The notes under the pieces: generated by a model
The model's input: the letters and a program-made list of their open reading frames with translations, nothing else
Told to the model about the DNA's origin: nothing
Database searches by the model: none
Part shown: positions 1 to 64,000 of the stretch, piece by piece
Numbering within the stretch: position 1 is the stretch's first letter
Layout of the letters: every line of letters begins with the position of its first letter
Assembly: GCA_026003195.1 (NCBI GenBank)
Contig: BPGU01000004.1
Coordinates: 506,317-570,316 of the forward strand
Origin: Armatimonadota bacterium
Lineage (GTDB): Bacteria > Armatimonadota > HRBIN16
Reading direction: 5' to 3'
DNA: 64,000 nucleotides
Program-made: the position numbers and the translations under genes

Positions 1-442
1 CCGTGATTCAGGCTTTCGCAGGCAAGGTGTTCCACGTGGGCGACGTGGGCGCGGGGCACGCCGTCAAAGCGGTGAACAACATGCTGCTGGCGATTGCCCT
101 GCTCTCGGCGGCGGAGGGGTTGGTGACGCTGGTGAAGCAAGGAGTAGACCCTGCCATCGCGCTGGAGGTGATTAACGTCAGCTCGGGACGATCGTTCTCC
201 ACCGAAGTACATTTCCCCGAACGGGTGCTCACCAGAGAGTTCCCGAACACCTTCAGCCTTGCTCTGCTGGCGAAGGACGCGCGTATCGCCGTCTCGATGG
301 CGCGTGAGGCGTACGTGCCCGTGCCGTTGATGCAGCTTGCCGCAGAGATGTTCGAGATGGCGAAGCAGCAGATTGGCGGCGACGTAGACCATACGGCAGT
401 AGTGAAGCTGATCGAGTCGTGGGCAGGTGCGGAGATTGCCCC
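1..442 (+). repeat. Left copy of an exact ~442-bp direct duplication
   Basis: Bases 1-442 match 3047-3488 (offset 3046) with no difference that I could find, and diverge at 443/3489. The copy reaches the window edge, so the true repeat is longer on the left; by protein homology the right copy begins near 2926, implying a repeat of about 560 bp. Confidence 0.9.
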
Positions 443-455
443 AAAGGGGACATAG
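1..455 (+). CDS. 3-hydroxyisobutyrate dehydrogenase family protein, C-terminal part (cut by window edge)
   Basis: NAD(P)-dependent beta-hydroxyacid dehydrogenase (HIBADH / tartronate-semialdehyde reductase type). Only the all-helical C-terminal domain is in the window; the Rossmann NAD-binding half lies to the left. The stretch GHAVKAVNNMLLA carries the family's conserved catalytic lysine followed by the NN pair. The reading frame is open from base 3 to TAG at 453-455, ending GAEIAPKGT, a normal place for this family to end. The apparent start at base 3 is only an internal GTG. The exact substrate cannot be set from this part. The last 442 bp recur exactly at 3047-3488. Confidence 0.85.
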   Translation, partial: VIQAFAGKVFHVGDVGAGHAVKAVNNMLLAIALLSAAEGLVTLVKQGVDPAIALEVINVSSGRSFSTEVHFPERVLTREFPNTFSLALLAKDARIAVSMAREAYVPVPLMQLAAEMFEMAKQQIGGDVDHTAVVKLIESWAGAEIAPKGT

Positions 456-470
456 CCCCCCAAGGGGGGC
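455..470 (+). terminator. GC-only hairpin after the dehydrogenase stop
   Basis: GCCCCCC, a 2-base AA spacer, then GGGGGGC form a perfect 7-bp inverted repeat that starts on the last base of the stop codon. No T-tract follows on either strand, so it is at best a weak or factor-assisted terminator. Confidence 0.35.
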
Positions 471-490
471 TCACCCGGTTAGAAAGGCAC

Positions 491-543
491 ACTCACGTGC
501 GCCACTACAAACTATAGGAAGGCTCGTAGCGGGGCACGTGAGT
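491..543. repeat. Inverted repeat ACTCACGTGC / GCACGTGAGT
   Basis: Perfect 10-bp arms at 491-500 and 534-543 with a 33-base spacer, between the convergent 3' ends of the dehydrogenase and the secreted-protein gene. Each arm contains the palindrome CACGTG. It may be a 3' end structure or a protein site. Confidence 0.5.
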
Positions 544-565
544 CTGCCGGCCACAGGGTTCTTCA

Positions 566-2227
566 CTACGACCCGCCGGGCGGCTGGCTGGGAGGTGTAG
601 TGACGTCGATGTATAGTGTGACCACGGGATTAGGGTTCGGCGTATCCACAAAACGCTCTTCCCCACCGGGCGCGGTGAGCTTTAGCTTCCATCTCCAACC
701 CTTGCCGAGGTATATCTTTGCCCCCTGCTTGCCAACATATGTATCTGGAGCAGCAGACGGCGGCGGCGATGGGTTGGTAAGGGGTATATCGCGCAGTGCC
801 TGAACGATACCCTCAGCATGGGCGGTGCTTCCGTCTGGATACCTCACCTTGACGTAGACCGTCCACTCCTGCGTGAGGTTGACCACACGCGGGACGCTCA
901 TCGTGCCATCGGTGAGCACCGAGTACACATCCCCCCATGCCATCACCTCGCCCGGTTTTAGACCTGACGCCTGCTGGTTTTGCAGGTCCTGAAGCCATTG
1001 GTTCGCCGCATTCGCTGCAAGCACCGAAAGAAAACCGCGCTGTGGAGCAAGCAGGGTGTGAATGGTGCTCAGAAAAGCCTCCAGTGCCCTTTGACGCTTC
1101 TTGCGCTCGTAGGGGATCGCCAGCACCGCCGTCACCTGACCGGTAAAACCCACACGCCACCTCGCACAACCCTCCGAATAGGGCAACGCCTGCACAGACG
1201 GCAGCGGGCGAGAGGGATCCTCTGCCGCCGCCGTACTGACTGCCTGTACGAGCTGTGCCATTGCCTGCGGGTCGGCTACCCTGAACCGCCCAAAGTTTAC
1301 TGTGTTCGCAATGGTCTTCTTCCGGTATAGCCCCCTAAACGGGTCGGGGGGCCATACATCAGTGATCACCACTGGGCTGTCGTTCATGAAGTCATGATAC
1401 GCTGTGGAGTAGCTGCGCCCCATACCACTGCCTACGTAGGTTTTCGCGCCCGGTGGATTGTACGGGTTACCAGACCGGCTGCCCCCGGCATCGCCAGGCT
1501 GTTCCCCAAAGTGAGAGCAGTACGCCGGTTCAATATAGTAGGGTTCAAAGTTGCCTCCTACCAGCACCGGCACCACCGTATCAAACTTGCCTACGTCTAC
1601 CGCAATGCGAGCCAGCACCCGACCGGTGTCGTTCAACACCTCCGCCACCATCTCACGCAGGTCTGCGGGGATGGAGAACACCCCCGAAGCTTCTGTGCGA
1701 TAAGCGTTCGCCCAGATGCTACCGACCAGTTGCCATGTTTCAGCGTTACGAAACTCCACCCGACCCAACCTGCCCTGCCGGTCGGTCACGCGCACCTGAA
1801 TCTCCAAGTAATCACCGGATGGAGTGAACAGCCCCCAACCGGGTTCCTCCGGCAGTTCCAACTCGCTGAACGACCGGCTGAGCAGTTGGTCGAAGTCCAC
1901 CGGCTCGTTGGGCGAAAAGTCCGCTGCCCACACGCGCAGGGTGAGTTGCCGCTGTGCATCCACGATGAGGCTGGTGAACTGCCCACGCACTGCAATGAGA
2001 GCAGCCAGACTGCGGTCAGTGTGCAGGGGCTTCGGTGTGAGCGGTTGCGCACTGGACAGTTGCACGCAAGCCAGGGCGAGGATAATCAGAGCGACAAGCA
2101 GACGGGAGTTTTTCATCTGCAGCACCCTCTTCTTCTGTTGTCTTCTGCTATTATTAGAAAGCACTCCCACCAAAGGCACCAATGCGAGCGTAATAATTGA
2201 GGCGAACCTCGAGATGGCAACAAACAT
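566..2227 (-). CDS. Secreted or membrane-anchored protein of unknown function
   Basis: I do not recognise a family. From the ATG at 2227 the product is 553 aa. It has a first hydrophobic stretch (about residues 3-23), a basic linker with SRRQQKKR, and then a classic signal peptide beginning MKNSRLLVALIIL (about residues 38-61, ending SSAQ). The remainder is soluble, with a C-terminal proline-rich stretch (NPSPPPSAAP) before a final beta-rich segment. The start at 2227 is favoured by a strong ribosome site, AAAGGAGGAGG, and a promoter just upstream. The ATG at 2116 would give a 516-aa protein with only the signal peptide and is a real alternative. The TAG stop is at 566-568. The gene sits between the two copies of the 442-bp duplication. 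Confidence 0.75.
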   Translation of the reverse strand: MFVAISRFASIITLALVPLVGVLSNNSRRQQKKRVLQMKNSRLLVALIILALACVQLSSAQPLTPKPLHTDRSLAALIAVRGQFTSLIVDAQRQLTLRVWAADFSPNEPVDFDQLLSRSFSELELPEEPGWGLFTPSGDYLEIQVRVTDRQGRLGRVEFRNAETWQLVGSIWANAYRTEASGVFSIPADLREMVAEVLNDTGRVLARIAVDVGKFDTVVPVLVGGNFEPYYIEPAYCSHFGEQPGDAGGSRSGNPYNPPGAKTYVGSGMGRSYSTAYHDFMNDSPVVITDVWPPDPFRGLYRKKTIANTVNFGRFRVADPQAMAQLVQAVSTAAAEDPSRPLPSVQALPYSEGCARWRVGFTGQVTAVLAIPYERKKRQRALEAFLSTIHTLLAPQRGFLSVLAANAANQWLQDLQNQQASGLKPGEVMAWGDVYSVLTDGTMSVPRVVNLTQEWTVYVKVRYPDGSTAHAEGIVQALRDIPLTNPSPPPSAAPDTYVGKQGAKIYLGKGWRWKLKLTAPGGEERFVDTPNPNPVVTLYIDVTTPPSQPPGGS

Positions 2228-2264
2228 CTTCCCAAACCTCCTCCTTTGAGAGTTTTCACTCCCT

Positions 2265-2293
2265 ATTCTACTCTGTCCCCCCCCCCGTGTCAA
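2265..2293 (-). promoter_or_regulatory. Sigma-70-type promoter with a ten-base homopolymer in its spacer
   Basis: On the minus strand, TTGACA (2293-2288), a 17-bp spacer and TAGAAT (2270-2265). Ten of the 17 spacer bases are an uninterrupted G run on that strand (C at 2277-2286). The predicted start of transcription is near 2258, about 30 nt before the ATG at 2227. Confidence 0.75.
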
Positions 2294-2405
2294 TAGTCCA
2301 TTTTTGCCATTTTTGTACCCAATTTGTACTAGACGGAGCGGTTAATACTCCCAACACCCACGCCACGTGCACCAACTGCGCCACGTTCTGCGCACCCACC
2401 CGCGC

Positions 2406-2660
2406 TCACGCCGCCGCCAGATGACGCCGAACCGTCTGCTCCGAACAGCACCTGCGCCTCGCCGCCTCACGTACACTGCCCGTGTCCACATACGCCCGCA
2501 ATGTCTCTACCTGAGCCTGTGTGAACACAGGAGGCACTACCACCACCGCATCCGCAACGCACGGCTTCACGCATACGGTCACCTGCTCCCCATCACGCAA
2601 GCACCGCAACAGCCGTTCTCGCAACACCGCGTCAGGACAGATCAGCCATACGGTAGCCAT
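2406..2660 (-). CDS. Small helix-turn-helix protein
   Basis: 84 aa, likely DNA-binding. The C-terminal half (about residues 45-84) reads as a helix-turn-helix of the LuxR/GerE or HTH_23 kind: VETLRAYVDTGS, VREAARRR, CSEQTVRRHL. The N-terminal half (MATVWLICPDAVLRERLLRCL) resembles the first strand and helix of a response-regulator receiver, but the protein is far too short for a complete receiver. The ATG at 2660 has AAGAGG upstream and a good promoter at 2722-2694. It could be an orphan regulator of the neighbouring secreted-protein gene or of the divergent broken gene at 2780; the sequence does not say which. Confidence 0.6.
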   Translation of the reverse strand: MATVWLICPDAVLRERLLRCLRDGEQVTVCVKPCVADAVVVVPPVFTQAQVETLRAYVDTGSVREAARRRCCSEQTVRRHLAAA

Positions 2661-2693
2661 ACAGGATACCTCTTGCAGTAGAATGCTGGATAT

Positions 2694-2722
2694 AGCATAA
2701 AACCGGGTGCACAGGTTGTCAA
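2694..2722 (-). promoter_or_regulatory. Promoter for the small HTH gene
   Basis: TTGACA (2722-2717), 17-bp spacer, TATGCT (2699-2694), followed by the ATG at 2660. Confidence 0.7.
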
Positions 2723-2728
2723 GAGTAA

Positions 2729-2756
2729 TTGCCTGACGGTTTACCTGTGATGTAAT
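2729..2756 (+). promoter_or_regulatory. Divergent promoter for the broken ORF at 2780
   Basis: TTGCCT (2729-2734), 16-bp spacer, TGTAAT (2751-2756), followed by AGGAGG at 2765-2770 and a GTG at 2780. It lies just outside the minus-strand promoter at 2722-2694, giving a back-to-back pair. Confidence 0.5.
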
Positions 2757-2779
2757 GGAGTTGCAGGAGGGATAGAACA

Positions 2780-2953
2780 GTGATTACCGTGCTCCGTCCG
2801 TTGCAGGATATACACGTCACCGACGGACAGGAAGTGGAGATTTTGTTATACTCGCCTGCTGGGGAGAGGTCTGCCCGTCCGCAGGCTTGGCTGCACTTCC
2901 TGCGCGATACCGAGCCCCTCAGCGGTTGCGGGAGGCAGGTTGCGACTTTCTAG
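2780..2953 (+). pseudogene. 5' end of a truncated gene, possibly an AF2212-like (DUF104) antitoxin
   Basis: A GTG at 2780 with a good ribosome site (AGGAGG, 9 nt upstream) opens a 57-codon frame. It begins VITVLRPLQDIHVTDG and continues QEVEILLYSP. That pattern (VLRPLxxxxxxxGQEVEI) resembles the start of AF2212-like antitoxins, but this is motif memory only. The last codons are in a non-native frame of the inserted dehydrogenase fragment and the frame stops at TAG 2951-2953. The gene therefore appears to be decapitated by the duplication junction near 2915-2930, and its 3' part is missing. Confidence 0.5.
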
Positions 2954-3501
2954 ATGCTCCTGTTTCGGGAGGCAAAGCGGGCGCGGAAGCGGGCACGCTG
3001 ACGGTGATGGTAGGTGGTCACCGCGAAACCTACGAGCGCGCTTTGCCCGTGATTCAGGCTTTCGCAGGCAAGGTGTTCCACGTGGGCGACGTGGGCGCGG
3101 GGCACGCCGTCAAAGCGGTGAACAACATGCTGCTGGCGATTGCCCTGCTCTCGGCGGCGGAGGGGTTGGTGACGCTGGTGAAGCAAGGAGTAGACCCTGC
3201 CATCGCGCTGGAGGTGATTAACGTCAGCTCGGGACGATCGTTCTCCACCGAAGTACATTTCCCCGAACGGGTGCTCACCAGAGAGTTCCCGAACACCTTC
3301 AGCCTTGCTCTGCTGGCGAAGGACGCGCGTATCGCCGTCTCGATGGCGCGTGAGGCGTACGTGCCCGTGCCGTTGATGCAGCTTGCCGCAGAGATGTTCG
3401 AGATGGCGAAGCAGCAGATTGGCGGCGACGTAGACCATACGGCAGTAGTGAAGCTGATCGAGTCGTGGGCAGGTGCGGAGATTGCCCCGAAAAGCGGATA
3501 G
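2926..3501 (+). pseudogene. Truncated second copy of the 3-hydroxyisobutyrate dehydrogenase gene
   Basis: Homology to the family starts at LREAGCDFLDAPVSGG, the linker between the Rossmann domain and the helical domain, so the whole NAD-binding half is missing. The frame then runs to TAG at 3499-3501. The last four codons differ from the left copy (PKSG instead of PKGT) because the duplication ends at 3488. An upstream TTG at 2887 keeps the frame open, but the residues before 2926 do not look like this family. A stable, active product is unlikely. Confidence 0.8.
3047..3488 (+). repeat. Right copy of the exact ~442-bp duplication
   Basis: Identical to 1-442 as far as I could compare by eye. 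The right boundary is sharp: 3489 onward is unrelated to 443 onward. Confidence 0.9.
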
Positions 3502-3618
3502 CCACTGTGGGGAAGGCGAGGCTCCTGCCGAAACACTTGCGGGATGTACGGCCGTCACTGCTGAAGTCGCGCACAGAATGAGGATATCGAGCAGTACCAC
3601 CTTCGCAGGGTTTCTCAT
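3489..3618 (-). pseudogene. 5' end of a truncated secreted-protein gene
   Basis: On the minus strand a strong ribosome site (GAGGAGGGGGG) precedes an ATG at 3618. This opens a typical signal peptide: MRNPAKVVLLDILILC, then ATSAVTAVHPASVSA, followed by GASPSPQWLSAF. After about 43 codons the frame runs into the antisense strand of the duplicated dehydrogenase fragment, where the sequence stops looking like a protein. A promoter lies upstream (3686-3656). The gene was therefore cut at the right junction of the duplication and the rest is not in this window. Confidence 0.65.
3511..3533 (+). repeat. Degenerate copy of a dispersed palindromic repeat
   Basis: GGCGAGGCTCCTGCCGA matches the core of the repeats at 7533, 18071 and 22664, but it lacks the last bases of the right arm. 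It lies inside the truncated signal-peptide gene. Confidence 0.5.
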
Positions 3619-3655
3619 TTTTAGCCCCCCTCCTCTTCTGCTGTTTTCTGTCCTC

Positions 3656-3686
3656 ATGATACTGCTACCCTCCCCAGTGTTGTCAA
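3656..3686 (-). promoter_or_regulatory. Promoter of the truncated signal-peptide gene
   Basis: TTGACA (3686-3681), 19-bp spacer, TATCAT (3661-3656), about 38 nt before the ATG at 3618. Confidence 0.45.
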
Positions 3687-3777
3687 GGGTTTGAAAACTA
3701 TCGGGCACTGCACCTCTGGCGGGTTCTTCTATAACCCATCTAGCCTGGCTCAGGTTCTTGACAATCCGTCCCTTTTG

Positions 3778-3807
3778 TAGACATCCCCTCTGCCGAAAGC
3801 GTATAAT
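3778..3807 (+). promoter_or_regulatory. Promoter of the aldo/keto reductase-GH51 pair
   Basis: TAGACA (3778-3783), 18-bp spacer, consensus TATAAT (3802-3807). The non-coding stretch 3619-3897 otherwise holds the divergent promoter at 3656-3686 and nothing else that I recognise. Confidence 0.7.
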
Positions 3808-3897
3808 ACAGGCGGAGGTGCACACATTATGCGCGCCGCTCTGAAAGCGGACAGGCACTTCATGAAACGTCGTTATTGCGGGGAGAGGAGTATACGG

Positions 3898-4791
3898 ATG
3901 CAACCGATGACACGTCGTGAGTTTCTCGGAACCGTGCTGGCAGGAGCAGGAGGGATGTGGCTGGAAACGGTCGCGGAGGCTCAGCAAAAGCCCCCTGTGC
4001 GCTCGCCGACAGAACAGGTCGCACTGGGCAAAACTGGTCTCAAAGCTTCGTTCGTCGGCATCGGCACAGGGGTGCGCGGCTGGATGCGCCAGTCCAATCA
4101 CACCCGTATGGGCAAGGAGGCGTTCGTCTCGCTGATACGACACGCCTACGAGAACGGCATCACCTTCTTCGATACCGCCGACCTGTACGGCACGCACCCC
4201 TTCCTGCGCGATGCGCTCAGAGGCATTCCGCGCGAGAAGGTGGTCATCCAGAGCAAAATCTGGTTCGGTCCGATGGGTCTACCGGAACCGGTTACCGATG
4301 CCCAAAGCGCATTAGACCGCTTCCGCCAGGAGATGGGCACGGACTACATCGATATCGTCCTGCTCCACTGCACCACTTCCCCCACCTGGACGGATGACCT
4401 GCGCTCGATGCGGGATGCGCTGGAGGAGGCGCGACAGAAGGGGATTATCCGGGCACACGGCACATCGTGCCACAGCCTTGCCGCGCTCAAAACGTCGCAG
4501 GCTTCGCCCTGGGCGCAGGTGCAGCTGGCTCGCATCAATCATCGGGGTACGGCGATGGACGGCAAGCCCGAAGAGATTGCCGAACTGCTGCGCCAGATGC
4601 GTGCGGCAGGAAAAGGCGTGATTGGCATGAAGATTTTCGGCGAGGGCAGATTCCTCTCCGCGCAGGAGCGCGAAGAAAGCCTGCGCTTCGTAATAGCGCA
4701 ACGATGCGTGGACAGCTTCATCATCGGATTTGAGAAGCGTGAGCAGATCGATGAAACGCTCGGTATGTTGAAACGCATCCTGGCAGGATAA
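3898..4791 (+). CDS. Tat-exported aldo/keto reductase
   Basis: NADPH-type oxidoreductase with an (alpha/beta)8 aldo/keto reductase fold, probably acting outside the cytoplasmic membrane. From the ATG at 3898 (298 aa) the N terminus has a twin-arginine signal: TRREFLG at residues 5-11, then a hydrophobic stretch ending near AEAQ. The catalytic tetrad is visible as D92 and Y97 (FFDTADLYG), K120 (QSKIWF) and H157 (LLHCTT). The start at 3898 is chosen because GAGAGGAG precedes it and it places the Tat motif at the very N terminus; the ATG at 3829 would add 23 residues. A GH51 gene follows 9 nt after the stop, suggesting a shared transcript and a role in sugar metabolism. The substrate is unknown. 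Confidence 0.85.
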   Translation: MQPMTRREFLGTVLAGAGGMWLETVAEAQQKPPVRSPTEQVALGKTGLKASFVGIGTGVRGWMRQSNHTRMGKEAFVSLIRHAYENGITFFDTADLYGTHPFLRDALRGIPREKVVIQSKIWFGPMGLPEPVTDAQSALDRFRQEMGTDYIDIVLLHCTTSPTWTDDLRSMRDALEEARQKGIIRAHGTSCHSLAALKTSQASPWAQVQLARINHRGTAMDGKPEEIAELLRQMRAAGKGVIGMKIFGEGRFLSAQEREESLRFVIAQRCVDSFIIGFEKREQIDETLGMLKRILAG

Positions 4792-4800
4792 GGAGGAGCG

Positions 4801-6831
4801 ATGGAACCGCTGATTCGATTCGTGGAGGACAACGCGCCACACCTGGAGGTGTTCACTGACCAGCGGCGGGAGCAAGCCATCAGCCCCCGCCTTTTCGGTA
4901 AATTCACCGAGCATCTCGGGCGCAATGTGTACCACGGCATCTGGGCACAGGTGCTGGTGAACCCCGGTTTGGAACCGAACCGCTTCTTTCAATACGGCGG
5001 GCGACCGCCTGCGGAGACCCTGCCGCGCCATCTGGCGTGGTGGGGTGTGTCGGAGACGGTAACGCGCCCTCTGTTGCACCGGCTGGAGGAAAGCCTGCGT
5101 GAGGGAGTGGCATACGGCTGGATGCGCACCGGCGACGGTGAAGCACGCTATGCGCTGGACCCGGACAGGGTGAACTCCGAAACCTCTCAGCGCATCGAGG
5201 TGCGCTCACCCCGTGCGGGCGTCGCCCAGCCGATATTCCTGCCGCTGCATCGCCAGCGCAGAATGGTGCTCAGTGTGTGGGCAAAGGGCGATGCGGGCAG
5301 CCTGTATGCCAGCATCCGTACCGCCGACGAACGGCGTGTGCTGGCGGAGGGCAGGGTAGGGAAGCTGACGAAGAGCTGGCGCAAATACACCCTGCGCCTC
5401 TCTGTGGATGCCGCAGGCATTGAACGGGGCGAACTGCTGGTCTTCACGTTGACCGTCGACGCGCCCGGCACCGTGTGGATAGACCAGTGCTTCCTCTTTC
5501 CCGCCGACAACGTCAGCGGTTTCGACGTGGATGCGGTCAAAGCTCTGAAGCAGGCGAAACTGCCCCTGCTGCGTTTTCCGGGAGGCAACTTCGTCTCCGG
5601 CTATCACTGGGAAGACGGAGTGGGTCCGATAGACGATCGCCCTTTGCGTCCCAACCCCGCCTGGCACGACGTGGTGGAATACAACCACGTGGGCACGGAT
5701 GAGTACATGGCGCTGTGCAAGGCGGTCGGGTGTGAACCCCTCATCTGTATCAACGCGGGCAACGGCACGCCCGAAGAGGCGGCGCGATGGGTAGAGTACT
5801 GCAATGGAAGCACCAGCACCCCGCAGGGGCGGCGACGTGCTGCCAACGGACACCCCGAACCCTACAACGTGCGTTACTGGGAAATCGGCAACGAGCTGTG
5901 GGGCGATTGGCAAATCGGGCACTGCACCCGCGAGGAGTATGCCGAACGCTACCGCCGATTCGTGCAGGCGATGAAAGCGGTAGACCCCACCATTGAGGTC
6001 ATTGCCTGCGGACAGGACGCCCACTGGAACGAGCCGCTCATCGAGCGGTGCGCGGATATCCTGCGCTCGCTGTCCATCCACACGCTTATCGCGCACTCCG
6101 TACCCCCCGACACGCCGACGGAGCGGATATATCGCTCTATCGCTGCGTTTCCGGTGTGGTATGAGGGACATCTGGCGGAGCTGGGGCGGCAGATGGCGCG
6201 ACGGGTGAAACCACCCCGCATCGCTATCACCGAGCTGCAGATAATGACCCCACACCGCGTGAACAACCAGACCATCACCGAAGCCATCTACCTGTCGGGT
6301 ATCATCAACACCTCCATCCGACTGGGTGACCTGGTAGAGCTGATTACGCATAGCGCACTGATGAATCATGGGGGCGGGCTGCGCAAGCATCGCGAGTTCG
6401 TGTGGAAGAATCCGGTGCAACTGGCGCATGAGATGTACGCCCACCTGGCTGGGCGCATACCTATTGGACTGACGGTGACCTCGCCCACTTTCTCAGTAGC
6501 TGCTCTGCACGACCTGCCGGCAGTGGAAAAGGCGCCGTATCTGGATGCGGTGGCAGCGGTGAATGCAGACGGCTCGGAACTGACGTTGATGGTTATCAAT
6601 CGCCACCCCGACTCCGCGCTGACGACGGACATCGTGCTGCGCGATTTCATCCCACGCGGAGCAGCCAGCGTTCACACGTTGGCTGGCGATAGCCCCACGG
6701 CACAGAACAGTTTCGAACAGCCGGACGCGGTGCGCATGGTCAAAGGCACTGCCCGAGCGGGCAAGGAAGGCTTGCGATACACCTTCCCCCCGCTCTCGCT
6801 GACCCTGCTCACTTTCCGACGGGGAGGGTGA
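4801..6831 (+). CDS. Alpha-L-arabinofuranosidase, GH51
   Basis: Hydrolyses terminal alpha-L-arabinofuranosyl residues of arabinan or arabinoxylan. 676 aa, within the range of the longer GH51 enzymes, which carry a carbohydrate-binding-like domain in the N-terminal third (here about residues 120-230). Diagnostic motifs are LFGKFTEHLG near the N terminus, LLRFPGGNFVSGYHW, the acid/base glutamate E365 in EIGNELWGDW and the nucleophile E478 in AITELQIM. No signal peptide is seen, so it is probably cytoplasmic and acts on imported oligosaccharides. AGGAGG sits directly before the ATG. It is co-transcribed with the aldo/keto reductase. Confidence 0.93.
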   Translation: MEPLIRFVEDNAPHLEVFTDQRREQAISPRLFGKFTEHLGRNVYHGIWAQVLVNPGLEPNRFFQYGGRPPAETLPRHLAWWGVSETVTRPLLHRLEESLREGVAYGWMRTGDGEARYALDPDRVNSETSQRIEVRSPRAGVAQPIFLPLHRQRRMVLSVWAKGDAGSLYASIRTADERRVLAEGRVGKLTKSWRKYTLRLSVDAAGIERGELLVFTLTVDAPGTVWIDQCFLFPADNVSGFDVDAVKALKQAKLPLLRFPGGNFVSGYHWEDGVGPIDDRPLRPNPAWHDVVEYNHVGTDEYMALCKAVGCEPLICINAGNGTPEEAARWVEYCNGSTSTPQGRRRAANGHPEPYNVRYWEIGNELWGDWQIGHCTREEYAERYRRFVQAMKAVDPTIEVIACGQDAHWNEPLIERCADILRSLSIHTLIAHSVPPDTPTERIYRSIAAFPVWYEGHLAELGRQMARRVKPPRIAITELQIMTPHRVNNQTITEAIYLSGIINTSIRLGDLVELITHSALMNHGGGLRKHREFVWKNPVQLAHEMYAHLAGRIPIGLTVTSPTFSVAALHDLPAVEKAPYLDAVAAVNADGSELTLMVINRHPDSALTTDIVLRDFIPRGAASVHTLAGDSPTAQNSFEQPDAVRMVKGTARAGKEGLRYTFPPLSLTLLTFRRGG

Positions 6832-6907
6832 GCTTTTCTGAGGAACAGGCTCCGAAAGGAAACGGAACCGGTCGGGCGAATGAATTGGAAGGTGGGAGAG
6901 GAATACG

Positions 6908-7498
6908 GTGTCCACTCGTGAAGAGAGTCATCTGATACGCGCCGCCCAGCAGGGTGATAGCCGCGCGTTTGACCGTCTGATCCATCGTTATCAGGCGCAG
7001 GTCTATCGCGCCATGACCCGTGCGTGCGCCAACCCGGATATGGCGGCGGATGTGCTGCAGGAGGCGATGATTCGCGCCTTCCGTGCCCTGCCGCAGTTTC
7101 GAGGGGACTCCTCGTTTGCGACGTGGCTCTTTCGCATCGCCCGCAACCTGTGCGTGCGTAGACAGCAGCAGATGATGGCGCACCCCACCATCTCGCTGGA
7201 CCAGCCACTGGGCGAGGAGGAAGATGCCGAAAACCTGCTGCGCCAGATGATAGACCCCACCGCCCAAAACCCGCAACAGGTAGTGCTGGACGAGGAGATA
7301 CGCCAGAAGGTGCGCGAGGCGGTAGATAAGCTGCCCCCTCATCTGCGGGAGGTGCTGGTGCTGCGCGATATGGAAGACCTGTCTAACCAGGAGACGGCGG
7401 AACGCACGGGGTTGACCGTCGCTGCGGTGAAGGCACGTTTGCACCGCGCCCGTGCCCTGCTGCGCGAACACCTGGAGGAGTACTTCTCGGAGTCTTAG
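6908..7498 (+). CDS. RNA polymerase sigma factor, ECF type
   Basis: 196 aa with the two ECF domains. Sigma region 2 is at about residues 20-90 (FDRLIHRYQAQVYRAMTRA, DVLQEAMIRAFRALPQF, SSFATWLFRIARNLC). Region 4 is at about 138-190 (LPPHLREVLVLRDMEDLS, AAVKARLHRARALLREHL). The start is GTG at 6908 after GGTGGGAGAGG. A GGAACC at 6864-6869 could be an ECF-type -35 element for self-regulation, but I cannot define the -10. No anti-sigma gene follows: the next DNA is the Rhs remnant region on the other strand, so how it is controlled is not visible. Confidence 0.92.
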   Translation: MSTREESHLIRAAQQGDSRAFDRLIHRYQAQVYRAMTRACANPDMAADVLQEAMIRAFRALPQFRGDSSFATWLFRIARNLCVRRQQQMMAHPTISLDQPLGEEEDAENLLRQMIDPTAQNPQQVVLDEEIRQKVREAVDKLPPHLREVLVLRDMEDLSNQETAERTGLTVAAVKARLHRARALLREHLEEYFSES

Positions 7499-7532
7499 CT
7501 GCTGCACAGGTGGTTTGTTAGGCGTGGTCATC

Positions 7533-7559
7533 CTGGAGGGCGAGGCTCTCGCCGAGCCG
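7533..7559 (+). repeat. Dispersed palindromic repeat, copy A
   Basis: CTGGA followed by GGGCGAGGCTCTCGCCGAGC and CG. The core forms a GGCTC-N5-GAGCC hairpin. Close copies are at 18071-18097 and 22664-22690 (inverted), with a degenerate one at 3511-3533. All are intergenic or in broken genes. Confidence 0.75.
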
Positions 7560-7584
7560 ATCTCGCCAGATTGGGGAGCGTTGA

Positions 7585-7770
7585 TTAAGGAGCCAGCTTA
7601 TGTCCGATGGGATGCTCCGAAAGCACCGCATCCCGGCTGATAAACCGCCCTGCCTGCGGGTCGTAGTAGCGTGCCCCGACGTGCAGTAAGCCTGCATCGC
7701 CATCGTCACGATAACCCCATGCCCCAGCGAAGCGATAGGGGTTGGCACTGTTGCCCCGTCAGCTACCGTA
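7585..7770 (-). pseudogene. Rhs repeat-associated core, remnant 3 (frameshifted)
   Basis: Read on the minus strand, this encodes GNSANPYRFAGAWGYRDD, then GDAGLLHVGARYYDPQ and AGRFISRDAVLSEHP, ending at TAA (7587-7585). This is the conserved end of the Rhs/YD-repeat core just before the variable tip. Compared with the copy at 9.6 kb, one base is missing just upstream of GNSAN, which throws the preceding codons out of frame. No start codon or full core is present and no recognisable tip remains. Confidence 0.7.
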
Positions 7771-7808
7771 TTGCCCAGATAGCGCGCCCGCAGCGTTAAC
7801 CGCTCCCT

Positions 7809-8051
7809 CTACCTAAGGTGTCTCCTAATCCAACACCAGTACATAATGGTTGGTATCCCAAGCACTATTGCCATACCGACTGGCTCCTTGAAGAATGGGT
7901 TGTGGTAGGATGGGTTAACCCTGCTGTAGATGAAGTTTGCGACGATAAGACTAACCATCCCTCCCACCCATATTCCTACGTCTCGCCAAAATCCATGGGT
8001 TTTGCCGTTCTTGCTTTGCATCTCCGCTACCTTTCCCACCTTCGAAAGCAA
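7809..8051 (-). CDS. Small two-TM membrane protein, candidate immunity partner of Rhs tip 2
   Basis: 80 aa from the TTG at 8051, or 70 aa from the ATG at 8021, which has AAGGTAGCGGAG upstream. Two hydrophobic segments (about residues 27-45 and 56-75) flank a short polar loop. It starts 2 nt after the stop of the Rhs tip 2 frame, the spacing expected for a toxin/immunity pair. I recognise no family. Calling it an immunity protein is an inference from position and membrane character; it might equally be an unrelated small membrane protein. Confidence 0.5.
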   Translation of the reverse strand: MLSKVGKVAEMQSKNGKTHGFWRDVGIWVGGMVSLIVANFIYSRVNPSYHNPFFKEPVGMAIVLGIPTIMYWCWIRRHLR

Positions 8052-8053
8052 CG

Positions 8054-8513
8054 CTACAAGCCCAATTCATCGAGCATAGCGTTGTACATCCTCAGATCTT
8101 CCAGCTTTCTACGCAGACCGTTCCATGCATTCTTCACGATATCGTAGAGTTGTTCGCCTCCCTCCCAAATCTGATCTCCTATCCACACGCCTACCGCGCC
8201 GCCCAGTCCTATGCCAATCCATACGCCGGGCGGGCCAGCTAAACCCCCGATATCACCCCCTATACCAGCACCAATACCACCCCAGAACCAGTCCCAGTAT
8301 TCTTTGAACGGTCTGCACCCACTCGGATCCACCGCGTTGACCGGGTCATCCTCGCAATACAGATACCGGTTCAACGACAGCGGACGGTAGATGCTGCCCA
8401 GCCACTTATCCGCGCTCGTCCACCGACCGACAGCAGGATCATACTACCGCGCCCTGATAGACAGCAAGCCTACATCGCCATCGTCACGGTAAATCCTGTG
8501 TGCCTCCGGATTG
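8054..8513 (-). pseudogene. Orphan Rhs C-terminal module 2 (core remnant with amber codon plus glycine-rich tip)
   Basis: The core remnant reads GDVGLLSIRAR, stop, YDPAVGRWTSADKWLGSIYR, then LNRYLYCEDDPVNAVDPSG. The stop is TAG at 8446-8444, where the otherwise matching copy at 9.5 kb has TGG (Trp). After DPSG the sequence becomes unique. A tip of about 78 aa is rich in glycine (IGAGIGGDIGGLAGPPG, GIGLGGAVGVWIGDQI), ending NAWNGLRRKLEDLRMYNAML and then DELGL at 8056-8054. A shorter product could start inside the core at the MNRYLYCEDD-equivalent codon (8374). The glycine-zipper look suggests membrane insertion, which is inference. Confidence 0.65.
8318..8495 (-). repeat. Rhs core duplication (matches 9411-9588)
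   Basis: About 178 bp is nearly identical to 9411-9588 (offset 1093), with scattered substitutions including C to T at 8445 that creates the amber codon. Similarity ends at the DPSG codons, exactly where Rhs tips normally begin to vary. Confidence 0.8.
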
Positions 8514-8616
8514 CCCAGTCTTTGGTTGATTATAAAGGTAAGTATAAGTAGCAAGTCTGGTTATGCGCGGTATCCCTTCTAGCAACGACAGAGGGAAAAC
8601 CTCGCTGGAGGGAGCA

Positions 8617-9087
8617 CTATATCAGAACAAATAGCAGACCAAGCAAGATACACCCGACTCCCCACCACCGTGTCCATCGTCCAGCAAATAGTGCCTGGTA
8701 GAACCGACGCTGGTAACTTCTGATGCGGTGTCTTGTCTTATACCACACATATATCGAGCCAACAGACCCCATCAGACATATCACGCCCTGCACCGGAGCG
8801 GAGATCCTTCCACTAAAAACAGCCCCCACGAAGAGCCAAGGCAATAACACAGACAGTAGAAACCCCGTGTCAAGCATTACATCCGAGCCGAAGAAACGTT
8901 CGTAACTCTCCTGATGCAGTTGTAGAGTTGGTTGTGCCAAACGGCTTCGCTCCCCTCTGAGAACCATCTCTACGCCTGCTAAGATAAATAGTATACCAAT
9001 TACCCACATCCCTCGTATCTCCCTTAGGCGCGGACATCTTGCTCGCGCCCCACGTATAAGGTAAAGGGTAGCACTCAGAAAACCCAT
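8617..9087 (-). CDS. Membrane protein, candidate immunity partner of Rhs tip 1
   Basis: 156 aa with four likely membrane segments: about residues 26-42 (MWVIGILFILAGVEMVL), 75-92 (TGFLLSVLLPWLFVGAVF), 98-114 and 138-156 (WWGVGCILLGLLFVLI). The ATG at 9087 overlaps the stop of Rhs tip 1 by 13 bp, so the two are likely translationally coupled. No family recognised. The immunity role is inferred from coupling and location only. Confidence 0.6.
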   Translation of the reverse strand: MGFLSATLYLIRGARARCPRLREIRGMWVIGILFILAGVEMVLRGERSRLAQPTLQLHQESYERFFGSDVMLDTGFLLSVLLPWLFVGAVFSGRISAPVQGVICLMGSVGSIYVWYKTRHRIRSYQRRFYQALFAGRWTRWWGVGCILLGLLFVLI

Positions 9088-9716
9088 CCAATGGAACCGC
9101 TCAGACCCGGCGTGCCGATGCCGCCTTCCCTAAACCATCCCCCTCTAGGCGACCAGCCGACTTGTCCTCCCGGTCCAATTGGCAGGAACGGTGTAGGCAT
9201 GTATCCTCCACCCCCTATATACGGCCCTGGTGTGATATAATCCCATGAGCTGTTGAAACTTCCAGTAATTGGCGGGCCAATACCTATGCCGCCACCTACA
9301 TAGAAATGCCATCCGAATGGCTTGCCCGGGCCGGTGTTTCCGAACTGGAGTCCAATACCAATTTGGAAGATACCTATGTTGATAGATAGATTGATGTCAA
9401 CATAAACTCGCCCACTCGGATCCACCGCGTTGACCGGGTCATCTTCGCAATACAGATACCGGTTCAACGACAGCGGACGGTAGATGTTGCCCAGCCACTT
9501 GTCCGCGCTCGTCCACCGACCGACAGCAGGATCATACCACCGCGCCCCGATAGACAGCAAGCCTGCATCGCCGCCATCGCGGTAGCCCCATGCGCCCGCA
9601 AAGCGGTAGGGGTTGGCACTGTTGCCCCACTGAGCCACCGGGGTGCCAAACGCCTCGGTTGTCAACGTGCTGGTTACCGCTTGACTACCGTCCACCGTTG
9701 CGCGGGTCGTGCCCAA
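9075..9716 (-). CDS. Orphan Rhs core end with variable tip 1
   Basis: 213 codons from a TTG at 9716. Rhs homology extends further upstream in the same frame, to about 9734 (YLADGLGTTRATVDG). The core end shows NPYRFAGAWGYRDGGDAG, LLSIGARWYDPAVGRWTSAD and LNRYLYCEDDPVNAVDPSG. The tip after DPSG (about 115 aa) is glycine-rich (GIGLQFGNTGPG, FYVGGGIGIGPPITG, GPYIGGGGYMPT) and does not resemble a nuclease. The large Rhs shell and any secretion signal are absent. It is probably an orphan or displaced tip, expressed if at all by read-through from argJ. Confidence 0.7.
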   Translation of the reverse strand: MGTTRATVDGSQAVTSTLTTEAFGTPVAQWGNSANPYRFAGAWGYRDGGDAGLLSIGARWYDPAVGRWTSADKWLGNIYRPLSLNRYLYCEDDPVNAVDPSGRVYVDINLSINIGIFQIGIGLQFGNTGPGKPFGWHFYVGGGIGIGPPITGSFNSSWDYITPGPYIGGGGYMPTPFLPIGPGGQVGWSPRGGWFREGGIGTPGLSGSIGWVF

Positions 9717-9724
9717 GCCGTCCG

Positions 9725-10924
9725 CTAGGTACTGTACTCCGCGTTGATGCGCACGTAGTCGTAACTGAAGTCACAGGTCCATACAGTGGCGTGTTCTGTG
9801 CCCTCCTGCAGATCGATGGCGATGGTCACCGTATCCGCTTTCAACCGTTCGTGCAGGTCATGGGCGTCGAAGGTGGTTGGCTTGCCGTCGGCGTACACCA
9901 GCGTTCCCTGCAGGGCGATTTGCGCCCTGTCGGGATCAAAGTCCACCCCGCTGCGCCCCATCGCCGCCAGAATGCGCCCCCAGTTGGGGTCGTTGCCGAA
10001 GAGGGCGGTCTTCACTAGTGGCGACTCCGCCACCGTCTTCGCCATCTGGCGCGCCTGCGTGAAGGTAGGCGCACCGCGCACCTCGATCTCCACCAGCTTG
10101 GTAGCCCCCTCGCCGTCCCGCGCGATGCGCTGAGCCAGGCGAATGCACAGTTGCTCTAAAGCCAGCTGGAAATCGTCCAGATAGCGATGTACCTCCACAC
10201 CCGACTGCCCGTTTGCCAGAATCACCACCATGTCGTTGGTACTCGTGTCGGAGTCGATGGTCAGGCAGTGGAAAGAGCGTTCCACAGCGTCCTTCAGCAC
10301 CTGCTGCAGGACGGGCGCGGAAATCTGCGCGTCGGTGGTGAGGAAACAGAGCATGGTGGCCATATTGGGGGCAATCATGCCTGCGCCCTTGGCGATACCG
10401 CCGATTCGCACTTCGCCCTCGGGGAACCTCAGGCAAACGGCTTCCTGCTTGGGCACTGTGTCGGTGGTCATGATGGCTTCGGCGGCGGCACCTCCGCCCT
10501 CTGGAGAGAGCTCCAGCATCGCCTGCTCGATGCCCGCCTCTATCTTCTCCAGCGGCAGCCGATGCCCGATGATGCCCGTGCTGGCGGTCACCACCTGCGC
10601 GGGAGGGCATTCCAGCAGCTGCGCCACTTTCTGCGCTATGCGCACATTGTCCATGAAGCCCTCTTCACCGGTAGCGGCGTTGGCGTTACCGCTATTGGCG
10701 ACGATGGCGCGGGCCACACCCGATTCCACCACATGGCGCGAGTAGCGCACACAAGGCGCAGCGGCGCGGTTGGTGGTGAACATGCCGGCGACCGTCGCCG
10801 GTGTATCCGAAACGATGAGCGCGAGGTCCTTCCCTCTGGACTTGACGCCACAACGCACACCTGCCGCCCGAAAACCGCGCGGCGCGGTCACAGAACCGGT
10901 TGTCCACTCTGTCGGATATGCCAT
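9725..10924 (-). CDS. argJ: Glutamate N-acetyltransferase / amino-acid N-acetyltransferase
   Basis: Bifunctional enzyme of arginine biosynthesis: it moves the acetyl group from N-acetylornithine to glutamate and can also use acetyl-CoA. 399 aa, normal length. The precursor cleaves itself before the nucleophile threonine T190 in KGAGMIAPNMATM. Other family marks are VANSGNANAATGE (residues 75-87), TASTGIIGHRLP and NDPNWGRILAAMGRSG. It starts 4 nt after the transaldolase gene. The stop (TAG, 9727-9725) lies in bases that are also in frame with the adjoining Rhs remnant, so the gene's last codons may be supplied by that DNA. Confidence 0.95.
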   Translation of the reverse strand: MAYPTEWTTGSVTAPRGFRAAGVRCGVKSRGKDLALIVSDTPATVAGMFTTNRAAAPCVRYSRHVVESGVARAIVANSGNANAATGEEGFMDNVRIAQKVAQLLECPPAQVVTASTGIIGHRLPLEKIEAGIEQAMLELSPEGGGAAAEAIMTTDTVPKQEAVCLRFPEGEVRIGGIAKGAGMIAPNMATMLCFLTTDAQISAPVLQQVLKDAVERSFHCLTIDSDTSTNDMVVILANGQSGVEVHRYLDDFQLALEQLCIRLAQRIARDGEGATKLVEIEVRGAPTFTQARQMAKTVAESPLVKTALFGNDPNWGRILAAMGRSGVDFDPDRAQIALQGTLVYADGKPTTFDAHDLHERLKADTVTIAIDLQEGTEHATVWTCDFSYDYVRINAEYST

Positions 10925-10928
10925 TGCC

Positions 10929-11585
10929 TCAGAAAATGCTTGCCCCGGACTTCTGCCAGTCCGCCAGGAACCGCTGGATGCCGATGTCCGTCAGCGGGTG
11001 TTGATAGAGCCGCTCCAGCACCTTGAACGGTACGGTGCAGGCGTGTGCCCCCGCCCGCAGCGCTTCCACCACATGCATCGGGTGACGTACGCTGGCAACC
11101 AGCACCTGGCTCTGAAAACCGTATTCCTTGATCATATTCACCGTGTCGCGCACGGCATTCATGCCTTCCCCGCTGATGTCGTCCACGCGTCCGACGAAAT
11201 TGCTGATGTAATACGCTCCTGCCTTTGCTGCCAGAAACGCTTGCGAGAGGCTGAACACCAGCGTGACGTTACAGCGAATGCCCTCTCGCGAGAGTGCCCT
11301 CACCGCCTTCATGCCCTCTTGGGTCATCGGGATTTTGACCACGATGTTGGGATGCCAGCTGGCGACCTCACGCGCCTCGCGGATCATCCCCTCCGCATCG
11401 AGGCTAACGACCTCTGCGCTGATGTCGCCCGGGTTGACGATCTCGCAGATTTCGCGCACGATGTCTTTGAACGGGCGTCCCTCCTTTGCTACCAGCGAGG
11501 GGTTGGTGGTCACGCCCTCAATCGCGCCCCAGCTCCAGGCGGTTCGGATCTCCTCGATGTTGGCGGTATCCAGAAACAGCTTCAT
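10929..11585 (-). CDS. fsa: Transaldolase-like fructose-6-phosphate aldolase
   Basis: Small (218 aa) class I aldolase of the TalC/FSA/MipB type, using a Schiff-base lysine to cleave or transfer dihydroxyacetone units. The lysine is K84 in NIVVKIPM. The N terminus [13 protein letters not shown] and [11 protein letters not shown] are characteristic, as are [12 protein letters not shown] and [11 protein letters not shown]. Whether it works as a transaldolase or an aldolase cannot be told from sequence alone. A strong ribosome site (AAAGGAGGG) precedes the ATG. It lies between dapB and argJ in a same-strand run. Confidence 0.93.
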
Positions 11586-11681
11586 GCTTTCCCTCCTTTT
11601 TCCATAGTTGGTCGAGCGCGAACCTCGTCACCGCAGCGGATGGAGCACGGCTCTGTCCGCCCCTTTGGCGTCCTGGTCACT

Positions 11682-12494
11682 CTACAGCAGATGCTCCAGT
11701 CCCACCACCAGACCCTGCACCTGTTGCGCCTTACGGATGGCAAGCATGACGCCGGGCATAAAGGATTGCCGGTCCATCGAGTCGTGCCGAATGGTCAGCA
11801 ATTCACCCTGTCCGCCGAAAATCACCATCTGGTGCGCTACCAGACCGGGCAAACGAACACTGTGCACGGGCACACTGGCAACGCTCGCGCCGCGTGCTCC
11901 TTCGAACTTCTGTTCCTGCACAATCTGTCGGGGTCGCTCGGTGCGTGCCGCGGCAATCACTTCGGCGGTGCGTATCGCCGTCCCTGAGGGAGAGTCTATC
12001 TTGCCGTCGTGGTGCATTTCGATAATCTCCACGTTGGGGAAATAACGTGCAGCCTCTCTGGCGAACTGCATCATCAGCACCGCACCGATGGCGAAGTTGG
12101 GCACGATGATACAGGCGGTGCCCGTGCGCTCTACCGCCTCGCGAATGTCGGAAAGGGTTTGAGCCGAAAAGCCGCTGGTTCCCACGACGGGAATAACGCC
12201 ATGCTCCAGCGCCGTATAAATATGGCTTACCGCTGCACCCAGGGTGGTGAAATCCACCAGCACATGCGGCCGGGTTTGCGTGAGCGATTCGCCCAGATAG
12301 TCAGTCACGGTGATGCCGATGGGATGCTCTACAGCGATGGTGCCGATATCTTCGCCGACGTGTTGCTTGTCTACCGCGCCCACCAGCACCATGTCGGGCT
12401 GTTTCAGCACGGTCTGCACCACCAGCTTGCCCATGCGACCGCACGCTCCTGCCACAGCCACACGGATTCTGTCTTCTGTTTCAGTCTGAATCAT
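11682..12494 (-). CDS. dapB: 4-hydroxy-tetrahydrodipicolinate reductase
   Basis: Reduces 4-hydroxy-tetrahydrodipicolinate with NAD(P)H in the lysine/diaminopimelate pathway. 270 aa, typical length. The nucleotide-binding loop is VAVAGACGRMGK (residues 12-23) and the catalytic region is EMHHDGKIDSPSGTA, with H161, H162 and K165. The C terminus MLAIRKAQQVQGLVVGLEHLL is also typical. Its start overlaps the end of the M16 protease gene by 14 bp, so the two are co-transcribed. Confidence 0.95.
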   Translation of the reverse strand: MIQTETEDRIRVAVAGACGRMGKLVVQTVLKQPDMVLVGAVDKQHVGEDIGTIAVEHPIGITVTDYLGESLTQTRPHVLVDFTTLGAAVSHIYTALEHGVIPVVGTSGFSAQTLSDIREAVERTGTACIIVPNFAIGAVLMMQFAREAARYFPNVEIIEMHHDGKIDSPSGTAIRTAEVIAAARTERPRQIVQEQKFEGARGASVASVPVHSVRLPGLVAHQMVIFGGQGELLTIRHDSMDRQSFMPGVMLAIRKAQQVQGLVVGLEHLL

Positions 12495-13737
12495 CCTGTT
12501 GAACCCCTCCCTGCGGTAAGCTGCCTATGGCAGCCAACGCCATTTTTCCATTACCAAACAGCTCTCTGGCGACAGCCACTACCTTCTGAGCATCCACCGC
12601 TTCTATCTTTTCGATGATCTCGTCGACAGTGATAACGCGCCCCTGAAAGAGCAGGCTTCGGGCGTTGGCAGACATACGTCCGTTCACGCTTTCGGTGCTC
12701 ATCAGCAAGCTACCGCGCAGTTGGTGTTTGGCGCGCTGTACCTCTTCCTCCGTCAGGCCGCCTTCGCACACCGCACGCAGCTGCTCGTGGATGACCTCCA
12801 TCACCTGCCCATAATGATCAGGACTACAGTTCGCATGGATGGCGAAGTATCCTCCTTCGCGGTACGCCATCGCCGAGGTGCTGATCTGGTACACCAGCCC
12901 GCGTTTTTCACGCACCTCCTGGAAGAGGCGACTGCTCATATTGCCGCCCAGCAGAGTATCCAGCACCGCCAGAGTGTACTTGCGCTCGTCGTAGAGGCTG
13001 TAGCCCGCTGTGCCCATACAGAAGTGCACCTGCTGGGTGCGTCGGCGTACCAACCTTTGTCGTGCGCAGGCACGAGCCGGGCGCCATTGCGTGCGGGGCT
13101 GGGTGGCGGGCATCTTTGCGAAAAATCGCTCCACCAGTGGCACCAGTTGCCCGGCGTCCACTTGCCCTGCTGCCGAGACCACCGTGTTCGGGGCGGTGTA
13201 TCGCTCGTCCATCACCCCGCGCAGGTGGGAACTGTTGAGAGCGAGAATCGTGGGCGCGGTGCCTATCACCGGATGCGCCAGCGGATGACGAGACCACAGC
13301 GTCTGTGCGAACAGGTCATACACGTACTCTTCCGGGTAGTCCATCAGCTCGCGCAGCTCTTCCAGCACCACGTGCTTCTCGCGCTCGATGTCCTGAGGGT
13401 CTAAGCGAGGCGACAGCAACATATCTGAGAGCACATCCAGCGCGACAGAGAGGTCTTCAGGTAGCATACGCACATAGAAGGCGGTATGCTCCTTGTCGGT
13501 CTCGGCGTTGATATAGCCTCCTCGCCCTTCGATCTCACGCACGATGTCCAGTGCGTCACGGCGCAGAGTGCCTTTGAACAGGATATGCTCGATAAAGTGC
13601 GAGACACCACGCTCGGAGGAACGCTCATCGCGCGAACCTGTGCCGATATATACTCCCACCGCTACCGAGCGTGCAGAGGGCATCGATTCGCAAGCGATGC
13701 GAAGTCCATTGGACAGTGTGAAGGTTTCTATGGGCAT
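12481..13737 (-). CDS. M16 family zinc metalloprotease (processing-peptidase-like)
   Basis: 418 aa from the ATG at 13737, which follows GGAGAG. The inverted zinc motif HxxEH is H47-F-I-E50-H51 in GVSHFIEHILFKGT. NAETDKEHTAFYVRM and a C-terminal half with a glycine-rich region (LDTLLGGNMSSRLFQEVREK) match the two-domain M16B bacterial peptidases. An M16 gene beside pnp and dapB is a conserved arrangement in several phyla, for example mlpA/ymxG in Bacillus. The product is probably cytoplasmic and its substrate is unknown. Confidence 0.92.
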   Translation of the reverse strand: MPIETFTLSNGLRIACESMPSARSVAVGVYIGTGSRDERSSERGVSHFIEHILFKGTLRRDALDIVREIEGRGGYINAETDKEHTAFYVRMLPEDLSVALDVLSDMLLSPRLDPQDIEREKHVVLEELRELMDYPEEYVYDLFAQTLWSRHPLAHPVIGTAPTILALNSSHLRGVMDERYTAPNTVVSAAGQVDAGQLVPLVERFFAKMPATQPRTQWRPARACARQRLVRRRTQQVHFCMGTAGYSLYDERKYTLAVLDTLLGGNMSSRLFQEVREKRGLVYQISTSAMAYREGGYFAIHANCSPDHYGQVMEVIHEQLRAVCEGGLTEEEVQRAKHQLRGSLLMSTESVNGRMSANARSLLFQGRVITVDEIIEKIEAVDAQKVVAVARELFGNGKMALAAIGSLPQGGVQQDDSD

Positions 13738-13765
13738 GTTGCAGAAAAACTCTCCATCCCTGCCT

Positions 13766-13792
13766 CCCCTCTCCCACGGCATGGGAGAGGGG
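13766..13792. repeat. Perfect hairpin CCCCTCTCCC / GGGAGAGGGG
   Basis: Ten-bp arms (13766-13775, 13783-13792) with a 7-base loop, in the 77-bp gap between pnp and the M16 gene. No T-tract follows on the minus strand. A related pair of hairpins lies at 23473-23522, so this may be a dispersed element, or an RNA 3' structure that stops exonucleases after pnp. Confidence 0.6.
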
Positions 13793-13814
13793 AATGTTCC
13801 TGCGGTTGCTGTTC

Positions 13815-16040
13815 TCAGCGTTTCGGGCGGAACCGTGCTCGGGGCGTATCGTCGTCGCCGCGGTGACGACGCACGTCTCCACCCCGTCCATAGCCGGATG
13901 GTTCGTGCCCACCGCTTGTGCGTGCACCGGAAGATGGTGGTGCGCTGCCTGCCTGACTGCTGAAAACGTTGTGCAAGCCACGCGCGCTCAGGTTGATTCT
14001 GCCGAGGTTGTCTATCTCCACCACCTTCACCAGAATCTCATCGCCCACCTTCACCAGCTCGTCGGCACGGCGCACACGCTGTTCGGAGAGCTGCGACAGA
14101 GGCACCAGCCCTTCCTTGCCCGGCAGGATTTCCACGAACACACCCAGCGAAGAGGTGCGGGTGACCTTTCCGAGGAAGGTTTCTCCCACCGCCACGTCGC
14201 GCGTCAGCTCCTCAATCATCTTGCGCGCCCGCTCACCGCTCTCCTCATCATCAGCGGCGATGTACACGCGCCCGTCCTGTTCGATCTGGATGCGTGTGCC
14301 GGTATCGGCGAGGATCTTCTTGATAATGCGTCCGCCGGGACCGATGACATCGCCGATTTTGTCGGGATGTATCTCCATGACGATGATGCGCGGTGCGTAG
14401 GGGCTGATGTGGTCACGCGGCTTGTCGATGGTCTCGAGCATCTTTTCCAGAATGTACAGCCTGCCCTGTCGTGCCTGTTCCAGCGCGCGCTCGAACACCG
14501 GTCGCGGGATACCCGAAATCTTGGTGTCCAGCTGCAAGGCAGTGATGCCCTGTGCCGTGCCAGCGACCTTGAAGTCCATATCGCCGGAGAAGTCCTCCAT
14601 GCCCTGGATGTCGCTGAGCACCACCCATTCATCGCCCTGCGTCATCAAGCCCATCGCGACACCGGCAACGGGGGCTTTGATTTGCACACCCGCATCCATC
14701 AGCGCCAGCGTGGAGCCACACACGCTCGCCATCGAAGTGGAGCCGTTGGACTCCAGCACTTCGGAGGTGAGCAGGATCGCGTAGGGGAACTCCTCTTCGG
14801 GTGGAATCATCGGGCGCAGGGCACGTTCTGCCAGCGCACCGTGACCGATTTCGCGTCTGCCGGGACCGCGTAGCGGGCGCGTCTCGCCCACGCTGTAGGG
14901 CGGGAAGTTGTAGAAGTGCATATAGCGCTTGAACCCGTCTTCCTCCAGCGTGTCGATAATCTGCGCCTCTTCCATGGGGCCCAGCGTGACGCTGGTGAGC
15001 ACCTGCGTCTGTCCACGTGTGAACAGGGCGGAACCGTGCACCCTCGGCAGCAACCCGACCATGCAGCTGATGGGGCGGATTTCGTCGTACTTTCGCCCAT
15101 CGGGGCGCACCTTGTACTCGAGGATAAGCCGGCGCACCTGCTCCTTCACCACCTTGTCGGCGGCTTCGCGCAGGTCGGTCTCCTGTTCCGGGTACTCCGG
15201 CAGCAGTGCCTGCACGATCTCCTCTTTGAGCAGTTCAATGGCTTCCTCCCGCGCTGACTTATCGGGCTGCTGGATGGCTTGTAGCACCTGTTCGGCAAAC
15301 TGTTCCCGTACGCGGGTCAGGATGTCTTCTGGCACGGCGTAGAAGGGGATGTCCGCCTTGACCGTGCCCACCTTCGCGGCGAGCTCTTCCTGAATGGCGC
15401 AAATCGGCTTGATGTGTTCGTGCGCGAGGTCCAGCGCTTCGAGGATTTCCGCCTCGCTGATTTCGTTGGCGCCAGCCTCGACCATCACGATGTAGTCTTT
15501 CGTGCCTGCAACCACCAGGTCCAGGTCGCCGTTTTCCACCTGGTCAAACGAGGGGTTGATGACGAACTCGCCGTTGACCTTGCCGATGCGCACCGCGCCG
15601 ACGGGACCGTGAAACGGGATGTTGGAAACGGTCAACGCGGCGGACGCGCCGATGATAGAGAGCACGTCGGGCAGGTGCTCGTTATCCACCGACAGAGGCA
15701 TGGCGATGACCTGCACCTCGTTGCGCATCCCGCTGGGGAACAGGGGACGCAGAGGGCGGTCGATGAGACGGGCGGTGAGCACCGCCTTGTCGCTGGGGCG
15801 TCCTCCCCGCTTGACGAACCCTCCCGGTATCTTGCCGACGGAATACTTGCGTTCTTCGTAGTCCACCACCAGCGGGAAGAAATCGATATCGGTGCGTGCT
15901 TCCCTGCTCATGGTGGCGGTGCAAAGCACGATGGTGTCGCCCGAACGCACGAGAACGGCACCGTTTGCCTGCTTGGCGACACGCCCGGTCTCAATCTGGA
16001 TGAGTTGACCGGCGACTTCCACTTCGACGGTGTGTATCAT
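13815..16040 (-). CDS. pnp: Polyribonucleotide nucleotidyltransferase (PNPase)
   Basis: 3'-to-5' phosphorolytic exoribonuclease of RNA decay. 741 aa with the usual order: RNase PH domain 1 (about residues 10-140), a helical linker, RNase PH domain 2 (about 310-540), a KH domain with GPGGRIIKKI, and an S1 domain with VGETFLGKVTRTSSLGVFVE. A glycine- and arginine-rich tail follows (about 690-741). It lies directly downstream of rpsO, the widely conserved order, and in other bacteria the pair is co-regulated by RNA processing between the two genes. Confidence 0.97.
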   Translation of the reverse strand: MIHTVEVEVAGQLIQIETGRVAKQANGAVLVRSGDTIVLCTATMSREARTDIDFFPLVVDYEERKYSVGKIPGGFVKRGGRPSDKAVLTARLIDRPLRPLFPSGMRNEVQVIAMPLSVDNEHLPDVLSIIGASAALTVSNIPFHGPVGAVRIGKVNGEFVINPSFDQVENGDLDLVVAGTKDYIVMVEAGANEISEAEILEALDLAHEHIKPICAIQEELAAKVGTVKADIPFYAVPEDILTRVREQFAEQVLQAIQQPDKSAREEAIELLKEEIVQALLPEYPEQETDLREAADKVVKEQVRRLILEYKVRPDGRKYDEIRPISCMVGLLPRVHGSALFTRGQTQVLTSVTLGPMEEAQIIDTLEEDGFKRYMHFYNFPPYSVGETRPLRGPGRREIGHGALAERALRPMIPPEEEFPYAILLTSEVLESNGSTSMASVCGSTLALMDAGVQIKAPVAGVAMGLMTQGDEWVVLSDIQGMEDFSGDMDFKVAGTAQGITALQLDTKISGIPRPVFERALEQARQGRLYILEKMLETIDKPRDHISPYAPRIIVMEIHPDKIGDVIGPGGRIIKKILADTGTRIQIEQDGRVYIAADDEESGERARKMIEELTRDVAVGETFLGKVTRTSSLGVFVEILPGKEGLVPLSQLSEQRVRRADELVKVGDEILVKVVEIDNLGRINLSARGLHNVFSSQAGSAPPSSGARTSGGHEPSGYGRGGDVRRHRGDDDTPRARFRPKR

Positions 16041-16070
16041 GGATAGATGGAACTCCTCTTGGTTGAATCT

Positions 16071-16092
16071 TCACCTCTGGCTACACAGGTGA
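16071..16092. promoter_or_regulatory. Short hairpin in the rpsO-pnp gap
   Basis: TCACCT (16071-16076) and AGGTGA (16087-16092) can pair with a 10-base loop, just after the rpsO stop. It might be an RNA-processing or decay element between the two genes; the short stem makes this weak. Confidence 0.3.
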
Positions 16093-16095
16093 CCG

Positions 16096-16371
16096 CTACT
16101 GCTTGCTGCGGATGCCCAGAGAGCTGACCAGCGCGCGGTAGCGCTGAATATCCTGGCGAGCCAGATAGTCGAGCAAACGTTTGCGCTCACCCACCAGCAT
16201 CATCAGCCCGCGCCGGGTATGGTAGTCATGCTTATGCTGGCGCAGATGCTCCGTGAGCAGCTGGATGCGCGCGGTTAACAACGCTACCTGCACTTCGGGA
16301 GACCCGGTATCGCCCTCGAAGCGCCGGTATTTCTGGATAATCTCGGCTTTCTGCTCTTTGGTCAGCGGCAT
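16096..16371 (-). CDS. rpsO: 30S ribosomal protein S15
   Basis: 91 aa, about the normal size. It binds 16S rRNA early in small-subunit assembly. Family marks are [37 protein letters not shown] and [20 protein letters not shown]. It begins the same-strand run rpsO-pnp-M16-dapB-fsa-argJ. A good promoter (16540-16512) leaves a 5' leader of about 135 nt that contains a strong hairpin, a possible site of S15 autoregulation. Confidence 0.97.
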
Positions 16372-16449
16372 TCTCCGTGCTTTTCCCCCTTTCTGTGGTT
16401 GGGATAGTGGTGCGTCGCCTTGCTTTCACCGTCTCCGTGCCGTTCTACG

Positions 16450-16469
16450 GTTGTCCCCGGGGGGACAAC
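16450..16469 (-). promoter_or_regulatory. Strong hairpin in the rpsO 5' leader
   Basis: GTTGTCCCC (16450-16458) and GGGGACAAC (16461-16469) are perfect complements around GG. In practice this gives an 8-bp stem with a 4-base loop. It lies within the predicted rpsO transcript, some 80 nt before the start codon. Confidence 0.5.
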
Positions 16470-16511
16470 GGCACAACGGCAGAAGGCGATGCATGGCTGA
16501 CGCACCATGAT

Positions 16512-16540
16512 AGTTTAGCACATACGCGGGCAGAAGTCAA
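16512..16540 (-). promoter_or_regulatory. Promoter of the rpsO-pnp run
   Basis: TTGACT (16540-16535), 17-bp spacer, TAAACT (16517-16512) on the minus strand. The rest of the 296-bp gap to the divergent GH4 gene shows no clear plus-strand promoter. Confidence 0.65.
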
Positions 16541-16667
16541 TTGGACGAGCAGTCTCACGCCTCTCCGCACCGGTACGAGGAAACACTTTCTCTCAACGGG
16601 TTCAGCAGGAAGCTCATACCCTTCGTCCCGAAACGGGAAAGAGAATCTGTTGCAATCGGAGGTTGCC

Positions 16668-18011
16668 ATGCCTGTGAAGATAGCTCTGATTGGCGCGGGG
16701 AGCCGGTCGTTCGGACCCTCTACCATACGCGATATACTGCTGAGCCAGCCGCTCACCGAGGCGGGAGTTCACCTCGTGCTCATGGATAAGGTCGCCGAGC
16801 ATCTGGTGGAGATGGAACGCTATGCCCGGTATGTCGCGGAGAAACTGGGGGTGAGGGCAACCATCGAAGCAACGACTGACCTGTGGCGCGCGCTGGATGG
16901 AGCACATTTCGCCGTGTGCGCCATTGAGGTGAACCGCTTCCTGTACTGGTCACAGGATTTCCATATTCCGCGCAAGTATGGCTTCCGGCAGGTGTTTGGC
17001 GAGAACGGTGGACCCGGTGGGTTGTTCCATGCTCTGCGGAACATGGCACCCACTGTCGAAATCGCCCGCACGATGGAGCAACTGTGCCCTGATGCCTGGC
17101 TGATCAACTTTAGCAACCCGGAACACAAGCTGTGTGAGGCGGTGTCGCGGTTAACCAGCATCCGCGTGGTGGGGCTGTGTCACGGCTTTTTCATGGGGCT
17201 GGAGCAGATAGCACGTATTCTAGGAATCCCCGCAGAGGAGATAGAAGCCACTGCATGCGGCATCAATCATTGCACCTGGTTCCAGACGATACGCCACAAG
17301 CGTACCGGTGAAGACCTGTATCCCCTTCTGCGCCAGAAGGAGCGGGAGGGCGACTGGCTGTCCGACTGGCATGAGATAGGGCTGGGGCGTATTCTGTTTC
17401 GGCGATTTGGATTGTACCCTTCGCCCGCTGCCAACCACTACGGCGAGTATATCCGCTGGGCGGAAGAGTTCGTGTGCAGTGAACTGCAGTTCTTCTACGA
17501 CCCTGCCGATGGGCATCCCTGGCAGACCGGTCGCGTCCCAGAATTCATCTATTCTCTGACAGGCGACCCTACCCGCCGCCCCTGGAAGCCTGAGCCTTCT
17601 CCACCCCAGCGACTAGAGGACGCACCTTTGCAGCCATCGGGCGAGCTGGCTGCGCCGATTATGGAATCTATTGCCTGCGGGATTCGACAGGATCTGCCTG
17701 CGGTAAACGTTCCCAATCGGGGCGCAATACCCAACCTGCCCGAAGACACAGTGGTGGAGGTTCCAGCCATCGGCGACGGTCAAGGCATTCATCCCCTGCA
17801 GATGGAGCCTCTCCCAGAGGCAATCGCCGCGATGCTGCGCCTGCAGGCAAGTATCCACCAGCTGCTCGTCGAGGCGTTTGCCGAGCAGTCCAAAGAGAAA
17901 CTGCTGCAGGCGGTATTGCTGGAGCCTACGGTGGATTCCTATCGCAACGCGGTGCAGATGGTCGAGGAAATGCTGGAGTTGCAGAAGGAGGTGCTGCCAC
18001 CATTGCGTTAG
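16668..18011 (+). CDS. NAD-dependent glycoside hydrolase, GH4 (alpha-galactosidase/alpha-glucosidase type)
   Basis: 447 aa. GH4 enzymes cleave glycosides by a redox-elimination route needing NAD and a divalent metal. Visible marks are the Rossmann loop IALIGAGSRSFGPST (about residues 5-19), FGENGGPGGLFHALR, NFSNPEH (147-153), the metal-binding pair C171-H172 in GLCHGFF and N200-H201 in CGINHCTWF. Metal binding through CHG fits the subgroup with alpha-galactosidases and alpha-glucuronidases rather than a particular substrate. The ATG at 16668 follows CGGAGG (16657-16662); an open frame continues upstream but does not look like protein. The gene stands alone. Confidence 0.9.
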   Translation: MPVKIALIGAGSRSFGPSTIRDILLSQPLTEAGVHLVLMDKVAEHLVEMERYARYVAEKLGVRATIEATTDLWRALDGAHFAVCAIEVNRFLYWSQDFHIPRKYGFRQVFGENGGPGGLFHALRNMAPTVEIARTMEQLCPDAWLINFSNPEHKLCEAVSRLTSIRVVGLCHGFFMGLEQIARILGIPAEEIEATACGINHCTWFQTIRHKRTGEDLYPLLRQKEREGDWLSDWHEIGLGRILFRRFGLYPSPAANHYGEYIRWAEEFVCSELQFFYDPADGHPWQTGRVPEFIYSLTGDPTRRPWKPEPSPPQRLEDAPLQPSGELAAPIMESIACGIRQDLPAVNVPNRGAIPNLPEDTVVEVPAIGDGQGIHPLQMEPLPEAIAAMLRLQASIHQLLVEAFAEQSKEKLLQAVLLEPTVDSYRNAVQMVEEMLELQKEVLPPLR

Positions 18012-18070
18012 CGATGGGGGTCCACCTGTGAGGAGTGCACTCATCTACTACTCTGTCAAGGCTCCATCTT

Positions 18071-18097
18071 CTGGAGGGCGAGGCTCCCGCCGAGCCG
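18071..18097 (+). repeat. Dispersed palindromic repeat, copy B
   Basis: CTGGA followed by GGGCGAGGCTCCCGCCGAGC and CG; differs from copy A (7533-7559) at one or two bases. It lies in the 320-bp gene-free stretch 18012-18331 between the GH4 gene and uvrA. A second small hairpin, GCAC-GAA-GTGC, follows at about 18117-18127. Confidence 0.75.
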
Positions 18098-18265
18098 TTT
18101 CTCGTGTCATGGCGAGGCACGAAGTGCCGAAGCAATCTCCTGCAACAACATGACAAAAGGGCTGGCGCCGCTTTGGGTTGCTGAGCTTGAATAGACCAAG
18201 CTCTTAAATGGACAAAGCAGTACATTCTGGATACACTGGCTTTGGGGTTTTGACGCCTTCACCCA

Positions 18266-18295
18266 TTGCTTCGCCCCCTTCCAATGTGCTACAAT
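18266..18295 (+). promoter_or_regulatory. Probable uvrA promoter
   Basis: TTGCTT (18266-18271), 18-bp spacer, TACAAT (18290-18295), with the uvrA ATG at 18332. I could not define a LexA-type operator. Confidence 0.5.
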
Positions 18296-18331
18296 CCTTG
18301 ACGATAAATCCCCGATGGACGAAGGTTCGCT

Positions 18332-21199
18332 ATGCCTCAGGACAAGATTATCGTTCGTGGCGCGCGTCAGCATAACCTGAAGAATATTATCGTCGAAATC
18401 CCGCGTGATCAGCTGGTGGTCATCACCGGCATTTCGGGGTCGGGCAAGTCCAGCCTGGCATTTGACACCATCTACGCCGAGGGACAGCGCCGATACGTGG
18501 AATCGCTCTCCGCCTACGCCCGCCAGTTCCTCGGACAGATGGACAAGCCCGACGTGGATGACATCATCGGTCTGTCGCCAGCGGTTTCGATTGACCAGAA
18601 GTCTACCAGCAGGAACCCGCGCTCGACGGTGGCCACCGTCACCGAGATTTACGACCACCTGCGCCTGCTGTACGCCCGAATCGGCATCCCGCATTGCCCT
18701 CAGTGTGGGCGCGAGATTGCCCAGCAAACAGTGGAACAGGTGGTGGATACCCTGCTCGTCTTGCCGGAGGGAACACGTCTGCAGATTCTCGCCCCCATCG
18801 TGCGCGGGCGCAAAGGCGAGTATCGCAAGGAGATGGAAGACGCCCGCAAGGCAGGCTACAACCGTCTGCGTGTGGACGGCGAGCCGATAGACCTCAGCGA
18901 ACAGCCCATCCCCACGCTCGACCGCTATAAGATTCACCACATCGAGGTGGTGGTGGACCGCATCATCGTGCGCCCCGGCATCGAGAAGCGGCTCGCCGAT
19001 TCGGTGGAAACCGCGATGCGCATGGGGCAGGGGGTGGTGATCGCGCAGATTGTGGACGGCGAGGAGCTGGTCTTCTCCGAAAACTTCGCCTGCGCAGAGT
19101 GCGGCATCAGTCTGCCCGAGATTGAACCGCGCAGCTTCTCCTTCAATAGCCCGTACGGCGCCTGTCCAGAGTGTCACGGTTTGGGCTTCAAGACCGAGTT
19201 TGACCCCGCACTCATCGTGCCCGACCCCAGCAAGAGCATCGCCGAGGGCGCGATTGAACCCTTTGCGGGCAAAGATGGTTTGATACCCTACTATGAAGGA
19301 CTCCTGCGCGGGGTGGCGCAGAAGCTGGGCTTCACCATCCACACGCCGCTGAACCAGCTGAACGAAAAACAGTGGCAGGACCTGTTCTACGGCGTGGAAG
19401 GCAACGTCACCGTCACCTTCCGCAACCGCTGGGGGCGTACGCGCTACTTCGACAGCGAGTTCGAGGGCATTATCGCCATGCTGCAGCGACGCTACAACGA
19501 AACCGAGTCCGAAAACGTGCGCGAGTGGTTGCAGCGGTATATGTCGGATAAACCGTGCCCGAAGTGCAAAGGGTTGCGTCTGAAGGACGAAAGCCTGGCG
19601 GTGACGGTGGGCGGACTGAATATTGCGCAGTTGACCGCGCTGTCGGTCGAGGAGGCACAGCGATTCTTCGACGAACTGCCCTTCCGCCTGACCGAGCGTC
19701 AGCGACACATCGCACACCAGCTGCTGCGCGAAATCCAGACTCGTCTGGGCTTTCTGCTGGACGTGGGGCTGGGTTATCTCACTTTAGACCGCCCCGCGGC
19801 GACGCTGGCAGGCGGCGAGGCACAGCGCATCCGTCTCGCCACGCAAATCGGCAGTGGGCTGATGGGCGTGCTGTACATTCTGGACGAACCCAGCATCGGC
19901 TTGCACCAGCGCGATAACCAGAAGCTCATTCACACCCTGCTGCACCTGCGCGACCTCGGCAACACCATCATCGTGGTGGAACATGACGAGGAGACTATCC
20001 GCACCGCCGACCACATCATCGACATTGGTCCGGGCGCAGGTGAACACGGTGGTTACATCGTCGCGCAGGGCACGGTAGAAGATATCATCGCCTGCGAGCA
20101 GTCCGTCACCGGGCAGTATCTGAGCGGTAAACGCAAGATACCGGTGCCGCTCATCCGCCGCCAAACGGGTGACCGCTGGCTGACCATCCGGGGCGCGCGC
20201 CAGCACAATCTGAAGAATATCACCGTGCGCATCCCGTTAGGGCTGTTCGTGTGCGTGACGGGTGTTTCGGGTTCGGGCAAGTCCACGCTGATTCAGGAGA
20301 CCCTCTATCCGCGCTTAATGCACCATATCTACGGTTCGCATCCGCTGTGGGGGGCGCACGACGGCGTGGACGGCATCGAATATATTGATAAGGTAGTGGA
20401 CATCGACCAGTCGCCCATCGGGCGTACACCACGCTCGAACCCTGCCACCTACACGGGGGTGTTCGATATGATCCGCGAACTGTTCGCCAGCACGCAGGAC
20501 GCCCGTGTGCGCGGCTACAAACCGGGACGCTTCAGCTTCAACGTGAAGGGCGGACGGTGTGAGGCGTGCAAGGGCGACGGAATCATCAAGATTGAGATGC
20601 ACTTCCTGCCCGATGTGTATGTGCCCTGCGAGGTGTGCAAGGGCAAGCGCTACAACCGCGAGACGCTGGAAGTGAAGTACAAGGGCAAATCCATCGCCGA
20701 TGTGCTGGACATGACGGTGGAGGAGGCGCTGGACTTCTTCAAAGCCATCCCGCCCATTGCCCGCAAACTGCAGACCCTGCACGACGTTGGACTGGACTAT
20801 ATGAAGCTGGGACAACCCGCCACCACCCTCTCCGGCGGCGAGGCGCAGCGTGTGAAACTGGCCACCGAGCTCTCCAAGCGCGGCACGGGCAGGACGCTGT
20901 ACATTCTGGACGAACCCACCACCGGCTTGCACTTTGCGGACATCGAGAAACTGCTGAACGTGCTGCACCGCCTTGTGGACAACGGCAACACCGTCATCGT
21001 CATCGAGCATAATCTGGACGTGATCAAAACCGCTGACTGGATTATCGACCTGGGTCCCGAAGGAGGCGCAGAGGGTGGTTACGTGGTCGCAGAAGGTCCT
21101 CCCGAACAGGTAGCACAGGTGGAAGCCAGCTACACAGGTCAGTTCCTGCGCAAGATGTTAGGCATCGAGGAACGGAGAAGGGAAGAGGCTCGGGTGTAA
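18332..21199 (+). CDS. uvrA: Excinuclease ABC subunit A
   Basis: DNA-damage recognition ATPase of nucleotide excision repair, partner of UvrB. 955 aa, full length. Both ATP-binding halves are present: Walker [14 protein letters not shown] near residue 35 and [13 protein letters not shown] near 648. Each has an ILDEP Walker B. Zinc-finger cysteine pairs are seen at [24 protein letters not shown] and the C-terminal [14 protein letters not shown]. The second ABC signature is normal ([14 protein letters not shown]), while the first reads [14 protein letters not shown], with alanine in place of the usual serine. Confidence 0.97.
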
Positions 21200-21224
21200 G
21201 GCGCTGGCGTGCCTCACAACACGC

Positions 21225-21965
21225 TTATCGCATGGTGGGATCTGTGCCTTCCAGCCTTTCGTGTGCTACTGTGTACGCGAATACCCGTGCTGCGCCAGCT
21301 GCCAGTAGTGTTCTCGCCGCTTCGTTGAGTGTGCTGCCTGTCGTCCAGACATCATCTATCAACAAAATGCTCCTGCCTGTCAGGGCAGCCGGCTGTCTCA
21401 CCTGAAAGGCATTTTGCACATTCTGCTGGCGTTGTACCGCATCCAGCCCCACCTGCGGTTGGCGATATACTGTACGCTCCAGCACATCATGCAACATCGG
21501 CAGCCCTGCCTTCTGGCAAAACAGCTCTGCGAGGAGTGCGCTCTGGTTAAAACCGCGTTCCCTTTCCCGCTCACGATGGATAGGCACGGGGATGACGACA
21601 TCTGCCGTATGCAGTCGTTCGGTCAACGGTGTTTGCCAGCCCTCGAGAAGCAGCCGTGCGAGAGCTGGAGCCAGCGAGGGGTGTTTGCCGTATTTGAACC
21701 GGTGAATCGCCGTGCGAACCACGCCATCATAGCGCGTTACTGCACGAACCGCCTCGGGAACCAGAGGATGCACCGAACAGGAGACGCAGAAGCCTTCAGC
21801 GCACATGGGCGTACCGCACCGGGCACACACAGGCGGGGTGATGTAGGGGGTACTGTCGGCGCACTGTTCACACCAGCCGTCGCAACCGACCAGTGCACAG
21901 GCGGCGCAACGGGGCGGGTACAGCGCGTCCAGAATCTCACTCCAGACGAGCCGTACCCACCTCAT
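21225..21965 (-). CDS. comF: ComF family phosphoribosyltransferase-like protein
   Basis: 246 aa. The N-terminal zinc region has cysteine clusters (CAACALVGCDGWCEQC, then CARCGTPMC and CVSC). The C-terminal half has the phosphoribosyltransferase loop ILLIDDVWTTGSTLNEA. ComF homologues are needed for uptake or processing of single-stranded DNA in natural transformation, though ComF-like proteins are also common outside competent species. It overlaps the upstream DUF1854 gene by 4 bp (ATGA type), so the two are translationally coupled. Confidence 0.88.
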   Translation of the reverse strand: MRWVRLVWSEILDALYPPRCAACALVGCDGWCEQCADSTPYITPPVCARCGTPMCAEGFCVSCSVHPLVPEAVRAVTRYDGVVRTAIHRFKYGKHPSLAPALARLLLEGWQTPLTERLHTADVVIPVPIHRERERERGFNQSALLAELFCQKAGLPMLHDVLERTVYRQPQVGLDAVQRQQNVQNAFQVRQPAALTGRSILLIDDVWTTGSTLNEAARTLLAAGAARVFAYTVAHERLEGTDPTMR

Positions 21966-22516
21966 AATGCCCGTGCGATAATCGCCATGCTGCGAGAGTC
22001 CAGTTTGGTGGTGTCAGGGATTTCGAAGCGGTTGCCGTCCATGTCGGTGATAATCAGGCGCGTGGGGGTCACCTCCTGCACGTTGTCGCGCAGATGACGC
22101 ACCTGATACACCCTTCGTCCGCGATTGGTCTGCACATCCCAGGTGATGGTTCCATACTCCTCACGCACGGAGTACACCTTTTGCACCACCGGCACGAAGT
22201 ACCGCCTGTCCAGCTCTTCCTCAATGATGCGACGCGACTCCGGGTCTAAGCCGTGCAGGGACTTGAGGATGCCCACCTCCTGATCCATGCCGTCACGCAG
22301 GCTGATAAAATGGTTGGGGTCGGAGAGGGGAAAGCAGCGCACCACATGCACGCGCAGAATGCTTCGCTCACCCTCAATGGTCATTCGAATCTGGCTGAAA
22401 CCGGCTGTACGAAACAACCGAATTTGGGACGGCTCCAGAAAGCGCACCTCAAAAGTGGGCACGTCCCGAAAACGCAGCATGTCCAAACTCACACCACGAC
22501 TGTCTACATCCATCAT
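21962..22516 (-). CDS. DUF1854 family protein
   Basis: 184 aa from the ATG at 22516. Matches the DUF1854 pattern: FPLSDPNHFISLRDGM, then GLDPESRRIIEEELDRRY and FVPVVQKV, followed by GTITWDVQTNRGRRVYQVRH. Function is not established for the family. The start at 22516 is preferred because AGAGG lies just upstream and a TATACT -10 (22556-22551) would place the transcript start near 22544. The upstream ATG at 22546 would then be almost leaderless. Co-transcribed with comF. Confidence 0.7.
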   Translation of the reverse strand: MMDVDSRGVSLDMLRFRDVPTFEVRFLEPSQIRLFRTAGFSQIRMTIEGERSILRVHVVRCFPLSDPNHFISLRDGMDQEVGILKSLHGLDPESRRIIEEELDRRYFVPVVQKVYSVREEYGTITWDVQTNRGRRVYQVRHLRDNVQEVTPTRLIITDMDGNRFEIPDTTKLDSRSMAIIARAL

Positions 22517-22663
22517 TACTGTGCCTCTGAGAGAGAAGATTCCCATCCATAGTATACCTGAGCTGGGGCATGCTCTTCACGCTGCGCAGCGGTGAAGCCA
22601 TCTCCTGCGCTAGACCGACCTCCGCGCAGGGAAGGGAGCCAGGGGGTTCGGTTCCAACATCAA

Positions 22664-22690
22664 CGGCTCGGCAGGAACCTCGCCCTCCAG
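22664..22690 (-). repeat. Dispersed palindromic repeat, copy C (inverted)
   Basis: On the minus strand it reads CTGGA, GGGCGAGGTTCCTGCCGAGC, CG, matching copies A and B apart from two or three bases. The stem is kept with one G-T pair. It lies in the 233-bp gap 22517-22749, which also holds an imperfect palindrome around 22575-22597 (CTTCAC...GTGAAG). Confidence 0.7.
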
Positions 22691-22749
22691 AGGGATGGCG
22701 AGAACCATGCTGGACAGGCTACCGGTTGTCCACGTGTTACTGCGAAACC

Positions 22750-23436
22750 TTACTCATCCCCAATCGCGCCGAAGCTGCTCACCAGCACCCCAAAGTCAAA
22801 CAACGTCACCTCTTCATCCCCATCCAGATCCGCCTCAGGGTTCCAGTTCGCATCGCCCGGCATGCTCCCAAACGCCGCCACCAGCGCACCAAAGTCAAAC
22901 AACGTCACCTCGTTGTCCCCATCAACGTCCCCGTTCACCAGCGAAAAGTGCGCTACCCCACTGCCCACGATGGACACGCTCGCCAACGTCTGACGCAGCC
23001 AGTGCGACGCCTTCGCCGACAGGTCATACACCCCGTCCAGAGGAGCCAGCAGCGAATATGCTCCCGATGCACTCAACGATAGCGTGTGCACCTGCAACGG
23101 GGCGAGGCTGCCCGCAGCGCGTATCTGCAGCTCCACCGGCACGCTCGCAGGGTTGCCACCGAAACGGAGCAGGTTCACCACCCCGCTGAGCAGGGCGTAG
23201 CGCACATGCCAGAAGCCATCGGTGAGGTCAAAGTTGCCTCCGGTGTGCAGCGGGCTGGCTCCCAGTGCCACCGGTTGCCCGATGGTGCTGCCCAGCTGGA
23301 AGTTGCCTCCGGTGCTGAAGGTGACGCCTCCTGAGGAGATGACGCCCCACGAGAGGTCATAGTTTCCTCCCGACTGGGCGAAGGCGCGAGCCAGCATGAG
23401 GATTGTCAGTGCCATGATGACGATGGTGTGTTTCAT
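22750..23436 (-). CDS. Secreted protein with two dockerin-like repeats
   Basis: 228 aa with a signal peptide (residues 1-20, ending RAFA). The middle is a beta-rich segment with repeated GGNF/YDL motifs (GGNYDLSWGV, GGNFQLGS, GGNFDLTDGF). The C terminus has two calcium-loop repeats: GDVDGDNEVTLFDFGALVAA (170-189) and ADLDGDEEVTLFDFGVLVSS (202-221). They resemble dockerin or EF-hand repeats, but without a visible cohesin partner the role may be calcium-dependent folding or anchoring. The gene follows the GVYG-repeat gene on the same strand, 104 bp away, with two hairpins between. Confidence 0.8.
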   Translation of the reverse strand: MKHTIVIMALTILMLARAFAQSGGNYDLSWGVISSGGVTFSTGGNFQLGSTIGQPVALGASPLHTGGNFDLTDGFWHVRYALLSGVVNLLRFGGNPASVPVELQIRAAGSLAPLQVHTLSLSASGAYSLLAPLDGVYDLSAKASHWLRQTLASVSIVGSGVAHFSLVNGDVDGDNEVTLFDFGALVAAFGSMPGDANWNPEADLDGDEEVTLFDFGVLVSSFGAIGDE

Positions 23437-23472
23437 GTTTGGTTCCCCTTTCGGTTTTCTCTCACCTCACCT

Positions 23473-23522
23473 CTCTCCCGCAGGGAGAGGGGAGCCACCC
23501 CCTTCCCTCACAGGGAAGGGGG
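23473..23522. terminator. Two adjacent hairpins between the secreted-protein genes
   Basis: CTCTCCC-GCA-GGGAGAG (23473-23489) and CCCCCTTCCCT-CAC-AGGGAAGGGGG (23498-23522, perfect 11-bp stem). They lie just after the GVYG-repeat gene stop. There is no strong T-tract on the minus strand, so they may be attenuators, mRNA-stabilising ends or a mobile repeat related to 13766-13792. Confidence 0.5.
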
Positions 23523-23540
23523 ATGGGGGTTCGGTTGAAA

Positions 23541-25688
23541 CTACCTCCCCACAGGCTTTTCTGGCTCAGGACGATAATGTATCCCCAGTTCCTTCGGCTG
23601 ACCGTACAGTTCGGGATGCAGATACTTGCCGCGATACTCTGCAGGTTTGGGCTGTTCGGTCTGGTAGCCGTATTGCTGCACCCATCGGTCATTACGGACG
23701 GCTTTCACCTCCCACGAGACCTTCCTACCGGGTGCACCGCCTGCAATCTTGAAGCGGTTGTTCTGGATTTCCACTGCCACATGCAGGTTGGGCATGGGCG
23801 CACCGATGGGCGTCAGGGTGTAGCGCGGGTCGCGGTTGATGGCTTCAAAGTAGTCGGGCAGTTGCACCCACGCCTCGCCGCGTGCGTCCAGGACGACGAT
23901 GCCGTTGTAGATGTTCTGCGGTTCGGGACCTTCCGCGCTGTAGTGGTTCAGGAAGGCGTTTTCGGGGTTCAGCGGGTGGTCTATTTGGAACGACTTGGTG
24001 CCCGTGGCGGCGAACCTGCCCGCCGAGTAAACGCCGTAGCCGCTGGGGCTATCGCTCCGACCTAAGACGCCGTAGGTAGTGCCGCTGGTGGCGGTTGCCT
24101 CGCCATACACGCCCTTGCCAGAGGTGCTAAAGCTTGAAAACCAGCCCGCTGTCGTGGAGCCAGTGGGATGATTGACCACCGTTCCTACTCCGATGGCGTT
24201 GTCTCCCTGACTGAGTACCCAGATTCCCGTGGTCGCGGTGCGCCCGAGCGCCTGTACGAATATTCCGCAACCCCAATCACCATAGCTGATGAAATGACCG
24301 CCGTAGCCTGTCTGGGTATCGCGCGATATGCCAACCACACCTGCGCCATCTGTGCCTTGACTGACAAATCTACCACCAGTGCCCCCGGATGATGCCACGA
24401 CTTCTGCCAGCACTCCGGTGCCATTACTGCTGTAGCTGAGAAACCTGCCTCCATAGGTCGTGCCGATAGATGCTGAAGCTTCACCATATACCCCTGTGCC
24501 GGAAGTGCTGTTACTCCGCCCGATCACGCCGTACGTGTTGCCGCTGGTGGAGGATGCAAATCCGAGCACGCCCACGCCGTCAGGGCTGGTGCTCCGACCA
24601 TAAACACCGTAGTTGCGACCGCTGGCGGACTCGGCTAAGCCGTACACGCCGAAGCCTTCTGCGCTGGACGTGCGACCGTACACGCCGTACGCCTCTCCGC
24701 TGGTGGAACCGGCAACGCCACGCACCCCTAAGGTTGGTGACTCGCCATGCACACCACACCCCTGCGGGCTCACCGCCTCGAACAGTCCGCCATACGTCCA
24801 TCCGGTGGCTGCACTTGCCCAGCCGCGCACTGCCTTGCCGTGGTCGCTGTTGGTTTGACCATATACCCCTGCGTTATCCCCTGTCGTATGGGTAGCCAGC
24901 CCCATCACACCGCGCCCGGACTGGGCACCCGCCTGTCCCATCACGCCCACACTGGAGCCAGCAGTTCCGTGGTTGATGCCAACGGCTACCGCCCACGCAC
25001 TGCCTTCCACGTGCAGCGGATACCAGGGATAGGGAACACCGACACCGACCATACCGCGGTTATAGAAGATGTCATTCCCGAAAGCCTGCCAGAAGGCGTC
25101 ACGCAGGTCGTCGGCGGGCGACCACGCGCTTCCGTCCCATTTCAGTATCTGCCCCGCTGCGGGCACAGTATTTGCCACCGGGCGTCCCTGAACGCCCACC
25201 ACAACCGGGTTGGGATACGTACCACCCAGGTCTCCACCTGCGGCACCTCCGGGCGGAAAACTACTGGGCACGCCGGTAATCCCGCTCCAGGGTACACTCT
25301 GCGACGACAGGGAGAGAACACTGTAGGGTGCATAGTTGACCTTGACCCGGGGCGAAAGTATCGTGTAACCTCCAGTGCTATTGCCCGGGCGCACCCCAAT
25401 CTCCAGATAGCGTTCGTTGCCGTTCCACACCGCGCCGAAGTCCAGCGATACCGTCAACAGTCCGTTGGCCACCTTGAGGTCGTCCACCTTGATCGTGCCG
25501 ATAGGGCGTGCGATGCCTGAGGGAGCCTCGTAAAGGTGGAACACGAAATCGTAGACGCCGTCCGCGGGGACACCTTTCTCTTTGAGCATCCCCTGATAGG
25601 TGAAAGGCTGTGCGAGCAGAGGCTGGCAGCACATCCCTACAAGGAGCGTTGTCGCCACTGCCCGGTAGAGAAGCGGGAGCAGTTTCAT
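23541..25688 (-). CDS. Long secreted GVYG-repeat protein, probable surface protein
   Basis: 715 aa. A signal peptide (about 1-26, ending LLAQ) is followed by an N-terminal domain (FTYQGMLKEKGVPADGVYDF, about 28-130) and a glycine/proline-rich hinge. A central array of degenerate ~26-residue units (YGVYGRTSSAEGFGVYGLAE and variants) runs from about residue 250 to 570. The C-terminal module reads KSFQIDHPLNPENAFLNHYS, IYNGIVVLDARGEAWVQLPD and FKIAGGAPGRKVSWEVKAVR. I have seen that module at the end of large secreted proteins with phage-tail-like repeats; its function is unknown. A promoter with TTGACA lies upstream at 25837-25809. Confidence 0.8.
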   Translation of the reverse strand: MKLLPLLYRAVATTLLVGMCCQPLLAQPFTYQGMLKEKGVPADGVYDFVFHLYEAPSGIARPIGTIKVDDLKVANGLLTVSLDFGAVWNGNERYLEIGVRPGNSTGGYTILSPRVKVNYAPYSVLSLSSQSVPWSGITGVPSSFPPGGAAGGDLGGTYPNPVVVGVQGRPVANTVPAAGQILKWDGSAWSPADDLRDAFWQAFGNDIFYNRGMVGVGVPYPWYPLHVEGSAWAVAVGINHGTAGSSVGVMGQAGAQSGRGVMGLATHTTGDNAGVYGQTNSDHGKAVRGWASAATGWTYGGLFEAVSPQGCGVHGESPTLGVRGVAGSTSGEAYGVYGRTSSAEGFGVYGLAESASGRNYGVYGRSTSPDGVGVLGFASSTSGNTYGVIGRSNSTSGTGVYGEASASIGTTYGGRFLSYSSNGTGVLAEVVASSGGTGGRFVSQGTDGAGVVGISRDTQTGYGGHFISYGDWGCGIFVQALGRTATTGIWVLSQGDNAIGVGTVVNHPTGSTTAGWFSSFSTSGKGVYGEATATSGTTYGVLGRSDSPSGYGVYSAGRFAATGTKSFQIDHPLNPENAFLNHYSAEGPEPQNIYNGIVVLDARGEAWVQLPDYFEAINRDPRYTLTPIGAPMPNLHVAVEIQNNRFKIAGGAPGRKVSWEVKAVRNDRWVQQYGYQTEQPKPAEYRGKYLHPELYGQPKELGIHYRPEPEKPVGR

Positions 25689-25808
25689 GGCGATTCCTCC
25701 TTTCGCAATCCTCTGGAACAGAGAAGGCTAAGGCACGCGAGGGCAAGCCGTGGGAGGATGCAGGTTTTTGTCCTCCTGCGCGAGAGCCTTCTGTATGGAC
25801 TGTTATAA

Positions 25809-25837
25809 CTATAACATTGTACTGATAGAGATGTCAA
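25809..25837 (-). promoter_or_regulatory. Promoter of the GVYG-repeat gene
   Basis: TTGACA (25837-25832), 17-bp spacer, TTATAG (25814-25809), about 120 nt before the ATG at 25688. Confidence 0.65.
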
Positions 25838-25932
25838 GCAGACGGTGTTCGCGCGTTGCAAAGGTCGTGCAATCCGCAACGGAAAATGGTATTATACCTG
25901 CCGGAAGGTCATAGTGTGAGGCTCTGCAAAGC

Positions 25933-26946
25933 ATGTACCATCGGCTGGCTGAGGAAGCGCTGGAGCGCATTGAGAAGACACTCCATATCCCGGATAGCCC
26001 GATGTACCGAGACAGGCTGCCGGAGGCGGAACTCCCATGGACGACTCTGTGGCCGCTCAGCATGTTGCATTCCGCATGGATTGCTGCAGCGGAGCGAGAT
26101 GCCCAACGCCACCTGCCCCGGCTGCGACTCTTTCAGCAAACTCTGCTTGCTTACTGGGACGATAGACACGATCCGCCGGGCTTTGATGCCTACCCCAAAG
26201 GCAACGATAAGTACTATGACGATAACGCCTGGATGGTGCTGAATTATCTGAGACTATATACGCTCACTCACGAGAGAGAGTGGCTGCGCTGGGCGCAGGA
26301 TGTACACCGGTTCGTGTGGAGTGGTTGGGACGAGCAGCTGGGCGGAGGCATCTACTGGCACCAGAGCCGAAAGAGCAAGAACACCTGTTCCAACGCCCCT
26401 GCGTTGGTCTGCGCATTGTGGCTCTACGCCGTCACCCACGAGAAGTCTTACCTGCAGCAGGCGGAGCGGCTCCACTCCTGGCTGTGCCAGCACCTGCAGG
26501 ACCCTGAGGATGGACTGTTCTGGGACAATATCCAGATGGATGGAAAAGTAGACCGCACCAAGTTCGCCTATAACACCGCTCTGATGATAGATGCCAATCT
26601 GTGGTGGTATCGCCTTGTCCGCCAGGAAAAATACTTGCACGAGGCGACACGGCTGGCGCGGTCTGCACAGAGATACTGGCTGGGATGGCGCAGCCGAGCC
26701 ATAGAGGGCTACGCACCTTTTGTGGTGAAACTGTGCTCGGCATACCAGCATCTGACGGAGGTGACCGGCGACAGTCGCTGGATGGTGCTGGTGATACGCA
26801 CGGCGAAATGGGTGAAATCGCTTCGTTCCCCAGAAGGGGACTATCCCGATGACTGGCACGCAGAGCGGAAACAAGAACCGGCAACGAGCCTGATGGCGCT
26901 TGCCTCAGCCGCGCGTCTGTTCTGGATGGTACCCGCTGCCGAGTGA
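25933..26946 (+). CDS. Glycoside hydrolase family 76-like (alpha-1,6-mannanase type)
   Basis: 337 aa forming an (alpha/alpha)6-barrel-type protein. The adjacent aspartates D96-D97 in KYYDDNAWMVLNYLRLY match the catalytic DD of GH76 endo-alpha-1,6-mannanases. GWDEQLGGGIYWHQ, KNTCSNAPALVCALWLY and FAYNTALMIDANLWWYRL also fit. No signal peptide is visible from the ATG at 25933, so it may be cytoplasmic or exported by another route. The actual substrate is not shown by the sequence. It is a single-gene unit oriented away from the surface-protein genes. Confidence 0.8.
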   Translation: MYHRLAEEALERIEKTLHIPDSPMYRDRLPEAELPWTTLWPLSMLHSAWIAAAERDAQRHLPRLRLFQQTLLAYWDDRHDPPGFDAYPKGNDKYYDDNAWMVLNYLRLYTLTHEREWLRWAQDVHRFVWSGWDEQLGGGIYWHQSRKSKNTCSNAPALVCALWLYAVTHEKSYLQQAERLHSWLCQHLQDPEDGLFWDNIQMDGKVDRTKFAYNTALMIDANLWWYRLVRQEKYLHEATRLARSAQRYWLGWRSRAIEGYAPFVVKLCSAYQHLTEVTGDSRWMVLVIRTAKWVKSLRSPEGDYPDDWHAERKQEPATSLMALASAARLFWMVPAAE

Positions 26947-27011
26947 GCGATGTGCCCTCCAAAAAGCGGGTACAATGATATGTGCTATTACGTTCACGGA
27001 GGCTTCATCTC

Positions 27012-27260
27012 GTGTGGAAATTTCTGAACAGCTTTACCGTTTTGGCAGTGCTGCTGTGCACTATTGGAGCACTGGGGCTGGTCTACGGGGCAGATGCCAT
27101 CCGCGACCCCGGTCAGCCGCATGACCCCTTGCTGCCCTGGCTGTACTTCGGTGCTGCCATCCTGATGGTGGTGAACGCTATCCTGTCGGTACGGCATTAC
27201 GAGCACAAAATGAAGGAGCAGGAGCAATCTTCGAAAGAGAAGGAGGAAACTCGCGCATGA
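27012..27260 (+). CDS. Small two-TM membrane protein at the head of the EPS/flagellar run
   Basis: 82 aa from a GTG at 27012, which has GGAGG 8 nt upstream. Two membrane segments (about residues 4-25 and 42-62) flank a polar loop with RDPGQPHDP, and a highly charged tail follows (HKMKEQEQSSKEKEETRA). No family recognised. Its end overlaps the next gene by 4 bp (ATGA), so it is translationally coupled to the zinc-ribbon gene. Confidence 0.7.
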   Translation: MWKFLNSFTVLAVLLCTIGALGLVYGADAIRDPGQPHDPLLPWLYFGAAILMVVNAILSVRHYEHKMKEQEQSSKEKEETRA

Positions 27261-27529
27261 GTGTGGTGACCTGTGTAGACTGCGGCAAGCCGCTGGAGAA
27301 AATACCCTCCTGGCTGGCTGATGTGAAGGTGAAGTTTACCTGCGAGGAGTGCCGCACCAAACATCGGACTTCGCTGGTCATTCCGGTGGATGACCTGCCC
27401 CCCCTGACCGATGAGCCTGCCGAGGACATGGACGTCATCGAGCGCGAGGAGGGTCTGGAGACCACCTCGCTGGAAGAGCTGGCTCAGGAAGAAGAAAGAG
27501 GAGCCGAAGAAGAGGAAGAAGAGGTGTAG
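27257..27529 (+). CDS. Small zinc-ribbon protein with acidic tail
   Basis: 90 aa. Two CxxC pairs (CVDCG near residue 6 and CEECR near 29) form a probable zinc ribbon. The C-terminal third is almost entirely acidic (LEELAQEEERGAEEEEEEV). Function unknown; proteins of this look can bind nucleic acid or act as small adaptors. It ends 3 nt before the Wza-like gene. Confidence 0.75.
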   Translation: MSVVTCVDCGKPLEKIPSWLADVKVKFTCEECRTKHRTSLVIPVDDLPPLTDEPAEDMDVIEREEGLETTSLEELAQEEERGAEEEEEEV

Positions 27530-27532
27530 CCC

Positions 27533-28624
27533 ATGATGTGGGGCAGGTGGTGTCTGCTGCTGGGGATACTGCTCCTGCTCTGGGGTGGCATTGCCGAGGG
27601 CGCACAGGACTACCGCATCAGCCCAGGCGATACGCTGGAGATTGCCGTATGGGGCTACGAAGACCTCTCGCGCACGGTGATCGTACGCCCCGATGGCAAT
27701 ATCTCTTTACCGGTGGTGGGTGAACTGCGTGCGCAGGGCACCACGCCGAGCGCGCTGGCGCAGAATATCACCGGGGCTCTTTCCCGCTGGGTGAAAAACC
27801 CTCGCGTCAGTGTCATCGTCAAATCTTTCGCGCAACATCAGGTTTTCGTTCTGGGAGCGGTGGCTCGCCCGGGCGTTTACCCCCTGCAACCCGGGCTGAC
27901 CGTCGCTGAAGCGATCGCACTGGCAGGCGGTCTCACCCCCAGCGCTGACCGTGAGCACCTCACCGTCCTTCGCAGACAAGGGGCGCAAGACGTAAAGTTC
28001 TCCGTGAGATTTACCGATAATCCCTTACGAGAGGATTCGGCGGTACGCTTCGTGCTCCAACCGGGTGATAACCTGATTGTTTCCGAAGCCACTTTCACCG
28101 TCACCGGTGCGGTGGCGCGTCCGGGAGTGTATCCAATAGGCACGTTACGAAACCTGGAAGAGGCACTGGCGACCGCCGGAGGCACCTTGACATTTGGAGA
28201 CCCGTCTCGCGCCGAGGTGCAGGTGGGCGAAAAGATAGAGGTGGCAGACCTGCTGGACACCGGCGTTCGCCAGCGACCACTGCAGCCGGGTATGACCATC
28301 CGTGTGCCCGAACGGCAAAACACCCTGTTTATCATTGGTGAGGTCGTTCGAGCAGGGGCATACGGATGGCAAAAAGGGCGCTGTGAAACGCTGATGGACG
28401 CATTGACTGCCGCCGGCGGCCCCACACGCGAGGCACGACTGGAGCGCGTGGTGGTGAACCGAGGCACCCAGTTCCTGCAGGTCAACGCGACCACACCGCA
28501 GGGAGCGCGTTTTCCCCTGCAACCGACCGACGTGGTGATTGTGCCCTCGCGCCCCCGCCCCAACTATGAATGGACGGCGATACTGGGCACGCTACTGGCG
28601 ACCTACTCGGTGTTCCGCCGCTAG
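27533..28624 (+). CDS. Polysaccharide export protein, Wza/SLBB family
   Basis: 363 aa. A signal peptide (about 1-23, ending AEGA, no lipobox cysteine) is followed by a Poly_export domain (about 25-100: YRISPGDTLEIAVWGYEDL, VIVRPDGNISLPVVGEL). Three SLBB beta-grasp domains follow (VFVLGAVARPGVYPL near 107, FTVTGAVARPGVYPIGTL near 190, LFIIGEVVRAGAYGW near 265). The protein ends in a hydrophobic segment (WTAILGTLLATYSVF) that could be the outer-membrane helix of Wza. It probably forms the outer-membrane channel for an exopolysaccharide. It sits directly before a CpsB-type phosphatase gene and the flagellar genes. Confidence 0.88.
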   Translation: MMWGRWCLLLGILLLLWGGIAEGAQDYRISPGDTLEIAVWGYEDLSRTVIVRPDGNISLPVVGELRAQGTTPSALAQNITGALSRWVKNPRVSVIVKSFAQHQVFVLGAVARPGVYPLQPGLTVAEAIALAGGLTPSADREHLTVLRRQGAQDVKFSVRFTDNPLREDSAVRFVLQPGDNLIVSEATFTVTGAVARPGVYPIGTLRNLEEALATAGGTLTFGDPSRAEVQVGEKIEVADLLDTGVRQRPLQPGMTIRVPERQNTLFIIGEVVRAGAYGWQKGRCETLMDALTAAGGPTREARLERVVVNRGTQFLQVNATTPQGARFPLQPTDVVIVPSRPRPNYEWTAILGTLLATYSVFRR

Positions 28625-28630
28625 CCTTCC

Positions 28631-29449
28631 ATGATAGACATCCACACCCACATTCTCCCCGGCGTTGACGACGGTCTCCAGCACATCGGTGAGGCGCTGC
28701 TGATGGCGGAAGACGCCGCCGCGCAGGGCGTGACCGTGATGGTGGCAACACCACACCTCCACTGGACCGGAAGGCAGGCACTGAGCGCGACGCAGATACG
28801 TGAAGGCGTAGAGGAGCTGAACGCGCTGGTGCAATCCAAAGGTATTCCCGTGGAGATACTGCCCGGGTGTGAAATTCCCTTGCAGGCTGATTTGCCGGAA
28901 AGGCTGCTGCGGGGCGACGGAATGTCGTTAGGCGACAGTGGTCACACGGTGCTGGTGGAGCCACCCTGGGAACTGTGGACGCCCCTCGACAAGGCGCTGC
29001 TGCAGAGCCTGCTGGAGGCAGGCTGGACGGTGGTGCTGGCACACCCCGAACGGCACATTTATTTCCAGCGCAACCTGTCCTTGCTGGAAGAGCTGGTTCA
29101 GATGGGCGTGCACCTGCAGGTAACCACCGGTTCGCTGATACCCGGCAGGGCTTCGCCGGCTGCAGCGCGATGCGCCTACGAACTGATGGAGCGCCGGCTG
29201 GTCAGCGTCGTCGCATCGGACTGTCACGGTGTTACCTACCGCCGGTGCGACCTGGGCGAGGCGGCGGAACTGCTTCGGCGCACTTACGGGCGGCATGTGG
29301 CGCAGATGCTGACAACCGGTGTGCCTCGCGCACTGTTGCGGGGCGAAAGGGTGCAGCTGGAGCAGGTCTGGAAAAACACACCGACCGATGAAAACCGATG
29401 GAAACGGCTGTTGCGGGCTGTTTTGAGGAGGGAAACCGATGACGGATAA
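28631..29449 (+). CDS. CpsB/YwqE-type PHP-fold protein-tyrosine phosphatase
   Basis: 272 aa. PHP metal motifs are visible: DIHTHILPGVDDG at the N terminus, TPHLHWTG near residue 40, GCEIPL near 80, LAHPERH near 138 and SDCHG near 197. CpsB/YwqE enzymes remove phosphate from bacterial tyrosine kinases that control capsule and exopolysaccharide synthesis. The gene follows the Wza-like gene by 6 bp and overlaps flgB by 11 bp. It therefore links EPS control to flagellar gene expression. No tyrosine kinase gene is in the window. Confidence 0.88.
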   Translation: MIDIHTHILPGVDDGLQHIGEALLMAEDAAAQGVTVMVATPHLHWTGRQALSATQIREGVEELNALVQSKGIPVEILPGCEIPLQADLPERLLRGDGMSLGDSGHTVLVEPPWELWTPLDKALLQSLLEAGWTVVLAHPERHIYFQRNLSLLEELVQMGVHLQVTTGSLIPGRASPAAARCAYELMERRLVSVVASDCHGVTYRRCDLGEAAELLRRTYGRHVAQMLTTGVPRALLRGERVQLEQVWKNTPTDENRWKRLLRAVLRRETDDG

Positions 29450-29837
29450 GCTGTTTGGTGGGCACTATCCTCTCCTGAAGCAGGCACTTCATGCATGTGC
29501 CCTGCGACAGGAAGCGATTGCGCACAACATCGCCAATGTGAATACCCCCGGTTATCAACGTATCGATGTCTCCTTCGAAGAGTTTCTGCGTGCCGCACAG
29601 CAAACGCCCCTGCGAGCCACAGACCCGCGACATGTGGCGTTGCCGCCTGACAGACTGGCAAATGCCCAGGTCACACCGGACGAAGACGCGCCGATGCGCC
29701 CCGACGGCAACACGGTAGATATCGACTATGAGATGGCGCAACTCGCCGAAAATCAGATCCGCTTTCAGGCTCTGAGCCAGCTGATTAGCGGTCGCTACCA
29801 GAGCTTGAAGACGGTCATCACGGGCGGAGGGAGGTAA
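29439..29837 (+). CDS. flgB: Flagellar basal-body rod protein FlgB
   Basis: 132 aa, normal length. Proximal rod component. The N-terminal rod motif AIAHNIANVNTPGYQRID is clear, and the C terminus ENQIRFQALSQLISGRYQSL matches the conserved helix. Translation is coupled to the upstream phosphatase by overlap. Confidence 0.95.
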   Translation: MTDKLFGGHYPLLKQALHACALRQEAIAHNIANVNTPGYQRIDVSFEEFLRAAQQTPLRATDPRHVALPPDRLANAQVTPDEDAPMRPDGNTVDIDYEMAQLAENQIRFQALSQLISGRYQSLKTVITGGGR

Positions 29838-29843
29838 GCACGC

Positions 29844-30287
29844 ATGAGCATCTTTCATTCCCTGCGCATCAGCGCCTCGGGGTTGACCGCCGAGCGATTG
29901 CGTCTGGACGTGATCGCGGATAATCTGGCAAACGTGAACACCACACGCACGGCGGCGGGAGGTCCCTACCGGCGCAAGGTGGCAATACTGGCAGAGCGTC
30001 CGACAGGTTTCGCCGACCTGCTGGGTATCCAGTCCGCGCCCGCAATAGGCAGAGGTGGCGTGCGGGTCGTGGCGATTGCGGAAGATACCAGCCCTCCTCA
30101 GCGCGTGTACAACCCGGGTCACCCCGACGCCGATGCGGACGGCTACGTGCTGATGCCCAACGTCAACGTGGTCACCGAAATGGTGGACATGATTACTGCC
30201 ACGCGCGCGTATGAGGCAAACGTGACTGCCATGAACGCCGCTAAGCAGATGGCATTGCGTACGCTGGACATCGGCAGGAACGTGTAA
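29844..30287 (+). CDS. flgC: Flagellar basal-body rod protein FlgC
   Basis: 147 aa, normal length. Rod component. SIFHSLRISASGLTAERLRL and IADNLANVNTTRT form the N-terminal rod motif. NVNVVTEMVDMITATRAYEA is the typical C-terminal signature. It lies 6 bp after flgB. Confidence 0.96.
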   Translation: MSIFHSLRISASGLTAERLRLDVIADNLANVNTTRTAAGGPYRRKVAILAERPTGFADLLGIQSAPAIGRGGVRVVAIAEDTSPPQRVYNPGHPDADADGYVLMPNVNVVTEMVDMITATRAYEANVTAMNAAKQMALRTLDIGRNV

Positions 30288-30300
30288 GGGGAGGTAGACA

Positions 30301-30603
30301 ATGGACATTCGCTTGAACTCCGTGCTGCCGGGCACGACGGCAAACCTGACCAGCACTTCTCCATCTGGCAATCGCGAGGATGCACCCTCCTTTGCCGAGA
30401 CGCTCCAGGGTGTTTTTAACAAGATCAACCAGATGCAGCTCGATTCCGCCGAACTGGCTCGACAGTTTGCGGCGGGTGAGACCGATGACCTGATACGTGT
30501 GGTCACCGCGGCGGAGGAAGCCTCTATCGCCCTGCAGCTGGCGGTACAGGTGCGCAACAAGGTTGTGGAAGCCTATCAGGAAATCATGCGGATGCAGGTA
30601 TAG
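30301..30603 (+). CDS. fliE: Flagellar hook-basal body protein FliE
   Basis: 100 aa, normal length. It joins the MS ring to the rod. SFAETLQGVFNKINQMQ and the helix LAVQVRNKVVEAYQEIMRMQ are characteristic. AGGTAGACA sits just upstream of the ATG. Confidence 0.94.
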   Translation: MDIRLNSVLPGTTANLTSTSPSGNREDAPSFAETLQGVFNKINQMQLDSAELARQFAAGETDDLIRVVTAAEEASIALQLAVQVRNKVVEAYQEIMRMQV

Positions 30604-30606
30604 CCG

Positions 30607-32235
30607 ATGATAGAGCGCGTGCGCGAGTGGTGGCAAACCAGTGACCGTCAGACTCGGCTGATTGCTATCGCATCGGCGGCGGGGCTGGTCATCGTGATGA
30701 TAGCCCTCTCCTTCTGGGCGACACAGCCGGAGTGGGACGTGCTATACACCGGTTTATCGCCGTCGGACTCCGGAGCCATCGTCGCGCGCCTCAAGCAGGC
30801 GAAGGTTCCCTATCGCCTTTCCTCAGGAGGCAGCACCATTGAGGTGCCAGCACAGCACCGTGACGAGATGCTGCTCTCGCTCGCCGCAGAGGGTTTGCCC
30901 AATCAGGGCACGCTGGGTTATAGCCGTCTGGAAAAGTTGGGCTTCGGCACCACACAGACCGTGGAACAGGAGACCACTCGGATCGCCCATGAAGAGGCTC
31001 TGCAGAATACCATCTCGCGCTTGCAGCCAGTGGCAGGTGCGCGTGTGCATATTACCCCCGCTATCGATTCACCTTTTGTCGGTGAGAAGAAGCCCGCCAA
31101 GGCGAGTGTGATGGTGGACCTGAAGCCGGGGCAGCAACTCACCCGTGAACAGATTGCTTCTATCGTCTTCCTCGTGTCCCGCAGCGTGACGGGGCTGTCG
31201 CCAGATAACGTTTCAGTGGTGGATGAATATGCCAATCTGCTCTGGGATGGCTCGCAGGCTTCGGACATGGCGCCCGGTGTGGCAAGCAACAAGCTGGAAC
31301 TGGAGCGTGCGTACGCGGAAACCATACAACGCCAGCTCCAGCAGCAGCTGGACGCTGTGCTGGGTCCAGGGAAGTCGCGGCTCACCGTAACTGCCGAGCT
31401 GGACCTGGACCGCGAGGAAATCAACCAGAAGCAGATTGAAACCGGACCTGAGGGACAGGGCACGCCGATTAGCGAAACACGCACCGAAGAGACCGTGCGA
31501 GGCGCAGCCCCGCGGGGCAGCAGCGCCGCAGGGGTACCCACCTATCCCACAGCACCTGCAGGAACACCCGGCGAGTACAAGCACTCTTCGACGACCACGA
31601 ACTACGAGGTGGGTCAGAGCACCATCCACCGCGTCAAGACGCCTGGCAAGGTAGTACGCATGTCGGTGGCGGCAATGGTGGACGCTTCTGTGCCGCAGGA
31701 ACAGGTGCAGAAGGTGCGCACCTTTCTGGAAGGCGCAGTTGGCGCGGACCAAAGTGACCCCAACCGCCGATTCCGAGTGATTGTGGAGAGCATCCCCTTC
31801 GACAACACGCTGGCAAAAGAGGCAGAAGCCGCCCGCAAGCAGTTCGCCAGCCGTCAGCTGATAGACACCGCCCTGCGTTACCTGCCTCTGGCAGCATTGC
31901 TGATTGTGTTGCTCTTGCTGGCGAAGGCGCTCCGACCGGCGCGCGTGGCTCAAACACCTGAGGGTGTCGTGATGTCACTGCCGGGAGGCGCTGTACCGGA
32001 AGAGGCTGAGGTATCTGGCGAGGAAGCTGGTGAGCTTGCAAGCGAAGCGGCGGCAGCCATGGCCCGCAGAACAAGGAGCGGTGAGGAGACTCTGCTCGAA
32101 GAAGAGGATGTGGAGATTACCCCGATTCGCGAGCGTGTGGATGTGAATCTGGAAAGCGTCATTCAGCTGGCAAACCAGAAACCGGAGAAAGTAGCGATGC
32201 TCATCAAAGGCTGGTTGGCGGAGGATGAACGATAA
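30607..32235 (+). CDS. fliF: Flagellar MS-ring protein FliF
   Basis: 542 aa. Builds the membrane ring of the motor. It has two membrane segments (about residues 17-38 and 417-437), the ring-building PrgK-like domain (WDVLYTGLSPSDSGAIVARL) and the C-terminal FliG-binding tail (VDVNLESVIQLANQKPEKVA). The stop overlaps the fliG start by one base. Confidence 0.97.
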   Translation: MIERVREWWQTSDRQTRLIAIASAAGLVIVMIALSFWATQPEWDVLYTGLSPSDSGAIVARLKQAKVPYRLSSGGSTIEVPAQHRDEMLLSLAAEGLPNQGTLGYSRLEKLGFGTTQTVEQETTRIAHEEALQNTISRLQPVAGARVHITPAIDSPFVGEKKPAKASVMVDLKPGQQLTREQIASIVFLVSRSVTGLSPDNVSVVDEYANLLWDGSQASDMAPGVASNKLELERAYAETIQRQLQQQLDAVLGPGKSRLTVTAELDLDREEINQKQIETGPEGQGTPISETRTEETVRGAAPRGSSAAGVPTYPTAPAGTPGEYKHSSTTTNYEVGQSTIHRVKTPGKVVRMSVAAMVDASVPQEQVQKVRTFLEGAVGADQSDPNRRFRVIVESIPFDNTLAKEAEAARKQFASRQLIDTALRYLPLAALLIVLLLLAKALRPARVAQTPEGVVMSLPGGAVPEEAEVSGEEAGELASEAAAAMARRTRSGEETLLEEEDVEITPIRERVDVNLESVIQLANQKPEKVAMLIKGWLAEDER

Positions 32236-33260
32236 TGGCAACACGTACAGCGACACCCTCACTGACGCATCGCCAGAAAGCCGCAATCATGATTGTGGCG
32301 ATGGGACCCGACACGGCGGGCAAAGTGTTGCGCCACCTGGACGAAGACGAGGTGGAGCAGATTACCCTCGAAATCGCTCGCATGGGCAAAATCTCTCCGG
32401 AGGTGCGCGAGGGGGTCATTCAGGAGTTTCACGAGCTCTGCGTCGCGCAGGAGTATATCGCAGAGGGTGGACTGCAGCACGCCCGACAGGTGCTGGAGAA
32501 CGCCTTTGGTCCCGAAAGGGCGAATGAGCTGATTACCCGCGTCATTCAGGCGATGCAGATTGTGCCCTTCGACTTCATCAAGAAGACCGACCCCAGCCAG
32601 CTGCTGAACTTCATCCAGGATGAGCATCCGCAAACCATCGCGCTCATTCTGGCATATCTGCCCCCCAATCAGGCGGCGCAGGTATTGCAAGGGCTTCCTC
32701 CCGAATTGCGAGCGGAGGTGGCACACCGCATTGCCATCATGGACCGCACGCCCCCCGACGTGATTCGCGAGGTGGAGAAGGTGCTGGAGCGCAAGCTCTC
32801 GTCGGTGATTTCGCAGGACTTCACCACCGCAGGCGGTGTGAAGGCGCTGGTAGAACTGCTCAACTGGATAGATCGCACCAGCGAGCGCATGATACTGGAC
32901 AGCCTCTCCGAAACCAACCCCGAGCTGGCGGAAGAGGTCAAGAAGATGATGTTCGTGTTCGAGGACATCGTGCAGCTGGACGACCGCTCCATCCAGGCGG
33001 TGTTGAAAGAGGTGGATATGAAGGAGCTGGCGCTCGCGCTCAAAGGCTGCAGCGAGGAGGTACGACAGCGCATCTTCAAGAACATGTCCGAGCGTGCCGC
33101 CAACATGCTCAAAGAGGATATGGAGTTCATGGGTCCCGTGCGCCTGCGCAACGTGGAAGAAGCCCAGCAGCGCATTGTCGCCATCATCCGCCGGATGGAG
33201 GAAGCCGGGGAGATTGTCATTGCGCGTGGCAGCGGTGGTGCGGAAGAGATGGTGGTGTAA
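32235..33260 (+). CDS. fliG: Flagellar motor switch protein FliG
   Basis: 341 aa, normal length. Rotor protein that binds FliF and takes the torque. Three armadillo-like domains can be followed: QKAAIMIVAMGPDTAGKVLR at the N terminus, EHPQTIALILAYLPPNQAAQ in the middle, and VDMKELALALKGCSEEVRQR with the charged torque helix near the C terminus. Confidence 0.97.
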   Translation: MATRTATPSLTHRQKAAIMIVAMGPDTAGKVLRHLDEDEVEQITLEIARMGKISPEVREGVIQEFHELCVAQEYIAEGGLQHARQVLENAFGPERANELITRVIQAMQIVPFDFIKKTDPSQLLNFIQDEHPQTIALILAYLPPNQAAQVLQGLPPELRAEVAHRIAIMDRTPPDVIREVEKVLERKLSSVISQDFTTAGGVKALVELLNWIDRTSERMILDSLSETNPELAEEVKKMMFVFEDIVQLDDRSIQAVLKEVDMKELALALKGCSEEVRQRIFKNMSERAANMLKEDMEFMGPVRLRNVEEAQQRIVAIIRRMEEAGEIVIARGSGGAEEMVV

Positions 33261-33263
33261 CCG

Positions 33264-33968
33264 ATGCTGGGCCAGGTGCTCAAAAGCGAACAAGTCGCGC
33301 GCTTCACCCGCTGGGTGGGTTCCCCGCTGCGTGTGGTGCAAGCCACTTCCGAACCGCAGGAGGAAGAACCCCAGCCGGAGGGTCCCAGCCCCGAGCAACT
33401 GCTGGCGGAGGCGAAGCGCGTGCTGGCTGAGGCGCACCGACAGGCAGACCAGATGCGTCAGGATGCCGTGCGCAAGGGCTACGAAGAGGGCTTACAAATA
33501 GGGCGCGAGGAAGGTTTGCGGCTCTATCAGCAGCAAGTGGAAGCCCTGCGTGGAGAAGTGCAAAAGCTGGTGGACGCCGTTCTCGCCGAGCGACAAAGAC
33601 TGTGGCAGCAGATGGAGCCTCAGGTGATAGACCTCGTGCTGCAAATCGCCCACAAGGTACTGCGCGAGGAGATACAGGCTCGACGCGAAGCCACCCTGTC
33701 TATCATCAAGCACGCGCTGAGACGTGTGGCGGACACCGAACATGTGCGCATTCGCGTACATCCCGATGACCTGCAAATCGCCCGTGAGCACCGAGAGGAC
33801 TTCCTTGCCGTGTGCGATGGTACCAGGCAGATTGAGATTGTGGACGACCAGCGCGTGGGCGGCGGCGGTTGCATTATCGAGACGCCCAGCGGTACGATAG
33901 ACGCCTCCCTGCGCACGCAGATGCAATCGGTGGAGAAAGCGCTGAGAGACACAGAGCAGGCATCTTAA
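33264..33968 (+). CDS. fliH: Flagellar export regulator FliH
   Basis: 234 aa. Regulates the export ATPase FliI. A long, highly charged helical region rich in A, E, Q and R (about residues 40-115, with [20 protein letters not shown]) precedes a C-terminal domain of the V-ATPase subunit E type ([20 protein letters not shown]). The position between fliG and fliI supports the call, since FliH sequences diverge widely. Confidence 0.9.
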
Positions 33969-33984
33969 CACGGCAAACTCAGGC

Positions 33985-35346
33985 ATGGTGCAGCATAAAA
34001 TGTCCGACAGTGCGACCAATCTCACACCACTGACATCACCCGACCTGTCGGCGGCGCGGGAGCGATTACGCCTGCTGGACCCGATTAAGGTACATGGTCG
34101 GGTGCAACAGGTGATCGGGCTGGTCATCGAAAGCATCGGTCCCGCAGCGCGTGTGGGTGAGGTGTGCGAGATTCATTTTCAGCGCACGCGCCCACCGATT
34201 TTTGCAGAGGTGGTCGGCTTTCGGCAAAACCGGGTGCTACTCATGCCTCTGGGCGAGATGGAAGGCATCACCCCCGGCAGCCAGGTAGTCGCAACAGGCA
34301 TGGTGCACAAAGTACCTGTCGGAGAGTGTCTGCTGGGGCGCGTGTTGGATGGATTGGGCAGACCGATGGACGGCGGCACCGCCATCGCCCCGGAAACACT
34401 CTACCCGGTCAACCGCCAGCCCCCGAACGCCCTGACACGCAAGCGCATTACCGAAGCCATCAGTCTGGGGGTTCGGGCGATTGACGGGTTGCTGACTGTC
34501 GGTAAAGGGCAGCGCATCGGCATCTTCGCGGGGTCGGGTGTCGGCAAGAGTACCCTGCTGGGCATGATTGCCCGCTATACCAGCGCGGACGTGAACGTCA
34601 TTGCCCTCACCGGCGAGCGAGGGCGTGAAGTGCGCGAATTCATGGAAGAGGACCTGGGTGAGGAGGGTTTGAAACGGTCGGTCGTGGTGGTGGCGACGTC
34701 GGATCAGCCCGCGCTGTTGCGCATCAAGGCAGCAATGGTGGCAACCACCATCGCGGAGTACTTCCGCGACCAGGGGCTGGATGTGCTGCTGATGATGGAT
34801 TCGGTCACACGCCTGGCGTTAGCGCAGCGCGAAGTGGGACTGGCTATCGGGGAACCTCCTGCCACGCGCGGTTACACACCGTCAGTATTTGCCCTCTTGC
34901 CCCGTCTGCTGGAACGCGCGGGCACGTCGGACAAGGGAACCATCACGGGGCTGTACACTGTGCTGGTGGAAGCCGATGACATGAACGAACCCGTTGCCGA
35001 TACCGTGCGAGGCATTCTGGACGGACATATTGTGCTGTCGCGTACGCTGGCGCACCGCAACCACTATCCTGCCATTGATGTGCTGTCGAGTGTCTCGCGC
35101 GTGATGCCACAGATCACCGATCAGGAGCACCAGCAGGCGGCGGCACAGGTGCGCAAGGTGCTGGCAAACTACACCGAAGCGGAGGACCTGATCAACATCG
35201 GCGCATACCAGCAGGGTAGCAATCCGGATATCGACTATGCCCTGCGCTATATCGGCAAGGTGCGCGAGTTTCTGCAGCAGGGCAAGCTGGAGGGATACCC
35301 GTTAGAGCAGACCATCCAGCGATTGAAGACCTTGTTCGACGATTGA
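33985..35346 (+). CDS. fliI: Flagellum-specific ATPase FliI
   Basis: 453 aa. Type III export ATPase related to the F1 beta subunit. Walker A is [15 protein letters not shown] (near residue 180), Walker [18 protein letters not shown], and [18 protein letters not shown] follows. The first ATG lacks a clear ribosome site; the ATG five codons later (MSDSATN) is an alternative start. Confidence 0.96.
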
Positions 35347-35353
35347 AGTCACC

Positions 35354-35830
35354 ATGCGGCGGTTTGAGTTCTCGCTTCAGAAGGTGTTAGACTTCCGCCA
35401 GAGGCGGGAAGAACAGGCGATACGTGCGTTTGCGGAAGCACAAGCTCAATGGATGCACGAACAGACTGTGTTGCACCAGTTGCTTGCCGAACGCGAAGCG
35501 TGTTTGCATCGTTCGCACCGCCACCAGCATCTGGCAGTCGAACTGCTGGAGGTGGAACAGACGTACCTGTCGGCTTTAGAGGAGCGTATCGAGACACAGC
35601 GCGAGCGGGTCGCGGAGGCAGAAAAGGTGATGGAAGAGAAGAGGCAGGCTGTGATAGAGGCACAGCGCGAACGTAAGGCACTGGAACGCCTGCGCGAGAA
35701 GCAGTATGAGCAGTGGCGTCAGGAGATGCTACGCGCCGAGCAGATGGCGCTGGACGACCTGGCGACAGTACGGGCTGTACTCTCGCCGGGCGTTTTGACG
35801 ATGCACCCAGGAGGTGATGAGCGTGAGTAG
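35354..35830 (+). CDS. fliJ: Flagellar export protein FliJ
   Basis: 158 aa. Coiled-coil chaperone of the export gate. The N terminus MRRFEFSLQKVLDFRQRREE is the typical FliJ start and almost the whole protein is a charged coiled coil. It is 7 bp after fliI, and the next gene begins inside its last codons. Confidence 0.92.
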   Translation: MRRFEFSLQKVLDFRQRREEQAIRAFAEAQAQWMHEQTVLHQLLAEREACLHRSHRHQHLAVELLEVEQTYLSALEERIETQRERVAEAEKVMEEKRQAVIEAQRERKALERLREKQYEQWRQEMLRAEQMALDDLATVRAVLSPGVLTMHPGGDERE

Positions 35831-36353
35831 CCTTTACGCACAGGCGGTGGCTCGGATGCACGCCCTGTGGCAGCGCGTGGAGCAGCTATCCACCGTCCCT
35901 CCTACCAACGCATCTTCCGCGTTTGCACAAGCATTGCGTGTGGCGCAGCGAGGAACAGCTGCCATGTTGCCGACCACCATCAGCGATCTGATAGCGCGTG
36001 TGGCGCAGGAGGAAGGCGTCGACGAGGCGCTGGTGCGTGCGGTGGTGCAGGTGGAATCGGGCGGAAATCCCCGTGCGGTCTCGCCCAAAGGGGCGATGGG
36101 CTTGATGCAGTTGATGCCACGCACCGCTGAGGCGATGGGGGTGAGCAATCCCTTTGATCCGGAGCAAAACCTGCGTGGAGGGGTGCGCCTGCTACGCGGT
36201 TTGCTGAACGAGTTCGGCGACGCACGCCTCGCGCTGGCAGCGTATAACGCAGGCGGTCCAGCGGTGCGTCAGTATGGCGGCATTCCCCCGTATGCAGAGA
36301 CGCAGCAATTCGTGCAGCGGGTGATGGAGCTGTGGCAGGGTGAGCAGCGATGA
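35823..36353 (+). CDS. Soluble lytic transglycosylase (SLT domain)
   Basis: 176 aa from the GTG at 35823, which has AGGAGG (35809-35814) at good spacing; the ATG at 35817 is too close to it. The catalytic glutamate is E78 in VVQVESGGNPRAVSPKGAMG, followed by LMQLMPRTAEAMGV and the AAYNAGGPAV motif. Enzymes of this family cut the glycan strand of peptidoglycan. Its place in the flagellar run suggests that it opens the wall for rod assembly, the job that FlgJ does in enterobacteria. No signal peptide is visible, so export may use the flagellar apparatus itself. Confidence 0.9.
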   Translation: MSSLYAQAVARMHALWQRVEQLSTVPPTNASSAFAQALRVAQRGTAAMLPTTISDLIARVAQEEGVDEALVRAVVQVESGGNPRAVSPKGAMGLMQLMPRTAEAMGVSNPFDPEQNLRGGVRLLRGLLNEFGDARLALAAYNAGGPAVRQYGGIPPYAETQQFVQRVMELWQGEQR

Positions 36354-36847
36354 AGCGGTTGCTGATCGTGCTGGTAGTCTTGCTGATACTGCTGGGCATT
36401 CCATACGGGCTGGCGAAGATGGGTATTATCCCTGTGGCGAAGCTGACGGCGAAGAGTCCTGCGCTGGCGAAGTTTGCACGCATGGCAGGACTACTTCCCC
36501 GCAAGCAGGTAGTTCACGCCGACACGAAGGAGCAAAAACCTTCCAGCAACGTCTCCGGCTCTCCTGCACAGCCTGTGCAGATGCCCCGCCCTGCCCCACA
36601 GGTGTCCGCATCCGCTTCCCCATCTGCCCCTGCTGCCGACACCGCGAATCGCCAGATTGGCTGGGTGGCAAAGGTGTATGAGAACATGGAACCTGAAGAG
36701 GCGGTACGCATCCTCGAGAAGATGGATGACCGCGAGGTAGTACCTCTGCTGCGTCGCATGAAGCAGAGACAGGTAGCGCAAATCCTCGCCCTCATGCCTC
36801 CCGACCGCGCCGCCCGCCTCTCTCGCACGCTGATGATACAGAGATAA
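36350..36847 (+). CDS. MotE-like membrane protein with MgtE-N/FliG-like helical domain
   Basis: 165 aa. One N-terminal membrane helix (residues 3-25) is followed by a proline/serine-rich linker (about 60-100) and a C-terminal helical domain (VYENMEPEEAVRILEKMDDR, EVVPLLRRMKQRQVAQILAL). That domain matches MgtE N-terminal and FliG-type folds and resembles MotE, the periplasmic chaperone that positions MotB in other bacteria. The gene overlaps the transglycosylase gene by 4 bp and ends the long run. A MotE role is inferred from architecture and location. Confidence 0.75.
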   Translation: MKRLLIVLVVLLILLGIPYGLAKMGIIPVAKLTAKSPALAKFARMAGLLPRKQVVHADTKEQKPSSNVSGSPAQPVQMPRPAPQVSASASPSAPAADTANRQIGWVAKVYENMEPEEAVRILEKMDDREVVPLLRRMKQRQVAQILALMPPDRAARLSRTLMIQR

Positions 36848-36849
36848 GG

Positions 36850-36855
36850 TATAAT
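36850..36855 (+). promoter_or_regulatory. TATAAT -10 placed for a leaderless mRNA
   Basis: A consensus TATAAT ends 6 bp before the ATG of the DUF4058 gene at 36862, so transcription would begin at or next to the start codon. I see no good -35 and no ribosome site. Confidence 0.45.
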
Positions 36856-36861
36856 ACAAGT

Positions 36862-37662
36862 ATGAACCCCTTTCCCGGTATGAACCCATATCTGGAACGC
36901 TACTGGCGGGACGTGCATTCGCGCCTGATTGTGTATGCGTGCGATGCCATCCAGGGGCAGCTTCCACCCGGCATGGTGGCACGCATCGAGGAGCGTGTGT
37001 ATGTAGACGTGCCTCATGACGGCATCCGCCGCATCATCTATCCCGATGTGCATGTCTCTGAAACGCGAGAACCCGTGCGCGGAGGAGGCACAGCTACCGC
37101 CGTGCTGGAAGAGGTAAAGACTGAGCGGCTTATTATTGAGGTCGAGGAAGAACCGATTACCGAGACCTACATCGAGATTGTAGACCTGTCGGGTGGAAGG
37201 GTCATTACCGTCATCGAGGTGCTCAGCATCGCCAAGAAGCTGCCGGGAGAGGGACAGGATGTCTACCTGCGCAAGCAGAGAGGGGTTCTTGAGGCGGGTG
37301 TGAACCTGGTAGAGATTGACCTGCTGCGTACCGGTCAATGGGTGCTGAGTATCCCGTTCGGAAATATCCCGCCGGAGCGCCATACCCCTTACTTTGTGGT
37401 CGTCTTCCGCAGCTGGCAGCCGAAAAAGCGCGAGGTCTATCCCATTGCTCTCAACCAGAGGTTACCCCCAATCGCCATCCCTCTGCGCCCTACCGACCAG
37501 GATGTGCTGCTCGACCTGCAAGAGTTGGTCAACCGCTGCTACGAGGTGGGGCGATATGACCAGTGGATAGACTATTCCCAGGACCCGGATCCCCCCTTGC
37601 CGCCCGAAGGAGCGAAGTGGCTGCACCAGCTGCTGGTGGAAAAGGGTAAACGGAGCGGCTAG
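36862..37662 (+). CDS. DUF4058 family protein
   Basis: 266 aa. The start MNPFPGMNPYLERYWRDVHS is the usual DUF4058 opening; IYPDVHVSETRE and RVITVIEVLSIAKKLPGEGQ are further matches. DUF4058 proteins often occur as multi-copy families in cyanobacteria, planctomycetes and related groups; they have a restriction-endonuclease-like look but no established function. The stop shares its bases with the stop of the convergent metallopeptidase gene (CTAG at 37659-37662). Confidence 0.85.
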   Translation: MNPFPGMNPYLERYWRDVHSRLIVYACDAIQGQLPPGMVARIEERVYVDVPHDGIRRIIYPDVHVSETREPVRGGGTATAVLEEVKTERLIIEVEEEPITETYIEIVDLSGGRVITVIEVLSIAKKLPGEGQDVYLRKQRGVLEAGVNLVEIDLLRTGQWVLSIPFGNIPPERHTPYFVVVFRSWQPKKREVYPIALNQRLPPIAIPLRPTDQDVLLDLQELVNRCYEVGRYDQWIDYSQDPDPPLPPEGAKWLHQLLVEKGKRSG

Positions 37663-38327
37663 ACCTGCCATGCTCTTTCTATCATCTTGTACCCCACCGG
37701 GTCGTGTCTTGCCAGTTCCTCGCGAGTGAAGGGGTAAAAATCGTTCTTGCCGAAGTACGCCTCAGACAGCTCGGCAAAGTACTCCTGCACATTGGTGGTC
37801 GCATACGCTTTTTGCTTGCCCCCACGGATATACTCCACTTGCTCGTAGAGACCACGTTGCATAGCGTGCCGATAGGCAATCAGCACCATCCGGTTCTCAT
37901 AGCCCAGCACCTGATGGTGGTAGGCGTGAGCCAGTTCGTGCAGTAACATCCAGGGCTGTTCCCCCCGCGACCACTGGACAAAGTTGCGGGCGTTGTTGAT
38001 TTCCACGTTCCCTGCTTTTTCAGGGTTGTAACCGTGTTCACGCAGCCACTCGGCGGAGGGATGGTACTCTGCCGCGCCGCGGGGATTGTTCTCCCATTCC
38101 AGCCAGATGCGCACGCGACGCAGTTCGCGCAGAGGCTCCGGCGGAACCGCACGAATGATTTGACGGATTTGCTTCTCCAGCTCCTGCAATGCTTCCGCCA
38201 TTTCGGTGGAGTGCGCGAGTACCTGTCGGTGGATAAGCACCGTAAAGTCCATGATGCGGCGCTGAGCGTACGCACTCAGAGGCTGGTTCAAGTCACGCGA
38301 AACAGGCTGTGGGAAACCCCGTTTCAT
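37659..38327 (-). CDS. Putative zinc metallopeptidase (HExxH)
   Basis: 222 aa from the ATG at 38327, which has AGGAGG upstream. The zinc site is H130-E131-x-x-H134 in MLLHELAHAYHHQV. A second acidic helix, NVQEYFAELSEAYFG (about 179-193), is the likely source of the third ligand, as in gluzincins. No signal peptide is seen with this start. The family is not clear; it recalls small zincins related to the anthrax lethal-factor-type domain. It is 20 bp downstream of mfd on the same strand. Confidence 0.75.
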   Translation of the reverse strand: MKRGFPQPVSRDLNQPLSAYAQRRIMDFTVLIHRQVLAHSTEMAEALQELEKQIRQIIRAVPPEPLRELRRVRIWLEWENNPRGAAEYHPSAEWLREHGYNPEKAGNVEINNARNFVQWSRGEQPWMLLHELAHAYHHQVLGYENRMVLIAYRHAMQRGLYEQVEYIRGGKQKAYATTNVQEYFAELSEAYFGKNDFYPFTREELARHDPVGYKMIERAWQV

Positions 38328-38347
38328 GGAAGCTCTACTCCTCCTGT

Positions 38348-41300
38348 CTACACCTTTTGCGTTTGTCGAAGAGCGTTTTCCAGCAGGTCCAACATATCCC
38401 CCAGAGCGGCAAGTGGCGAGCTGCTGCCCATCAGAGATAATCGCACCCCCTCGCCCGTGAAATGATGCTGGCGATACACATGGGTCAGTGCCCGAACCGC
38501 CTGCGGCGTGAGCCGAACATGGCTCTGGAATCGGATATTCGCCCACTGTTTATCTGCCTTCACCTCGGCGACGCCGATTCGCGCTGCCTGCAAGCGCAAG
38601 CGCAACAGCCACAGTGCGTTCTGCACCACCTCCGGCAACGGTCCAAAACGGTCGCGCAGCTCCGCCTCTATCTCCTCCACATCTTGCATTTTGCGCACTG
38701 CCGCCATCTTCTTGTAGAAGAAGATGCGTTGCGACTCGTCGGCGATGTAGGCAGGCGGGATATAAACGTTCACGGGCACGTCCACGGGCGGCAAGAAGAA
38801 GGTCTCTTCCGGTTGACCGCGCAGTTCACGAATGGCTTCCGCCAGCATCTCGGCGTACAGCTCAAAGCCTACGGAGATCATTGCGCCGTGCTGTTCCGCA
38901 CCTAACAAGTTGCCCGCACCACGTATCTCCAGGTCACGCATCGCCAGTTTCAGCCCCGATCCCAACCCTGCAAACTCGCGCAGAGCGTTCAGCCGTTGCT
39001 GGGCACGCTCGTCCAGCCGGGCGTCGTTGCGGTAGAAGAAGTAGGCGTACGCCTGTCGGTCACTGCGTCCGACGCGCCCTCGCAGCTGGTACAGCTGCGC
39101 CAGCCCCAGTCGGTGCGCCCTTTCTACGATCAGCGTGTTGGCATTCGGTACATCTAACCCGTTCTCGATGATGGTGGTGCATACCAGCACATCAAAATCG
39201 TGATGATAGAAGCCCAGCATCACCTCTTCCAGTTCCTCATCAGGCATCTGCCCGTGCGCCACACGGATACGCGCGAAGGGCACGAGCTCCTGCACATGCT
39301 GGGCGACATGGTAGATGCTTTGCACGCGGTTATGCACGTAGTACACCTGTCCGCCGCGCTCCAGCTCGCGCAGGATAGCCTCGCGTACCACGTCGTCATC
39401 GTAGGGGCGTACGATGGTGCGAATGGGTAACCGTCCAAATGGCGGATCGTTCATCACGCTCATCGCTCTCAAACCGCCCAGCGCGATGTGCAGGGTGCGT
39501 GGGATAGGAGTAGCGGTCAGTGTCAACACATCCACCTGCGTGCGCAGGCGTTTGAGATGCTCTTTTTGTGCCACACCAAAACGCTGTTCCTCGTCCACCA
39601 CCAGCAATCCCAGGTTGTGGAACCGCACATCTTTAGAGAGCAGTCGGTGCGTGCCAATGACCACGTCTACCGCTCCCACACGAAGCCCTTCCACCACCTC
39701 TTTCTGCTCCTTGGGGGAGCGGAAGCGGTTGAGCAGTTCCACCCGAATGGGATAGGCGGCGAACCGCTCGCGGAAGGTGTTGTAATGCTGTGCCGCGAGC
39801 ACGGTGGTCGGGCACATGACTGCAACCTGCTTGCCCTCCATGACCGCCTTGAACGCAGCGCGTATCGCCACCTCCGTTTTCCCAAAGCCCACATCGCCGC
39901 ATATCAGCCTGTCCATCGGTTTCCGACTGCCCTCCATATCGCGCTTCACATCCAGGATAGCGCGTCGCTGGTCGGGTGTCTCTTCGTAGGGAAATGCCGA
40001 CTCCATCTCCTGCTGCCAGGGGGTATCGGGACTGTACGGTGGGCGTTCTGCCGCCTCACGCGCGGCGTACAGGCGTATCAACTCCTCCGCCATCCGACGC
40101 GCTTTCGCTTTCGCACGCCGTTTGGTCATCGCCCATTCCGAGCCGCCCAGACGGTGTATCTCGGGTGGATTCTCCTCCGAACCGATATACTTTTGCAGGC
40201 GGTCAATCTGGTCAACGGGAACCAGCAGGGTGTCGGGCGGAGCGTACTGGATCAGCAGGTAATCGCGGCGCACACCCAGCACCTCGCGTTGCACGATACC
40301 CCGATAGATGCCGATGCCGTGATGAATATGCACCACGTAGTCGCCCGGACGCAGGTCCAGGATAGAGGAGAGAGGAATGCCCTCATGCACATGCCGCCGC
40401 AGGATACGTACCCTGCTGGCACCAAACAGCTCGGCATCGGTCAGTACCACCAGCCGTGCTTTCTCCCACAGAAAACCGCTGGACAGACGGGCGTGCGCCA
40501 CGACCAGCGCGCCTTGTTCTCCCTCGACAGGCTCGTCGGCAGGAAACAGGTCGTGTTCCTCCAAAATCTCGCGGACGCGGTGCGGCTGCTCAGTGGCGAC
40601 GACCACGGTGCATCCGCTCTCCAGCCAGTTGCGCAGCGTGCCCATCAGCGCGGATAACTGCCCCCTGTACCCGGGCAGGGCGCGGGCGGTCAGTTCCTCT
40701 TCGCGAGCTTTGGGAAGCAGCTCCTGTGGGGTGGGAATACTACTGAACGCTACCCATTGTCGACCATCCAGAAGATGTTTGAGGACGGAGGGAAACCCCT
40801 CAGGTTGAGGCACCGCAAACGGCAGGCTGTGCCATAACTTTTCTATCGGTAACATCTCGCCGCGCTTCACCCTGTGCGACAGCACATCCAGCGAGTCTCT
40901 GCTAGATGAGGCATATACCGCTTGCTGCTGCAGGGGCTCGTTCAGAACCAGCAAGCAGTCGGACGGCAAATACTGCAGTACATCCACCCCATGATGCAAC
41001 AGTGCAATGTAGTGCTCCAGTCGCTCAAACGCCACGCGGTTTTGCAGGCGCAACAGGTCGTCTTCGATACGCTGACGAAGATCTTGAGAGGCACGCTCAT
41101 TGCCCTCTGCGACCAGTTGCGCCAGTGTCTCCTCCAGCATCTGCGACAGGAGGCGGATTGCCCCTTCCACATCTGCGCTATCCCAGAGCACCTCGCGAGC
41201 AGGCGTCATCGTGCACTCGCTCAGATGGCACGTAGCGCGCTGCGAGTCGGGGTCAAAGGGCTGCAGGCGGTCTATCTCATCGCCGAAGAACTCCATGCGC

Positions 41301-41893
41301 ACCGGCTCATTGGCATGCACGGGGAAAACATCCAGAATGCCCCCGCGTCGGCTGAACTGCCCGCGCTGTGCCACCATCTCCTCGCGCTCATAGCCCAGTT
41401 GCACCAGCCGGCGCAGAAGATGTTCCATATCCACCATCTCGCCCTTGCGCACCGTGAAGGTGGCTTTACGCAATGCATCGGGGGGCAAGGTCGGTTCGAG
41501 CAGACTCTGGGGAGTGGTAATCCACACCTTCGCCCGCCCGGTAGCGACCTTCCACAGCGACTCGATGCGGCTACCGATGAGATGCAAATCGGGCGGTGTG
41601 TCTTCAAACAGCTCGCTCAGTATCGAAGGCAGCACCACTATCTGCTCTTCGGGCACACCCAGCACGGCAAGGTCCAGCGCGAGCGTTTCTGCTCTCTGCG
41701 TATCTGCCACCAGCACACACAGCAGCGGACTGTCTTCCCGAAGTGAAGCAGCAATGAGTAAAGGCAGCAGGTTCCCCGAAACATCGGTGAACTCGGTGCG
41801 ATGGGACTGAGGCGAGAGCAGATGAGCGCCAGCGCGCACGCTGGACAGCGCGCGGAGGGGTTCCAGCAGCTCCTGTAAACGAGGAACGTCCAT
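38348..41893 (-). CDS. mfd: Transcription-repair coupling factor Mfd
   Basis: 1181 aa, full length. It displaces stalled RNA polymerase and recruits UvrA. It has a UvrB-like N-terminal module ([20 protein letters not shown]), a CarD-type polymerase-binding domain ([19 protein letters not shown]), Superfamily 2 helicase motifs ([38 protein letters not shown]) and the C-terminal D7 domain. It starts 50 bp after the GH31 stop on the same strand and may be partly expressed with it. Confidence 0.97.
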
Positions 41894-41943
41894 TGTCGGT
41901 AGAGATTATACCTCAGATTCGGGTTTGCAGTGAGCCGGGTGAG

Positions 41944-44262
41944 CTATACGAACACAACCAGGGTCTGTGCTCCATCAGCTGGCTGAATGCAGATGCCTTC
42001 TCCTGTAACCATTGCTTGTCCGCCCTGTACCTCCCGAATCGGCTGCGCGTTGCGCAGAAGCACTCTCCACCTCTGAGTGTCGCCTTCGGCGCAGAAGGTG
42101 ATGCGCTCGCCTTCGCGTCGGGTACGTAGCACCAGCACCATTCGCCCCTTCACGTCTGGTACGCCGGTTTCCACCTCTGCTCCGTCATCCAGTTCGAAAA
42201 CGTGGAAGGTCACGCCGTCGGGGTAGTGGTAGTCGGGTCGGTCGTCTACTGCGCCCATCGGGATGACCGAGTTGGGGCGTACCATCAGCGGAAGGCTCAG
42301 GAAACCGTGCTGCTCCCGTATCCACCGACCGCCTTCCACCACCTGTCCACTCAGCAGATTCGTCCAGCGTCCTGCGGGCAGGTAATAATCCACTGTACCG
42401 TCGGGCGAGAAGACGGGCGCTACCAGCAGGCTCGGTCCCAGCATGTACTGCCTGTCCAGCGTGTCGCAACCGGGGTCGTCGGGAAACTCCACGAACATCG
42501 CCCGCATCATGGGGATTCCCTCTTCGTGCGCTTCCACCGCGTGGCGATACAGGTAGGGCATCAGACGGCACTTCAGCCGGGTAAAGAAACGCAGCACTTC
42601 CACCGCTTCCTCATCAAACAGCCAGGGCACACGGTAGGAGCTGCTGCCGTGTAGTCGGCTATGCGAAGAGAGCAACCCGAAGGCGCACCAGCGTTTGTAC
42701 AGGTCGGCAGGAGCCGTGTCCACAAAACCACCGATGTCGTGGCTCCAGAAGCCGAACCCGCACAGGCTCAGCGACAGCCCGCCCCGAAGCGTCTCCGCCA
42801 TCGACTCGTAGGTAGCGGTACAGTCGCCGCCCCAGTGTACAGGGAACCTCTGTCCGCCCGCCGTCGCTGACCGCGCGAAGAGCACCGCCTCGCCCTCCCC
42901 GCGCACTTCGGTCAGCAGTTCGTACACCGTCCTGTTGTACAGGTAAGAGTAGAAATTGTGCATTCGCACCGGGTCGGAGCCATCGTGGTAGACCACATCG
43001 GTGGGAATGCGCTCGCCGAAGTCGGTCTTGAAACAGTCCACGCCCATTTCCAGCAGTTGGCGCAGTTGTCGTTGGAACCACTGACGCGCCTCGGGGTGAG
43101 TGAAGTCCACAATACCCATGCCTGCCTGCCACAGGTCGGTCTGCCAGACGCTACCGTCTGGGCGTTTCAGCAGGTAGCCGCGTTCCATGCCCTCCTCAAA
43201 CAGGTGTGAACGCTGTGCGATGTAGGGGTTCATCCACACGCAGATGTGCAGACCGCGCTCTTTCAGACGGCGCAGCATCCCTTCCGGGTCGGGGAAGACG
43301 CGCTTGTCCCACACAAAGTCGCACCAGTGAAACTCGCGCATCCAGAAGCAGTCAAAATGAAACACGCTGAGCGGAATGTCGCGTTCCGCCATTCCCTGGA
43401 TGAACGATGTGACCGTCTGCTCATCATAATCGGTGGTGAAGGAGGTGCTGAGCCACAGCCCAAACGACCATGCCGGTGGCAGGGCGGGGCGTCCCGTTAG
43501 CGCGGCGTAGCGATGGATCACCTCTTTCGGCGACGGTCCGTAGATGAGGTAGTACTCCAGATACTCGCCGGGCACGCTGAATTGCACACGCTCCACGTTT
43601 TCGGAAGCAATCTCCAGAGAGACCTTCTCCGGGTGTGCCACGAACACGCCGTAACCGCGATTGGTGAGGTAGAAGGGGATATTCTTGTAGGCGATTTCGG
43701 TGGCGGTGCCTCCATCCTCGTTCCACATCTCCACCACCTGCCCGTTTTTCACAAACGGGGTGAACCGCTCGCCCAGTCCATACACGCATTCGCCGACGCC
43801 CAGTCCCAGCTGCGCCATCATAAAGTGTCCTTCGGGAGTGTCCATCCAGGCAATGCTCTTCGCGCCGGAAGCGGTAACCCTCTTTCCACCGTCGAGAAAC
43901 TCCATCAGCCACTCGCCCTCCGTGCGCACACGCACGGTCAACTGTCCCGTGGTCAGCGCGACGAATCCCTCACCCTCGTCTATCTGCACCACAGGAGCGG
44001 GGAATTCCTGTACTTCAAAGTGCGGGTGGCGCACTGGCGTGCCCTGATGATGCCAGATCTGCACGCGGACGACGTTCCCAAGAGGCGAGGAGAGCTTGAC
44101 CGTCAGCAGCGGCGTGTCCAGCGTTGCCACCCGACTGCTCACCCATTTGTCTGGCGCGTACAGGGTCAGTGAGTTGCCGTCGTGCTCGTAGTCGTGAACA
44201 TGCACCGCGTAATGGGGCGTCACGCCCTCGCGCATGAGCCAGACACCTTGAGAAAACTTCAT
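41944..44262 (-). CDS. Alpha-xylosidase-type glycosidase, GH31
   Basis: 772 aa, the usual length for the YicI subgroup. The nucleophile is D414 in CFKTDFGERIPTD, a motif identical to that of YicI, and the acid/base is D480 in HWGGDCTATYESM. The upstream RGYLLKRPDGSVWQTDLWQAG stretch (about 380-400) also fits YicI rather than alpha-glucosidases. No signal peptide is seen. The enzyme probably trims alpha-xylosyl residues from imported xyloglucan fragments. A good ribosome site (GGCGGGAGG) precedes the ATG. Confidence 0.9.
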   Translation of the reverse strand: MKFSQGVWLMREGVTPHYAVHVHDYEHDGNSLTLYAPDKWVSSRVATLDTPLLTVKLSSPLGNVVRVQIWHHQGTPVRHPHFEVQEFPAPVVQIDEGEGFVALTTGQLTVRVRTEGEWLMEFLDGGKRVTASGAKSIAWMDTPEGHFMMAQLGLGVGECVYGLGERFTPFVKNGQVVEMWNEDGGTATEIAYKNIPFYLTNRGYGVFVAHPEKVSLEIASENVERVQFSVPGEYLEYYLIYGPSPKEVIHRYAALTGRPALPPAWSFGLWLSTSFTTDYDEQTVTSFIQGMAERDIPLSVFHFDCFWMREFHWCDFVWDKRVFPDPEGMLRRLKERGLHICVWMNPYIAQRSHLFEEGMERGYLLKRPDGSVWQTDLWQAGMGIVDFTHPEARQWFQRQLRQLLEMGVDCFKTDFGERIPTDVVYHDGSDPVRMHNFYSYLYNRTVYELLTEVRGEGEAVLFARSATAGGQRFPVHWGGDCTATYESMAETLRGGLSLSLCGFGFWSHDIGGFVDTAPADLYKRWCAFGLLSSHSRLHGSSSYRVPWLFDEEAVEVLRFFTRLKCRLMPYLYRHAVEAHEEGIPMMRAMFVEFPDDPGCDTLDRQYMLGPSLLVAPVFSPDGTVDYYLPAGRWTNLLSGQVVEGGRWIREQHGFLSLPLMVRPNSVIPMGAVDDRPDYHYPDGVTFHVFELDDGAEVETGVPDVKGRMVLVLRTRREGERITFCAEGDTQRWRVLLRNAQPIREVQGGQAMVTGEGICIQPADGAQTLVVFV

Positions 44263-44345
44263 GGCAGCACCTCCCGCCGAAAGATTATGCTTTTCACCGG
44301 AGCAATCCTGCGGCGGGATGGGGCGAATCGCCGGGTATCGGGCGA

Positions 44346-44377
44346 GAAAAAATCCCCCCTTCCACGCGGAAAGGGGG
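44346..44377 (-). terminator. Rho-independent terminator of the efflux operon
   Basis: On the minus strand a C-rich arm (44377-44367) pairs with GGAAGGGGGG (44362-44353) around a 4-base loop, with one bulged base. A run of T follows (44351-44346). It lies 27 bp after the RND pump stop and insulates the GH31 gene. Confidence 0.8.
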
Positions 44378-44403
44378 GTGAGAGGGCTAAAGAGTGGCTG
44401 ATT

Positions 44404-47400
44404 TCAGTCGACAACCTCCGGTTCGCGCACGGGCACTTGTTCCTTCGGGTAGATGCCCCTTCGGAATATCGTACGCGCAATCCAGTTGCCCATGTCATCG
44501 AACACCGTATACACACAGGGAATGACCACCAGCGTCAACAAGGTAGACAACAGCAACCCGCCGATGACTGCGATACCCAGAGGCGCGCGGAACTCGGAAC
44601 CACGCCCGATTGCCAGAGCTACAGGCAACATGCCAAACACCATCGCAAAGGTGGTCATCAGAATCGGGCGCAAACGGGTGGGGCCGGCTTCCAGCAACGC
44701 CTGCAAACGCGGCAGCCCACGACTGCGCAACGTGTTGGTATAGTCTACCAGCAGGATGGCGTTTTTGGTCACCAGCCCCATCAGCATGATGATACCGATC
44801 ATCGACACAATGTTGAGCGAGTTGCCGGTGATGATCAGTCCCAACAGCGCACCGATCATCGCCTGTGGCAGACTGAGCATGATGGTCAGCGGCATCAGCA
44901 GCGATTCGAACAACGCTGCCATCAGCATGTACACCAGTATGATAGCCAGCAGCAGTGCCTGTCCCAGGTATGCGCCCTCTTCCTGCTGGAACTGAATCTC
45001 ACCAGACCACTTCAGTTGCACACCGGGCGGTGGTAGATTCGCCTTTGCCAGAGCCTCGTCGATCACCAGCTGCATATTGCCTGGCGCGTAGCCGGGCTTG
45101 AGGAATGCGGTAAAGGTGACCAGTCGCTGGCGGTTCTTGCGGTCTATCTTGGTCGGACCGCTGGTCATTTCCACACTGGCAACATCCGACAGGCGCACGG
45201 GGCGTCCGCTGAAGTAGCCGATGACCAGATCGCTGACCGTGTTGACGTCCTCACGCTGTGCCTTTGTCAGCTGCACGCGGATGTCGTACTCTTTACCGCC
45301 CTCGCGGAACTTGGTATCGGTATTGCCCTCGATGTATGTGCGCAGCGCGGAAGCGACCTGTGCGACCGTCATGCCTACCGATGCCGCTTTGTCGGGGTCG
45401 ACGCGCACCTGTAGCTCGGGCTTGCCCAGCTTCCACGAGATATCGGGGTCCACAACACCCTCAATAGACGATACCACCGCCATCACGCGCTCGGCGGTAC
45501 GCACCAGGAGTTCGGCGTCTTGCCCGGTCAGCTCTATTTGAATAGGCGCACCTGCGCCGCCGCGGAAACCGGAAACCGCGTTGATTTTAATCTTCGCGCC
45601 GGGAATCGTACCTATCTTCTGGCGTATCTCCTCGGCAATCTCAGAGCTGGGGCGGGTGCGCAGGTAGGGATGTTTCACCCAGGGAAGCCACCCTGTCAAC
45701 TTGTCTCCCAGAGCCTGTTTCTCTGCACAGGTAATCTGTATCTCGCCGTACTGCGCTCCCCGTCCGCCGGTGCCGAATATGCCCGCGGTGGTGTTGCCGA
45801 TGCTGGTGAACATATGCTCCACATCGCGACGAATGGAGGGAGTATTATAGATGACCTCTTCGATACGCGAAAGCACCCGGTCTGTTGTCTCCAGCGATGT
45901 ACCCGCTGGCATCTCCACAGAGATCTGGATGACGCCCTGATCCTGGTCGGGCGCAAAGCGGAACGGCAACAAGGGTCGTCCTATCGCGCTCCCCAGCAAG
46001 CCTGACAGGAAGAAAGCGCCCGCCATGATGAACGTGCCCCATCCGGCGACGAAGAGTGGCTTGCGGTTACTGCGCCATATCAGGGCGAGCAGCCAGAACA
46101 GGAAACCAAACAACGCGGTGAAGCCTGCAACAAATGCGGCGGGTATCAGAAACCTCTTGCCCACCAGCGAAGCGGCGATAATCAGCAGGATGCTCAGCAG
46201 CAAACCGTTTCCGATGCCGATGACCAGCCAGCGACGACGCAATGCCTTCTCCAGAATGCGCCGATAGAGCCTGTCCAGCGCGTGGTAGAAACGGTCAAAC
46301 GCCGCAAATACCCCACGCTTTGCCTCTATTTCCTCGCCTGCACGGAACCATCGCGACGCCAGCATCGGCGTGAGCGTAAACGAGACGAACAGAGAGAAGA
46401 GGGTAGCGGTCGCCACGGTGATACCGAATGCGCGGAAGAACTGTCCCACAATGCCTCCCATGAAGGCAATGGGCACGAACACCACCACGTCTACCAGCGT
46501 GATGGTAATCGCCGCCAGACCGATTTCCGAACGTCCGTTGAGCGCGGCTTCGGCAGGTTCTTCACCTTTGGTCAGGTGGCGGAAGATATTTTCCAGCACC
46601 ACGATGGAGTCGTCCACCAGGATACCCACCGCCAGCGAGAGCGCCAGCATGGTCATCGTGTTCAGCGTGAAGTCGAAGCCGTACATCACCAGGAAGGTGC
46701 TGATGATAGAGGTGGGTATCGCCAGCGAGACGATGAACGTACCGCGGATATTGTGCAGGAAGAGATACACGATGGTCACCGCGAGGAATATCGCCAGAAA
46801 GAGCGCTACCCGCAGGTCGGTAAGGCTCTCCAGAACAAACTTGGACTCGTCCTGGGTGAGCACGAACTCGATATCTTGGGGTATTTCCCTCTTCAGCCGC
46901 TCTACTTCGCGCTTCACGCCTTCACAGACGTCCACTGTATTCGCATCGGCGGCTTTGGTAATGATGATAGCTACCGTGTTGCGGGTGTTCACCCGTGCCC
47001 CTTCGGTGCGCTCGGCAACGTCATCCCTGACGGTAGCCACGTCCGCGAGGCGTAGCACATTGGGCGCACCCATCGGGTTCATCCGGTTAGTGACGGGGAT
47101 GCGCACGTTGCGTATCTGGTCCAGGTTCTGGAACTCGCCCACCACGCGCACGGCGTACTCGTGGCGCTCTTCCTCGATTCGCCCGCTGGGCACGTTCAGG
47201 TTCGCCGCCTGCAACGCCTGCACCACCTGCATAATGTTCAGCCCGTAGGCATCGAGGCGCGCCTGATCCACCTCTACACGGATTTCACGGACATCGCCGC
47301 CTACTATCGACACCGAAGCCACACCCGGCACACGTGCCAGCCGGTTGCTCACGATCTCCTCGGCGATATAGCGCAACTGCTTGGTGGGACGGTCGCTGGA

Positions 47401-47829
47401 CATGCCGTAGTAGAGTACCGGGAAGGCATTGATATCTACCTTAGAGATGGACGGCGACAGCGCTTCACGGGGCAGAGAGGCGCGGATGGCGTCCACCTTC
47501 TCACGCACATCGGCGGCTGCCTGACTGGAATCGATACCCAGGTTGAACTCGATGGCAACCAGCGAAATGCCTTCTTGGGAGACCGAGGTGACATTCTTGA
47601 CGCCGTTGATACCGTTCACCGCGTCCTCAATCCGCTTCGAGATGAGCGTTTCCACTTCGCGCGGACCTGCGCCCGGGTACACTGTGGTAACAATGACGTA
47701 CGGGAAATCCACGCTCGGGTTCAGCTCCACGCGCATCCTGCTGGCGGCCGTCCATCCCAGCACCGCCAGGGCGGAAAACACCATCAGGATGAAAACGGGG
47801 CGCCGTATCGCTATACTGGTCAGCCACAT
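44404..47829 (-). CDS. RND multidrug efflux pump, inner-membrane subunit (AcrB/MdtB type)
   Basis: Proton-driven trimeric pump, the inner part of a three-part efflux system. 1141 aa, about 100 longer than AcrB. The proton relay is intact: the DD pair in VGILVDDSIVVLENIF and the lysine in GLVTKNAILLVDY. The N terminus WLTSIAIRRPVFILMVFSAL and the repeated porter domains are normal. The extra length is largely a hydrophobic insert at about residues 560-625, around the position of TM7 (FLIPAAFVAGFTALFGFLFW, then PLFVAGWGTFIMAGAFFLSG). It probably adds two membrane helices. It is 24 bp after the adaptor gene. Confidence 0.93.
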   Translation of the reverse strand: MWLTSIAIRRPVFILMVFSALAVLGWTAASRMRVELNPSVDFPYVIVTTVYPGAGPREVETLISKRIEDAVNGINGVKNVTSVSQEGISLVAIEFNLGIDSSQAAADVREKVDAIRASLPREALSPSISKVDINAFPVLYYGMSSDRPTKQLRYIAEEIVSNRLARVPGVASVSIVGGDVREIRVEVDQARLDAYGLNIMQVVQALQAANLNVPSGRIEEERHEYAVRVVGEFQNLDQIRNVRIPVTNRMNPMGAPNVLRLADVATVRDDVAERTEGARVNTRNTVAIIITKAADANTVDVCEGVKREVERLKREIPQDIEFVLTQDESKFVLESLTDLRVALFLAIFLAVTIVYLFLHNIRGTFIVSLAIPTSIISTFLVMYGFDFTLNTMTMLALSLAVGILVDDSIVVLENIFRHLTKGEEPAEAALNGRSEIGLAAITITLVDVVVFVPIAFMGGIVGQFFRAFGITVATATLFSLFVSFTLTPMLASRWFRAGEEIEAKRGVFAAFDRFYHALDRLYRRILEKALRRRWLVIGIGNGLLLSILLIIAASLVGKRFLIPAAFVAGFTALFGFLFWLLALIWRSNRKPLFVAGWGTFIMAGAFFLSGLLGSAIGRPLLPFRFAPDQDQGVIQISVEMPAGTSLETTDRVLSRIEEVIYNTPSIRRDVEHMFTSIGNTTAGIFGTGGRGAQYGEIQITCAEKQALGDKLTGWLPWVKHPYLRTRPSSEIAEEIRQKIGTIPGAKIKINAVSGFRGGAGAPIQIELTGQDAELLVRTAERVMAVVSSIEGVVDPDISWKLGKPELQVRVDPDKAASVGMTVAQVASALRTYIEGNTDTKFREGGKEYDIRVQLTKAQREDVNTVSDLVIGYFSGRPVRLSDVASVEMTSGPTKIDRKNRQRLVTFTAFLKPGYAPGNMQLVIDEALAKANLPPPGVQLKWSGEIQFQQEEGAYLGQALLLAIILVYMLMAALFESLLMPLTIMLSLPQAMIGALLGLIITGNSLNIVSMIGIIMLMGLVTKNAILLVDYTNTLRSRGLPRLQALLEAGPTRLRPILMTTFAMVFGMLPVALAIGRGSEFRAPLGIAVIGGLLLSTLLTLVVIPCVYTVFDDMGNWIARTIFRRGIYPKEQVPVREPEVVD

Positions 47830-47853
47830 GCTTGCTTCTCCTCCCTGCCAGAA

Positions 47854-49326
47854 TTAGGAACCGCCCGCGCTCGCCGCTTCGGCGGTTTGCAACGGCTCCA
47901 CGCGCACCTTGTCGCCGTCGCGCAGGTTCTCCTGACCCTGTACCACGACCTGCGCGCCCGCCGGAATACCACGCACCTCGGCGTTGACGCCGTTGATGTA
48001 GCCCGTCTGCACCGCTACTCGTCGTGCAACGCCCTCCTTCACCACAAACACCACCTGCTTGCCGTCCTGGGTGAGAATGGCGTCTTTGGGAATGAGCACG
48101 ACGTTGCGGTGCACGTCCACCAGTATCTCGCCGCGTGCGAACATCTGCGGCTTGAGCATACCGCCTTCGTTCTGCATGTCCACGCGCACGATAAAATCGC
48201 GCGAACCTTCTGAGCCAACGGGATAGATTCGGCTCACCGTACCCCGGAACTGCTTACCCGGGTAGGCATCTACCGTGACGGTGACCGATTGCCCCACCCG
48301 AACATAGCGCACCTCCGTCTCGGAGACGCGCGCCTCGAAGAAGATGGCGTTGAGGTTCACAATGCGTACCAGGGGCGTCCCTGCCCCCGCCATCTGCCCG
48401 GGTTGCGCCGCACGCATCGCCACCGTGCCGCTGATAGGGGAACGGATGAACGCGCTGTCGTACTGCTGGCGAGCATAGAACAGCCCAGCCTCTGCCTGCG
48501 CCACCAGCGCTTTCGCCGCATTGACCTCATCCTGACGCACGCGCAGCTGCAGGTTGCCCGTTTGCGCCAGACGTACTGCCTCTTCTGCCTGCTTGACCAG
48601 CGCACGCTGGGCGTCGATGTCTTCCTGGCGCGGACCTTCCTGCACCATGCTCAGCTGCTCCTGAGCGGTGCGATACTGCGCCAGCGCGATGTCGTATGCC
48701 ATCTGAGCAGCATCCAGCTGCTGCTTGGGCACAGCATCCTGCTGATACAGTCGACGCACCCGCTCCAGATTCGCCTGAGCGTTCTCCAGATTCGCCTTTG
48801 CCGAGGCGACCTGTTGCTCCACCTGCTGACGTTCCTGTCGACGTGCTCCTGTCTCCAGCGCTCTCAGGCGAGCCTTTGCTGCTTCCAGCGCAGCTTCCGC
48901 CTGGCGCAGACTGGTCTCGTTCTGAGTGGGCTGCAGTTCGAGGGCGGTTTCCGCCTGCTTCAGCCGCGCCCGCGCCGATTTTAACGCCGCTTCTGCCTGG
49001 CGCACCTGCGCTTCCAGGTCGCTGGTATCCTGTTGCACGAGTATCTGTCCCGCCGTCACCACATCTCCTTCGCGCACGAAGACCCTGGCGATCTTGCCCG
49101 GAACCTTTGCAGAGAGCACCACATCATCCAGCGTCTGCAAGGAGCCGGTGACGGAGATGGTAAAGGGAATATCCCCTGTGCGTGCACTGACCACCGCTAC
49201 GGCGGTTGCAGGCGCAGCAGCTTGCTGGGCAGGAGAAACCGGCGCGCGACGCGCGCATCCACCGAGCAATCCTGCCAGACCCAGCAGGGCGAACCCCGTG
49301 AAAATTGCCTTCCGGTACACTGCCAT
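47854..49326 (-). CDS. RND efflux adaptor (HlyD/AcrA family) lipoprotein
   Basis: 490 aa from the ATG at 49326, which follows AAGGAGGGG. The N terminus has a lipobox: LAGLLGGC with C24 as the predicted lipid-modified cysteine. Domains follow as a lipoyl/barrel-sandwich strand (VLSAKVPGKIARVFVREGD), a long coiled coil with repeated AxxxL heptads (about 100-270), the second lipoyl half (FIRSPISGTVAMRAAQPGQM) and a beta-barrel region. The coiled coil is longer than in AcrA (about 170 residues), suggesting a taller periplasmic channel. Confidence 0.93.
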   Translation of the reverse strand: MAVYRKAIFTGFALLGLAGLLGGCARRAPVSPAQQAAAPATAVAVVSARTGDIPFTISVTGSLQTLDDVVLSAKVPGKIARVFVREGDVVTAGQILVQQDTSDLEAQVRQAEAALKSARARLKQAETALELQPTQNETSLRQAEAALEAAKARLRALETGARRQERQQVEQQVASAKANLENAQANLERVRRLYQQDAVPKQQLDAAQMAYDIALAQYRTAQEQLSMVQEGPRQEDIDAQRALVKQAEEAVRLAQTGNLQLRVRQDEVNAAKALVAQAEAGLFYARQQYDSAFIRSPISGTVAMRAAQPGQMAGAGTPLVRIVNLNAIFFEARVSETEVRYVRVGQSVTVTVDAYPGKQFRGTVSRIYPVGSEGSRDFIVRVDMQNEGGMLKPQMFARGEILVDVHRNVVLIPKDAILTQDGKQVVFVVKEGVARRVAVQTGYINGVNAEVRGIPAGAQVVVQGQENLRDGDKVRVEPLQTAEAASAGGS

Positions 49327-49363
49327 GCCCCTCCTTTGTGAATTCGCCTTTCTCTTCTTCTCG

Positions 49364-50698
49364 TTATGGTGTTTGTGCATATCTGCCCATCGCTTTCTCG
49401 AGGCGCGCCCACGCCACGCGCAAGTCATAGCGCGCGTTGACGAGGTTCTGCTCCGCCTGCGTATACGCCAGCTCGGCATCGCTCAGCTCCAGCTGCGTGG
49501 AGACGCCCGCCTCGTAGCGCACGCGGGCGACGCGCAGGCTCTCGGTGGCTGCCTGTAGCCCCTTCTCCGCCGCCACCACCTTCTCACGAGCCTCCTGCAA
49601 GCTCAGGTAGGCACTGCGCACCTCCAGAGCGATACCCTCGCGCACGTTCTCCACAGCCACCTTCGCCTTGTCCACATCGGCGCGCGCCTGTTCCACTCTA
49701 CCCTGCGTTTGACCGCTGTCCCAAATCTTGAACTGCAGCGCGGCGATGGTCGTGAAGCTGGACTCGCGAGGCTGGAAGGTAGAGGTTTTGAGGTTGAAGT
49801 CCCACTGCCCACGCACGATAAGACTGGGCAGCTGGTCGCGCTTGGCGGCGGTTATCTGCTTTTCGGAGAGCGACACTCCCAGATTGGCTTGAATCAACTC
49901 TGGGCGTTTGGAAAGCGCCTCCTGCAGATACTGGTTAAAATCCGCCTGTTCCGGCTCTGGCTCGTCGGCAGGAATGAGTTCCACAGGCTCGTCCACACGC
50001 CTGCCCAGCACGTTATTGAACGCTGCCTTCGCCAGCTGCAGGGCGTTGCGTGCGGTAATCACCGCTTGCTGTGCCGCCGACACGGCAGCGTCAGCGCGCA
50101 TCACATCCAGCCTCGGGCTAACGCCAGCGTCTACTGCTGCTTGTGCCAGCCTGCGACGAGTCTCCGCGTTCTGCAACGCCTCTTCCGCTACCTTCACCAG
50201 TTCCTGCGCACGCAGCACGTCATAAAATGCCTGCTTCACCTGCAACACCACCTCGTTGCGCGTACGCTGCACATCCAGGTTGGCAATGCGCGAATACAGT
50301 GAAGCAGCGTCGGTCGCCGTGCGCACCACTCCACTCACATCGATCACCTGGCTCAGGCTCACCGTCGCTGTGCCGGAATCGATGGGTTGAATCTCTATCT
50401 CGTTGAAAGTGAAAGTACCGCTAGTGGGGTCAAAAGAGGGAAACTTTGCCTTCGGCACGCGGTCCAATCGCCGATAGTTCGCCGATACGTCCAGCTGGGG
50501 TAACCCCGCCCCTTTGGCTTCGCGCACCCGGGCGTTGGCTTTCCGTTCGTCCTGCAACACACTTCGCAAGCTACGGCTGTTCTGCAACGCAATGCGGATA
50601 CTGTCCTGAAGGGTGAACGCAGACGGCTGCTGTTGCGCCCACGCCCCTGCCGACAGCACCAGAAACACCCCTGCTGCAAGGGAGCGAAACACTTTCAC
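49364..50698 (-). CDS. Outer-membrane efflux channel, TolC family
   Basis: 444 aa with a signal peptide (about 1-21, ending GAWA). Two repeated alpha/beta-barrel halves are present, with LTLQDSIRIALQNSRSLR-like starts and the helix PRLDVMRADAAVSAAQQAVI. It provides the outer-membrane exit of the three-part pump with the adaptor and RND genes. The start is a GTG overlapping the abrB stop (GTGA at 50698-50695), so it is translationally coupled to the regulator. Confidence 0.93.
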   Translation of the reverse strand: MKVFRSLAAGVFLVLSAGAWAQQQPSAFTLQDSIRIALQNSRSLRSVLQDERKANARVREAKGAGLPQLDVSANYRRLDRVPKAKFPSFDPTSGTFTFNEIEIQPIDSGTATVSLSQVIDVSGVVRTATDAASLYSRIANLDVQRTRNEVVLQVKQAFYDVLRAQELVKVAEEALQNAETRRRLAQAAVDAGVSPRLDVMRADAAVSAAQQAVITARNALQLAKAAFNNVLGRRVDEPVELIPADEPEPEQADFNQYLQEALSKRPELIQANLGVSLSEKQITAAKRDQLPSLIVRGQWDFNLKTSTFQPRESSFTTIAALQFKIWDSGQTQGRVEQARADVDKAKVAVENVREGIALEVRSAYLSLQEAREKVVAAEKGLQAATESLRVARVRYEAGVSTQLELSDAELAYTQAEQNLVNARYDLRVAWARLEKAMGRYAQTP

Positions 50699-50961
50699 TC
50701 CTGCTCACCTCCTGATTGCGCAAACTGGCTTTCCAATCGCTCAACCTCTCGCTCGAACATCTCCAGAAACTCACGCACCGACTGCATCTTAAAGGCGATG
50801 AAGCCGGCGTACATCGGATGGCGCATGATAATGAGCTTGTCGCCCGGCTCGATACCCAGCTCCCGACGCGCCTCCGCCGGTATCACCATCTGTCCCCGCT
50901 CGCCGACCGTCACCATACCATAGGTGGCTTCTTCGAAACTGTAATCCCTTCGCCCATGCAT
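50695..50961 (-). CDS. AbrB/SpoVT-type transcription regulator
   Basis: 88 aa from the ATG at 50961, with AGGGGGAT upstream. The swapped-hairpin DNA-binding fold is clear: YGMVTVGERGQMVIPAEARR, then ELGIEPGDKLIIMRH (about 16-50). The C terminus is a helical tail (VREFLEMFEREVERLESQ), probably for dimer contacts. AbrB-type proteins with such tails next to efflux genes are usually repressors of the same operon. The gene is coupled to tolC and has a promoter at 51048-51019 and direct repeats in its leader. Confidence 0.9.
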   Translation of the reverse strand: MHGRRDYSFEEATYGMVTVGERGQMVIPAEARRELGIEPGDKLIIMRHPMYAGFIAFKMQSVREFLEMFEREVERLESQFAQSGGEQE

Positions 50962-50981
50962 ACCATCCCCCTGCCTCATGT

Positions 50982-51048
50982 GATTCATGCAAATCATGTG
51001 AATCATGCGTTCGGCAGAAGTGTACCACAAACGTATCGCTCTGGTCAA
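50982..51048 (-). promoter_or_regulatory. Promoter of abrB-tolC-adaptor-RND, with direct/inverted repeats in the leader
   Basis: TTGACC (51048-51043), 18-bp spacer, TACACT (51024-51019) on the minus strand. In the 5' leader, GATTCA (50982-50987) and TGAATC (50999-51004) form an inverted repeat. The region also has three ATTCATG/AATCATG-like units (50982-51007). These are good candidates for an AbrB self-operator. Confidence 0.6.
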
Positions 51049-51713
51049 CACTTTGCATGCTCTTGATTGAACAAACGTTCAATTTCTGCGGCGGACACCG
51101 GTTCCACCCACAAACCTCTCAGCACCATCGGCACACTATACTTCAGAAACTTTTCCCTTCGCTGCTGCCACTCACGCTCGGGAGCCTGTCCCCACGTGAA
51201 GAAAAGCGCAAACGCCATCCCCAGTAACATGCCCGCCACCGCCTCCGCATCCACATCGGCACGAAACACGCCGCGTTGTTGCTGTTCCTGCAGGTAGCGG
51301 GTGAGGTTCGCCGTATTGTCTTCCGCCATGGCGCGGAAATAGCGGGCACACACGGGGTTGCGCATGAATTCGATGATGAACATGCGTGCCATAGAGGCGT
51401 TGTGCCGCATCATATCCAGAAACTCTTCTAGGATGCGGTGCAGTACCTCTGCGGGATGGGCATCGCCTGCTTCGTCTAGTACCTTTCGGAGGACGGGAGC
51501 AAAGCTGCGTGCCTTGAGCACTTCTTCAAAAAGGTGCTCCTTATTGCGAAAATAGTGGTATACCAACGCCTCGGTGACGCCTGCGGCGCGGGCGATGTCG
51601 CGGATAGACGCTCCGTCGTAGCCCTTTTCGGCGAACTGCTGGAGCGCAGCGTCTATCAGCTGCTGCCGACGCATTTGCGCCTGCTGATTGCGCGAGGGGA
51701 AAGACTTCGCCAT
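51045..51713 (-). CDS. TetR family repressor of the efflux operon
   Basis: 222 aa from the ATG at 51713. The N-terminal helix-turn-helix is typical: RRQQLIDAALQQFAEKGYDG, then ASIRDIARAAGVTEALVYHY and FRNKEHLFEEVLK. The C-terminal ligand-binding domain resembles the AcrR/TetR_C_11 group. It is followed by the abrB-tolC-adaptor-RND run on the same strand. Related palindromes occur at its own promoter (51727-51742) and near its 3' end upstream of the abrB promoter (51066-51083), so it likely controls both itself and the pump. Confidence 0.92.
   Translation of the reverse strand: MAKSFPSRNQQAQMRRQQLIDAALQQFAEKGYDGASIRDIARAAGVTEALVYHYFRNKEHLFEEVLKARSFAPVLRKVLDEAGDAHPAEVLHRILEEFLDMMRHNASMARMFIIEFMRNPVCARYFRAMAEDNTANLTRYLQEQQQRGVFRADVDAEAVAGMLLGMAFALFFTWGQAPEREWQQRREKFLKYSVPMVLRGLWVEPVSAAEIERLFNQEHAKC
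51066..51083. promoter_or_regulatory. Palindrome upstream of the abrB-efflux promoter (candidate TetR operator)
   Basis: ATTGAAC-AAAC-GTTCAAT, perfect 7-bp arms, inside the last codons of tetR and 17 bp upstream of the -35 of the abrB promoter. It shares 11 of 16 core bases with the site at 51727-51742. Confidence 0.55.
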
Positions 51714-51726
51714 GACCTGCCTTTTG

Positions 51727-51780
51727 CTTAACAAGCGTTTAGTGTTTGGTATAGTACCCAAAGAGGGGAGGAAAATGCAA
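51727..51780 (-). promoter_or_regulatory. tetR promoter with candidate autoregulatory operator
   Basis: TTGCAT (51780-51775), 18-bp spacer, TACTAT (51756-51751). Directly downstream, CTTAACAAGCGTTTAG (51727-51742, plus strand) is an imperfect palindrome that overlaps the predicted transcript start. Confidence 0.6.
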
Positions 51781-51783
51781 GTG

Positions 51784-53592
51784 CTACTCCGCCACCTTCA
51801 GCACGCTGAGGAATGCTTCCTGCGGGATCTCCACATTGCCCAGCTGCTTCATGCGCTTTTTGCCCTCTTTTTGCTTCTCCAGCAGCTTGCGTTTGCGGGT
51901 CACGTCGCCGCCGTAGCACTTTGCCAACACGTTCTTGCGGAAGGGGGGGATACGCTCTGCCGCAATCACCTTACTGCCGATGGCTGCCTGGATGCGCACC
52001 TCAAACTGCTGGCGTGGCACCACCTCGCGCAGCCGCTCCACCAGGGCGCGCCCACGGCTGTAGGCACGGTCGCGGTGGGTGATGAAGCTGAGGGCGTCCA
52101 CCGGATCGCCGTTGATGAGGATATCCAGCTTCACCAGGTCCGACTGCCGGTAGCCTATAGGTTCGTAGTCGAAGGAGGCATAGCCTTTGGAGCGGCTTTT
52201 GAGCTGGTCATAGAAATCCAGCAGGATTTCCGCCAGAGGCAGGTCGTAGGTAAGCAGCACGCGATTCGGCGAGGGGTACTCCATCTTCACGAACTCGCCG
52301 CGTCGCTCCATCGCCAGCTCCATCATCGCTCCCACGTACTCACTGGGCACAAAGATGGTAGCACGAATATAAGGCTCTTCGACAGTGGCAATGGTTGTGG
52401 GTGGGGGCCAGTGTGCCGGGTTATCCAGCAGGATGACCTCGCCTTTGGTGGTGGTGATGCGGTACACCACGCTGGGCGCGGTGGCAATGAGCGAGAGACC
52501 GAACTCGCGCTCTAAACGCTCCTGCACGATGTCCATGTGCAGCAAGCCCAGAAAGCCGCAGCGGAATCCGAAACCCAGCGCGGCAGAGGTCTCCGGCTCG
52601 AACACCAGCGCCGCATCGTTGAGCTGCAGTTTCATCAGCGCGTCGCGCAGGTCGGAGAACTCTTCGCCATCCACCGGATACAGCCCGCAGTACACCATTG
52701 GCTTGACCGGCTTGTAGCCGGGCAGAGGCTCTTCGGCTGGGCGCTCGGCATCGGTGATGGTATCGCCCACGCGCGTATCACCGACGGTCTTAATGCCTGC
52801 GGTGAGGTAGCCGACTTCTCCTGTGCGCAGTTCGTCGCCCTCCTGCAGGCGCGGCGTGAAGAAGCCCACGCTGGTCACCTCGAATTCGCGCCCGGTGGAC
52901 ATAAAGCGGATACGCATGCCCGGGCGCACTACCCCGTCCACCACGCGGACATACACCACTACGCCCAGGTAAGGGTCGAAGTGCGAGTCGAAAATGAGCG
53001 CGCGCAGGGGCGCGTCCGGGTTACCTTGCGGAGGAGGCACTCGCTGCACCACTGCCTCTAAAATCTCTTCGGTGCCAATGCCCTCTTTCGCGCTGGCGAG
53101 GATGGCTTCGGAGGAATCCAGCATGAGGATATTTTCGATCTCCTCTTTCACGCGCTCGGGGTCGGCGGCGGGCAGGTCTATCTTGTTGATGACAGGGATA
53201 ATCTCCAGACCGTTATTCATGGCGAGGTTGACGTTGGCGATGGTCTGTGCTTCCACGCCCTGCGAGGCATCTACTACCAGCAGCGCGCCCTCGCACGCGG
53301 CGAGGCTACGCGACACCTCGTACGTGAAGTCCACGTGCCCCGGCGTGTCAATCAGGTTCAGCTCGTACTCCTGCCCGTTGCGCGCACGATAAGTCAGGCG
53401 CACGGCGGTCATCTTGATAGTGATGCCGCGCTCGCGCTCCAGGTCCATCTGGTCCAGCACCTGCTCCTGCATCTGGCGGGGGTCGATCGCGCCCGTAAAC
53501 TCCAGAATGCGGTCGGCAAGGGTGGACTTTCCGTGGTCGATATGCGCAATGATACAGAAGTTTCGGATATGGTCTTGCGGCGCGTGTTGCAT
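51784..53592 (-). CDS. lepA: Elongation factor 4 (LepA)
   Basis: 602 aa. Ribosome-associated GTPase that acts on stalled or incorrectly translocated ribosomes. G1 is [14 protein letters not shown]3 DTPGHVDF and G4 NKIDLPAA; the C-terminal LepA-specific domain carries the [16 protein letters not shown] stretch. The start at 53592 (MQHAPQDH) follows CAGGAGGCATCG, so an upstream GTG giving five more residues is less likely. Confidence 0.96.
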
Positions 53593-53645
53593 CGATGCCT
53601 CCTGCACCGATGCGTATTGTATCCGAGAATGGGACGAAAAGTCAA

Positions 53646-54293
53646 TCAGGCGCCCTCCATCACCTTGTCCACTTCTGTCAACAGGCTGGTATAGCCCTGT
53701 ATCATTCGCCCCTTATCGCCGACAAAAAGGAAGTAGGTGGGCGTAGAAGTCACTCCCAAACGTCTGCCCGCGCTCAGGTCCTCGACAACCGCCTGCATCA
53801 CTTCCTTGCTCTTCATATCCTTGCGGAACTGCTCCAGATTGAACCCCAACGAGCGAGCGAACTCTTCCAGACGCTTCTCGTTGGCGTTTTGTTCATTGAA
53901 GATGAGGTCTTGCATTTCCCAGAACTTGCCCTGCCGATGTGCTGCTTCCGCTGCCTGAGCGTACAGCATCGCCCTTTCGTGGATATCCAGCGGGTAGTGT
54001 CGATACACCACGCGAATCTTGCCCTCATACTTGAGCAGGAGTTGCTCTACTGCCTCGCTTCCACGACGACAGGAGGGGCACTGCAGGTCGCTGAACTCCA
54101 CAATGACCACATCGGCGCTGGGATTGCCCTTTTCAGGTCTGCCCGAAGCGACCACATCGTTCAGTTTCAGTTCTGTCTCCTTGACCGGAGGCGGTTGTGG
54201 TGGGCGGGTGTAATAGTTCAGCGCAGCCAATCCTGCGCCTACAACCAGAACAAGCCCCAGCATGATGAGCAGAAAACGTGTCTCCGACTTCAT
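53646..54293 (-). CDS. DsbA-like thiol-disulfide oxidoreductase, membrane-anchored
   Basis: 215 aa. An N-terminal membrane anchor or uncleaved signal (about residues 8-27) precedes a thioredoxin fold with the active site C72-P-S-C75 in [10 protein letters not shown]. The cis-proline loop is VTSTPTYFL, before the C-terminal strand. DsbA-type proteins form disulfides in exported proteins. The VKOR gene immediately upstream (9 bp) is the expected reoxidation partner. The pair probably carries out oxidative folding in the periplasm without DsbB. Confidence 0.9.
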
Positions 54294-54302
54294 TTTTCCT
54301 CT

Positions 54303-54752
54303 CTATGCCTCAGATGGTATGGTGAGTAACTGCGGCTGTCGCCACGCCAGCCAGCTGAGCACAAACAATGCCGTGGCAATTATAGCAGAAGCTACACACC
54401 ACTGGCAAATCGCGTGAATGACGAACAGTTCGAGGTAGGTGAGGTACACCGAGACCACAAAGCCCACAGTGCCCCAGAGCAAGAGCAGGTGTGCGACCAA
54501 CCTCTGGTACTCTGCAGGCACAGAGGGTCTCAAGGCGCACAACAGTGCAAAGGACAGGTAGAACAGCGTCCCGTAAGCGGCCGTGGGTATGCCCAACAGG
54601 CGAGACGCAGGATGCTGTGCGACCCGGTCGCAACCGGCGTTCGTACAGGGGATTTCGGCGTTCTGTACGTGCCAGTACCACAGCAGGCTCGCCACAATCA
54701 GTCCTGCTACGGCGAGCGCGAACATCACGCGATTCATCCTGATGCTGTTCAT
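54303..54752 (-). CDS. Vitamin K epoxide reductase (VKOR) family protein
   Basis: 149 aa with four membrane helices (about 10-28, 58-75, 86-106 and 110-136). It has the CxxC C116-Q-W-C119 at the start of the last helix, and the paired cysteines C36 and C41 in IPCTNAGCDRV. Bacterial VKOR proteins pass electrons from DsbA to quinone. It is transcribed with the DsbA-like gene, following guaB by only 16 bp on the same strand. The C36-C41 spacing is shorter than that of human VKOR (43 and 51). Confidence 0.88.
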   Translation of the reverse strand: MNSIRMNRVMFALAVAGLIVASLLWYWHVQNAEIPCTNAGCDRVAQHPASRLLGIPTAAYGTLFYLSFALLCALRPSVPAEYQRLVAHLLLLWGTVGFVVSVYLTYLELFVIHAICQWCVASAIIATALFVLSWLAWRQPQLLTIPSEA

Positions 54753-54768
54753 ACTCCTCCATCCGCAG

Positions 54769-56322
<1,554 letters not shown>

Positions 56323-58518
56323 TCATGCGCCACGTCGCACGCGAGTGGCCACCTCGCCCAATAGAGTAAACACCGTTGTGCCCTGCGCACCCAGTGCAAT
56401 CGCCTGTCGGAGATGCTCCTCCGCACGTCGGAAGTCTCCGTCCAGCATATAGAGCTCTCCCAGACGCACGTGGTGCGCGCTTTCACGCGGATCCAGACGT
56501 GCTAGGGTCTCCAGCGCACGTATCTCTCGGTCCACCATGCCGTGGTCCTTGCTGAACTCGGCGAACTCTTTCCATATCTGCACGTTCTCCGGGTCCAGGG
56601 TGACGGCGCGTTCATACATTTTGGCGGACGCAAGCACGTCGTGGTCGGTGAGGTGTTTCATCTGCGCTGCCATCGTGAGCGCGTGGACGTTGTCGCTGTC
56701 GATGTTATCCAGCACATGCTCGAACACTGTCAAGGCGGCGGGATACACCTCCAGCCGCGCCAGCGCATCCCCGAGAAGTAGATTCGCCTCCAGGTGCAAC
56801 GGCTGCAGGGCAACGGCTGCCTGTAACGCCTGCAACGCACTGGTAAGGTCGTTGGTATACTCCAGCAGGAGTTTGCCCGTGTGCAGCTGCGCTTCGAAGT
56901 CATCGGGAGCAATCTCTGCCGCCTGCTGGTAGTAGGCAAGGGCGTTTTTGGTTTCGCGACGGCGCAGATACTCCGCGGCTATCCACTTGCGCACCTGGGC
57001 ATTCTGTGGCTGCTCTTCCGCCAGACGCTTCCAGAGCTGTAACGCCAGTTCGGGAGGGCGTTTTTCCTTCGCATAGAGCGCGGCGACGCTTTCGCACATG
57101 CCGGGCCACTCTTTGCGGGCGTGCAACACCTTCTGGTAGACATAGGTGGCTTCGTGGTTTGTCACGCCGTTTTGCGCATACGCCTTTGCCAGCGCGACCA
57201 GTATTTCCGTATCGTCCGGGTAGTTTTTGTGGGCAACGGCGTACACTCCCATCGCCTTCCGGGAGTAGTCCTCCGCCTTCGTCAGAGCTCGGGCATAGGC
57301 GTATGCGATGGCTGCATCGGAAGGATTGTGCTCCAACGCTTTGGCGTAAAGGCTGATAGCTGTTTTCGTTTGCACTCCACGCTGGGCGAGGCAATGTGCC
57401 ATTGCGGATTGCACTTCGAGGATATCGCCGCCTATCTCCTCCAGCACAGGCGCAAGCGTCTTTTCGCTCTTTAACGCTCTCTGGTAAAGCTCTTCTGCCT
57501 GCTCATCATACACCTTGTTGTGTGACAGGGCGAGTACCAGCGCAGCGAAAGTGTATGTATCATCGGGCTTCTGGGCGAACGCTTCACGGTATACCGGCAG
57601 GGTCTCCTGGTCATAACACTGCATCAGCATCTGGCACCTTGCCAGCGCTTCCACGTAGCGGCTGCGGGAATCTCCGCCCAGGGCGATTGCCGCACGCAAC
57701 ACCTCCGCTTCCCATGGCTTGCCCTGCACGTGGTCTGCCACCCACCCCGCCAGAAAGTGCGTGTTGGCAGCATCGCGTGGTGCATGTTTGAAGAAGGCAT
57801 AGTACACCTTCAACGCCTGCGGGTCGGTACGAGGGGGATACGCGCGTGCCAGATAGGTGAGCCATCCCTGGTGACGGGGGTTCTCGGTGTAGGCACGCGA
57901 GACCACATCCACACACTCCGGGGTGACGTTGCCCTCGTGCACGATGAGGTTGGAGAGCTCCTCCAGCATTTTGGAACGCGAGAGACCGAACCGCTCCCAC
58001 AGGGGATGCTCTTTCCACTCCTCGCGAACGACCCGCACCCATACCGGTACCATCTGCTCATCCTGCGGGATCCAACCCTGCTTGTAGGCTGCCGCCAGCA
58101 GAAACGCTGGGCCGGGGTCATCGGGTTGTACGGCAAAACGACGGCGGTACACTTCCACCCGACCTGTGGAGAACACACCCGACCCCACGTCTGCCTCTAC
58201 CAGACACCTTTCCAGGCGGGTTCGGCTGATGTCGTCCAGATGGCTACACTTCAAAGCAGCGAGATAGAAGGCAAACGCCATCCGGCTAGTGCGCGGGGGG
58301 TCTTCCAGCGACCATTTGCGTGCCAGAGCCACCACGCTTCTGCGGTATGCCACCAGCACACTGGCGAGAACTCCCATCAGGCTCCCCGCCACAGCCGCAA
58401 AGGGGTGAACAGGGAACAGCGCTATGGCGCCGACCGCAGCGCCGATACCTCCAAATGCCCATTGAATCTGACGAATCACACGCTCTTCGTGATGCGTTGA
58501 TGCCGCCCGTAAAGCCAT
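56323..58518 (-). CDS. Large TPR-repeat protein, membrane-anchored
   Basis: 731 aa from the ATG at 58518 (AAAGGA 12 nt upstream). Two hydrophobic stretches near the N terminus (about 20-37, 40-58) are followed by a basic turn. The remainder consists of about ten to twelve degenerate 34-residue TPR helices (LAKAYAQNGVTNHEATYVYQ, AAEIAPDDFEAQLHTGKLLL, LDPENVQIWKEFAEFSKDHG). It probably acts as a scaffold, but the partner is not shown. An open frame extends 66 codons upstream but lacks protein character. Confidence 0.8.
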   Translation of the reverse strand: MALRAASTHHEERVIRQIQWAFGGIGAAVGAIALFPVHPFAAVAGSLMGVLASVLVAYRRSVVALARKWSLEDPPRTSRMAFAFYLAALKCSHLDDISRTRLERCLVEADVGSGVFSTGRVEVYRRRFAVQPDDPGPAFLLAAAYKQGWIPQDEQMVPVWVRVVREEWKEHPLWERFGLSRSKMLEELSNLIVHEGNVTPECVDVVSRAYTENPRHQGWLTYLARAYPPRTDPQALKVYYAFFKHAPRDAANTHFLAGWVADHVQGKPWEAEVLRAAIALGGDSRSRYVEALARCQMLMQCYDQETLPVYREAFAQKPDDTYTFAALVLALSHNKVYDEQAEELYQRALKSEKTLAPVLEEIGGDILEVQSAMAHCLAQRGVQTKTAISLYAKALEHNPSDAAIAYAYARALTKAEDYSRKAMGVYAVAHKNYPDDTEILVALAKAYAQNGVTNHEATYVYQKVLHARKEWPGMCESVAALYAKEKRPPELALQLWKRLAEEQPQNAQVRKWIAAEYLRRRETKNALAYYQQAAEIAPDDFEAQLHTGKLLLEYTNDLTSALQALQAAVALQPLHLEANLLLGDALARLEVYPAALTVFEHVLDNIDSDNVHALTMAAQMKHLTDHDVLASAKMYERAVTLDPENVQIWKEFAEFSKDHGMVDREIRALETLARLDPRESAHHVRLGELYMLDGDFRRAEEHLRQAIALGAQGTTVFTLLGEVATRVRRGA

Positions 58519-58702
58519 TGCACCGCAACATCCTTTCTGTGACAATCTCTTACCAGAGGGTTGTTCCATAAAATTGCGGGTTTTGGGGAAGGTATCCCGG
58601 AGTGGATGAGGTTGCTCGGAGCGAGAGACGCTCATCCACCGATGACACCGACGCTCAGAACTTGTTACCGTTCTTCCCGCATATTGTCCCCATCCGTTCG
58701 GC

Positions 58703-58731
58703 TTGACATCCAGCAAAAGTCAGCATATAAT
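58703..58731 (+). promoter_or_regulatory. Perfect consensus sigma-70 promoter of the pyrophosphatase gene
   Basis: TTGACA (58703-58708), 17-bp spacer, TATAAT (58726-58731): a full match to consensus at optimal spacing. The ATG at 58821 follows GGACAGGAGG. Confidence 0.9.
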
Positions 58732-58820
58732 AACAGCGTGAGTTTGTTATCCAGCCAAACTCACCTCTTGCTCAACACGGTATCACTTCGACGAAAATAA
58801 CAGGAGGACAGGAGGCAGCG

Positions 58821-61250
58821 ATGCTTTTGACAATACGAGCGGGACGCCAGAGCGTTGCTCTCTGGGCGTCTACGCTGTTTGCGTTGCTAGCCGTCTCACG
58901 AGCGCATGCCGCTGAAGCCATCGAACTTCCCCCCTTTGGTCCTACCGAGCGTATGGTGCTGTGGGTGGTGCTGCTGTTCGCTCTGCTAGCGGTAGGGTTT
59001 GGCTTGTGGTTGCGCGCGTGGACGCTGAAGCAAAGTCCTGGCAACGATAAAATGCAAGAGGTCGGGCGTGCCATTCAGGACGGCGCGTATGCCTACCTGA
59101 AACGGCAGGCGAAGACCATGATCTGGTTCGTGCTGCTGATTACGGTGGGCTTGTGGTTACTGTACACACCCGTCTATTCCGACAAACCCATCCTCGCCGT
59201 CGGCGTGGCGATAGCGTTCTTCATGGGCGTTGGCGCCTCGTACTTCGCCGGTGTGGTGGGTATGGATATGGCGGTCAAGGGCAATATGCGCACCGCTAAT
59301 CAGGCGCTCACCACCTTTAAGGGCGCACTGGAAACCGCCTTCCGTGCAGGCGCGGTGTCGGGCATGGCAACCGTCGGTTTGGGGCTGCTGGGCGCGATTA
59401 TCATCTTCCTGCTGTTTAAGGAAGATGCGATGAAGGTGCTGGTCGGCTTCGGGTTCGGCGGTAGCCTCGCTGCACTGTTCATGCGCGTGGGGGGTGGTAT
59501 CTACACCAAAGCAGCCGACGTGGGCGCGGACCTGGTGGGGAAGGTGGAGGCGGGTATCCCCGAAGACGACCCGCGCAACCCCGCCACTATCGCCGACAAC
59601 GTCGGCGACAACGTCGGTGACTGCGCCGGTATGGCGGCGGACGTGTTTGAGTCCTATGAGGTTACCCTTGTGGCGGCGATTATCCTGGGCGCCGCGACCG
59701 CCAGTGTCCTGACCGGTGCGGCGGTGCTGAAACTCATCGTGTACGCCCTGCTAGTGCGTGCGGTGGGCGTGATCGCCTCTATCATCGGCGTGCTGGGCGT
59801 GCGCGGAGCTGACCGCGAAGACCTGGACCCCATGCGTCCCATCAATGTGGGCTTCAACATCTCGTGGTGGGTCGCTCTGGCTGGGTTCGCCGTCGTCAGC
59901 TACTTCCTGATGAACGACATTGCCCTCAAACCGGAGCTGGGCGGTACGCAGGTGGATTGGTGGCGGTTCTTCCTCGCGAATGCCGCCGGTCTGGTGATGG
60001 CGCTGCTCATTGAACGCCTCACCGAGTACTTCACCTCTACCGAGAAGAAACCTGTTACCGAAATCGCCTACTCCTCTAAAACCGGTCCCGCCACGATGAT
60101 TATCGAGGGTTTCGCCACCGGCTTGGAAAGCAGTGTGTGGGCGGTGGGCGCGATAGTAGTGGCTCTACTGACGCCACTATTCATCTTCCCGCCCGAGCAG
60201 TTCGGTGGCGCCATCCTCTCCTTCTACGGCATCGCGCTGACCGGTCTGGGGCTGCTTGCCACCACCGGTTTCATCCTGGCGATGGACACCTTCGGTCCCA
60301 TCTCCGACAACGCCAATGGCATCTTCGAGATGTCTGGTGCCCTGAAGGAGCAGAAGGTGGTGCCCGGTCGCCTGAGCGGTGACCGCATCGTACACCGCCT
60401 CGACTCGGTGGGGAACACCACTAAGGCGCTGACCAAGGGCTTTGCGATTGCCACAGCGGTCGTGGCGGCAACCGCCCTGTTCCACTCTTTTGTGGAGGAT
60501 GCGAAGCTGGTGGGCAAGGGATTGCCGCTGGACTTGCCGGAGATATTCATCGGCTTGCTGATTGGTGGCGCAGCACCGTTCCTGTTCTCCGCGTTCTCCA
60601 TCAAGGCGGTGGGGCGTGCTGCGTTCCAGCTGATTGAAGAGGTACGCCGGCAGTTCCGTGAGCGACCGGGCATTATGGCAGGCACCGAAAAGCCCGACTA
60701 CGGACGGAGCGTGGCTATCGTCACTGCCGCCGCACAGAAGGAGCTGCTCGGACCGGGTGTGCTGGCAATCGCTCTGCCGGTGCTAGTAGGCTTTGGCATG
60801 GGCTTCAGCGATCCGGTGAAGGGTGCGCAAGCGCTGGGAGGCTATCTGGCAGGGGCTATCCTCACGGGGCAGCTCATGGCGGTGTTGCTTGCCAACTCAG
60901 GTGGCGCATGGGACAACGCCAAAAAGAAAATCGAAGACGGCTTGTTCGGCGGTAAGGGTACTGAGTACCACAAGGCAGGCGTTATCTGCGATACCGTCGG
61001 CGACCCGTTCAAGGATACCGCCGGTCCCGCCCTGAACCCGCTGATCAAGGTGATGAACCTGGTAGGCATTCTGATTGCGCCGGTGGTGATTCAGCCGATT
61101 GCTCCTGCTGCTCGTGCGGCGATTGTGCTGGTCGCGCTGGCGGCTCTGGCGTTCGCGGTCTACTGGAGCAAGCGAGGCTCTATCGTGGACCAGGTGGAAC
61201 TGGCAACCACCTCCGCCGAACCGGTTCCAGCAGGCAAAGACGACCGTTAA
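58821..61250 (+). CDS. hppA: Membrane-bound proton-translocating pyrophosphatase
   Basis: 809 aa with about sixteen membrane helices. Couples PPi hydrolysis to ion pumping. Catalytic motifs are DVGADLVGKVEAGIPEDDPR and NPATIADNVGDNVGDCAGMA, and GPISDNANGI is also present. The region GNTTKALTKGFAI has K and T at the positions that mark K+-independent enzymes (in K+-dependent ones, A and G or A), which indicates H+ pumping without K+. The first 31 residues (RAGRQSVALWASTLFALLA..., ending RAHAA) look like a signal peptide ahead of the first core helix. A consensus promoter and a strong terminator enclose it as a single-gene unit. Confidence 0.96.
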   Translation: MLLTIRAGRQSVALWASTLFALLAVSRAHAAEAIELPPFGPTERMVLWVVLLFALLAVGFGLWLRAWTLKQSPGNDKMQEVGRAIQDGAYAYLKRQAKTMIWFVLLITVGLWLLYTPVYSDKPILAVGVAIAFFMGVGASYFAGVVGMDMAVKGNMRTANQALTTFKGALETAFRAGAVSGMATVGLGLLGAIIIFLLFKEDAMKVLVGFGFGGSLAALFMRVGGGIYTKAADVGADLVGKVEAGIPEDDPRNPATIADNVGDNVGDCAGMAADVFESYEVTLVAAIILGAATASVLTGAAVLKLIVYALLVRAVGVIASIIGVLGVRGADREDLDPMRPINVGFNISWWVALAGFAVVSYFLMNDIALKPELGGTQVDWWRFFLANAAGLVMALLIERLTEYFTSTEKKPVTEIAYSSKTGPATMIIEGFATGLESSVWAVGAIVVALLTPLFIFPPEQFGGAILSFYGIALTGLGLLATTGFILAMDTFGPISDNANGIFEMSGALKEQKVVPGRLSGDRIVHRLDSVGNTTKALTKGFAIATAVVAATALFHSFVEDAKLVGKGLPLDLPEIFIGLLIGGAAPFLFSAFSIKAVGRAAFQLIEEVRRQFRERPGIMAGTEKPDYGRSVAIVTAAAQKELLGPGVLAIALPVLVGFGMGFSDPVKGAQALGGYLAGAILTGQLMAVLLANSGGAWDNAKKKIEDGLFGGKGTEYHKAGVICDTVGDPFKDTAGPALNPLIKVMNLVGILIAPVVIQPIAPAARAAIVLVALAALAFAVYWSKRGSIVDQVELATTSAEPVPAGKDDR

Positions 61251-61263
61251 CCCGTCGATATAC

Positions 61264-61295
61264 GGGGCGAGCGGCGAATCCGCTCGCCCCTTTTT
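61264..61295 (+). terminator. Rho-independent terminator of hppA
   Basis: Perfect 11-bp stem: GGGGCGAGCGG (61264-61274), 5-base loop, CCGCTCGCCCC (61280-61290), then TTTTT (61291-61295). The remainder of the gap to 61531 has a short open frame at 61312-61506 and a TATAAT at 61494-61499, but nothing else I can support. Confidence 0.92.
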
Positions 61296-61531
61296 GGTCA
61301 AATGGATAAAAATGGAACGGCTGGTCACTCACCTCCACCAGGTAGCAATCCATCACGACCTCGCACAGTTCCACCAGTGGCTGTGCACCTGCATGCTCTA
61401 TGTGCAGTCCGGCACACCTCCCACCGATCGCGAGGTGGCCCAAAGCACAGGACGGACAAGGGCGAGTTCCTGCGCCGGTACCCTCCCGACGAGTATAATA
61501 AGGTAGATCAGGTCAGGATATCAGATTGCCT

Positions 61532-62260
61532 ATGGAAGAAACCCAAAGTGCTCAGCGAAGTCAGCCCGAATCTCAGCCTCTGGAAAGCACCCATCCTTTC
61601 ATGCAGTGGCTGCGTACTTATCTGCTTTGGGCGCGGATTATGGGGGTAGAGCCGAAGGTTTTTGTCTTTCCTCCCGACGAAGAGCCTTCTGTAGAGAACA
61701 ACCTGCGCTGGCGGAAAGATAACCTGTGGATAAGGCAAGACCTGCTAGAACAAGTATCTCCGCGTCTGTTAGCCATCCTTGCCGTGCGTCATTACATCGA
61801 ACAAGGGGTTTGGAGCAGATACCTGATGCTGGTTGTGCTGTCTGGCGCCCTGGCGCTGTCGGTGACACTGGCGATTTCGGCGTACATCCGCCGTTTGCTG
61901 GGCGCAAATCCGCTCTGGGAGCTGATACACGTGTTCGTCATACCTGTGTTGATGGAGGCACCCGAGCATCTTCGCGACCTGGCGCGTCGTCAGGCAGATG
62001 ATGAAGCTTTCGAGCAACTGAGTGAACCTCAAATGTTCCTGCAAGCTATGCAGACCGCTCTGGAGGAAAGCTACCGTCAGGGAGAAACCGATAAGCATCT
62101 CGAGAAGATGCTCAAACGGCTCAATCGGCTGCGGGCGAAAGTGGGGGAAGCACCCCTCACGCTACAAGAGGTGAAGCAGCGAGTGGGAGAGCCACCTGCG
62201 GAGCAGCAGGAAGAAAGTCCAGCCACAGTGAATACTGAAACACAGGAGGAGGAGGAGTAG
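61532..62260 (+). CDS. Membrane protein, perhaps a degenerate M48 peptidase homologue
   Basis: 242 aa. Two membrane segments (about residues 93-112 and 121-142) lie after an N-terminal soluble part (WLRTYLLWARIMGVEPKVFV) and the helix LLAILAVRHYIEQG. In M48 proteases that helix would carry HExxH; here it reads VRHYIEQG and the zinc motif is absent. The C-terminal region is a charged coiled coil (HLEKMLKRLNRLRAKVGEA) with a glutamate-rich tail. Function unknown. A similarity to M48 is my reading of the layout, not a match. The S66 gene follows 9 bp later. Confidence 0.65.
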   Translation: MEETQSAQRSQPESQPLESTHPFMQWLRTYLLWARIMGVEPKVFVFPPDEEPSVENNLRWRKDNLWIRQDLLEQVSPRLLAILAVRHYIEQGVWSRYLMLVVLSGALALSVTLAISAYIRRLLGANPLWELIHVFVIPVLMEAPEHLRDLARRQADDEAFEQLSEPQMFLQAMQTALEESYRQGETDKHLEKMLKRLNRLRAKVGEAPLTLQEVKQRVGEPPAEQQEESPATVNTETQEEEE

Positions 62261-62269
62261 CCGAGGTAC

Positions 62270-63211
62270 ATGCCACGCATCAAACCACCTGCGTTGCGCC
62301 CGGGCGACACCATCGGTGTGGTATCGCCCAGCAGCTATAAAGCCCTCGAAGCGTTGCAGCCGGGGATTGAAAAGATTCAAAGACGCGGCTACCAGCTCGT
62401 CTTCGGCGAGCACGCCTTTGACCGTCGCGGCTACCTAGCCGGTGAAGACCGTGACCGCGCCGCCGACCTGAATGCCATGTTTGCCCGCAAGGATGTGAAA
62501 GCTATCCTCTGCACCCGAGGCGGCTACGGGGCGTCGCGCATTCTGGATTACCTGGATTGGGATGTTATCCGTGCTCACCCCAAACCGCTCATCGGCTATA
62601 GCGACATCACCACCCTGCATATCGCTTTCCTGCGCAACACCGACATGGCGGTCTTTTACGCGCCGATGATTATCACCCTTGCCCGCGATGTTTCGGAAAT
62701 GACCATCAACAACCTCTTCGAACTGCTGGAGAAGCCGGAACCGCTGGGTACCTACGACACGCGCGAGGGAAACGTGCAAACTCTGGTGCCCGGAGTCGTA
62801 GAGGGTGAATTAACTGGCGGTTGCCTGTGCCTCGTCACTGCCACCTGTGGCACACCGGAGCAGATAGACGCGAAGGGCAAAATCCTGTGTCTTGAAGACG
62901 TGGATGAAGCGCCTTATGCAGTAGACCGGATGCTGACCCAATTGAAGAGATGTGGGGTGCTGGATGAGGCAGCAGGTTTCGTCATCGGTGAAATCACCAA
63001 CTGGGAACAGCACGCAGGCGACCCTTCGGAGACGCTCACCATCGAGCAAATCTGGCAGGACATCATCGTGCCTCTGGGCAAGCCTGCTATTATCGGTTTC
63101 CCCTTCGGGCATGTCACCAATCCGCTGACGATACCACTGGGCGTACGAGCACGTCTGGATGCCACTGCGGGGACACTGACTCTGCTCGAACCAGCAGTAT
63201 CCCCGGCGTGA
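62270..63211 (+). CDS. LD-carboxypeptidase, family S66
   Basis: 313 aa. Cleaves the L-D bond of tetrapeptides in cell-wall recycling (LdcA type). The nucleophile is S111 in LIGYSDITTLHIAF. The Glu/His partners are probably in LEDVDEAPYAVDRML and GFPFGHVTNP. N-terminal PPALRPGDTIGVVSPSS is the usual start. No signal peptide is seen, consistent with cytoplasmic peptidoglycan recycling. It runs towards the convergent erpA gene. Confidence 0.93.
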   Translation: MPRIKPPALRPGDTIGVVSPSSYKALEALQPGIEKIQRRGYQLVFGEHAFDRRGYLAGEDRDRAADLNAMFARKDVKAILCTRGGYGASRILDYLDWDVIRAHPKPLIGYSDITTLHIAFLRNTDMAVFYAPMIITLARDVSEMTINNLFELLEKPEPLGTYDTREGNVQTLVPGVVEGELTGGCLCLVTATCGTPEQIDAKGKILCLEDVDEAPYAVDRMLTQLKRCGVLDEAAGFVIGEITNWEQHAGDPSETLTIEQIWQDIIVPLGKPAIIGFPFGHVTNPLTIPLGVRARLDATAGTLTLLEPAVSPA

Positions 63212-63223
63212 AAACATAAAAAA

Positions 63224-63271
63224 GCACCGGTTAAGCCTTGCCGTCGCGAGCAAGAAGAAGAAAACCGGTGC
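63224..63271. terminator. Inverted repeat between convergent genes
   Basis: GCACCGGTT (63224-63232) and AACCGGTGC (63263-63271), with an inner CTTGC/GCAAG pair in the 30-base loop. An A run before the left arm would be a T run on the minus strand, so it may end erpA transcription, and possibly both. Confidence 0.5.
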
Positions 63272-63340
63272 CTTAACTATTCCTCTCTACCTAAAACAGC
63301 TAGTGTCGATTTCGATAAGCAGGCGGGGAATAGTCCACGA

Positions 63341-63709
63341 TTAGTAATGCCCGCAGCTACTGCAGCCGCCTGCAGCCTGCCCCTCGTCGGTGGCGAAGGA
63401 CTGCCCACAGCCGCAGGAACGAATAGCGTTGGGATTGTCGATCTTGAATCCACCGCCCAGGCTATCCTCCACGAAATCCACCTCTGAACCGCTCATGTAG
63501 CCAAGGCTCAGCGGGTCCACGACAATCTTCACGCCATGCGAATCGAAAATCTGGTCACCCTCGTCGACGATATCATCAATCGCCATGCCGTACTGCAAGC
63601 CAGAGCACCCGCCCCCTGCCACGAACACCCGCAGCATGGCATCGCTCTTGCCTTGCGCCTCCATGATGTTGCGTATCTCTGTGGCTGCTCTCTCGGTCAG
63701 TGTAATCAT
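63341..63709 (-). CDS. Iron-sulfur cluster insertion protein (ErpA/IscA/SufA family)
   Basis: 122 aa. The three cluster-binding cysteines are C35 (GGGCSGLQY), C99 and C101 (SCGCGQSF). A short tail follows the usual end and carries a further CxxC (C116, C119 in GGCSSCGHY). It probably passes Fe-S clusters to apoproteins. No isc or suf genes are nearby. Confidence 0.92.
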   Translation of the reverse strand: MITLTERAATEIRNIMEAQGKSDAMLRVFVAGGGCSGLQYGMAIDDIVDEGDQIFDSHGVKIVVDPLSLGYMSGSEVDFVEDSLGGGFKIDNPNAIRSCGCGQSFATDEGQAAGGCSSCGHY

Positions 63710-63745
63710 CGCTCTGTTCTCACTCCTTGCATTGATGGTAGAACG

Positions 63746-63773
63746 AGTATAGTATACCTGTCTTGCCGTACAA
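63746..63773 (-). promoter_or_regulatory. Promoter of the ErpA-type gene
   Basis: TTGTAC (63773-63768), 16-bp spacer, TATACT (63751-63746), about 36 nt before the ATG. Confidence 0.5.
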
Positions 63774-63912
63774 TTGGGTATGAATCCGTGACCTTTGCAA
63801 ATATTTAGCCTTGTAAATTATACTCTGTTCTCATCCAAAATGCAATGCACTGTTGCAGATTTTTGCCAGCCTATCGCAGTGCCGGGTTGCATGGGTGTCT
63901 CGCTGCAGGTGA

Positions 63913-63968
63913 CCGCAGAGACGCAGAGTACACAGCGCGAGAGACGGAGCTCTCTGCGTGCTCTGCGG
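63913..63968. repeat. Inverted repeat of CGCAGAG units
   Basis: CCGCAGAG-A-CGCAGAG (63913-63928) pairs with CTCTGCG-TG-CTCTGCGG (63952-63968) around a 23-base loop. The stretch 63774-64000 holds no gene that I can see; this element is the only structured part. Confidence 0.6.
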
Positions 63969-64000
63969 CTGGTGTTTGCCCTACTCCACTCCCTGCGAGG

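Follow-up and report, generated by a model that had tools for sequence, protein, structure and literature searches.

In the window, the whole stretch of 64,000 nucleotides of an Armatimonadota genome analysed here, the arginine biosynthesis gene argJ is followed directly by a "headless" orphan Rhs array, in which a truncated core, a variable tip and an immunity-like open reading frame (ORF) are repeated in one direction. The junction between argJ and the array is genuine and tight, and argJ itself is normal, with an intact end and a stop codon at the usual position. The order on the minus strand is dapB, a transaldolase-like gene, argJ and the Rhs array, after which comes a convergent ECF sigma gene on the plus strand. 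The features are listed below; G000 denotes the genome of the window, and G001 to G009 the other members of the genus used for comparison.

11682-12494, minus strand: dapB (name read from the translation)
10929-11585, minus strand: transaldolase-like gene (name read from the translation)
9725-10924, minus strand: argJ (ArgJ family, 399 aa; PF01960), with the canonical C terminus ...YDYVRINAEYST
9725-9728, minus strand: junction C-T-A-G, from the blastn start at 9728 and the base table
9714-9716, minus strand: TTG, the first start codon that the Rhs frame could use, 8 nt past the argJ stop, with no evident Shine-Dalgarno sequence
9411-9728, minus strand: cassette 1, Rhs core truncated at its 5' end to the last ~106 codons (LADGLGTTRA...VDPSG); TIGR03696
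9075-9410, minus strand: cassette 1, variable C-terminal tip of ~110 residues, putative toxin domain; 98% identical tip in G005
8617-9087, minus strand: cassette 1, putative immunity gene, 156 aa, seemingly membrane-associated; also adjoins this tip in G005 C2
8318-8491, minus strand: cassette 2, truncated Rhs core with one in-frame TAG; TIGR03696, 53.8 bits
8054-8374, minus strand: cassette 2, ORF of 106 aa with the core end and a variable tip; partial TIGR03696 match below the cut-off
7809-8051, minus strand: cassette 2, putative immunity gene, 80 aa; weak DUF1129 match below the cut-off
7609-7770, minus strand: cassette 3, last of the array on the side away from argJ, a broken piece of Rhs core; TIGR03696, 40 bits, one internal TGA
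6908-7498, plus strand: ECF sigma factor gene, convergent to the array; Pfam sigma-70 domains

The junction between argJ and the Rhs array

The argJ product matches PF01960 with 515.8 bits over residues 19-399, as a full-length member of the ArgJ family with the usual C terminus; among named sequences, those closest to it in an argJ search come from Armatimonadota MAGs (52-56% identity). The 3' end of the gene reads GAG TAC AGT ACC TAG (protein end ...INAEYST), the TAG occupying positions 9727-9725 of the minus strand, and the stop falls at residue 399 in 97 of 106 ArgJ relatives from many phyla. The first-pass annotation had argJ reading into Rhs DNA, a proposal contradicted by the full length, canonical end and ordinary stop position of the gene; extension or truncation of its C terminus by Rhs is ruled out on the same grounds. 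A second, partial argJ-like match (G000:C20:8284-9150; 42% identity, residues 8-286) may sit on a contaminating contig, the contamination of the assembly being estimated at 4.82%.

Rhs-coding DNA lies directly 3' of the argJ TAG, in the same direction and in another frame that runs across the stop codon (..TAC CTA GCG GAC GGC TTG GGC..). The blastn comparisons of the cassette with two Rhs copies from other loci (G005:C2 and G000:C3) both start exactly at 9728, the final base of the last argJ sense codon, in agreement with a base-by-base table of ten further Rhs copies from the genus, all of this subfamily, which the window follows from C 9728 on. Where the window has TAC, immediately before this C, the codon is GTG or ATG in nine of the ten copies; Rhs genes of the subfamily read ...RNGEVV-LADGLGTTRA, with V where the Rhs frame of the window has Y, and the residues VQY ahead of LADGLG are argJ DNA translated out of frame. 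On the argJ side, seven genes of the genus match the window through the T of the stop, except at third codon positions and for a Ser/His difference in the last codon but one; two of these genes (G002 and G007) match it also at the A and G of the stop, and none of the seven matches it any further. The junction bases C, T and G are common to argJ and Rhs, and the A is present in argJ of G002 and G007 and in none of the ten Rhs copies. Since T and G fit both sources, about four bases (9728-9725) are not assignable to one rather than the other, and since the argJ match ends and the Rhs match starts there, homology switches within these bases.

Several earlier proposals can be adjusted in the light of these comparisons. 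The Rhs frame, placed before at about 9734 and over both the last argJ codons and the TAG, is homologous to other Rhs copies from 9728 only; the out-of-frame passage across the TAG stands, the overlap with the last codons does not, and the true overlap of argJ and Rhs amounts to ~4 bases. The direct fusion of the Rhs module to the 3' end of argJ, in the same direction and with no terminator-like site in between, was confirmed. Relatives without Rhs DNA, which would have told against the fusion had they shared both the argJ end and the bases after it, share the former and differ in the latter, homology breaking at the stop codon. Overall, the first-pass observation is partly confirmed and its interpretation partly supported. 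The junction in G005, an independent genome of the same genus, is identical base for base, ruling out an assembly artefact as its source.

Cassettes, genus comparison and exchange between arrays

The core of cassette 1 matches TIGR03696 (Rhs_assc_core) with 64.6 bits at 9411-9656 (62.3 bits in a second search), above the curated cut-off of 32.5 bits. Cassette 1 is not a full-length Rhs gene: it begins ~106 codons before the tip and lacks the N-terminal YD-repeat part. Its architecture is that of orphan Rhs-CT/immunity modules, with a truncated core, a variable tip after the conserved DPSG motif and a small ORF immediately behind the tip, and with several such units forming an array; the ATG of the 156-aa putative immunity ORF overlaps the 3' end of the tip ORF. 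Pfam and NCBIfam searches with the tips and immunity ORFs gave nothing above cut-off (DUF1129 was sub-threshold only), and the comparison of cassette 1 with plasmids gave no match; the toxin and immunity roles of the tips and small ORFs are putative, assigned from position and architecture.

Rhs core matches occur at 51 places in G000, in several arrays. A full-length gene of this core subfamily is present in G002 (1022 codons, 11 YD-repeat stretches) and in G007; the searches of G000 gave no such gene, and the full-length Rhs genes of G000 that come closest to the G002 and G007 heads have only about one third of their residues in common with them. Three other arrays of G000 (L112, L113 and L114, on C2, C2 and C1) are headed by Rhs genes of 1317-1349 codons, each preceded by a near-identical ORF of ~363-383 codons ('MRALLVSTVLLVCAG...') that may be a partner gene to the head. 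Rhs genes with equal scores and spacing on two contigs (G000:C1:2826-7319 and G000:C9:17519-22012) reflect either a duplication or an assembly overlap. The arrays L070 (G000:C3:892000-911000) and L071 (G005:C2:984000-1002000) have both flanks in common: the head of L071 is a full-length Rhs gene of ~1080 codons; in L070 flank homology reaches only the first ~27 head codons and truncated cassettes follow, as if the head had been deleted.

The tip and immunity ORF of cassette 1 recur in G005 (C2:994.4-995.2 kb) with 98% and 97% protein identity, respectively; they are still adjacent there, in an array headed by a full-length Rhs gene, and the DNA of the two copies is near-identical from the core end through to the next core. 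The argJ-linked cassette of G005 matches that of G000 to the core end at ~9407 and then continues into a different tip. In these two sister species, therefore, one 5' fragment occurs with different tips and one tip behind different 5' fragments, a reshuffling predicted by recombination in the Rhs core. Exchange with borders at the core, observed here between cassette 1 of G000 and G005, is characteristic of orphan CT/immunity modules, in which the exchanged stretch runs between one boundary motif and the next (Poole 2011, PMC3150448). Taken together, these comparisons indicate that recombination inside the Rhs core carries cassettes of tip and immunity gene from one array to another.

The ECF sigma gene is the conserved right-hand neighbour in five genus members (G000 and, by synteny, G002, G003, G005 and G007). 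The interval between argJ and this gene contains Rhs cassettes in G000, G005 and G003, and a 272-codon reverse-strand nucleotidyltransferase-like ORF without Rhs DNA in G002 and G007. In G003, argJ ends in TGA and homology to the array starts ~50 bp past the stop, inside a cassette, a junction different from that of G000 and G005. Other genes follow argJ in G001, G004 and G008; the argJ contigs of G006 and G009 end too early to add to the neighbourhood comparison. An array thus occupies the argJ-to-sigma interval in at least three species, and its left junction is of two kinds. In the tree of the argJ region, G000 and G005 are sisters with moderate support, so their identical junction is most simply explained by one event; the branching order of the pairs is not fixed by this tree, and either gain of the array in G000/G005 or its loss in G002/G007 may hold. 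A HEAT-repeat-like ORF of ~200 aa occupies the position of an immunity gene directly after argJ in G003 (L068, G003:C104, 300-960), and the same ORF is found further down the G005 array (L069, G005:C5).

The stop codon and the possible expression of the array

The TAG is more likely argJ's own, the Rhs DNA having been attached at this codon or directly behind it by way of a few shared bases: its A is present in the Rhs-free G002 and G007 but in none of the ten Rhs copies. The first-pass annotation suggested that argJ may take its stop codon from Rhs DNA; that the argJ stop was lost in the fusion and the present TAG comes from Rhs DNA (CTA GCG, in the other frame) is a reading which we consider improbable. 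The T and G of the TAG, and the C before it, do match the Rhs copies, and argJ ends in TGA rather than TAG in five genus members (G001, G003, G004, G006 and G008); moreover, the base in question is a wobble base in the Rhs frame, so that a stop spelled by Rhs could have arisen, but only by mutation after the join or from an unseen donor with CTA, which would read CTAGCGGACGGC. However, the stop sits at the ancestral residue, and the TAG-ending argJ genes of the genus (G000, G005, G002 and G007) include two with ACC TAG and no Rhs DNA at the site (G002 and G007).

There are no promoter-like or terminator-like sites on the coding strand between argJ and the cassette, making transcriptional read-through from argJ into the array possible; the internal promoter and terminator counts are at or near chance (3 versus 1.4 and 2 versus 1.7 in shuffles). 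The tip ORF of cassette 1 is open throughout in G000 (213 aa from TTG 9716), which could mean that it is still in use. Translational coupling, in which ribosomes terminating at the TAG would re-initiate at this TTG and produce a 213-aa core-tip protein, would agree with the open frame, with the absence of a terminator-like site and with the close spacing of the same-strand genes upstream. Nevertheless, it is very unlikely: the TTG has no evident Shine-Dalgarno sequence; in G005, with the same junction and the same TTG, a 1-bp insertion and an in-frame TAG break the frame and the tip is a different one, indicating that argJ-coupled toxin translation is not conserved; and the tip of G000 is present in G005 away from argJ. 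Equally doubtful is the capture of the array by an arginine biosynthesis operon, by which the output of immunity protein, and perhaps of toxin through re-initiation at the TTG, would be tied to argJ transcription. The tip ORF is probably little translated, as a good start is missing, and the immunity genes, which have their own ATG, may be expressed from any passing transcript, argJ read-through included. Similarly, an orphan CdiA tip without initiation signals is transcribed in E. coli, where evidently only the immunity protein is made, and orphan CT/immunity modules in general, mostly devoid of initiation signals, are transcribed and have functional immunity proteins (Poole et al., PMC3150448). 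In Salmonella, experiments showed an orphan Rhs tip to be expressed, with an internal promoter and with CTG as its start codon (PMC7043789), and silence of such tips should consequently not be assumed. Pure debris, that is, dead remnants of decayed Rhs genes without any role, is a less improbable reading of the array than coupling, and still an unlikely one: in-frame stops interrupt the argJ-linked core of G005 and two cores of the present array (cassettes 2 and 3), and G000 yielded no full-length gene of the subfamily, but the tip and immunity ORFs of cassette 1 are intact and 97-98% identical to those in the other array of the sister species.

An orphan array joined to argJ and its precedents

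The explanation that we favour, and regard as highly probable as a whole, is that the argJ-sigma interval is a site holding an orphan Rhs array of one-directional repeats, joined to an intact argJ in an ancestor shared by G000 and G005. The join would have come about by recombination or deletion, which brought a position inside an Rhs core up to the stop region of argJ through a match of 3-4 bases and damaged neither the gene nor its stop. The cassettes would serve mainly as a store for shuffling, the pairs of tip and immunity gene travelling as units by means of the flanking Rhs cores.

Orphan Rhs arrays are already known (Poole 2011, PMC3150448; Jackson 2009, PMC2935791); what is unusual here is the tightness of the junction. 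As in the orphan cdiA-CT/cdiI and rhs-CT/rhsI modules of Poole 2011 (PMC3150448), the array consists of toxin-tip fragments with poor initiation signals and an immunity-like gene behind each, lies in one direction and exchanges cassettes with other arrays at a conserved motif before the tip. Unlike those modules, it is headless, starts at the stop codon of a housekeeping gene and belongs to a host that is not an enterobacterium. The displaced core-tip fragments in line, generated by core recombination, resemble the Rhs C-terminal displacement described by Jackson 2009 (PMC2935791); compared with that account, the present locus lacks the gene's 5' part and has a junction to argJ. The Salmonella orphan rhs toxin (PMC7043789) is likewise a tip without delivery part which internal initiation could express; its internal promoters and CTG start were demonstrated by experiment.

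The locus offers a base-level view of an orphan toxin array joined to a housekeeping gene without damage to the gene and, in an apparently little-studied bacterial phylum, a clear example of the transfer of tip and immunity cassettes from array to array. Its chief use is a corrected annotation: a normal argJ, followed by an orphan Rhs array.
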